The notes beneath the pieces were generated by a model. The model was not told where the DNA came from. It ran no database searches and saw nothing but the letters and a program-made list of their open reading frames with translations. Source: Bacillota bacterium (GTDB lineage: Bacteria > Bacillota > Sulfobacillia > Sulfobacillales > Sulfobacillaceae). From it: 32,235 nt of DNA. The position numbers and the translations under genes are program-made. Where the stretch lies: the NCBI GenBank assembly GCA_023512105.1, contig JAIMAE010000019.1, positions 1 through 32,235 on the forward strand. Direction: 5' to 3'. Below are positions 1-32,235 of the stretch, piece after piece; the first letter of the stretch is position 1; each line of letters begins with the position of its first letter.

Positions 1-579
1 TTCATGCCCTTTGTAACCGAGGAGCTGTGGCAATCGTTACCCCACGAGGGACCCAGCATCATGGTGGCGCCCTGGCCGCAGGTTGAAACTCCCCCGGACC
101 TCGAGGCCGAACGGCTGGTGGAGCGGGTGATGGCGGCCATCCGCACCGCTCGCAACTTGCGAGCGGAGCTTGGCTTGGCGCCCCAGACCACCGTTCCGCG
201 GGCGGTGCTGGTCAGCGACGATCCGGCGGTTCGGGGGGCCTGGTCGGCCATGGAGGCGGAGATTCGGGAGCTGCTGCGCGTCGACCACCTAGAGGTGGTC
301 GCCAGCGGGCGCGTGTCCCAGGCCATCGCCGGCGTCACCGAGGGCGGAACCGTCTATTTGCCGTTGGCGGGGGTGGTCGACCCGGAGCGGGAACGGGAGC
401 GCCTGCGCAAGGCGCAAAAAGAGTTTGCGGCCGAGCTGGATCGGATTGAGCGGCGCCTGCAAGACGCCAACTTTCTCCAGCGAGCGCCCGGCGAGGTGGT
501 GGAGCAGACGAAACAGCGCCAACAGGAGTTGCAGAACAAGTTGCGGCGCGTGGCAGAGCGGATGGAGGACCTGGCGTGA
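1..579 (+). CDS. valS: Valine--tRNA ligase, C-terminal part (5' end outside window)
   Basis: This is the last ~192 residues of a class I valyl-tRNA synthetase, which charges tRNA-Val in the cytoplasm. The frame is already open at base 1. It begins with FMPFVTEELWQ, the conserved helix of the anticodon-binding domain. It ends with a charged heptad-rich stretch (from VDPERERERLRKAQ to the stop) that matches the ValRS C-terminal coiled coil, including the typical NANF-like element, here DANFLQRAPGEVV. The catalytic domain lies upstream of the window. The TGA stop overlaps the GTG start of folC by four bases (GTGA), which points to translational coupling; valS-folC adjacency is common in Bacillota. 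Identity is close to certain. The gene is cut only by the window edge. Confidence 0.96.
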   Translation, partial: FMPFVTEELWQSLPHEGPSIMVAPWPQVETPPDLEAERLVERVMAAIRTARNLRAELGLAPQTTVPRAVLVSDDPAVRGAWSAMEAEIRELLRVDHLEVVASGRVSQAIAGVTEGGTVYLPLAGVVDPERERERLRKAQKEFAAELDRIERRLQDANFLQRAPGEVVEQTKQRQQELQNKLRRVAERMEDLA

Positions 580-1838
580 AAGACGAATGGTGGAACGGGG
601 GCCCGACCGAGATACGTCCTGGGCTAGAGCGCATCGACGCGTTGTTGGATCGGCTGGGGCGCCCGGAGCGCGGGGTACCGGTGGTGCACGTGGCCGGCAC
701 CAACGGCAAGGGGTCGACGGCGGCGATGATTGCCACCGGCCTGGAGGCTCAAGGCTTTCGGGTCGGTTTGTTTACCTCCCCGGACTTGGGGGAGATCAAC
801 GAGCGGGTGATGATCAACCGCCAGCCCCTTCCCGAGGAGGTCTGGGACCGCCTGGGGCAGACGGTGGAAGAGGCCGGATGGGGGCTGCCGGACACCCCCA
901 CCTTTTTTGAGGCCGTCACCGCCCTGGGCTTTCTGGCCTTTCGAGAAGCCCAGGTCGACGTGGCGGTGGTGGAGGTCGGACTCGGCGGGCGCCTGGATTC
1001 CACCAACATCGTCCCGCCTCCGCGCTTGGCGGTGATCACCCCGGTGGCCTACGACCACATGGACCGCCTGGGTTCCACCATCGAGGCCATCGCCTGGGAG
1101 AAGGCCGGCATCCTCAAGGCGCCCGCTCCGCTGGTCCTGGCTCGCCAGCCCTACCCCGCCGCGGAGGCGGTGATCCTGAACCGGGCCCGCGAGCTCGGCA
1201 TCCGCTGGGCGCGGCCCGAGGGACAGACCGAGCACGATGGGGAGGTGGCCCGCTACCGGTCTCCGGCCGGGTTGGTGGTGGAAGTGCCGCTGGCCGGACG
1301 GTACCAAGCCGACAACCTTGCTACCGCCTGGACCGCGCTGGAGGTGCTGCACGCCGGCGGGCATTGTCCCGACCTGGAAGCAGCTCGCGCGGCGCTCCAG
1401 CGCTTTCAGTGGCCGGGGCGCTTTCAAGTGGTCGAGCGCCAACCCTTGGTGGTCTTTGATGGGGCGCACAACCCGCACGGGATCGCGGCGGTGGTGGAGA
1501 CGTTGCAACAGTTGCCTTGGCGACGCCACCGCTGGCAGCTGGTGTTCGCGGCGCTCAGCGACAAGCCGGGATTGGCGATGTGGGAACGCCTGGCCGCTCA
1601 GGTGGCGGGCGGGGTGATCACCGAGGTGCCGTCGGTCCGCCGCACCCCGGTGTCGGAATGGGCAGGGCGCCTGCCCGCGACGTTTGCGGTCGAGCCCGAC
1701 CCAGTTCAGGCATTGGCCTTGGCGCTCGAGCGGGTCGAGCGCGGCCTGGGTGACGCCATCCTGGTCACCGGATCGCTGGCGCTCTTGGCCCATCTCAACC
1801 GCGCCGACGCACTGCGGGCGCTGCTGTCTCGACGGTGA
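576..1838 (+). CDS. folC: Bifunctional folylpolyglutamate synthase / dihydrofolate synthase
   Basis: A 420-residue Mur-ligase-family enzyme that adds glutamate to dihydropteroate and to reduced folates with ATP. Visible motifs are the P-loop HVAGTNGKGST near residue 35, the FolC signature FFEAVTALGFLAF, VEVGLGGRLDSTN, the ATP/Mg region DHMDRLGSTIEAIAWEKAGI, and FDGAHNPHG at the start of the C-terminal glutamate-ligase domain. The length is normal for the family. The GTG start at 576 overlaps the valS stop by four bases, so no separate ribosome site is needed. A likely promoter lies just after its stop, so this gene probably ends the valS operon. Confidence 0.95.
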   Translation: MKDEWWNGGPTEIRPGLERIDALLDRLGRPERGVPVVHVAGTNGKGSTAAMIATGLEAQGFRVGLFTSPDLGEINERVMINRQPLPEEVWDRLGQTVEEAGWGLPDTPTFFEAVTALGFLAFREAQVDVAVVEVGLGGRLDSTNIVPPPRLAVITPVAYDHMDRLGSTIEAIAWEKAGILKAPAPLVLARQPYPAAEAVILNRARELGIRWARPEGQTEHDGEVARYRSPAGLVVEVPLAGRYQADNLATAWTALEVLHAGGHCPDLEAARAALQRFQWPGRFQVVERQPLVVFDGAHNPHGIAAVVETLQQLPWRRHRWQLVFAALSDKPGLAMWERLAAQVAGGVITEVPSVRRTPVSEWAGRLPATFAVEPDPVQALALALERVERGLGDAILVTGSLALLAHLNRADALRALLSRR

Positions 1839-1848
1839 ATTTCTCCAA

Positions 1849-1878
1849 TTGCCCTGGTATTTTCGCCAGTGGTATGCT
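1849..1878 (+). promoter_or_regulatory. Candidate sigma-A promoter for the maf-mre-min cluster
   Basis: TTGCCC (1849-1854) and TATGCT (1873-1878) are separated by 18 bases, and TGG directly precedes the -10 box, giving an extended -10 element. It sits 10 bases after folC and about 110 bases before the next gene, where a promoter is expected. Each hexamer matches the consensus at four of six positions, so this is a reasoned candidate only. Confidence 0.45.
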
Positions 1879-1988
1879 GAATTTCGGCGACCTCGGGCGA
1901 TGCCTGGGGGCGGGTTCAGGGGCGCTTTGGTCTCGATCCCAGACGAGCCTTGGAATGGCGAGGTCCAACGGGAAGATGGGGAGGGTTC

Positions 1989-2252
1989 GTGCGCAATCGA
2001 CGCGGAGGCCGAGTAGGCCTGACCCTGTTGTATATCGTCCTCGGGGCCATCGTCGGCGGCATGGTCGGTCGTTTTTTGCAAACTTGGTGGCCTCCTCTAG
2101 GTCGGGACTGGGTGATGCTGGGCAGCACCCAGGCGCCATGGTCGCTCAACCTAGGGGTATTTGGAGTGACGGTGGGCGGCTGGTTGAAGTTAAACCTCGG
2201 AGGTATGGTGGGCATGGTGGTGGGGCTGGTGGCAGCCCGGCGGCACGGTTGA
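1989..2252 (+). CDS. Small membrane protein, DUF4321-like
   Basis: An 87-residue protein with a basic N-terminus (RNRRGGR) and a first hydrophobic segment at about residues 10-30 (LTLLYIVLGAIVGGMVGRFL). A second, glycine-rich hydrophobic region spans about 50-82. Small two-helix proteins of this type (DUF4321) commonly sit next to maf, radC and mreB in Bacillota, and the assignment leans on that context. The GTG at 1989 is preferred over an in-frame ATG at 1950 because a purine-rich GGGGAGG precedes it and the upstream residues look non-conserved. Its stop is four bases before the maf start, so it is co-transcribed with maf. The function is unknown. Confidence 0.7.
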   Translation: MRNRRGGRVGLTLLYIVLGAIVGGMVGRFLQTWWPPLGRDWVMLGSTQAPWSLNLGVFGVTVGGWLKLNLGGMVGMVVGLVAARRHG

Positions 2253-2256
2253 GGCC

Positions 2257-2820
2257 ATGGAGCTGATCTTGGCCAGTGGCTCACCGCGGCGCATCGAGCT
2301 CCTGCGCCGCCTGCATCTTCCCTTTCAGGTTGAAGTATCCGAAGCCGATGAGTCGCCGCGCCCCGGGGAGCGCCCGGAGGCGATGGTGCGGCGGTTGGCG
2401 GTGCTAAAGGCCGTGCTGGTGGCCCGGCGGCATCCTCAGGCGGTGGTATTGGCGGCCGACACCACGGTTGCGCTGGGGGAGCGGATTTTGGGCAAGCCGG
2501 CCGACCCGCAAGAGGCCAAGGCCATGTTGAGCCTGCTCTCTGGACGACGCCACCAGGTGTATTCCGGCGTTGCCGCCTATCAAGAGGCCCGCGGGCGGGG
2601 CTGGGTGCGCACGGCGGTGGCCCAGGTAACCTTTCGCACCTTGAGCGAGGAGGAAATTTTGGCTTACATCGCCACCGGTGAGCCGATGGACAAGGCCGGG
2701 GCCTACGCCATTCAAGGCGGGGCCGGGGGGTTTGTGGAGGCGTTCCAAGGCGATTTGGAGGCCGTGATTGGGTTGCCGTTAGACTTGGTCAAAGCGCTGT
2801 TGCGCCACTTTGCCGACTGA
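2257..2820 (+). CDS. maf: Maf-type nucleotide pyrophosphatase
   Basis: A 187-residue Maf/HAM1-superfamily protein. It opens with MELILASGSPRRIELL, the family signature (SxSPRR), followed by the ADTTVALGERILGKPADPQEA region and EPMDKAGAYAIQGGAG. Maf proteins hydrolyse dTTP, UTP or modified nucleotides to monophosphates and have been linked to septum control in Bacillus. The DTTV and KAGAYAIQG elements fit the dTTP/UTP-type (YhdE-like) branch. It lies just upstream of radC and mreB, the classical maf-radC-mreBCD order of Bacilli and Clostridia. The length is standard and the motifs are intact. Confidence 0.94.
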   Translation: MELILASGSPRRIELLRRLHLPFQVEVSEADESPRPGERPEAMVRRLAVLKAVLVARRHPQAVVLAADTTVALGERILGKPADPQEAKAMLSLLSGRRHQVYSGVAAYQEARGRGWVRTAVAQVTFRTLSEEEILAYIATGEPMDKAGAYAIQGGAGGFVEAFQGDLEAVIGLPLDLVKALLRHFAD

Positions 2821-2851
2821 GCAGGAGAGTTGCGGGGGAAGGGGAAGACCG

Positions 2852-3526
2852 GTGGCCACCGTGATGAAGGCGTTGCCTCCCGACGAACGACCGCGGGAAC
2901 GACTGTTGCGCCACGGCCCGGCGGTGCTGGGGGACGCGGAACTGTTGGCGGTGTTGCTCGGGCAGGGGACTTTTGGCCAGTCCGCCCTCGATTTGGCGCG
3001 GACGCTGTTGCAGGATGGCTGGGCGGCGCTGCTGCAGCGCAGTCGCACCGAGCTGATGAAGGTGCGCGGGCTGGGACCGGCCAAGGTGGCGGTGCTGCTG
3101 GCGGCTTTGGAGATCGGGCGGCGGCTGCGGGTGGACAGCCACGGGCGCACCATCGGCGGCCCTCACGACGTCTTGCCCTGGGTCGAGGACATGCAGTGGC
3201 TGAGCCAAGAGGAGTTTCGGGTGCTGTATTTAAACACCAAGCACCGCGTGTTGACGGTGGAGACCGTGTTTCGCGGAGGGCTCGACAGCGTCGAGGTGTT
3301 CCCGCGCGAAGTGTTCCGACGGGCGGTGGCGCATTCGGCGGCGGCGGTGATTGTCGCCCACAACCACCCCAGTGGGGATCCCAAGCCCAGCCCGCAGGAT
3401 CGCGCGCTTACCGACCGCCTGGAGCAAGCGGGCACGATACTGGGCATCCCGGTGTTGGACCATATCATTGTTGGACATGGGCGCCATATTAGTCTGAGGA
3501 ACCATCAGGTGACGGAGCTGAGATAG
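2852..3526 (+). CDS. radC: RadC family protein (JAB1/MPN metalloprotease fold)
   Basis: A 224-residue RadC protein. The N-terminal half contains a helix-hairpin-helix DNA-binding element ([19 protein letters not shown]). The C-terminal half holds the JAMM zinc motif [14 protein letters not shown]. The GTG at 2852 is chosen because GGGGAAG ends five bases upstream; an in-frame earlier ATG at 2810 would overlap maf and adds non-conserved residues. The cellular role of RadC is unsettled: older DNA-repair claims were not upheld, and the family resembles metal-dependent proteases or nucleases. Its place between maf and mreB is conserved across Bacillota. Confidence 0.92.
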
Positions 3527-3542
3527 GAGGACGGTTGTCGGC

Positions 3543-4577
3543 ATGTTTTTCAAATCCTTATATGGGGCCTTCTCTCGGGATATGGGGATCGACCTCGGGA
3601 CCGCCAATACGGTGGTGTTCGTCAAAGGCAAGGGGATCGTCCTGCAGGAGCCGTCGGTGGTGGCCATCGACCAGATGACGGGGGAGATCATCGCGGTCGG
3701 GCAGGAAGCCAAGCAGATGGTGGGACGCACTCCCGGGAACATCCGGGCGGTGCGGCCGCTCAAGGACGGCGTGATCGCCGACTTCGACATCACCCAGGCG
3801 ATGCTCAAATACTTCATCCATAAGGCCGTCCCCAATATGCGCTTTTTTCATCCCTTGGTGGTGATCGGGGTTCCCTCCGGCGTCACCGGCGTCGAAGAGC
3901 GAGCGGTCCGCGACGCCGCCATCCAGGCCGGGGCCCGAGAGGCGTTGGTGGTGGACGAACCGATGGCGGCGGCGATTGGCGCCGGGCTGCCGGTCAACGA
4001 GCCTACCGGCAACATGATCGTCGACATCGGCGGCGGAACCTGCGAGGTGGCCATCATCTCCCTCGATGGCATCGTCACCTCCAAGTCGATTCGGGTGGCC
4101 GGGGATGAGATGGACGAGGCGATCGTCAATCACATCAAGCGCACCTACAACATGATGATCGGAGAGCGCACGGCCGAGGAGGTCAAGATCACCATCGGCT
4201 CCGCCTATCCGCCGGACCATGAAGAATACATGGACGTGCGCGGCCGCGACTTGGTCACGGGCCTGCCCAAGACCTTGAAAGTCAACTCGACCGAGATTCA
4301 ACGCGCCTTGGCCGAGACCATCAACCCGATCATCGACGCCATCAAGGCTACCTTGGAGAAGTCACCGCCCGAACTTGCGGCCGACATCATGGACCGCGGG
4401 ATCGTGATGACCGGAGGCGGTTCTCTCCTGCGCAATTTTGACAAATTGGTGAGCGCGGAAACCGGGATGCCCGTGCACCAAGCCGAAGACCCGTTGTTGA
4501 CGGTGGTGCGGGGGACCGGGATGGTCCTGGAAGACCCTCATCATCTCGCCGCCCTGCGGCGACGCAACCGTAGGTAG
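3543..4577 (+). CDS. mreB: Rod shape-determining protein MreB
   Basis: A 344-residue bacterial actin homologue that forms filaments under the membrane and guides the elongasome. The phosphate-1 loop DLGTANT is at residues 17-23. DIGGGT forms phosphate-2 at about residue 160, and [12 protein letters not shown] is the adenosine motif. The N-terminus [13 protein letters not shown] is amphipathic and fits the membrane-binding segment known in other MreB proteins. Start ATG 3543 is preceded by AGGAGG at a somewhat long distance of about 12 bases. mreC follows after a 38-base gap, in the normal mreBCD order. Confidence 0.97.
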
Positions 4578-4615
4578 AAGACTCGTCGGCGAGCGGGCCG
4601 CCAGGAGGGGTGCGG

Positions 4616-5491
4616 ATGGGGGGGCTGTGGCAGCGATGGCGCCGGCCCGTGGTCTTGCTGTTGGTGATGGCGGTGGTGACGATGAGCCTAAGTTTCACCG
4701 CCCAGATGCGGGGACGACTGGTCAGCCTCTCCGGCCTGTTCAGCTGGGCGACCGCTCCCGTGGAGACCGGCTTTTCCGCGGTCGGCCTTAACGTCACCCA
4801 GGCGGTGTACCAGGGCCGTCAACTGTGGCGCCTGAACGCCGAAAACGCCCGGTTGCGGCAGGAGTTGGCCAGCTACAACAGCCTGCGCGCCGAGCTCGAC
4901 CAGGTCCTGGCCGTCAACGACCAGCTGCGGGCGGCCCTGGGGCTCAAGGCCCAGCTGGGTCAAACCCAAGGGTGGCGCCTGGTCACGGCCTCGGTGATCG
5001 CTCGCAACCCCGACACCTGGTTTGACACCGTGGTCATCGACCGGGGAGAGAACAGCGGAGTCCGACCTGGCATGGCGGTCATCGTCCCCCAAGGGGTGGT
5101 GGGCCGGGTGGTGTCGGCCACCCCCAACACCGCCACGGTGATGCTGCTGTTGGATCCGGATTCCGGGGTGGGGGCGGTCGACGTGCGCTCGCAGGCAGCG
5201 GGGATCGTGCGGGGGCGCGACCCGGTGTCTGGCACCCTAAGTTTCCAGCTTTTCTCCCACCGGCCGGACATCAAGCCGGGCGATGTGGTGGTCACCTCCC
5301 AGTTTAGCCAGTACTTCCCCGCCGGCCTGTTGATCGGGCAAGTCGCGACCGTGCGCCCCACCCAGTTCGGCCTGACGGTGACGGCCACGCTTGAGCCCAG
5401 CGTGCATTTTGATCAACTGGGCTGGGTCACGGTCATCGAACAGTTTCCTCCCGGCGCCGCGGTGCCGCCCCTGTACGGAGGGGGCTCCTGA
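4616..5491 (+). CDS. mreC: Rod shape-determining protein MreC
   Basis: A 291-residue bitopic membrane protein that scaffolds the elongation complex. It has one N-terminal membrane helix (about residues 10-28), a coiled-coil stretch with NAENARLRQELASYNSL, and a C-terminal beta-rich domain with VIARNPDTWFDTVVIDRGENSGV and the MreC hallmark GMAVIVPQGVVGRV. The ATG at 4616 is preferred over the GTG at 4610 because CCAGGAGG (4601-4608) lies seven bases before it but only one base before the GTG. The stop overlaps the mreD start by one base, implying coupled translation. Confidence 0.94.
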   Translation: MGGLWQRWRRPVVLLLVMAVVTMSLSFTAQMRGRLVSLSGLFSWATAPVETGFSAVGLNVTQAVYQGRQLWRLNAENARLRQELASYNSLRAELDQVLAVNDQLRAALGLKAQLGQTQGWRLVTASVIARNPDTWFDTVVIDRGENSGVRPGMAVIVPQGVVGRVVSATPNTATVMLLLDPDSGVGAVDVRSQAAGIVRGRDPVSGTLSFQLFSHRPDIKPGDVVVTSQFSQYFPAGLLIGQVATVRPTQFGLTVTATLEPSVHFDQLGWVTVIEQFPPGAAVPPLYGGGS

Positions 5492-6003
5492 TGCGCTGGC
5501 ATTCGCGCTTCATCCATTGGCTGTGGTTGGGGGCGGCCGCGCTGGTCCTTAAAACCTCGCTCTTGCCCTATTTCTTTCCCAGCGGCTACGTGCCCGACCT
5601 GGTGCTGGCCTTGGTCGCGATTTTGGCCTTTTACGAGAACTGGCCGCGGGGACTGGCGATGGGGCTGGTGTTGGGCCTGCTCCAGGATCTCTGGGCCGGT
5701 CGCTTAATCGGTCTCAATGCCTTCACCTTTGCCTTAGTGGGGGGTGGGGTGGCGTACCTGCAGGCCAAGCTGGTCCACGACCGTCTGTTTGTGCCAGGCC
5801 TGTTGGCCGGCCTGGCGGCGGGGTTTGCCGGGCTCTTGGACGGCGTGCTGCTCCACCTCTCGCCACTAGGCCTCTCCTGGGATACCGCGCTGGCCCCGTT
5901 GCCCTACCGGATTTTGACCACCATGTTGTTGGCCCCCGCCTTTGGCCAAATTTTGGGGTTAAAACCGGAGGTGCGCGTCGACTATCGTCGTTCCCACCTC
6001 TAA
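5491..6003 (+). CDS. mreD: Rod shape-determining protein MreD
   Basis: A 170-residue, highly hydrophobic protein with about five predicted membrane helices, as expected for MreD, which partners MreC in the elongasome. It starts with a short basic segment, and the region around YVPDLVLALVAILAFYE matches the family's conserved PDL element. ATG at 5491 overlaps the mreC stop by a single base. Sequence conservation in MreD is low, so the call relies on hydropathy, size and position. The next gene begins after 166 bases, so minC may have its own regulation. Confidence 0.88.
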   Translation: MRWHSRFIHWLWLGAAALVLKTSLLPYFFPSGYVPDLVLALVAILAFYENWPRGLAMGLVLGLLQDLWAGRLIGLNAFTFALVGGGVAYLQAKLVHDRLFVPGLLAGLAAGFAGLLDGVLLHLSPLGLSWDTALAPLPYRILTTMLLAPAFGQILGLKPEVRVDYRRSHL

Positions 6004-6015
6004 GGGCGCCGGTGC

Positions 6016-6130
6016 CGACGCCGGGCGTCGCTTGGCGTCGCCCTGGACGTCGCCCGCTGCCGCTTTTTGGCCCCAAAAACTTCGCCACTCCGGTCAGGCT
6101 TCCAGGAGGAGTTCTCCATCCAAGGGAGAA
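6016..6130 (+). promoter_or_regulatory. mreD-minC intergenic region with three inverted repeats
   Basis: This gap holds three compact inverted repeats. CGACGC/GCGTCG (6016-6030, loop CGG) is followed by TTTTTGG/CCAAAAA (6064-6079, two-base centre) and TTCTCC/GGAGAA (6112-6130, seven-base loop). None is followed by a T-run in the plus direction, so none is a clear intrinsic terminator. The middle one is almost a perfect palindrome and could be a protein-binding site. I see no good -35/-10 pair. Confidence 0.3.
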
Positions 6131-6169
6131 TCTGTAAGTTGGTGACGCTGGATGGAGGAGGCGCCGAGG

Positions 6170-6685
6170 GTGGCCAAACGGAGAACGGGCGAGTTCTTTC
6201 CCGACTGGGCGGGGAACGGTTCGGAGCCGGAGGCTGGCGGCTTCGGCTCATCCGGGTTCCATCGCGCCTCGGGTCGAAACCCGGTGGGGGAAGGGTGGCA
6301 GGGACGGCCATCCGAAACCCCTGACTGGTATGAAGAGGCGCGGCGACATCCGACGGTCTTGATCCGGAGGACCTTGCGCTCCGGGCAGACGGTGCGATTT
6401 GCCGGCAACGTGGTGGTGCTGGGCGATGTCAATCCTGGGGCGGAGATCACCGCCGGTGGGGACATCGTGGTCATGGGTTGGCTGCGCGGAGTGGCCCACG
6501 CCGGGGCAAGGGGGGATCAGCGGGCCATCGTCAGCGCCTTTCGCTTGGCTCCGACGCAACTGCGGATTGCCCATCTCATCGCGCGGGCGCCTGACGCGGG
6601 GGAGGATCACGTGCCCGACGTCCCCGAATATGCCGAGATTCGCAATGGACAGTTGGTGATCGACCGCTGGCCGGCCAGCCGGTGA
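6170..6685 (+). CDS. minC: Septum site-determining protein MinC, lacking a normal N-terminal domain
   Basis: A 171-residue protein whose C-terminal ~105 residues are a clear MinC C-terminal beta-helix. It contains TLRSGQTVRFAGNVVVLGDVNPGAEI, DIVVMGWLRGVAHAG and FRLAPTQLRIAHLIAR. This domain dimerises and binds MinD. The first ~60 residues are Gly/Arg/Pro-rich and look disordered, with no recognisable MinC_N domain, the part that inhibits FtsZ. The GTG at 6170 is chosen because GGAGGAGG (6154-6161) sits eight bases upstream; an ATG at 6152 would overlap that site and lacks one of its own. No missing N-domain was found in the other frames upstream. The minCDE order supports the identity. Confidence 0.88.
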   Translation: MAKRRTGEFFPDWAGNGSEPEAGGFGSSGFHRASGRNPVGEGWQGRPSETPDWYEEARRHPTVLIRRTLRSGQTVRFAGNVVVLGDVNPGAEITAGGDIVVMGWLRGVAHAGARGDQRAIVSAFRLAPTQLRIAHLIARAPDAGEDHVPDVPEYAEIRNGQLVIDRWPASR

Positions 6686-6717
6686 CCGGACAGCTAGTGT
6701 AAGGGGGAGTTGTGCCG

Positions 6718-7515
6718 ATGGGGGAAGCAATCGTCATCACGTCGGGTAAAGGGGGCGTCGGCAAGACGACCACCACCGCCAACCTTGGGGCGGCGTTGGC
6801 GCAAGTGGGGATGAAAGTGGCGCTGGTGGACGCCGATATCGGCCTGCGCAATTTGGACGTGGTCATGGGGCTGGAGAACCGCATCGTCTACGACCTGGTG
6901 GACGTGGTCGAAGGGTTCGCCAAGTTGAAGAACGCCCTGATCAAGGACAAGCGGTTTGAAAACCTCTACCTCTTGCCGGCCGCCCAGACCCGGGACAAGA
7001 CGGCCGTCAGTCCAGAACAGATGCAGGACCTGGTCCTGAAAATGAAAGAGGATTTTGATTATGTCCTGATCGATTCCCCGGCCGGAATCGAGCAAGGGTT
7101 TCGCAACGCGGTGGCCGGAGCGGACCGCGCGCTGGTGGTGGCCACGCCCGAGGTCTCCTCAGTTCGGGATGCCGACCGCATCATCGGGCTGTTGGAGGCC
7201 CAGGAGAAGCACAAGCCCAGCCTGATCATCAACCGAATCCGCCCGAACATGGTGCGGCGCGGCGACATGATGGACATCGACGACATGATCGAGATTTTGG
7301 CCATCGAGCTGCTGGGAGTGGTGCCGGAGGACGAGACTATCGTGGTCTCCACCAACCGGGGGGAGCCGGCGGTCTTAAATCCACAGTCGCGGGCCGGGGA
7401 GGCCTACCGCAACATCACCCGGCGACTGATGGGCGAGGACGTGCCGCTGTTCAAATTGGAGGAAGAGTCGGGATTTTTCGGGCGCATCCGCAAGTTGATG
7501 GGATTACGGGGGTAA
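6718..7515 (+). CDS. minD: Septum site-determining ATPase MinD
   Basis: A 265-residue ParA/MinD-type ATPase that recruits MinC to the membrane near the poles. The deviant Walker A motif SGKGGVGKTT is at residues 9-18, followed by LVDADIGLRNLDVVMGLENR and DSPAGIE. The C-terminus (FFGRIRKLMGLRG) is the amphipathic membrane-targeting helix. The ATG at 6718 is chosen over the GTG at 6712 because GGGGGAG (6703-6709) is eight bases upstream, and because the resulting start MGEAIVITSGKGG matches known MinD proteins. minE starts a few bases after the stop. Confidence 0.97.
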   Translation: MGEAIVITSGKGGVGKTTTTANLGAALAQVGMKVALVDADIGLRNLDVVMGLENRIVYDLVDVVEGFAKLKNALIKDKRFENLYLLPAAQTRDKTAVSPEQMQDLVLKMKEDFDYVLIDSPAGIEQGFRNAVAGADRALVVATPEVSSVRDADRIIGLLEAQEKHKPSLIINRIRPNMVRRGDMMDIDDMIEILAIELLGVVPEDETIVVSTNRGEPAVLNPQSRAGEAYRNITRRLMGEDVPLFKLEEESGFFGRIRKLMGLRG

Positions 7516-7518
7516 GGG

Positions 7519-7803
7519 GTGGGGAGATCGGTGTTTGACTTGCTGGCCCGGGTTTTCGGCCGCGAGGAGTCCAGCAAAACCGTGGCCAAGGAGCGGCTGC
7601 GGTTGGTGCTGGTTCACGATCGGACCAGCCTATCGCCGGAGACCCTGGAACATCTCAAGGACGACTTGCTCAAGGTAATCTCGGAGTACCTGGAGATCGA
7701 CGACCACGGGTTCCGCGTCGACGTGGCCCGACAAGACGACTCCATGGCCCTGGTGGCCAACATCCCCGTGAAGTGGGTGAAGCGGCCAACGCCGGGCAAC
7801 TGA
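7519..7803 (+). CDS. minE: Cell division topological specificity factor MinE
   Basis: A 94-residue MinE. The N-terminal amphipathic segment FDLLARVFG is followed by VAKERLRLVLVHDR, the conserved MinD-contact helix/strand, and a C-terminal dimerisation domain with LLKVISEYLEID. MinE stimulates the MinD ATPase and drives Min oscillation. Its presence suggests oscillation rather than a purely DivIVA/MinJ-anchored system. A second in-frame GTG at 7531, with GGGGAG just upstream, would give a start VFDLLARVFG that also fits the family, so the first four residues are uncertain. It ends the mre-min cluster; about 217 bases follow before rodA. Confidence 0.93.
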   Translation: MGRSVFDLLARVFGREESSKTVAKERLRLVLVHDRTSLSPETLEHLKDDLLKVISEYLEIDDHGFRVDVARQDDSMALVANIPVKWVKRPTPGN

Positions 7804-8020
7804 GGCCAGGGCCTATCCGCTCCGGATGGGAAAATCCTTACCGTGCGCTCAGACCTGGTTTAGCCCAACCTGGTGGACTCGGCTTGGCAGGGCGAGGCAA
7901 AAGCGAGCTTGCCCGCCAAACCGGCCAAAATCTGACCGCGAGGGGCCCCGGGCTTTTCGGTATACTGGACGGTAGTGGCATGCCGGGACTCGCGGGAGCG
8001 CGGGAGGGGGCTGGTCGAGC

Positions 8021-9202
8021 TTGGGTGACCGCCAGGTGTGGCGTCATTTCGACTATTTGAGCTTTAGCGTCATGCTGGTGCTCTCAGGGCTGGGGTTGTT
8101 GTTGGTCACCTCCGCCACCCAGGCGATCGCCCCGCCTCATCATCCGCTCTACTACACCGTGCGCCAGGTGTTGTGGATCGCGCTCGGCTTGGGCGTGCTG
8201 TTCGTCACCACCGCGGTTCCCTACGAGCGGTTCAAGGCCTTGGCCCCTTACGTGTGGGGCTTGGCCGTGTTGCTGTTGCTGGTGGTGTTGGTCAAAGGGC
8301 ATGCGGCGCTAGGGGCTCAGCGGTGGATTCAGCTGGGGCCGTTTGAACTGCAACCCTCGGAGTTCTCCAAAGTGGCGGTGGTGCTGGGGTTGGCCACCTA
8401 CCTGGACCGGGAGGAACGCCTGACCCGGTGGCGGGACATCGCCAAGGCCCTGGCGGTGGTGGCGGTGCCGATGCTGCTGATCTTAAAGCAGCCGGACTTG
8501 GGCACGGCCTTGGTCTTGGTGGCCATCGTGGCGGCGATGTTTTACATCGCCGGCGTACCGGGTTGGAAGATGTTGCTGATGTTTCCCGGTGGTCTGGCGG
8601 TGGTGGTGCTCTGGATCTACCTCCACTTTCGCTTCCACCTGTTCATCCCCATGCACCAGTATCAGCTCAACCGGCTGATCATCTTCCTGGATCCGCAGAC
8701 CGACCCCTTGGGGGCTGGGTTTAACGTCATCCAGGCCCGGATTGCCGTCGGCTCCGGCGGCATGTGGGGGGCCGGGCTGTTTGGCGCCTCTCCCAGCCAA
8801 CTGAGCTTTTTGCCCGAGTCCTACACCGACTTCATCTACGCGGTAATCGGCGAGGAGTTGGGGTTCGTCGGGGCGGCTGCGGTACTGTTCCTGTACTTTC
8901 TTTTGATCGTGCGCGGGCTGAGCATCACCGCACAGTCCCGCGACCGCTTCGGCAGCTTGCTGGCCGCCGGGGTGACGGCGCTGTTTGCCTTCCACGTTCT
9001 GGAGAGCGCCGGGATGGCCTCCGGGGTGATGCCGGTGGCCGGGGTGCCGCTTCCCTTCGTGTCTTATGGCGGCTCTGCCTACCTGACCGACGCCGCCAGT
9101 CTGGGGCTGATGATCAACGTCTTTATGCGTCGACACGCGGTACCTTATCCCGAGACCCAAAACAAGATTATGGTATACTCTACCCGTCAAATTCCCGAAT
9201 GA
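8021..9202 (+). CDS. rodA: Peptidoglycan glycosyltransferase RodA (SEDS family)
   Basis: A 393-residue polytopic membrane protein with about ten helices, of the SEDS family (FtsW/RodA/SpoVE), which polymerises lipid II. Diagnostic segments are LGAQRWIQLGPFELQPSEFSK, KQPDLGTALVL, LPESYTDFIYAVIGEELGFVG and GVPLPFVSYGGSAYLTD. Placement next to mreBCD-minCDE favours RodA over FtsW or SpoVE. The start is probably TTG at 8021, with GGGAGGGGG about ten bases upstream; GTG at 8036 is an alternative. A TATACT box at 7961-7966 may be its -10, but I see no convincing -35. The 217-base gap upstream contains a direct repeat of ACCTGGT and small hairpins but no gene. Confidence 0.93.
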   Translation: MGDRQVWRHFDYLSFSVMLVLSGLGLLLVTSATQAIAPPHHPLYYTVRQVLWIALGLGVLFVTTAVPYERFKALAPYVWGLAVLLLLVVLVKGHAALGAQRWIQLGPFELQPSEFSKVAVVLGLATYLDREERLTRWRDIAKALAVVAVPMLLILKQPDLGTALVLVAIVAAMFYIAGVPGWKMLLMFPGGLAVVVLWIYLHFRFHLFIPMHQYQLNRLIIFLDPQTDPLGAGFNVIQARIAVGSGGMWGAGLFGASPSQLSFLPESYTDFIYAVIGEELGFVGAAAVLFLYFLLIVRGLSITAQSRDRFGSLLAAGVTALFAFHVLESAGMASGVMPVAGVPLPFVSYGGSAYLTDAASLGLMINVFMRRHAVPYPETQNKIMVYSTRQIPE

Positions 9203-9214
9203 GGACGGTGTCCC

Positions 9215-9847
9215 TTGCTGCACCTAAGCTCCGCCCACGGCCGGTTCCCGATCTTCGCGTTTGATCAACAGGCGGCAATCTCCCTTAACCATTTGAGCCT
9301 GAGCCATCCGCTGTGGAATGTTCTGGCCACCATCTTGGCCAAGTACAGCCCCGAGCTCTGGGCGGTGCTATTTCTGCTCTTTTGGTTCTGGCCGCCCCGG
9401 GTCCAGAACCGGGCCCGCCGCGCCGTGGTCTATGCCGTGCTGGCCGGAGTCTTGGCCCTGGTGGTCAACGTGGTGCTGGGTCATCTTTTGCCCTACCGGC
9501 CTCGCCCCTTCGTCTACCTCCCCACCCTGATCCATCCTCTGGTCGCCCACAACCCCGGGACCTCCTTCCCCAGCGACCACGCCGCGGGCAGCTTCGCCTT
9601 CGCGGTGGCGCTGTTCTACGCAGGTCGGCGCGACGGGTGGTGGGCCTTGTTGTTCGCCGCCGCCGTGGCCGTGGCCCGGGTTTACGTGGGGTTGCACTGG
9701 CCGAGCGACGTGCTGGCTGGAGCGCTGATCGGCACCGTCTGCGGACTTTGGGTGCTTTCGGTGCGCGACCACCTGGAAGGCTTGGTGCGCGTGCTGTTTG
9801 GCCTGTTCCGGATCCAAGGGGGGCGACGCTACCGGTTCCGGCGTTAA
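9215..9847 (+). CDS. PAP2-family phosphatase, probable undecaprenyl-diphosphatase
   Basis: A 210-residue integral membrane phosphatase with about five helices. The three PAP2 motifs are present: LLPYRPRP (motif 1, with the leading lysine replaced), SFPSDHAAGSFA (motif 2, PSDH) and ARVYVGLHWPSDVLAG (motif 3 with catalytic His and Asp). BcrC/YwoA-like members recycle undecaprenyl pyrophosphate, the lipid carrier used by the wall synthase encoded just upstream, which fits the context. The substrate is inferred. TTG at 9215 follows GAGGACGG by about eight bases. A TGG-TATACT extended -10-like box at 9171-9179 inside the end of rodA might give extra transcription. Confidence 0.85.
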   Translation: MLHLSSAHGRFPIFAFDQQAAISLNHLSLSHPLWNVLATILAKYSPELWAVLFLLFWFWPPRVQNRARRAVVYAVLAGVLALVVNVVLGHLLPYRPRPFVYLPTLIHPLVAHNPGTSFPSDHAAGSFAFAVALFYAGRRDGWWALLFAAAVAVARVYVGLHWPSDVLAGALIGTVCGLWVLSVRDHLEGLVRVLFGLFRIQGGRRYRFRR

Positions 9848-9899
9848 CCGGGGCATGTTTGTCCGCCAGGGGGCATAGCTTTTCCCGGGAGGGATCGCT

Positions 9900-10544
9900 A
9901 TGCAGCCAGAGCCGACCCCACAGTGGGCTCGCCCGCCACGCCCGCGGCCGTCCCGGTTCCTCACCCAACTGGTGGCCGCCCTGGTGCTCTTCAGTTTGAT
10001 CCGGGTGGGGCTAAGCCGCCTGCCGCATCCCTACCGCGCCTTGCTCGGACACACGGTCCAGCAGTGGCTGACCGCCAGCACCCCCTTGCCCTCCCAGTGG
10101 TCCCAGGTGGTGGCCAAAGGTTTTGCGTCATCTTCATCCCCGAGCACGCCCGGCTGGCCGCCGCCCGTCGACTCGGCCACCCGTCTGGTGGAGGGGTACG
10201 GATGGCACCACCCGGGGCCGGAGGCGCAATTTTTCCCGGGGTTGCAGCTGCAAAGTGCCCCCGGCACCTCCGTGTACGGGGTCCCGGGGGGGACGGTGAC
10301 CGCCGTCCAATCCCAGGCCGGCGGGGTGGAGGTGGAGGAGGCCGTCACCGCCGACACCGCCGTCGTCTTCAAGGGGCTGGCGGCCGCCAAGGTCTCAGCC
10401 GGGCAGACGGTGGGTTCCACAGAGGCGGTGGGCGTCTCGGGCAGTGGACCCTGGACGCTTGAGGTCTTGGTGCACGGCTACCCCGTCGACCCCTTGGAGC
10501 CGCAATTCTACGGCCAGCGCTTTCACCCCTCGCCTGGTGCCTGA
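9900..10544 (+). CDS. SpoIVFA-like membrane protein with degenerate LytM/M23 domain
   Basis: A 214-residue protein with a basic, proline-rich N-terminus, one membrane helix at about residues 20-38, and an extracytoplasmic C-terminal half resembling a peptidase M23/biotinyl-lipoyl fold. GVPGGTVTAVQSQAGGVEVE and VSAGQTVGSTEAVGVSGSGPWTLEV resemble the G-x-V core. The catalytic zinc ligands of active LytM enzymes (HxxxD, HxH) are not visible. It lies directly upstream of a SpoIVFB-type protease. In Bacillus, SpoIVFA holds and inhibits SpoIVFB in the outer forespore membrane, so this is the natural assignment. The support is context and architecture, not strong similarity. ATG 9900 follows GGGAGGG by six bases. 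Confidence 0.68.
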   Translation: MQPEPTPQWARPPRPRPSRFLTQLVAALVLFSLIRVGLSRLPHPYRALLGHTVQQWLTASTPLPSQWSQVVAKGFASSSSPSTPGWPPPVDSATRLVEGYGWHHPGPEAQFFPGLQLQSAPGTSVYGVPGGTVTAVQSQAGGVEVEEAVTADTAVVFKGLAAAKVSAGQTVGSTEAVGVSGSGPWTLEVLVHGYPVDPLEPQFYGQRFHPSPGA

Positions 10545-10545
10545 C

Positions 10546-11421
10546 GTGTCGGGAGCGACCTTCTGGCGGAAGATCGCCGTCAACCCGCTGTTTGCGGTCT
10601 CGGCGGCCTTGTATTGGGCGCTGGGCGAAGGGCGGCTGTTCTTGATGGCCTTTTTGGCCGTCACCTTGCACGAGTTGGCCCACGCCGCGGTGGCGGAATG
10701 GTTCGGACTGCGGGTAGACCGGGTCGAGATCTGGCCCTTTGGGGGCATCGCCGAAATCTCCGGGCTGGAAGGCCAAGACCCCTACCTCGAGGCGATGATC
10801 GCCTTGGTTGGGCCGTTGCAAAATTTCGCCGTGGCCGCCTTGGCCACCGTCCTTGGCCCGGCCTTGGCCATCTCCTCCCCCTGGGTGGACGCGTTTGTCA
10901 ACGCCAACCTGCTGATTGGGTTGATCAACCTGGTGCCGGCCACCCCCCTAGACGGCGGCCACATGCTGCGCGTCTTTTTAGCTCCGCACGTGGGCTACCG
11001 CAAGGCGGAGGCGGTGGCGCGCGAGGCCGGGCTGTGGCTCGGGCGGGCCCTTTTAGCGGGGTCGCTGGTGGCGATCGGGGTCGGTCGCCCGGCCTTGAAT
11101 CTGTTTTTGTTCGCCGGCTTTCTCTATTGGGGGGCTTGGCGCCGCAGCCGGCAAGCCACCTACTGGATCCTGCGCGACCTGGCCCTGCGCCGGGCTGCCT
11201 TTGCCCGCCGCCCGGTGTGGCGCCTGGACGACTTTGCGGTGCGGGACACCGCCCCGCTCGGCCAGGTGCTGGCGGTGATGCGCCCGCTCCGCTACCACCG
11301 GGTGGCGGTGGTGGATGAGGAGTTGCGCCGCCTTGGCACCCTGTGGGAAGAGGAACTGTTAGAGGGACTGGCCCGCCACGGGCCCGAGGTGCCCATCGGG
11401 CGGCTGTTAGCGTCGCGTTGA
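10546..11421 (+). CDS. spoIVFB: Site-2 protease, SpoIVFB-like (M50 family)
   Basis: A 291-residue intramembrane zinc metalloprotease. The active-site HELAH is at residues 42-46 within a membrane helix, and the distal zinc ligand lies in LVPATPLDGGHML (D136). Several helices follow, then a soluble C-terminal region (about 215-291) with a compact CBS-type fold. In Bacillus, SpoIVFB cleaves pro-sigma-K in the mother cell. The neighbouring SpoIVFA-like gene supports a sporulation role, though M50 proteases have other jobs. GTG 10546 or GTG 10537 is the likely start; neither has a clear ribosome site, so translation may be coupled to the upstream gene, whose stop is at 10542-10544. Confidence 0.86.
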   Translation: MSGATFWRKIAVNPLFAVSAALYWALGEGRLFLMAFLAVTLHELAHAAVAEWFGLRVDRVEIWPFGGIAEISGLEGQDPYLEAMIALVGPLQNFAVAALATVLGPALAISSPWVDAFVNANLLIGLINLVPATPLDGGHMLRVFLAPHVGYRKAEAVAREAGLWLGRALLAGSLVAIGVGRPALNLFLFAGFLYWGAWRRSRQATYWILRDLALRRAAFARRPVWRLDDFAVRDTAPLGQVLAVMRPLRYHRVAVVDEELRRLGTLWEEELLEGLARHGPEVPIGRLLASR

Positions 11422-11446
11422 CGCGGTCATAGCGAACCTCTATGAT
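11418..11446 (+). promoter_or_regulatory. Strong sigma-A-type promoter for the RNase E/G gene
   Basis: TTGACG (11418-11423) and TATGAT (11441-11446) are separated by exactly 17 bases, with five of six consensus matches in each hexamer. The -35 box overlaps the TGA stop of the M50 protease gene. Transcription would begin near 11453 and leave a leader of about 90 bases before the RNase gene. A CGCTCG/CGAGCG hairpin (11471-11488) lies in that leader. Confidence 0.75.
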
Positions 11447-11542
11447 GGGGGCAAGGGAGGGGCTGGTAGGCGCTCGAGCTCACGAGCGTGGGACGTGCCC
11501 TTCGCATCACCTATCCAAGGTCAGCGGGAAAGGAGTTATTGC

Positions 11543-13441
11543 ATGTCACGGCGCAAGCGTCGCCGTTGGGGGATTCTTCCCGCAGAAGAAAGCGGAAAGG
11601 CGGTCAATGGGTCCGGCGCCGAATCCCCAGGGGACGCGGGAGCAGATAGCGCCCCCGTTGTGCCGGAGCGAAAAAGTTTTAAAGAGCTTTTGGTGAACAT
11701 GGTAGGGTCCCGCCAAAGTCGCCTGGCCATTTTGGAGGATGGTCAGCTCGTCGAATTCTACACCGAACGCGATGACGAGGAACAGGCGGCGGGAAACATT
11801 TACAAAGGCCGCGTGGAGAACGTGCTGCCGGGGATGCGGGCGGCCTTTGTCAACTTGGGGCTGGATAAAAACGCGTTTTTGTACGTCGACGACGCCCACG
11901 GGCCAGAGCGCGACCGCCGTAAAACCACCGCGATTCAAGATGTACTCAAGGTCGGCCAAGAGGTGGTGGTCCAGGTGGCCAAGGAGCCGATCGGGACCAA
12001 GGGCGCGCGGGTGACCACCAATCTGAGCCTGCCGGGGCGGTATTTGGTCCTGACTCCGTACTCGGAGACGGTCGGGGTCTCGCGGCGGATTGAATCGGAG
12101 GCCGAACGCGAACGCCTGCGGGCGATCGCCGAGAAGATTCGCCCCAAAGGGATGGGCCTGATCGTCCGCACCGTGGCGGAAGGGGCCTCGCAGCGGACGC
12201 TGATGCGCGACCTGGCCTATCTGCGCCGGCTGTGGAGCCGCATCCGCCAGAAGGCCAAGACGGCCAAAGCCCCCACCGTGCTGCACCGGGAAGCCGGGCT
12301 GATCGCACGGACGATTCGCGACCACTTCGACGAGTCGGTCGACCGCCTGATCATCGATTCGCCACGGGCCTATCAACGCGCCCGCGAGATGGCGGCCTCG
12401 CTCTCGCCGGGGTTGAAGGACCGGATCGAGCTGTATCAAGGCGAGGTCCCGCTCTTCGAGGCCCGCGGGGTGGAAGCCGAGTTGGAGCGGGCGCTCAAGC
12501 GGCGGGTCTGGCTCAAGTGCGGCGGCTACCTGGTGATCGACGAGACCGAAGCCTTGACCGTGATCGACGTCAACACCGGGAAGAACGTCGGGACCACCGA
12601 CCTCTCCGACACCGTGTTGGCCACCAATTTGGAGGCGGCGGTGGAGATCGCCCGGCAGCTTCGGCTGCGGGACATCAGCGGGATTATCGTGGTCGATTTC
12701 ATCGACATGGAGCAGGAGGCGGACCAAAAGGCCGTTATCCGGGCCTTTGAAGAGGCGCTGCACGAGGATCGCACCCGGGTCACGGTGTTGGGGATGACCC
12801 GACTCGGACTTTTGGAGATGACCCGCAAGAAGGTCCGAGAGTCCTTGCTCGACCAGATGACGCGGGTCTGCCCGTTGTGCGAGGGGCGGGGGCACATCCT
12901 CTCGGAGGAGGTCACCGCCCGGCGGTTTAGCCAACGCATCGCCGAGAAGCTCAGAGAGACGGGGGCCGAGGCGATTTTGGCCGAGGCCCATCCCCACGTG
13001 GCCGCCCACCTGATCGGTCCCGGCGGAGCCAACCTGCGCGAGCTGGAGCGGGAGACCGGCCGCTCGATCTACGTGCGGGGATCTGACCTGTGTGAGCTCG
13101 ACGAGCTTCGGATCGTCAAAGTCGGCAGCAAAAGCGAAGTCGAGGCGATGGCGCTGCCGGTGCACGAAGGGCACCGGATGGAGCTGGTGGTCGAAGAGCG
13201 CCACGCCACCAATCCCCGCGACGGGATCAGCCGGCTGGCCGGCTACGTGATCGACATCGAAGGCGCCGGCAATCGGGTGGGCGAACGCGTGGAGGTGGAG
13301 ATCGTCCGCACCCTCCGCACCTTCGCGACCGCCCGGGTGATCAACCCGCCGGAACCGATTCCGCTGCCGCCCTCCTCCTTGATGCGGGTGGAAGAAACGG
13401 TGGAGGCGGTGGAACTGTGGCAAAGCGGGGGGGCGGTTTGA
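11543..13441 (+). CDS. rng: Ribonuclease E/G family endoribonuclease with extended C-terminus
   Basis: A 632-residue Rne/Rng enzyme for rRNA and mRNA processing. Residues 1-43 form a basic, low-complexity extension. The family core starts at KELLVNMVGSRQSRLAILEDG, with an S1 domain at about 83-160 (NIYKGRVENVLPGMRAAFVN), catalytic aspartates in VIDVNTGKNVG (D342) and VVDFIDM (D385), and the zinc-link CPLCEGRG (C443, C446). After the usual end of RNase G come a KH-like piece with HLIGPGGANLRELERETG (about 489-506) and a TRAM-like segment with DGISRLAGYVIDIEGAGNRVG (about 543-600). ATG 11543 has AGGAG seven bases upstream. The neighbours are spoIVFB and rplU, a known Clostridia-type order. Confidence 0.93.
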   Translation: MSRRKRRRWGILPAEESGKAVNGSGAESPGDAGADSAPVVPERKSFKELLVNMVGSRQSRLAILEDGQLVEFYTERDDEEQAAGNIYKGRVENVLPGMRAAFVNLGLDKNAFLYVDDAHGPERDRRKTTAIQDVLKVGQEVVVQVAKEPIGTKGARVTTNLSLPGRYLVLTPYSETVGVSRRIESEAERERLRAIAEKIRPKGMGLIVRTVAEGASQRTLMRDLAYLRRLWSRIRQKAKTAKAPTVLHREAGLIARTIRDHFDESVDRLIIDSPRAYQRAREMAASLSPGLKDRIELYQGEVPLFEARGVEAELERALKRRVWLKCGGYLVIDETEALTVIDVNTGKNVGTTDLSDTVLATNLEAAVEIARQLRLRDISGIIVVDFIDMEQEADQKAVIRAFEEALHEDRTRVTVLGMTRLGLLEMTRKKVRESLLDQMTRVCPLCEGRGHILSEEVTARRFSQRIAEKLRETGAEAILAEAHPHVAAHLIGPGGANLRELERETGRSIYVRGSDLCELDELRIVKVGSKSEVEAMALPVHEGHRMELVVEERHATNPRDGISRLAGYVIDIEGAGNRVGERVEVEIVRTLRTFATARVINPPEPIPLPPSSLMRVEETVEAVELWQSGGAV

Positions 13442-13466
13442 CAACCGTTTTGCTCGTATGTTAGGC
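13438..13466 (+). promoter_or_regulatory. Possible promoter for rplU
   Basis: A perfect TTGACA (13438-13443) overlaps the rng stop codon. The partner at a 17-base distance is TTAGGC, which is poor; TATGTT (13457-13462) is better but only 13 bases away. A promoter just ahead of the L21 leader hairpin is expected, but the -10 element is doubtful. Confidence 0.35.
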
Positions 13467-13477
13467 TCTTTAAGGTT

Positions 13478-13496
13478 TGGCGCCGGAAAGGCGCCA
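13478..13496 (+). promoter_or_regulatory. Hairpin upstream of rplU, candidate L21 leader
   Basis: TGGCGCC and GGCGCCA form a perfect seven-pair stem closed by a GGAAA loop, ending 8 bases before the GGGGAGG ribosome site of rplU. Structured L21 leaders that mediate autoregulation are known upstream of the rplU-prp-rpmA operon in Bacillota. There is no T-run, so if it regulates, it probably acts on translation or as a protein-binding site. Confidence 0.5.
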
Positions 13497-13519
13497 GGGT
13501 TTCGGGGAGGTTGTCGAGG

Positions 13520-13849
13520 GTGTACGCGATCGTGGAGACAGGAGGGCGCCAGTACCGGGTGGAACCCGGCCAGGTGATCCTGGTGGAGAAGTTGCCGGTC
13601 GAGGAAGGGTCGGAGGTTGCCATCGACCGTTGCCTGATGGTGGCCGGGGACGATGGACAAACCTGGGTCGGTACGCCCTACGTGCCCGGCGCGGCGGTGG
13701 TGGCCAAGGTGATCCGCCAAGAGCGCGGGCCGAAGATTTTGGTCTTTAAGTACAAGCCGAAGGTCAACTACCGGCGGCGTCAGGGGCATCGCCAGAGCCT
13801 GACCCGGCTGGAGGTCTTGCGCATCGAGTTGCCGGGCGCGGCGTCGTGA
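13520..13849 (+). CDS. rplU: 50S ribosomal protein L21
   Basis: A 109-residue L21. It has the canonical start Met-YAIVETGGRQYRVEPGQ and the C-terminal KPKVNYRRRQGHRQSLTRLEVLRIE. GTG at 13520 is chosen over TTG at 13511 because the GGGGAGG site (13504-13510) would touch the TTG but lies nine bases from the GTG, and because L21 normally begins with (M)YAI. It binds 23S rRNA in the large subunit. The stop overlaps the prp start by four bases, so the operon rplU-prp-rpmA is translationally coupled, as in other Bacillota. Confidence 0.97.
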   Translation: MYAIVETGGRQYRVEPGQVILVEKLPVEEGSEVAIDRCLMVAGDDGQTWVGTPYVPGAAVVAKVIRQERGPKILVFKYKPKVNYRRRQGHRQSLTRLEVLRIELPGAAS

Positions 13850-14175
13850 TTCAAATCCGCCTGCGGCGGACGGCGGCCGGGGAGCCGGTGCGACTGACGG
13901 TCCGCGGACATGCCGGAGCGGGAGAGTACGGCCGGGACATCGTCTGCGCGGGAGTCAGCGCGTTGGTGGAGACGTTGGCGTTGGCGTTGCCAAAGACGTC
14001 CGGGTGGCGGGGCCAGATCCGGGTCGAGGCCGGATCGGCGGACTTTGTGTTCACCGCCCCGCTCTCCGCCGAGGTGCGAGCCGTCGCGGAGGCCTTGGTG
14101 GCCGGATTGGCCGATTTGGCGGCCAGTGCCCGTCCTTACGTGCGTTTTGAAGAAGTGCGAGAAAGGGGGGAATGA
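13846..14175 (+). CDS. prp: Ribosomal-processing cysteine protease Prp (YsxB)
   Basis: A 109-residue Prp family protein. The catalytic dyad is visible: His22 in [11 protein letters not shown] and Cys34 in [10 protein letters not shown], at the same numbering as in the Staphylococcus aureus enzyme. Prp removes the N-terminal tail of ribosomal protein L27, and L27 is encoded immediately downstream with a suitable tail. GTG 13846 overlaps the L21 stop; the Prp stop overlaps the first possible L27 start. The gene order rplU-prp-rpmA is diagnostic of bacteria that process L27. Confidence 0.94.
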
Positions 14176-14177
14176 CC

Positions 14178-14453
14178 ATGCGGCTTCAGCTGTTTGCCCA
14201 CAAGAAAGGGGGCGGGAGCTCCCGCAACGGACGCGACTCGAAAGCCAAGCGGCTTGGGGTCAAGCGGCACGACGGGCAGGTGGTGACGGCGGGAAGCATC
14301 ATCGTGCGCCAGCGCGGAACCCGCCTGCACCCGGGTCGCAACGTGGGTCTCGGACGAGACTACACCCTGTTTGCCCTGGTCGACGGACGCGTTGCGTTCC
14401 GCGAGGGTCGGGGCGGCCGGCGCGCAGTCGACGTGATACCAGTGGAGGGGTAA
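14178..14453 (+). CDS. rpmA: 50S ribosomal protein L27 with cleavable N-terminal tail
   Basis: A 91-residue L27. The N-terminus [21 protein letters not shown] contains the LxLFA|xKKG-type Prp cleavage motif, so mature L27 should start at HKKGG. ATG 14178 is preferred over ATG 14172 because the GGGGGG ribosome site ends at 14170: the spacing is seven bases for the former and one for the latter. L27 reaches the peptidyl-transferase centre, and its tail must be removed for function in Bacillota. The rest of the protein ([33 protein letters not shown]) is canonical. Confidence 0.97.
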
Positions 14454-14458
14454 CCCGC

Positions 14459-15118
14459 ATGAAGGCCTGGGACAGACACCCGGCGGCCTTGTGGATCCCC
14501 ATCGTCCTACTTGGGGCGGGGAGTTATTGGATACCCCGCCCCTGGTCGTTGGCGGCCTTTGCCCTTGGGGTGGGGTGGGCCTGGGGATGGACCAGTTGGC
14601 GAGGGATGGTCCAAGCGGTGCAGTGGGCGCGCCGCCTGCGCCACCGCAGCGCCAACCAACTGCAGGTGGTGGCGGGCTGGCTGGAGCTTGGGCGCGTGGA
14701 CCGCGCGGAGGAATCGTTGCAACGGATCAATCGCCTGCTTGCCGAAGAGACCGGTCGTTGGGCCGGTCTTTCCGCACTGTGGGCGTATGCCCTGTTGGAG
14801 GCGGAGCAGACGGCGGAGGCCCACGGGGTGGAGTGCCGGTGGGAGGGGAGGGTGCGCAGCGAGCTGGGCTGGTGGGGCCTTATCATGTTCCGCTACGCGC
14901 TATCCCGGGTGCTTCCCCGCGCTGGGGAACAGGTCACGGTGCGTTTTGGGGCTCCTGCCGGCTTCTGCCTGTGTTGGCACCTGGGTCCCAAACCGCCGCC
15001 CCGCCTTTGGGGAGGGTTCAAAGCCGACCATCGCGACCACACTATCTGCGTGCGCTGGGGACGTCTGGGCCAAGTGCTGCCTCCGGCCGAAGCCGGATTG
15101 GAGAAGGTCGGGAGTTAA
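14459..15118 (+). CDS. Spo0B-like sporulation phosphotransferase with N-terminal membrane hairpin
   Basis: A 219-residue protein between rpmA and obgE, the position of spo0B in Bacillus. Residues ~58-95 hold the Spo0B-type helical hairpin with the putative phospho-accepting histidine H62 in LRHRSANQLQVVAGWLELG, comparable to the Spo0B signature of a histidine followed by N-x-LQ and a G-x-L element. Unlike the soluble Bacillus protein, it begins with two hydrophobic segments (about 11-26 and 30-46) that should anchor it in the membrane. The C-terminal domain lacks the N and G boxes of an active kinase, as expected for a phosphotransferase. It could relay phosphate from a sensor kinase to Spo0A via a Spo0F-like protein. 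ATG 14459 has GGAGGGG about nine bases upstream. Confidence 0.72.
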   Translation: MKAWDRHPAALWIPIVLLGAGSYWIPRPWSLAAFALGVGWAWGWTSWRGMVQAVQWARRLRHRSANQLQVVAGWLELGRVDRAEESLQRINRLLAEETGRWAGLSALWAYALLEAEQTAEAHGVECRWEGRVRSELGWWGLIMFRYALSRVLPRAGEQVTVRFGAPAGFCLCWHLGPKPPPRLWGGFKADHRDHTICVRWGRLGQVLPPAEAGLEKVGS

Positions 15119-15130
15119 GGCGGGGCGGTT

Positions 15131-16402
15131 ATGTTTGTCGATGAAGTTCGCATTTACGTGGAAGCGGGCCACGGGGGTAACGGGGCGATCACCTTTCGGC
15201 GGGAGAAATACGTGCCGCGGGGGGGACCGGACGGCGGGGACGGCGGGCGCGGAGGCAGCGTCGTCCTCTTGGTGGACGCCGGCCTCAGCACGCTGGCCGA
15301 CCTGCGCCACCAGATCCATTACCGCGCTCCGGCCGGACAACCGGGAGGGCGCAATCATCGCCACGGGGCTAACGGCGAGGACGTGGTCATCCGCGTGCCG
15401 CCGGGCACCCGAGTCTGGGACGACGCCGGGCAGCTGTTGGCCGATCTGACTGAGGCCGGGCAGCGCCAGGTGGTAGCCCAGGGCGGACGGGGCGGTCGCG
15501 GCAATGCCCACTTCAAAAGCCCTACCCACCGCGTCCCGCGGGTGGCCGAGCGGGGACAGCCGGGGGAGGCGCGCTGGATCCGGCTGGAGTTGGTGCTGCT
15601 GGCCGACGTGGGGTTGGTGGGGTTTCCCAACGTTGGCAAGTCGACCTTGATTCGCGCCGTCTCCTCGGCCCGCCCGGAGGTGGCCGACTATCCGTTCACC
15701 ACCCTGCGCCCTCACCTGGGGGTGGTCACGGGGTATGGCGACGCCTTTGTGGTGGCCGACGTCCCCGGGCTGATCGAGGGGGCGCATCAGGGGGAGGGCC
15801 TGGGGCACACCTTCCTCCGGCATCTGGAGCGCACCCGGCTGTTGCTCCATTTGGTCGACCTGAGTCCCCTCAGCGGTCGGGATCCCCGGCGGGACTACCA
15901 GATCATCCGCCACGAGCTGGAGGCCTTCTCCCCCCACCTGGCCTCGCGCCCGGAGCTGGTGGTCGCCAACAAGATCGACCTGCCCGAGGCGCGCGAGCGG
16001 TTCGGAGCGTTCGCCGAGCAAATGGCTCCCACCCCGGTGTGGGCGATCTCGGCTGCCACCGGCGAAGGGATTGCGCCGCTGATGTGGGAGGTGCGCCGCG
16101 CGCTCGACCGTCTGCCGCGGCCTGAGCCCAAGGAACCGCCACGGTTGGTGGTGCGCCCCCGACCGCTCGGCGTGCGGGTGGTCCGGGAGGAGGACGGGGT
16201 GCGACTGGTGGGCGACGTCGAGGAGCGCGCAGCCATGACCTATTGGGGCAATCCCGACGCGGAGGCCTACTTCTGCGAATACCTGCGGCGCCGCGGGGTG
16301 GTGGAGCTGCTAGCCCGGGAAGGCATCCCGGAGGGCACTCGGGTGTTGGTGGGGCCTGGTGCCTTGGTTTGGCGATACGGGGATTTGGCGGTGGAGGAGT
16401 AG
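15131..16402 (+). CDS. obgE: GTPase ObgE/CgtA
   Basis: A 423-residue Obg GTPase involved in 50S assembly and stress control. The N-terminal glycine-rich Obg fold spans residues 1-155 (GHGGNGAITFRREKYVPRGGPDGGDGG). The G domain has GFPNVGKST (G1, about 164-172), DVPGLIEGAH (G3) and NKID (G4). A C-terminal OCT domain follows, ending near VWRYGDLAVEE. ATG 15131 lies 12 bases after the Spo0B-like gene, matching the rpmA-spo0B-obg order of Bacilli, where Obg is also required for Spo0A activation. Confidence 0.97.
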   Translation: MFVDEVRIYVEAGHGGNGAITFRREKYVPRGGPDGGDGGRGGSVVLLVDAGLSTLADLRHQIHYRAPAGQPGGRNHRHGANGEDVVIRVPPGTRVWDDAGQLLADLTEAGQRQVVAQGGRGGRGNAHFKSPTHRVPRVAERGQPGEARWIRLELVLLADVGLVGFPNVGKSTLIRAVSSARPEVADYPFTTLRPHLGVVTGYGDAFVVADVPGLIEGAHQGEGLGHTFLRHLERTRLLLHLVDLSPLSGRDPRRDYQIIRHELEAFSPHLASRPELVVANKIDLPEARERFGAFAEQMAPTPVWAISAATGEGIAPLMWEVRRALDRLPRPEPKEPPRLVVRPRPLGVRVVREEDGVRLVGDVEERAAMTYWGNPDAEAYFCEYLRRRGVVELLAREGIPEGTRVLVGPGALVWRYGDLAVEE

Positions 16403-16487
16403 GCCCCTGGCGCGCGGGAGAAATTCTTTGCCGGCGGGCGGCAGGGAGGGCAGGAAAACCGCCGAGGATGGCGAATATCCCGATACA

Positions 16488-17114
16488 ATGGGCAAAGCAC
16501 GTCGAGCGATAGGACTCATGGGAGGAACCTTTAACCCAATACACTACGGTCACTTGGTCACGGCTGAAGCCGCCAGGGACGCGTTTGGTCTAGACGAGGT
16601 TATCTTCATCCCTTCCGGCCAACCCCCGCACAAACCAAGGGCAACGGTCGCCAATGCCGAAGACCGGTATTTGATGACGCTTCTGGCGGTGGCGACCAAC
16701 GTGCGGTTCGATCTCTCCCGCGTGGAGTTGGATCGGGGTGGGCCGTCCTATACGAGTGACACTTTGGCCTATTTTCACCAGCTGGACGAGACGGTAGACT
16801 GGTATTTCATCAGCGGGGCGGACGCCATCTTGGAGATCGCCTCGTGGCATGCCCCGGAGGACATCTTTCGTTACGCACACTTGATTGCCGCCAGCCGGCC
16901 GGGCTATTCCCTGGAACGTTTGGCAGCTCTCGAGAGTAAACTGGGCCGCGAGCGGATGGCGCGCATCCACCAAATCGAGGTGCCGGCGCTGGCCATCTCC
17001 TCCAGCCAGATCCGCGAGCGAGTGCGCCAGGGGCTGTCGATAAAATACTTGGTACCGGAAGCCGTCGAGCAGTATATTGTCAAAAAAGGGTTGTATCGGG
17101 ATCCCGAGGGGTAA
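16488..17114 (+). CDS. nadD: Nicotinate-nucleotide adenylyltransferase
   Basis: A 208-residue nucleotidyltransferase that makes deamido-NAD from nicotinate mononucleotide and ATP. The ATP-binding GGTFNPIHYGHL is at residues 12-23, with FIPSGQPPHK following. The C-terminal SSSQIRERVRQG is the ISSTxIR-type motif. ATG 16488 gives a normal-length start (MGKARRAIGLMGG). A later in-frame ATG at 16518 would begin inside the first strand. The ribosome site is weak. It follows obgE by 85 bases and belongs to the obg-nadD-yqeK-rsfS set common in Bacillota, interrupted here by an RRM gene. Confidence 0.95.
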   Translation: MGKARRAIGLMGGTFNPIHYGHLVTAEAARDAFGLDEVIFIPSGQPPHKPRATVANAEDRYLMTLLAVATNVRFDLSRVELDRGGPSYTSDTLAYFHQLDETVDWYFISGADAILEIASWHAPEDIFRYAHLIAASRPGYSLERLAALESKLGRERMARIHQIEVPALAISSSQIRERVRQGLSIKYLVPEAVEQYIVKKGLYRDPEG

Positions 17115-17153
17115 GCGGCTTTTTCTGCATACTCTGCGGAAGAGGCTCAATAC

Positions 17154-17281
17154 TATACTTAGCGTCAGTGGTTTCCCAGCATCACGAGAATCTTTATCTG
17201 TTCGAGCGGATAATCGAATTCGGGTGCCTGGGTCCCTGGCCAGGTGCCTTTGGGCGTATTCTCACAGGGGGTGTACAATCA
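17154..17281 (+). promoter_or_regulatory. Candidate promoter and long leader of the RRM gene
   Basis: TATACT (17154-17159) is a good -10 sequence without an obvious -35. If used, it leaves a leader of about 115 bases. The leader is less GC-rich than its neighbours and contains TTCGA/TCGAA arms around an eight-base loop, a CCTGGCCAGG palindrome (17235-17244) and two GGTGCCT copies. A second -10-like TACAAT (17274-17279) lies too close to the start codon to be a normal promoter. Confidence 0.35.
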
Positions 17282-17539
17282 GTGGCGAGAACACTTTACG
17301 TCGGAAATCTGCCCTGGTCGACCAGCGAAGAGGAGCTGGCCCAGGCGTTCTCTCGGCATGCTCAGGTTTTGAGCGCGCGCATCATCACCGATCGTGAGAC
17401 TGGGCGCTCGCGTGGCTTTGGCTTTGTGGAGGTTTCCGACGAGGACGCCGAGCGGGCCGTGGAAGCCATGAACGGCACGCAACTCGGCGGACGCGACATC
17501 ATTGTCAACGAGGCCCGGCCCCGTCAAAGCAAGTATTAA
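17282..17539 (+). CDS. RNA-binding protein with a single RRM domain
   Basis: An 85-residue protein that is almost entirely one RNA recognition motif. RNP2 is LYVGNL (residues 5-10) and RNP1 is RGFGFVEV (44-51), with the aromatic and charged positions intact and the C-terminal strand GGRDIIVNEARP. It resembles the small RRM proteins of cyanobacteria and scattered other bacteria, some of which are cold-induced. A short tail (RQSKY) replaces the glycine-rich tail seen in many. GTG 17282 is preceded by AGGGGGTG at about nine bases. A strong terminator follows within 30 bases, and a separate leader precedes it, so it is probably transcribed alone. The RNA targets are unknown. Confidence 0.9.
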   Translation: MARTLYVGNLPWSTSEEELAQAFSRHAQVLSARIITDRETGRSRGFGFVEVSDEDAERAVEAMNGTQLGGRDIIVNEARPRQSKY

Positions 17540-17564
17540 GCCGTTGCGTCGCAGAAGGTCAAGC

Positions 17565-17601
17565 CGAGCCCCCCGGGAGGGGGGCTCGCGTCTTGTTGTC
17601 C
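17565..17601 (+). terminator. Intrinsic terminator after the RRM gene
   Basis: CGAGCCCCCC (17565-17574) and GGGGGGCTCG (17579-17588) form a perfect ten-pair stem closed by a GGGA tetraloop. They are followed by CGTCTTGTTGTC, a moderately T-rich tail. It lies 26 bases after the RRM stop and before yqeK. Confidence 0.75.
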
Positions 17602-17633
17602 AGATTGCGATAAAATCCGGAAGGGGGACCGGG

Positions 17634-18194
17634 ATGGAGGAGGTTCCAAGCCTGGTGCGCGAACGGTTCGCGCGCTTAAGCGCCCCGCGCCAAGCCCACG
17701 TGGAGCGGGTGGCCGCGTTGCTCAAGGCGCTGACCCGGCACCACCGCTTAGCCTCCCCGGAGGCGGCCTGGCTGGCCGGCTATGGACACGACTTGTTCCG
17801 CGAGGAGTCGCGAGAGAGCCTGCTGGCCGAAGCAGCGCGCTTAGGGGTGGCGGTGGGGGCCGAGGAGCGGGAGGAGCCCATCCTCCTGCATGGGCCGGTG
17901 GCCGCGGCCTGGCTGAAGCAGGCCGGGTTAGGCTCCCCAGAGGTCTGGGAGGCGGTCGCCCATCACACCACCGCCGGGCCACGGCTGGGCGGCCTGGCCA
18001 AGGCCTTGTTCATCGCCGACGGGGTAGAGCCGGGGCGGCGCTACCCAGGGCGCGAGCGCCTCTATGATTTGGCCTTCGAGGACCTGGAGGCGGCTTGGTG
18101 CGCAGTGGTGGAGGAAAGCGCCCGCTACCTGGAGGGTCGGGGGCTGAGACTGCACCGAAAAATGGCAGCGGCCCGGGCCGAGTGCCAACGATGA
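17634..18194 (+). CDS. yqeK: HD-domain phosphohydrolase YqeK-like (Ap4A hydrolase)
   Basis: A 186-residue HD-superfamily protein of the YqeK family, which in Bacillus and relatives hydrolyses diadenosine tetraphosphate symmetrically. The metal ligands are visible as H22 (AHVERVA), the HD pair at 52-53 (GYGHDLFRE), H86 (HGPVAA), HH at 110-111 and D129 (FIADGVEPGR). ATG 17634 follows GGGGGA by five bases; the longer open frame upstream would run through the terminator and is not credible. A TAAAAT box at 17611-17616 may be a -10. The stop overlaps the start of rsfS, giving the conserved yqeK-rsfS pair. Confidence 0.9.
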   Translation: MEEVPSLVRERFARLSAPRQAHVERVAALLKALTRHHRLASPEAAWLAGYGHDLFREESRESLLAEAARLGVAVGAEEREEPILLHGPVAAAWLKQAGLGSPEVWEAVAHHTTAGPRLGGLAKALFIADGVEPGRRYPGRERLYDLAFEDLEAAWCAVVEESARYLEGRGLRLHRKMAAARAECQR

Positions 18195-18556
18195 TGGAGG
18201 AGGGAGTCCTCACGAAGGACGCGAAAGAGGTGGCGCTGCTGGCCGCCGAGGTTTTGCAGGCGAAAAAGGGACAGCGGGTGGTCGTGCTGGACATGCGGCA
18301 GGTCACCCTGATTGCGGACTACTTTGTGATCGCCTCGGGACAGACCCCGATCCAAGTCGACGCCTTGGCCGAGCACGTCGAAGCCGCCATGCAGGCGGCC
18401 GGCGTGCCGCTTTTGCAGCGCAATGGACGCCAGCGAGCCCATTGGGTGTTGCTCGACTACGGCAGCGTGGTGGTGCACATCTTCACCGAAGAGGAGCGTC
18501 AATACTACAACCTAGAGCGCTTCTGGGGGGACGCCGAGGTCATCCCGGTGGGCTAA
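18191..18556 (+). CDS. rsfS: Ribosomal silencing factor RsfS
   Basis: A 121-residue RsfS/Iojap protein, which binds L14 on the 50S subunit and blocks subunit joining when nutrients are scarce. Conserved pieces are VVVLDMRQVTLIADYFVIASG, HWVLLDYGSVVVHIF and the YYNLERFWGDAE end. ATG 18191 overlaps the yqeK stop (ATGA); a second ATG at 18194 is equally possible. Its TAA stop overlaps the TAG stop of the gene on the opposite strand, so there is no intergenic terminator between these convergent genes. Confidence 0.95.
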   Translation: MMEEGVLTKDAKEVALLAAEVLQAKKGQRVVVLDMRQVTLIADYFVIASGQTPIQVDALAEHVEAAMQAAGVPLLQRNGRQRAHWVLLDYGSVVVHIFTEEERQYYNLERFWGDAEVIPVG

Positions 18557-20328
18557 CCTCCCTGTTGAGGAGCCGTCGCGGCCTGGAGCAGGCTCTGCAA
18601 GGCCGGACCGATCTGATCAGGTGTGGTCACCGGGGCGGCGCACACCGTGCCCCGACAGATGTACAGGGCCGGCATCGGCACCTCGGCGTACCCGCCTTGT
18701 CGGAAGGCCTCCGTGCCGGGTTTGACGGTGCGCACGATCCGGTTCTGGCTGTACAGCGCGTAGGCGGCTTGGCGGAGCTGATGGCCCGGCCGATGCTCCG
18801 ATTCCACCACCGTCAGGCTTAACAGCGGGGTGCGGATGGCCTCGGCCAACAGGGCCCAGCTGGCCCCGAAGATCCCCTGCGAGGTGGCGTATTCCGAGAG
18901 CGCTCCCAACAGCGCCTCGGCCCGGTCCTGAAGCGACTCGTCGTCGCTGAGCGCGCCCAAGCGCCACAGCAACTGCGCCATCCACACATTTTCGTTGAGC
19001 GGCTGTTGCCGGTGACGGAGCCGACCGGCCTGATGGTGGGGATCCTCCAGTTGGTCGAAGTAGGCGGTGCCATCGAACAGGTGTTGGTCGGCCCAGGCCA
19101 AGAGCGCGCGGGCCCGCTCCAAAAACACCGGGTCGCCGCTGTACTCGTAGCCATCGACCAGCGCGTTGGCAAACACCGCCAAGTCCACCAACAGCCCGGG
19201 CAGGCTGGGGGTGCCGTCGTCGTAATGGTGGAGTCCTACCGCCGGGTCCCACATCCGGTCCCACAGCGCCTCCAAGGCCGTAAACGCGCTCGGGGCGTAG
19301 GTGGCGGGGTTGATCAGGGCCGCGGCCAACAACTGGGCCGAGATCATCCAGGCGTTGGCGTTGGTGTAAACCACTGGGTCCACCCGAGGGATGGGGCGCT
19401 GCTGGCGGGTCTCCGGGTCGAGCTGGTAGTACTCCTCGTCGGCGTCTTGCGAACCGCCCCACAGACCGCTCGGGTTGATCAGGGTGCGGTTGGCCCAGCC
19501 CAGCACGGCGTCGGCCACCTGCCGGTAGGATTCGTCTCCTAGGATTTGATAGGCGCGCAGGTACAACAGGGCCAGCTGGGCGTTGTCCTCCAGCATCTTT
19601 TCGTAGTGCGGGATGGTCCACTCCCGGGTGGTGGAGTACCGGAAGAACCCGCCGGCCAGCGGATCGAAGAGGCGGCTTCCCGCCATCGCGTCCAGGGTGC
19701 GGATGGCCATCCCCGCCGCCGGGGCATCCTGGGCGGTCAGGAAGTGCTGCAGGCAGAGCATCCACACGTCGGGGAGGGGAAACTTGGGCTGCAGCCCCAA
19801 TCCCCCGTAGGCGCGGTCAAACTGTTGACGAATCGGGTTTAAAACTTTCTCGATCTCCGCCGGCTCGGGCTCGGTGAGCTCCGGATGCAAGGGGGGCTTG
19901 GGCACCTCGGCGGTGGCGGCCATCACCTCGTCTTGGTGTTCCCGCCAGTACGCCAACACCTGGTCCAGGAGGCTTTGCATCTGTTCAGGGGTGAGGTAGG
20001 TGCCGCCGGTCAGGATCTCGCCGCGAGGGGTGAGGATGGCGGTGGTCGGCCATCCCCCGAGGTTGTAGCGGGCATTGACGTCTGGCCGCTGATCGTTGTC
20101 CACCCGGACCGGGATGAACTCGCTGTTCAGGCGGCGGATGATGCCCTCGTCGGAGTAGGTGGTCTCATCCATGACGTGACACCAGTGGCACCACACGGCG
20201 GAGATGGAAAGACAGATCAGTTTGCGCTCCGCCTCGGCCCGCGCAAAGACCTCCGGGGAAAAGGGTTGCCACGCGATTTCCGAGGCCCGGTTGGGACGCG
20301 GGCTAAAGCGAAAGCTGGCATCGGCCAT
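18553..20328 (-). CDS. DUF255 thioredoxin-fold protein (YyaL/SPATA20-like)
   Basis: A 591-residue protein of the DUF255 family. The N-terminal thioredoxin-like domain (about 5-165) carries a CxxC active site, C47-HW-C50 in AVWCHWCHVMDE, and the cis-Pro loop GGWPTTAIL. The remainder resembles an (alpha/alpha)6 barrel of the glycosidase/epimerase type (GGFFRYSTTREWTIPHYEKMLEDNAQ). Members are widespread in bacteria and archaea, and human SPATA20 is related; the reaction is not established. Its 591 residues fall somewhat short of the family's common 650-700. The start ATG follows AAAGGATGAG on the minus strand. It is convergent with rsfS (four-base overlap at the stops) and divergent from the SDR gene. 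Confidence 0.87.
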   Translation of the reverse strand: MADASFRFSPRPNRASEIAWQPFSPEVFARAEAERKLICLSISAVWCHWCHVMDETTYSDEGIIRRLNSEFIPVRVDNDQRPDVNARYNLGGWPTTAILTPRGEILTGGTYLTPEQMQSLLDQVLAYWREHQDEVMAATAEVPKPPLHPELTEPEPAEIEKVLNPIRQQFDRAYGGLGLQPKFPLPDVWMLCLQHFLTAQDAPAAGMAIRTLDAMAGSRLFDPLAGGFFRYSTTREWTIPHYEKMLEDNAQLALLYLRAYQILGDESYRQVADAVLGWANRTLINPSGLWGGSQDADEEYYQLDPETRQQRPIPRVDPVVYTNANAWMISAQLLAAALINPATYAPSAFTALEALWDRMWDPAVGLHHYDDGTPSLPGLLVDLAVFANALVDGYEYSGDPVFLERARALLAWADQHLFDGTAYFDQLEDPHHQAGRLRHRQQPLNENVWMAQLLWRLGALSDDESLQDRAEALLGALSEYATSQGIFGASWALLAEAIRTPLLSLTVVESEHRPGHQLRQAAYALYSQNRIVRTVKPGTEAFRQGGYAEVPMPALYICRGTVCAAPVTTPDQIGPALQSLLQAATAPQQGG

Positions 20329-20486
20329 GTATGACTCATCCTTTCCTCTATGCGGCGGCTACCACAACCCGCCCAGCGACGTTATTATGATACCAAAAGT
20401 GGCCGGCGTCGCACCGGCGATGAGGCCATCTCCTGGATCCCCGGGGCGATCTGGCCCCAGGGGAGGCAGGAAGAAGGAGGGCGGCG

Positions 20487-21194
20487 ATGGACGGCGACGG
20501 GCGGCCGGTGTTGGTCGCTACCGGCACCAGCTCGGCAATCGGACAAGCGTTGATGCGGCACCTAGAACCCGAGTGGCGCATCCTCGCGATCGGTCGGCGG
20601 GTCCACGGTGCGGACGCGGTGCCGGTGGACTTGGGGCAGGCGCCCTCGACCTGGCGGGCCCGGTTGGAGGAGGTGCTGCGGCGGCTGGGTGGACACCAGG
20701 TGGAGGCGGTGGTCCACCTGGCGGGGGTGGTGTTTGCCGACCGGTTTGAGGCGACCACCGAATACGAATGGGATGCCACCCTGCGCATCAACCTCTCGGC
20801 GGCGGCGCACCTCTTGCAGGCGGTGCGGCCCTGGCTGGGGGCGGGGTCCAGCGTGGTCCTGGTCTCCAGCGTCGACGCCTGGCTGGCGGCGGCCGACGGC
20901 CCGGCGGCGGCCTACGGGGCGGCCAAGGCCGGTCTGCTGGGGTTGATGCGCCACCTGGCCGCCGAGTGGGGGCCGGCCGGGATTCGGGTCAACGCCGTGC
21001 TCCCCGGGGCGGTGGCGTCGGGCAACGGCCCCCATCCGGAGAGCTGGAGGGCAATGGCGGAGCGGGTGGCGTTGCGCCGCCCGGCCGCGCCAGAGGAGGT
21101 GGCCCGGGCGATCGCCTTTTTGCTCGGCGAGGGGGCCTCCTACATCACCGGGGTGGGATTGCCGGTGGACGGGGGCCTGAACGTCACCTATTGA
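20487..21194 (+). CDS. SDR-family oxidoreductase
   Basis: A 235-residue short-chain dehydrogenase/reductase with a Rossmann fold. The cofactor loop is TGTSSAIG (12-19), a variant of TGxxxGIG with serine replacing the first glycine. The catalytic set is Ser127/128 (SSVDA), Tyr143 and Lys147 (YGAAK), and the C-terminus GEGASYITGVGLPVDGGLN is typical. GRR after the second strand suggests NADP preference. The substrate cannot be told from sequence; FabG-like reductases look similar. ATG 20487 has AGGAGGG six bases upstream. The 158-base gap to the divergent DUF255 gene contains AT-rich TTATTATGATACC, which could serve as a -10 in either direction, but no clear -35. Confidence 0.88.
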   Translation: MDGDGRPVLVATGTSSAIGQALMRHLEPEWRILAIGRRVHGADAVPVDLGQAPSTWRARLEEVLRRLGGHQVEAVVHLAGVVFADRFEATTEYEWDATLRINLSAAAHLLQAVRPWLGAGSSVVLVSSVDAWLAAADGPAAAYGAAKAGLLGLMRHLAAEWGPAGIRVNAVLPGAVASGNGPHPESWRAMAERVALRRPAAPEEVARAIAFLLGEGASYITGVGLPVDGGLNVTY

Positions 21195-21227
21195 GGTCGG
21201 TGGTGCATAAAGAAGGGCGGGGGCGAT

Positions 21228-21256
21228 TTGCCTTTTCCGGTAGAGGTAGGTAAAAT
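21228..21256 (+). promoter_or_regulatory. Candidate sigma-A promoter for leuS
   Basis: TTGCCT (21228-21233) and TAAAAT (21251-21256) are spaced by 17 bases, with four and five consensus matches. The start point would fall near 21263, leaving a leader of about 160 bases before leuS. Confidence 0.62.
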
Positions 21257-21262
21257 AATTCA

Positions 21263-21424
21263 AAAATCATGGGGTCCGTGGCCTGGCGCGACCCGGGGGC
21301 CTTGCAACGCTTGCCGGCTCGCGGCGGGATTTTCGTGATCGGAGGCTTGGGCGGCCCCTCTGGCGCAGCCGGGGTGGCTCCGGGCGGTCCGGGTTGAGGC
21401 AAAGATGGAGGGCGAGGTTTCGCA
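21263..21424 (+). promoter_or_regulatory. GC-rich leader of leuS containing a 42-codon open frame
   Basis: The leader between the predicted start point and leuS is GC-rich with pairing potential, such as GGGTC with GACCC around 21271-21295. An ATG at 21269 opens a 42-codon frame ending at TGA 21395-21397, 27 bases before the leuS start; it has three TTG leucine codons and no ribosome site. GGGGTGGCTCC (21371-21381) faintly resembles a T-box core, but the sequence does not fit a leucine T-box. No T-run terminator is present. Regulation is possible but unproven. Confidence 0.3.
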
Positions 21425-23902
21425 ATGCAGATTGAGCGGGACGTACCAGTACATGCCGGCAATCCCGACCGGTATGATGTCAAGGCGGTAGAGAGCTACT
21501 GGCAGGCCCAGTGGGAACGCGAGGAATTGGCCAAAACCGAGGTTGGGGACAAGCCAAAGTTTTACTGTCTTGAGCAGTTTCCCTACCCCTCAGGACACCT
21601 CCACATGGGGCACGTGCGCGTCTACACCCTGGGCGACGTCATCGCCCGGTACCGTCGGATGAACGGCTACGCCGTACTCCACCCGATGGGCTGGGATGCC
21701 TTTGGGCTGCCGGCGGAGAATGCGGCCATCAAGAGCGGAATCCCGCCCCGGGTGTCGACCATGAACAACATCGCCTACATGAAGCACCAGATGCAGGAGA
21801 TGGGCCTGTCGTTGGATTGGTCCCGCGAGGTCACCACCTCCGAGCCGGAGTACTACCGGTTTACCCAAGAGCTGTTCCTCCTGTTCTTCGAACGCGGCCT
21901 GGCCTATCAAAAGGAGGGCCCGGTCAACTGGTGCCCCTCTTGCGAGACGGTGTTGGCCAACGAGCAGGTGGTGGAGGGCGCCTGCTGGCGGTGTGACTCT
22001 CCCGTGACCAAGCGCGACCTGCGGCAGTGGTACTTCCGGATCACGGATTACGCCGAGCGCCTTCTCCAAGACTTGGAGGGTCTGGACTGGCCGACCGAGA
22101 TCAAGGTTCAGCAGGTCAACTGGATCGGGAAGAGCGTGGGCGCCGAGGTGGTCTTCCCAATCCCGGAGCTGGGAGAGAAGATCTCGGTCTTCACCACCCG
22201 CCCTGACACCTTGTACGGGGCCACTTACGTCGTCTTGGCCCCCGAGCATCCGCTGGTGGAGCGGCTGATTGCCGGCAAGCCCAACGCGGACGCGGTGCGC
22301 CGATTCGTGGCCGAGGAGCGGGTGCGCAGCGACATCGAGCGGACCGCCGAGACCAGCGAGAAACGGGGGATGTTCACCGGGGCGTACGCTCAGCACCCCC
22401 TGACCGGCCAGGCGGTCCCGATCTGGGTCGCCAACTACGTGTTGATGGACTACGGGACCGGGGCGGTGATGGGGGTGCCGGCTCACGACTACCGCGACTG
22501 GCAGTACGCCCGCAAGTACGGCCTGCCGATTCGGGTGGTGGTCACGCCCAAACTTCCGGTTCCCGAAGATTTGGTCGCCGAACGGGAGTACTCGTTGCCC
22601 GGCGTCTTGGTCGACTCGGGTCCCTTTACCGGGATGGGCAGCGAAGAGGCCAAGGCCGCCATCGCCGAGCACCTGGCCGAACGGGGGTTGGGAGGCCCCA
22701 GGGTGACCTACCGGATGCGCGACTGGCTGATCTCCCGGCAGCGGTACTGGGGTGCGCCGATTCCTGTGGTGCACTGTCCAGACTGTGGGGTGGTGCCGGT
22801 GCCCAAATCCCAGCTTCCCGTGCTCTTGCCGGAGAACGCCACCTTCACCGGCCGCGGCGCTTCGCCGTTGGCCCAGATCGCCGAGTGGGTGAACACGACC
22901 TGCCCGCGCTGCGGAGGACCGGCCCGCCGGGAGACCGACACCATGGACACCTTTGTCGACTCCAGTTGGTACTTCCTGCGCTACACCTCTCCCGGGGAGA
23001 CCGACCGTCCCTTCGACCCCCAGGCGGTGGCCTTCTGGCTGCCGGTGGACGAGTACGTGGGCGGCAAGGAGCACGCCGTCCTGCATCTCTTGTACTCGCG
23101 GTTCTTCACCAAGGTGCTGTACGACGCGGGTTGGGTCCCGGTCCAAGAGCCGTTTCGCCGGTTGCTGGCCCAGGGCATGGTGGTCTACCGCGGGGCCAAA
23201 ATGTCGAAGTCGAAGGGCAACACCTTAAGTCCGGAGACCATCTTGAGCGAGTGGGGGACCGATGCCACCCGCCTGTTTATCCTATTCGCCGCCCCGCCGG
23301 AAAAGGACTTCGAGTGGACCGAGCAGGGGGTGGAAGGTGCCTACCGGTTTTTGCAACGGGTCTGGCGCTTGGTGATGCGGGAGGAGGCGGTGCCGAGCGG
23401 CGACACGGCCGTCCAGGACGATGCGGTGCGGCGGGCCCGGGCGCGGGCGGTGAAAAAGGTCACCGAGGACTTGGGAGACCGGCGGGCGTTCAATACCGCG
23501 GTCAGCGCCCTGATGGAGTACACCAACTTCCTCTACCAGGCGGTCGGCTCGGCCTCGCCGCCGGTCCGCCGCGAGGCCCTGGAGACCTTGGTCCTGCTCT
23601 TGGCGCCGATGGCTCCCCACTTGGCCGAGGAGTTGTGGCGGCGGCTTGGCCACGGGGAGAGCGTCCACCGGCAAAGCTGGCCGACCTATGACCCGCGCTG
23701 GCTGAAAGAAGAGGCGGTGGAGATCGCGGTGCAGATCAACGGCAAGGTGCGCGCCCGCCTGACCGTCCCCGCCGACCTCGGCGAGCAGGAATTGGTGGCC
23801 CAGGCGCTGGCCGACGAACGGGTCCGGGCGGCGGTGGGTCAAGGGGCAGTAACCAAGTCGGTCGTGGTTCCCGGGCGTCTGGTGAGCCTGGTCGTGCGGT
23901 GA
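21425..23902 (+). CDS. leuS: Leucine--tRNA ligase
   Basis: An 825-residue class I synthetase that charges tRNA-Leu. The HIGH-type motif is PYPSGHLHMGH (53-63) and KMSKS is present in GAKMSKSKGN (about 591-600). The CP1 editing domain lies between them (TTRPDTLYGATY, GTGAVMGVPAHDYRDW). Cysteine pairs (CPSC...CWRC; CPDC...CPRC) suggest zinc-binding modules. The length and the YDVKAVESYWQAQWE start fit bacterial LeuRS. ATG 21425 has GGAGGGCGAGG upstream. The stop overlaps the following small gene by four bases. Confidence 0.97.
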   Translation: MQIERDVPVHAGNPDRYDVKAVESYWQAQWEREELAKTEVGDKPKFYCLEQFPYPSGHLHMGHVRVYTLGDVIARYRRMNGYAVLHPMGWDAFGLPAENAAIKSGIPPRVSTMNNIAYMKHQMQEMGLSLDWSREVTTSEPEYYRFTQELFLLFFERGLAYQKEGPVNWCPSCETVLANEQVVEGACWRCDSPVTKRDLRQWYFRITDYAERLLQDLEGLDWPTEIKVQQVNWIGKSVGAEVVFPIPELGEKISVFTTRPDTLYGATYVVLAPEHPLVERLIAGKPNADAVRRFVAEERVRSDIERTAETSEKRGMFTGAYAQHPLTGQAVPIWVANYVLMDYGTGAVMGVPAHDYRDWQYARKYGLPIRVVVTPKLPVPEDLVAEREYSLPGVLVDSGPFTGMGSEEAKAAIAEHLAERGLGGPRVTYRMRDWLISRQRYWGAPIPVVHCPDCGVVPVPKSQLPVLLPENATFTGRGASPLAQIAEWVNTTCPRCGGPARRETDTMDTFVDSSWYFLRYTSPGETDRPFDPQAVAFWLPVDEYVGGKEHAVLHLLYSRFFTKVLYDAGWVPVQEPFRRLLAQGMVVYRGAKMSKSKGNTLSPETILSEWGTDATRLFILFAAPPEKDFEWTEQGVEGAYRFLQRVWRLVMREEAVPSGDTAVQDDAVRRARARAVKKVTEDLGDRRAFNTAVSALMEYTNFLYQAVGSASPPVRREALETLVLLLAPMAPHLAEELWRRLGHGESVHRQSWPTYDPRWLKEEAVEIAVQINGKVRARLTVPADLGEQELVAQALADERVRAAVGQGAVTKSVVVPGRLVSLVVR

Positions 23903-24171
23903 GGCTGATTTTAGCGCTGGCGGCGGCGATGGCGACCAGCGTGATCGGGGTGGCGGTGGGGCGCCACCAGCGCCCCTGGTCGTCGGTGCCGCTGGCCTGG
24001 GTGGTGGCCGCCGCGGCGATGGGAAGCGGCTTGGCCGAGCTGGGGACGGTCTGGGTCAACGGCGTTCCGCACTGGGTGCTGCAGCCGATGGCCGGGGGGT
24101 TTGTCATCGGGTGGGTGGCGGCCTTCTTTTCCGGGCGTCGTCCCCCGGCCCAAGGGCCGCCGGCGCAATGA
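23899..24171 (+). CDS. Small hydrophobic membrane protein
   Basis: A 90-residue protein with three hydrophobic segments (about 2-20, 29-47 and 62-78) and a short charged, proline-rich tail (SGRRPPAQGPPAQ). GTG 23899 overlaps the leuS stop by four bases (GTGA), so it is translationally coupled to leuS and likely real. A strong hairpin follows at once. I do not recognise the family, and no function is offered. Confidence 0.6.
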   Translation: MRLILALAAAMATSVIGVAVGRHQRPWSSVPLAWVVAAAAMGSGLAELGTVWVNGVPHWVLQPMAGGFVIGWVAAFFSGRRPPAQGPPAQ

Positions 24172-24198
24172 CGGGAGTCGAATGCAGTTCGACTCCCG
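24172..24198. terminator. Terminator-like hairpin between leuS operon and hsp20
   Basis: CGGGAGTCGAA (24172-24182) and TTCGACTCCCG (24188-24198) form a perfect eleven-pair stem with a five-base loop, between two convergent genes. The plus-strand tail (CCTCTGCTGTGCTGGTCT) is only mildly T-rich. It probably stops leuS transcription and may work both ways. Confidence 0.68.
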
Positions 24199-24214
24199 CC
24201 TCTGCTGTGCTGGT

Positions 24215-24640
24215 CTATTGGAGCCGTCGCACCGCCAGGCGGCGACGGCGCCCGCCCACCCGGGCCACCCGGACCGTGAGCATCCCGTGGCGGAAGGAAG
24301 CTTCCGCGGTTTCTGGGTCCACCTCGGTCGGGAAGGAGACGACGGAGTGAAAGGCCTCACCTTCTTCTGCCTCGCCTCGCTCGGCCGTGCGGGCGGCCAC
24401 CGGCGGAGCGGGGAAACGGCCGCGGACGGTGACGGAGTCGCCGTCGACTTCGACCTCCACATCATCGGGGTCGACGCCGGGCAGTTCAAATTCGACCAGG
24501 TACCCCTCGTCGGTTTGGTGGAAGTGGGTACGGGGACGGGCCGTATCCCAATTCCAGTCTTCTCGGAAGCGGTTCCAGAAGCGCGCCATGTCTTCGCGGA
24601 ACCGATCCACGTCCATCGGATCCCAACGCATCAAGGCCAT
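24215..24640 (-). CDS. Small heat shock protein, Hsp20/alpha-crystallin family
   Basis: A 141-residue small heat shock protein, an ATP-independent holdase for unfolding proteins. The N-terminus is short and aromatic (MDVDRFREDMARFWNRFREDWNW). The alpha-crystallin domain runs from about 38 to 130 with GYLVEFELPGVDPDDVEVEVDG and the EASFRHGMLTVRVAR signature (G-x-L). The C-terminal extension is short and arginine-rich (RRRRLAVRRLQ) and lacks the I-x-I motif used for higher oligomers. The ATG follows a very purine-rich GGAGGAGGGAGGTGAG site on the minus strand. No CIRCE or HAIR-type repeat was seen upstream. Confidence 0.92.
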   Translation of the reverse strand: MALMRWDPMDVDRFREDMARFWNRFREDWNWDTARPRTHFHQTDEGYLVEFELPGVDPDDVEVEVDGDSVTVRGRFPAPPVAARTAERGEAEEGEAFHSVVSFPTEVDPETAEASFRHGMLTVRVARVGGRRRRLAVRRLQ

Positions 24641-24702
24641 TGTCTAACTCTCACCTCCCTCCTCCGGAAATATGCCCAAGGGGGAGGGAAAGCTTGCATC
24701 GG

Positions 24703-26043
24703 TCAGGCCTCGACCTCCTCGGTCTGGTCTTCCGCCCAGTACAGTTGTTCGCTGTCCGGGTCGTAGTGGAAGAGGTCGGCGTAGCGGCCCCAGTTGATGG
24801 CGGCGTTGAGCTGCCGCTCGGCCTCCTGGGGGGAGAAGTGCCCCTCCAAGACGTCGAGGAAGAAATCTTTGCCCATCCGGTGGTTGGCTTTGGTGTGAAG
24901 CACCCGCTGGATCAAGCGGAAGAGCGGGATCTCGACCAGCTGGCGGCGGATGATGGCCCGGCGTTCTGCCGGCGGGGCCTCGACGAAGGAGCGGCCGAGC
25001 GGGGTGACGATCAGGTCCCCTTCGTCCACCACCGCCAATCCCAAGAGTTCTGCGGCATCGGTGACCGGCAAAAGGTCGTCGACCTCCAGGAGCAGCTCGG
25101 TGCCCAGGCGATAGAGGTCGTAACGCCCCCCGCGATCGGCCACCAATTCCAGCAGCCCTGTCAACATCGGCGGGTGGCCGTACGGAATCGGGGTCAGCTT
25201 GGCTCCGGCCGGGCGCGGCTCGGTCAGGTCTTGCACCACCGCCTCCGGTTCTTCCTCCCCGCCGGTGACGATTTTATAGACCTGGTCCACCCAGGCCAAG
25301 AACTCCGGCGCCTTGCGGTTGCGGGGATAGGGAAGGGGGACGGTCAGGTCGGCGATGACGCGAGCGGGGTTTTTGGACAAGATGATGATGCGATCAGCCA
25401 TGAACACCGCCTCTTCAATCCCGTGGGTGACCATCAGGATGGCCTTGGTCGGCATCTTTTGTTCTAACCACAGGTCCAACAGCTCCGAACGCAAGTTTTC
25501 GGCGGTCAGGAAGTCCAAGGCGGAGAAGGGTTCGTCCATGCACAACAGTTCGGGGTCCACGGCCAGGGCCCGGGCAAACCCCACCCGTTGCCGCATGCCC
25601 CCGGAAAGTTCTTTGGGAAAGGCATCCTCGTAGCCGTCCAGCCCGATCAACGAGATCAGGCGGGCGGCCTTTTCCCGGCGTTGGCGCAAGGGGACGCCCT
25701 TGGCCAAAAGGCCGATCTCCACGTTTTGTTGGACGGTCAGCCAGGGGTAGAGGGCAAAAGACTGAAAGACCATGGCCGCGTAGGGGTTGGGGCCGTCGAC
25801 TGGACGCCCGCGGTAGAGCACGGTGCCGTAAGAGGGTTTGGCCAGGCCGGCGATGATGCGCAAGAGCGTGGACTTGCCCGAACCGGAAGGGCCGAGCAGG
25901 GCCACGAACTGCCCGGACCAGATGTCGAGGGTGATGTCGTCCAACACCAAGATGTCGTAGTTGTCGGGTTGGGGGTAGCGCTTGGTGACCCCCAACAGCC
26001 GGACCAAGAGCTCGGACTGGGAACGCGTGAGGGCCTGGGCCAC
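24703..26043 (-). CDS. ABC transporter ATPase of the nitrate/sulfonate/taurine type with C-terminal AAA-associated domain
   Basis: A 446-residue ATPase subunit. The ABC domain (about 12-255) has Walker A GPSGSGKST (51-59), the signature LSGGMRQR (146-153), Walker B LLCMDEP (166-172) and the switch His207 (VTHGIEEA), in the style of SsuB/TauB/NrtD. Residues ~290-430 form an added winged-helix-like domain (PMLTGLLELVADRGGRYDLYRLG to LEGHFSPQEAERQLNAAINWGRYADLF), matching the AAA-associated C-terminal domain (AAA_assoc_C type). The GTG start has GAGGTGAG upstream. It follows the permease by 56 bases. The substrate is unknown, and no binding protein lies in the window. Confidence 0.9.
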   Translation of the reverse strand: MAQALTRSQSELLVRLLGVTKRYPQPDNYDILVLDDITLDIWSGQFVALLGPSGSGKSTLLRIIAGLAKPSYGTVLYRGRPVDGPNPYAAMVFQSFALYPWLTVQQNVEIGLLAKGVPLRQRREKAARLISLIGLDGYEDAFPKELSGGMRQRVGFARALAVDPELLCMDEPFSALDFLTAENLRSELLDLWLEQKMPTKAILMVTHGIEEAVFMADRIIILSKNPARVIADLTVPLPYPRNRKAPEFLAWVDQVYKIVTGGEEEPEAVVQDLTEPRPAGAKLTPIPYGHPPMLTGLLELVADRGGRYDLYRLGTELLLEVDDLLPVTDAAELLGLAVVDEGDLIVTPLGRSFVEAPPAERRAIIRRQLVEIPLFRLIQRVLHTKANHRMGKDFFLDVLEGHFSPQEAERQLNAAINWGRYADLFHYDPDSEQLYWAEDQTEEVEA

Positions 26044-26099
26044 GAATGCTCACCTCGATGGGATCAGGATAAGCCGACATGCCGGCGACGCGGGAGAAC

Positions 26100-27806
26100 C
26101 TAAGTAAAAGAGTAGCGCTGGCTGGCCTTTTCATACAGGCGCCGCCAGACCATTCGGTTGATCGCGACCACCGTCAAGGCCAGCATGCCGGTGGAGGCCA
26201 GCAACAGGGCGTACTGGCCGCCTTGGGAGGACTGGGCGATCAACGAGCCGATGCCAAAGGCTGTGTAGGTCTTGCCCTGAAAGCTGACGTACTCGGCGAC
26301 GATGCTGGCGTTCCAGGCCCCCCCGGCTGCGGTGATCAGCCCGGTGACCAGATAGGGAAAGATGGCGGGAAGGATGAGCGTGCGCCAGGCAAACCACCCG
26401 CCCAGGCCGAAGATGCGAGTGGCCTCCTTCAGATCTTCCGGGATGGCGGAGGCTCCGGCGATGACGTTGAAGAGCACGTACCACTGCGTGCCCAGCACCA
26501 TCAGCAGCACCGAGGCCACCTCCAGCCCGCCCCGGAGGTGGATCAAGAGCGCGACTAAGCCGGGGAAGAGCGCGGTGGCGGGGACGGAGGCGGCGATTTG
26601 CGAGAGCGGGGTCAGGGTGGCCGACCATCGCTTGTTGAGGCCGATCCAAACCCCCACCGGCACCGTCCAGGCGACCGAGAAGGCCAAGGCCACCAAGACC
26701 CGCAACAAGGTGGTGGCGGCGGCCGCCAAGACCAGGGCCCAGGCGTGGAGCGGCAGGGTGGCCAGGAGCGCGGCGGCACCCCGCAGTGCAGAGAAGAGGG
26801 CGTAGATTGCGGCCGCCACCGCCAAGGTGCGGAGAAGGCCCACGCCGGACTCCACTCCCGGTTGCTCCCGCAACTTTGGCCACAGGCGGGTGAAGAGCTG
26901 GTCCAAGGCCTCTTGCGCCGGCTCGCAGAGGTGTTTTTCGCTCCACGACAAAATTTGCGAGCGCCGGAGCACCCGCAACACCGCGGAGTGGCCGGCGCCC
27001 TCCCCTTCCACCAGCTCCATCTTGAACCGGTCTGCCCAGGCCAAGAGGGGGCGCCAGATCAGCTGGTCCATGAGGACGATGACGGAGACCAAGGCGATCA
27101 ACCCGGCGCCCTCGGCGCGCCAGTCCCCGCGGTTGGCCGCGGTCTGGAGATAGGACCCCAACCCTTCCAGCTGGTAATTTTGGCTGCCCAGGGAGAACAT
27201 CTCGCAGGCCATCAGGAAGAACCAGCCTCCGGCCCACGACATCATCGAGTTGTACACCAGCCCCACCATGGCGTAAGGCAACTCCAAGGCCCGAAATCGC
27301 TGCCAGGCGGACAGGCGCAACGACAGCGCCGACTCCCTGAGGTCGCGGGGAATGGTGATAAAGCCGTGGTAGAGGGAGAAGACCATGTTCCAGACCTGTC
27401 CGGTGAAGATGAGGATGATCGCGGCCAGGTTGACCCCCAGGCGCGAGCCGGGAAAGAGAGCGATGAAGGCTTCTAAGACGACCGGCAAAAACGACAGCAC
27501 CGGAATGGATTGCAGGATGTCCAGGACCGGGATCAACACGCGCTCCGCCCGCCGATGAAAGGCCGCCAGATAGGCGTAGACCAGGGCGAACAGCAGGGAC
27601 AGACAATAGGCCGCGGCCATCCTGAGCCAAGAGTACAAGGCGTACAGGGGAAGGTGTGACCATCGCAGGTGGATCGCGCCTTGTTCGAGGGGATAGTGCG
27701 GGCCGCGCGTCGCCCAGGCCAAGACCAAGGAGAAGAGGCCGAGCATGAAGGCTCCTACTAACACGTCGGCGAGGGCCGCCCCGGCCCGTGCCTCGCGAGT
27801 GGCCAC
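26100..27806 (-). CDS. ABC transporter permease with two fused BPD_transp_1 domains
   Basis: A 568-residue permease with about twelve hydrophobic segments in two halves. The first EAA-type coupling loop is around IPRDLRESALSLRLSAWQRFRALELPYA, and the second around IPEDLKEATRIFGLGGWFAWRTLILPAIFPY. It therefore supplies both membrane halves from one polypeptide, and pairs with the ATPase downstream. This two-in-one form is known in putative nitrate/sulfonate/bicarbonate-type systems whose ATPase has a C-terminal AAA-associated domain. The GTG start at 27806 has a near-perfect AGGAGGTGA site. A TAAGAT box (27851-27856, minus strand) may be the -10. The substrate is unassigned. Confidence 0.88.
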   Translation of the reverse strand: MATREARAGAALADVLVGAFMLGLFSLVLAWATRGPHYPLEQGAIHLRWSHLPLYALYSWLRMAAAYCLSLLFALVYAYLAAFHRRAERVLIPVLDILQSIPVLSFLPVVLEAFIALFPGSRLGVNLAAIILIFTGQVWNMVFSLYHGFITIPRDLRESALSLRLSAWQRFRALELPYAMVGLVYNSMMSWAGGWFFLMACEMFSLGSQNYQLEGLGSYLQTAANRGDWRAEGAGLIALVSVIVLMDQLIWRPLLAWADRFKMELVEGEGAGHSAVLRVLRRSQILSWSEKHLCEPAQEALDQLFTRLWPKLREQPGVESGVGLLRTLAVAAAIYALFSALRGAAALLATLPLHAWALVLAAAATTLLRVLVALAFSVAWTVPVGVWIGLNKRWSATLTPLSQIAASVPATALFPGLVALLIHLRGGLEVASVLLMVLGTQWYVLFNVIAGASAIPEDLKEATRIFGLGGWFAWRTLILPAIFPYLVTGLITAAGGAWNASIVAEYVSFQGKTYTAFGIGSLIAQSSQGGQYALLLASTGMLALTVVAINRMVWRRLYEKASQRYSFT

Positions 27807-27835
27807 AGGTCACCTCCTTCCCCGATTGGCGGCTT

Positions 27836-27847
27836 GGACACTTGTCC
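27836..27847. promoter_or_regulatory. Small inverted repeat in the permease/kinase divergent region
   Basis: GGACA and TGTCC arms with a two-base centre form a compact dyad. The minus-strand TAAGAT box at 27851-27856 would place the permease transcription start in or next to this dyad, where a repressor could act. The support is positional only. Confidence 0.25.
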
Positions 27848-27970
27848 TTAATCTTACCCGAACCCCACCAAAAAACGGAAGGCCGGTGGGCAGGATTTCC
27901 CGGGGGGAATCGCGAAAGAAGTTGGAAATGTTTGTTTTCCCAAGCCCGAGGAGGGGAAGCAAGGGCAGAT

Positions 27971-28026
27971 CGTTACCGATTCGTTACAATCGAAATGTCG
28001 GGACCGGCACGACATCGCTCCGTTAC
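27971..28026 (+). promoter_or_regulatory. Three CGTTAC direct repeats upstream of the kinase gene
   Basis: CGTTAC occurs at 27971-27976, 27982-27987 and 28021-28026. The first two are 11 bases apart, one helical turn, resembling direct-repeat sites of OmpR/PhoB-type response regulators. TACAAT (27985-27990) overlaps the second copy and could be a -10 box. They lie in the 253-base gap between the divergent permease and kinase genes. Confidence 0.3.
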
Positions 28027-28059
28027 TTTGAACACAGATTTGACCAATGGAGACGATTC

Positions 28060-29337
28060 ATGGAACACACGACGCCGTTTTCCTTTTCCGTGATGCCTTC
28101 GGTGCTGTTGGCCAACGACTTCGCCATCCGCCGAGAGGCGCTGGGGTATCTACCCTGGCCTTTGTTTTGGATCAGCCCGGAGGGGGAAGGGCTTTGGGCC
28201 AACGCCGCTGCCTTGGACCGCGGGCTGCCGGTGCCCTTTTCCACCAAGCTGGAAGAAGCATCGTCCGGGGGGGCGCGTCGCGCCTGGGTGGAGGGAGAGC
28301 GGCGACGGATTGCGGCGCGCGTCACCGCGGTTCACAATTTGGTGGGCGCGCTGCAAGGCTATCTGGGCTGGTTGGAAGAGGAGACCCCTTATCCTTGGCT
28401 CGACCGCATCGACACCGGGGTAGCGGTGGCGCGGGAAGGGCGATTCCGCTACGGCAACCGGGCCGCCTGGGCGCTGTTGGCTCCCAAGGGGACCGGGATG
28501 ACCGGGATGGCCTGGGAGGAGGTGGAGGGGCTGCCGTCGTGGCCCAGCGTCGAACTGGCCCATCCCCAAGGGCGGCTGGTGGCCAACCAGGGGCCGGTGC
28601 AGCTGCGCATTCACCGCCTCGGCCAAGATGCTGTGCTGGAGGCGGTTCCGGTGCCCTTTCGGATCGACGACGGGATCTCCGGCGAGGCGGCGGCCAGCCT
28701 GATGCACGAGCTGCGCAACCCGCTGACCGCGATCGCCGGCTATCTGGAGTTGGCGGAGACCAAGACCGGAGACGCCGTGGTCAAGGGCTGGCTGGCGGAA
28801 GCCTCGCGGGAGGTGGAGCGACTGTCGCGGTTGAGTGAGGACCTGTTGTGGCTGACTCGCCCGCTTCAGCTGGAGCTCCGCTGGGTGGATCTGGGTCCGC
28901 TGGTGGAGAGCGCCTGGAATATGGTGGACCCCAAGCTGCGCGAGCCGCTGCACTTTCAGGTGGAGCTGGAGCTGGCGCGGGTGGTGGCCGACCGCGACCG
29001 GCTGTTTCAGGTGTTGCTAAACTTGTTGAAGAACGCCGCCGAAGCCTTGGCCCCGGGAACCGGTACGGTCAGCGTGCGATCGCGGCGGGAAGCGCAGGCG
29101 GCGGTGATTTTGGTCAGCGACGACGGGCCGGGGATCCCGGAGCAGGTGCTGCGCCACCTCTTCAACATGGTGACCACCAAATCCGAAGGCATCGGCTTGG
29201 GGTTGGCCATCGCCCAGCGGCTGGTCCAGGCCCACGGGGGCGAGCTGTCGGTCAGCACCGGACCGACCGGCACCACCTTCTCGATTCAGCTGCCTTGGCA
29301 GGAGGCGGCTGAGCCTCCGGATCCCGACGCAAGCTGA
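28060..29337 (+). CDS. Soluble sensor histidine kinase, sporulation-kinase-like
   Basis: A 425-residue histidine kinase without clear membrane helices. A PAS-like sensor region lies at about 110-200 (LDRIDTGVAVAREGRFRYGNRAAWALL). The DHp helix carries phospho-acceptor His216 in HELRNPLTAIAGYLELAE, close to the H-box of Bacillus KinA-type kinases. The catalytic domain has N325 (LLKNAAEAL), G1 DDGPGIP (354-360) and G2 GIGLGLA (377-383). No response regulator is adjacent, which is usual for orphan sporulation kinases that feed a phosphorelay; the Spo0B-like gene at 14459 fits this. ATG 28060 has GGAGA about eight bases upstream; the longer frame from 27745 has no typical sequence. Confidence 0.86.
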   Translation: MEHTTPFSFSVMPSVLLANDFAIRREALGYLPWPLFWISPEGEGLWANAAALDRGLPVPFSTKLEEASSGGARRAWVEGERRRIAARVTAVHNLVGALQGYLGWLEEETPYPWLDRIDTGVAVAREGRFRYGNRAAWALLAPKGTGMTGMAWEEVEGLPSWPSVELAHPQGRLVANQGPVQLRIHRLGQDAVLEAVPVPFRIDDGISGEAAASLMHELRNPLTAIAGYLELAETKTGDAVVKGWLAEASREVERLSRLSEDLLWLTRPLQLELRWVDLGPLVESAWNMVDPKLREPLHFQVELELARVVADRDRLFQVLLNLLKNAAEALAPGTGTVSVRSRREAQAAVILVSDDGPGIPEQVLRHLFNMVTTKSEGIGLGLAIAQRLVQAHGGELSVSTGPTGTTFSIQLPWQEAAEPPDPDAS

Positions 29338-29388
29338 ACAACCTGGGCGGGTCAAGACAAGGCGTGGGCAGAGCGAGGAGGGCGGCGC

Positions 29389-30402
29389 ATGACCGGGTAC
29401 GAGGCACTGGAGGCGTTGCGGTTCGGAAGGCGGGAGGCCGCCTATTTGCTGGTGGGCGAGGTCGATTATTGGGTGCGCCGTTGGCTGCGGAGCCTGCGCC
29501 AGACGGATCGTGGGGCGGCGGCGGTGAGCGAACTGGAGGGGCGGGTCAGTTGGGGGGAGGTGCAGGCGGAGCTCTCCCGGACCGAGTTTTTCGCCGGCCA
29601 ACGGGTGGTCTTGGTCCGGCAGGCCGGGTTGACCGGCAAAGAGCGCGGCCTGTTGCGCTACCTGGAGCGTCCGCTGGACGACGTCACCCTGGTGGTGATG
29701 GAGTCCAAGCCGCCTCACCCACTGTTGGACGCCTTTGGTCCGGCGCGCACGGTGGAGGGAAAGGGGCCGACCTTGGCCGAGATGCGCCGCTTTGTGCACC
29801 AGGAGGCCAACTCGCGCGGGCTTCGACTCTCCGCGGAAGGGGAGGACTGGCTAGCCAAGACGTATCTGGGAGAGGGCGAGCAGGTGGTGCACGAGCTGGA
29901 GAAGTTGGCGCTTTACTCCCTAGAACAGAGCGATTGCGTTTTTGACGAAGCCCAGCTGCGCGAGCTGATCCTGCCCTGGCAGTCGGCTCCGCAGACCTGG
30001 CGGCTGGTTGACGCCGTATTGGATGGGGACGTGGAGGGGGTTCTGCATCATGCCCGGGCCGCCCTGGGGCGGGGGGAGCCTCCGGTGATGCTGGCGGTGA
30101 TGGTCGGCCGCCAACTGGCTTCCTTGCAGCGAGCGTGCGAGCTGCGGGCGGCCGGGGGAACCTTGGAGGCATTTCAGAGCCAAAGCCGGCTCTCCGGGTA
30201 CGCCGCCCGCCGGGCTTGGAATCGGGCCGGCCAACTGGGAGCGGAGGTGCTGCATCAAGCGTTGAGTTGGGCCAAGGCCGCCGACGCGGCGCTCAAAGGC
30301 GGCGGAGGCGATCCGGAGGTGGTCCTCACCACCTTTTTGGCCGCGGTGGCGTTGACGGTGGGAAGAGCCGGGGCGGGCGCCAAAAAGAAATCCCCCGCCT
30401 GA
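29389..30402 (+). CDS. holA: DNA polymerase III subunit delta
   Basis: A 337-residue HolA (YqeN-like), the clamp-loader subunit that opens the sliding clamp. The AAA+ fold lacks Walker motifs, as expected for delta. Recognisable segments are YLLVGEVDYWVRRW near the start, RTEFFAGQRVVLVRQAG, YLGEGEQVVHELEKLALYS and the C-terminal helical domain with MLAVMVGRQLASLQRACEL. ATG 29389 has a GGAGGG site upstream. holA facing rpsT is conserved in Bacillus; comEA/comEC, often just upstream there, are absent. Its 3' end overlaps the rpsT terminator of the opposite strand. Confidence 0.92.
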   Translation: MTGYEALEALRFGRREAAYLLVGEVDYWVRRWLRSLRQTDRGAAAVSELEGRVSWGEVQAELSRTEFFAGQRVVLVRQAGLTGKERGLLRYLERPLDDVTLVVMESKPPHPLLDAFGPARTVEGKGPTLAEMRRFVHQEANSRGLRLSAEGEDWLAKTYLGEGEQVVHELEKLALYSLEQSDCVFDEAQLRELILPWQSAPQTWRLVDAVLDGDVEGVLHHARAALGRGEPPVMLAVMVGRQLASLQRACELRAAGGTLEAFQSQSRLSGYAARRAWNRAGQLGAEVLHQALSWAKAADAALKGGGGDPEVVLTTFLAAVALTVGRAGAGAKKKSPA

Positions 30403-30419
30403 CCATGCCGGGGCGGGGG
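30380..30419 (-). terminator. Intrinsic terminator of rpsT, embedded in the holA 3' end
   Basis: Read on the minus strand, CCCCCGCC (30412-30419) and GGCGGGGG (30392-30399) form an eight-pair stem with a 12-base loop, followed by ATTTCTTTTT (30391-30382). It starts eight bases after the rpsT stop. The stem spans the holA stop codon, and the T-run is encoded by the lysine-rich end of holA. Confidence 0.8.
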
Positions 30420-30426
30420 CGACGGG

Positions 30427-30702
30427 TTAGCTGGCTTGGGCTTTCGCCTGCTGGAGTTTGTGCGCCAGGCGCGACTTCTTGCGGCTGGCCTTGTTGCGGT
30501 GAATGGCCCCTTTTTGAGCCGCGCGATCGAGCCGCGCGTAAGCGTTCCGCAACGCTATCTCCGCCGCCTCGAAATCCCGCCGGGCCAGAGCATCTTCGAA
30601 TCGACGCACCGCGGTTCGGATCATGGTCTTGCGGATCTTGTTGCGAAGCGTCCGCGCCTTGATCTGGCGAATCCGCTTTTTGGCAGACTTTGTATTGGCC
30701 AC
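30427..30702 (-). CDS. rpsT: 30S ribosomal protein S20
   Basis: A 91-residue S20, a helical, lysine- and arginine-rich 16S rRNA-binding protein. It begins with MANTKSAKKRIRQIKARTLRN and contains LRNAYARLDRAAQKGAIHRNKASRKKSRLA, the family signature. The start is GTG, with GGAGGAGG eight bases upstream. It has its own promoter and terminator and is monocistronic. It converges with holA, as in Bacillus. Confidence 0.97.
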   Translation of the reverse strand: MANTKSAKKRIRQIKARTLRNKIRKTMIRTAVRRFEDALARRDFEAAEIALRNAYARLDRAAQKGAIHRNKASRKKSRLAHKLQQAKAQAS

Positions 30703-30721
30703 TCCGATACCTCCTCCGGGG

Positions 30722-30750
30722 ATTATATCAAGATTGCCGGGGAGGGTAAA
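30722..30750 (-). promoter_or_regulatory. Sigma-A promoter of rpsT
   Basis: On the minus strand, TTTACC (30750-30745) and a perfect TATAAT (30727-30722) are 17 bases apart. The start point would fall near 30715, at the edge of the ribosome-binding site, implying an unusually short leader of about 13 bases. Confidence 0.72.
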
Positions 30751-31109
30751 GAGAAGGGTCCGGGGTCGTGCGTGTCAAGGAATTCGAGGTCCAATGCGTC
30801 CCCCTCGGAGGGCACCCGTGGTCATGCATGGGCGACGAGTCCCGCCAATTCCCGAAGCACCCACCGAATCCACGGCCGACCGGCCTGCGGGCCGTCCAGA
30901 GCCGGCAGGTGCGCTTGGAGCCAGGCCGGGTCGGCGTCCCGGCCGGCTGCGGGCGGCCGACGGCGAGCGCCTTTGCCAGTTTCCCGTTGGCCTCCGCGGC
31001 CAACCAACGCACGAGGTGGCAACTGCCAGCCAGACTCAGCGGGCCGCGCGCCCTTTCAGCCGCCGCGCCACCCGGTGATAGACCTCGCCCTCCATGCTCC
31101 CCAGCGAGG
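30751..31109. other. Stretch without an intact recognisable gene
   Basis: About 360 bases with no convincing intact gene. On the minus strand, three plausible protein-like pieces lie in three successive frames: MEGEVYHRVARRLKGRAAR (31096-31038), then LAGSCHLVRWLAAEANGKLAKAL (31030-30962), then DADPAWLQAHLPALDGPQAG ending in LRELAGLVAHA (stop near 30822). Together they would look like one ~100-residue protein with two frame breaks. This may be a decayed gene, a sequencing problem or chance in GC-rich DNA. No homology is recognised. Confidence 0.25.
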
Positions 31110-31247
31110 GTGGTGGAGGTGCGGCTGACCGCGGACAGGCTGCGCCGGCTGGAGGCGCTGACGGCGGTGCACGCCCCGAGCTGCGGAATGTGGGCGGTCT
31201 GGCAGGAACTCCAGGCCATCCTCGAGATCCGCCCCGAGAACCCGTGA
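31110..31247 (+). CDS. Hypothetical 45-residue protein
   Basis: A short frame from GTG 31110 gives a protein with VVEVRLTADRLRRLEALTAV, then HAPSCGMWAVWQELQAILE. It has amphipathic helical character and no membrane segment. The frame is open further upstream, but that part is low-complexity and implausible. No good ribosome site is visible. A strong hairpin follows the stop and separates it from the convergent small membrane gene, which gives mild support. It could also be a remnant or chance. The function is unknown. Confidence 0.35.
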   Translation: MVEVRLTADRLRRLEALTAVHAPSCGMWAVWQELQAILEIRPENP

Positions 31248-31257
31248 CCCGGGGCGG

Positions 31258-31296
31258 GCCGGCACCGGTCCTCCCCCGCGTGGGGGCGGCGCCGGC
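31258..31296. terminator. Strong hairpin between two convergent small genes
   Basis: Outer arms GCCGGCACC (31258-31266) and GGCGCCGGC (31288-31296) pair with one A-C mismatch on the plus transcript, which becomes a G-U pair on the minus transcript. An inner CCCCC/GGGGG stem (31273-31286) adds to it. There is no T-run. It starts eight bases downstream of the small membrane gene's stop on the minus strand. Confidence 0.42.
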
Positions 31297-31304
31297 ATAC
31301 GAGC

Positions 31305-31469
31305 TTACGGCCACAGTAACCCCGCCACTCCCAACGCGAAGACCAGCGCGGCCGTGGCCTCCCCATGCACGGTGTAGTGGGCGCCCCAGGCCATCAGCCC
31401 CAGGGCCGCCACCCTCCGGGTCCAACGCCCCCACGCCCCTGGAACCGGCGGCTCCCGCACCCGGATCAC
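31305..31469 (-). CDS. Small membrane protein overlapping the end of sat
   Basis: A 54-residue protein with two hydrophobic segments: [17 protein letters not shown] and [16 protein letters not shown], the latter reaching the C-terminus. GTG at 31469 overlaps the sat stop by four bases (GTGA), so it is translationally coupled to sat; that overlap is the best evidence that it is real. A strong hairpin follows the stop. The function is unknown, but linkage to sulfate activation is suggested by position. Confidence 0.55.
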
Positions 31470-32235
31470 CCCCCTGGGCCGGGCGCGGAGGCCGACACCG
31501 CCCGGCGCAGGTACGCCGCGACCTCCGGTCGCATCCACTCCGCCGGGATCGGGTCACCACGGGCCAACCGGCGCCGCAGCTCCGTCCCGGACACCGTCTC
31601 CCATCCCTCGGCAGGATGCGGGCAGGTCCGCCGGGACACCAGGGCCGCGCACCGCGGGCAGTAGCCCACCGCCTCAAACACCAGCGGGGTGATGCCCAGT
31701 TCCGCCGCGTGGTGCGCCAGCCATTCGGCGGCGGCCTCCGGAGGATAGTAGCCGCCGACTCCGGCGTGATCCCGCCCCACAATCATGTGGGTCGCGCCGT
31801 AGTTCCGCCGTACCAGGGCGTGCAACAGCGCCTCGCGTGGTCCCGCGTAGCGCATCGGGGCCGGATAGACGGCCAGCAGCACCCGGTCGGGAGGATAGTA
31901 ATGCCGTAAGGCGATGCGGTACGCCTCGAGCCGGATCGGGGCCGGCAGGTCATCGGCCTTGGTCGGGCCGACCAGCGGATGCACCAGCAAGCCGTCCACC
32001 ACCTCCAAAGCCACCTTGTGCAGGTACTCATGGGCCCGATGCACCGGGTTGCGGGTTTGAAACGCCGCCACGGTGGCCCACCCGCGGGCTTGGATCGCGG
32101 CCCGCACCCCGGCCGGATCGGCGGGCTCCGGGTACGGCAGGCTGCCGGGCTCGACCAGCGTCACCGGCCCGGCCACGCACCACGGGGACTGGGCCAGCAA
32201 CTCCGCCACCCCCGGATGCCGCGGGTCGGTGGTCC
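31466..32235 (-). CDS. sat: Sulfate adenylyltransferase (ATP sulfurylase), C-terminal part; 5' end outside window
   Basis: About 255 residues of a homomeric ATP sulfurylase, which makes adenosine 5'-phosphosulfate from sulfate and ATP or runs in reverse in sulfur oxidation. Catalytic motifs are [11 protein letters not shown] (the Q-x-R-N-P-x-H-x-x-H motif) and [15 protein letters not shown]...CPH near the C-terminus matches the zinc-binding loop of the thermophile/sulfur-bacterial branch. The frame remains open to the window edge with [13 protein letters not shown], a typical Sat stretch, so the apparent GTG at 32209 is internal. Direction and pathway (assimilation, reduction or oxidation) cannot be told here; no other sulfur genes are in view. 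Confidence 0.95.

Follow-up and report, generated by a model that had tools for sequence, protein, structure and literature searches.

A min operon MinC without the FtsZ-inhibitory domain, and an unlinked full-length MinC that may complement it, in a Sulfobacillaceae genome

The window examined here, by which we mean the whole stretch of 32,235 nucleotides that was analyzed, carries a min operon whose MinC lacks the N-terminal, FtsZ-inhibitory domain MinC_N. The bacterium is related to Sulfobacillus and comes from a hot spring. The same genome has a second gene with a MinC_C domain, minC2, which lies on another contig, is unlinked to the min operon and encodes a full-length MinC. The presence of this second gene solves most of the puzzle posed by an operon MinC that is devoid of the inhibitory domain. 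We propose that MinC has been subfunctionalized, with the operon copy acting as the MinD-binding subunit and MinC2 acting as the source of the inhibitory N-domain. The partnership is one that we infer from sequence, and we give this reading a probability of roughly 0.6.

In model species, MinC_C dimerizes and binds MinD via the RSGQ motif, MinC_N binds FtsZ and shortens FtsZ filaments, and MinC_C, when joined by MinD, can bind the tail of FtsZ as well (PMC6803595, PMC3618327). The gene order in the window is mreB-mreC-mreD-minC-minD-minE-rodA, where mreB and rodA were assigned by sequence and position. The features of the locus and minC2 are as follows.

3543..6003, + strand: mreB-mreC-mreD, directly upstream of the min operon
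6154..6161, + strand: ribosome-binding site GGAGGAGG of short minC, from the sequence; the sister genome has the same layout
6170..6685, + strand: short minC, the operon copy (171 aa, MinC without MinC_N); GTG start at 6170, stop codon ending at 6685
6170..6346, + strand: N-terminal tail of short MinC, residues 1-59, predicted to be disordered and unconserved in sequence
6323-6340: DWYEEA, residues 52-57 of short MinC, which fits the family-level DWxxEA patch
6362..6661, + strand: MinC_C beta-helix domain, residues 65-164 (Pfam PF03775, E 4.4e-33; PDB profile match 4V02, E 4.9e-29)
6377..6388, + strand: RSGQ motif, residues 70-73, the MinD-contact motif (role from PMC6803595)
6712..7515, + strand: minD, intact
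7519..7803, + strand: minE, intact (Pfam MinE, E 1.6e-24)
Contig C99 of the same genome (G000), 61340-61999 (3341-4000 of locus L033): minC2, full-length MinC with MinC_N and MinC_C

The GGAGGAGG site is spaced 8 nt from the GTG codon of short minC, and homologues share the start point, which reads M/V/L-(A/G)-(R/K) and is preceded by a good ribosome site; the start codon is not fixed in four sequences of family f2. The open reading frame, its coordinates and the start at 6170 that were given in a preliminary description of this DNA are right. Short MinC scores 108 bits with TIGR01222, for which the cut-off is 95.25, and MinC_C is its sole Pfam domain, with residues 1-59 having no match of any kind. 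The same description regarded minD and minE as intact, which agrees with the Pfam match of MinE and with the one MinD of the genome that scores above the family cut-off. A second MinD dedicated to MinC2 was rejected, no other MinD scoring above that cut-off. The C-terminus of FtsZ is DDLDIPAFLRRRS, an intact tail peptide of the usual kind.

The lack of MinC_N in short MinC is confirmed by three approaches that concur. Pfam PF05209 (MinC_N) is documented as blind to the MinC_N of Gram-positive bacteria (PMC3618327), so that failure to match it proves nothing by itself, and the model, which gave one chance match in this genome (E 1.6), was set aside as the sole test for the domain. A custom HMM was built instead from the N-domains of related full-length MinC proteins, and it matched none of the 31 operon copies of the order, nor any of 28 short operon copies taken from outside it. 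The same HMM matched 31/31 second copies, all of which were in its training set, as were the positive groups in general, so their 100% is not an independent result. In profile-profile comparisons with a MinC_N profile, the family of short MinC reached a probability of 0.1%, versus 93% for the paralogue family. In the AlphaFold2 model of short MinC, residues 1-50 have a pLDDT of about 46-51, a single short helix spans residues 53-59, and the first 60 residues show no MinC_N fold; the C-terminal third of the model is also of low confidence, and its details were not used. A MinC_N domain hidden in the tail is ruled out by the HMM, the profile comparison and the structure prediction, and the earlier view of this protein as a MinC without a recognizable FtsZ-inhibitory domain was borne out. 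The 166-nt gap after mreD, which had been described as free of other-frame remnants, holds no MinC_N remnant in any frame when inspected by eye.

The preliminary description had raised the possibility that another protein inhibits FtsZ in this lineage and had suggested searching for a second minC-like gene. The search found minC2, and the possibility is supported, with the unlinked full-length paralogue as the likely protein. A profile of minC2 from 28 relatives aligned with the full-length MinC of Thermotoga maritima (1HF2) over positions 2-203 (E 8.5e-30). AlphaFold2 predicted for MinC2 (mean pLDDT 86) a beta-beta-alpha-beta-alpha-beta N-domain and a beta-helix C-domain, and Foldseek placed the model closest to 1HF2 (E 1.2e-13), then to MinC_C structures and weakly to E. 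coli MinC_N (4L1C). The lone match of Pfam MinC_N_1 in the whole genome is at minC2 and is weak, with an E value of 0.08, whereas the sister genome gives 1.7e-5. MinC2 scores 90.8 bits with TIGR01222, just below the cut-off of 95.25. Pfam MinC_N and MinC_N_1 each recognized 11/28 paralogue sequences versus 0/28 operon sequences. Membership in the FapA beta-solenoid family was not supported, the match to PF03961 scoring 27.7 bits against a gathering cut-off of 31.

The minC2 locus is syntenic with that of the sister genome. A gene for a DUF2103 protein lies downstream at 29/31 loci and is the only widely conserved neighbor, and the nearby ThrE, GtrA and glycosyltransferase genes are uninformative as to the role of minC2. 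In other lineages the neighbors shared by the second MinC genes differ from those in this order. Divergent from minC2 on contig C99 is a MerR-type gene (L033:2535-3140, - strand) whose product has a long C-terminal part that appears by eye to be a coiled coil; such a neighbor is also present in the sister genome (L066, 3788-4375) and is lacking from the rest of the 31 minC2 loci. Beyond MinC_C, MinC2 continues into a conserved tail (L033, about 3941-3997), in which a short helix is predicted at residues 201-208 with moderate confidence, and short MinC has no C-terminal tail of this type. In Aquifex aeolicus, MinC carries an additional helix at its C-terminus that touches MinD (PMC6771821, PMC5548801).

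Short minC and minC2 occur together in 30/33 genomes of the order, the exceptions being two genomes in whose assembly one gene was not found and a third that is 71% complete and has neither. Among named relatives, Sulfobacillus benefaciens MAGs are the nearest. Within the order, minD adjoins all 31 operon copies and none of the 31 second copies. The same arrangement extends to other Bacillota, for which relatives were picked by C-domain similarity only and then sorted by the presence of the N-domain in the operon MinC. A second MinC, unlinked to the operon and with a clear N-domain, was found in 26/28 non-Sulfobacillus genomes whose operon MinC is N-less (these include Carboxydocella, Desulfofundulus, Desulfotruncus, Pelotomaculum and Desulforamulus), versus an unlinked full-length second MinC in 1/29 with a full-length operon MinC (Fisher p 8e-13, from plain counts that reflect few independent events). 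As a rough check, an even sample of 249 genomes from the phylum was used, in which a short frame was defined as 175 aa or less, longer frames being able to hide short proteins; among the matches listed, two MinC_C genes were present in 26/31 genomes with a short frame versus 37/175 others.

A phylogenetically controlled pairs test yielded one pair on well-supported branches, too few for significance, and is under-powered, since a domain as short as the C-domain leaves the tree poorly resolved. On the poorly resolved C-domain tree the N-less state needs at least 6 changes, and a single ancient split is a scenario for which the tree shows no one origin of the N-less copies, nor does it exclude one. 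Since the count is strong but the independent changes are few, we regard the tie between an N-less operon MinC and a second full-length MinC as well supported and the repeated origin of the arrangement as unproven.

Our model begins with short MinC, whose gene shares an operon with minD and minE and which retains only the C-domain, for dimerization and MinD binding. Membrane-bound MinD would recruit both short MinC and MinC2 via their RSGQ motifs, and the two MinC proteins would share MinD either as mixed dimers or as alternating members of MinCD assemblies. With one MinD in the genome, both are expected to compete for it or to share it. The C-domains of both proteins could dock on the FtsZ tail, and MinC2 alone would deliver the N-domain that disassembles filaments, so that the ratio of short MinC to MinC2 might set the strength of Min inhibition. 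The unlinked position of minC2 means that co-expression of the two genes is not implied. A wider version of the model, in which two obligate MinC subunits act on one MinD and their ratio tunes FtsZ inhibition in many Bacillota, with MinC_C-only systems in a few lineages, is one that we offer tentatively.

The two genes differ in how selection acts on them. Relative to the sister genome, dN/dS for short minC is 0.026 in the C-domain and 0.67 in the tail, and for minC2 the N-part has a value of 0.155 and the C-part one of 0.206 (Nei-Gojobori, one sequence pair each, with high dS). The C-domain of short MinC is thus strongly constrained and its tail weakly, and minC2 is under moderate constraint throughout. 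Mean C-domain identity follows the same direction, being 0.73 for short MinC versus 0.57 for MinC2 in this order and 0.64 versus 0.41 in other lineages. The RSGQ motif is retained in 30/31 operon copies and 31/31 second copies of the order. Such a split in constraint would be expected if the short copy were mainly responsible for binding MinD and for scaffolding, and MinC2 for FtsZ inhibition.

An alternative, which we consider rather unlikely, is that the two MinC proteins are separate tools. Short MinC with MinD would then be the inhibitor of vegetative growth; at the FtsZ tail it would compete with the tethers of FtsZ and prevent bundling, and MinC2 would be kept for another time, such as asymmetric division in sporulation or stress. 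Overproduced MinC_C with MinD does stop division in E. coli (PMC6803595, PMC3618327), and the intact FtsZ tail peptide and the unlinked position of minC2 would suit such an arrangement, as would the genomes in which an N-less MinC is the only one. The E. coli C-domain alone nevertheless requires overproduction, the neighbors of minC2 (DUF2103, ThrE exporters and a glycosyltransferase) point to no special process, and the tie between loss of the N-domain from the operon copy and its retention elsewhere suggests that the same job continues to require the N-domain.

No second MinC could be detected in the following genomes with an N-less operon MinC: G033, G034, G199, G057, G059 and four of family f100. 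Pfam MinC_N_1 and A3, a profile of N-domains that was derived from other Bacillota, gave nothing convincing in these genomes; the A3 profile also misses MinC2 in G000 at E 0.1, so the absence is no proof. Lineages without a detectable MinC_N indicate that a partner is not necessarily required by short MinC in every case. Candidates for Min systems with MinC_C only are found at loci L015, L044, L121 and L126 and in genomes G199, G277, G300, G321 and G342; in all of them the N-less MinC is a neighbor of minD, and neither a second MinC nor a MinC_N match was found in the genome. Such lineages would serve as a test of whether MinC_C alone can position division.

It is also conceivable, with a lower likelihood than the use of the two proteins as separate tools, that short MinC is a negative regulator that competes with MinC2 for MinD and so limits inhibition. 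A protein that shares an operon with MinD and has the MinD motif but no N-domain would be suited to that role, although displacement is already done by MinE, and the sequence does not separate a regulator from a partner of MinC2.

The preliminary description had further suggested that the short N-terminus inhibits FtsZ by a new mechanism. This is very improbable for the present genome, as the tail of about 60 residues is predicted to be disordered (low pLDDT), is weakly constrained (dN/dS 0.67) and varies among relatives, in which its length is about 24 to 79 residues and it aligns poorly. The DWxxEA patch before MinC_C is the one conserved part of the tail and the feature that speaks for a functional element, but it is conserved within the family only and is absent in sister families. 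The earlier suggestion that this MinC is a co-polymer partner of MinD and nothing else is compatible with the data if short MinC is half of a two-protein system; that the genome still encodes a MinC_N was not visible in the DNA on which that suggestion was based. Finally, the draft genome is in 404 contigs, yet a frameshift, wrong start or binning error can be dismissed, given that the start is conserved, that the minC2 locus is syntenic with the sister genome and that the N-less architecture is found in 31/31 operon copies, several of them in closed genomes and some in genomes of 1-2 contigs (G005, G017, G023 and G026); the frameshift that was looked for as a refutation is absent.

Short MinC resembles the canonical MinC proteins of E. 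coli, B. subtilis and T. maritima (1HF2) in its MinC_C beta-helix, its RSGQ motif and the location of its gene beside minD and minE, and MinC2 aligns with 1HF2 along its full length. Canonical MinC is one protein with two domains, whereas here the operon copy has the C-domain only and the second gene has both. In domain content short MinC is the same as the artificial MinC_C constructs that, with MinD, block division when overproduced in E. coli (PMC6803595, PMC3618327), but those are laboratory truncations and short MinC is the product of a natural, strongly conserved operon gene. In the MinCD co-polymers of A. aeolicus (4V02) and Pseudomonas aeruginosa (6RIQ), the domain that builds the filament with MinD is MinC_C, which short MinC shares, and the N-domains hang flexibly off the filament (PMC6771821). 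A corresponding assembly in the present system would differ in bearing N-domains on its MinC2 members only.

A search confined to the open-access literature yielded no account of MinC proteins that are paired or naturally N-less, and this widespread form of the Min system, with two MinC proteins, is, as far as that literature goes, undescribed. It is debated whether the two domains of MinC have to be part of the same polypeptide to act, and likewise whether co-polymers of MinC and MinD are of importance in the cell. The natural and old separation seen here, with the MinD-binding part alone in one gene and the whole protein in another, allows a test in living species. There is also a consequence for annotation, as the family models call both proteins MinC and thereby hide the difference between them.

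Two further observations concern other division genes. The DivIVA gene of this genome (G000:C112:16420-16761, L255) matches its family with an E value of only 4.6e-5, compared with about 1e-45 in five relatives, and either the gene has diverged or the true gene is absent from the assembly. A class-level relative with a full-length operon MinC also encodes, at L055 (G036:C140) and with no minD nearby, a very divergent full-length MinC-like protein.
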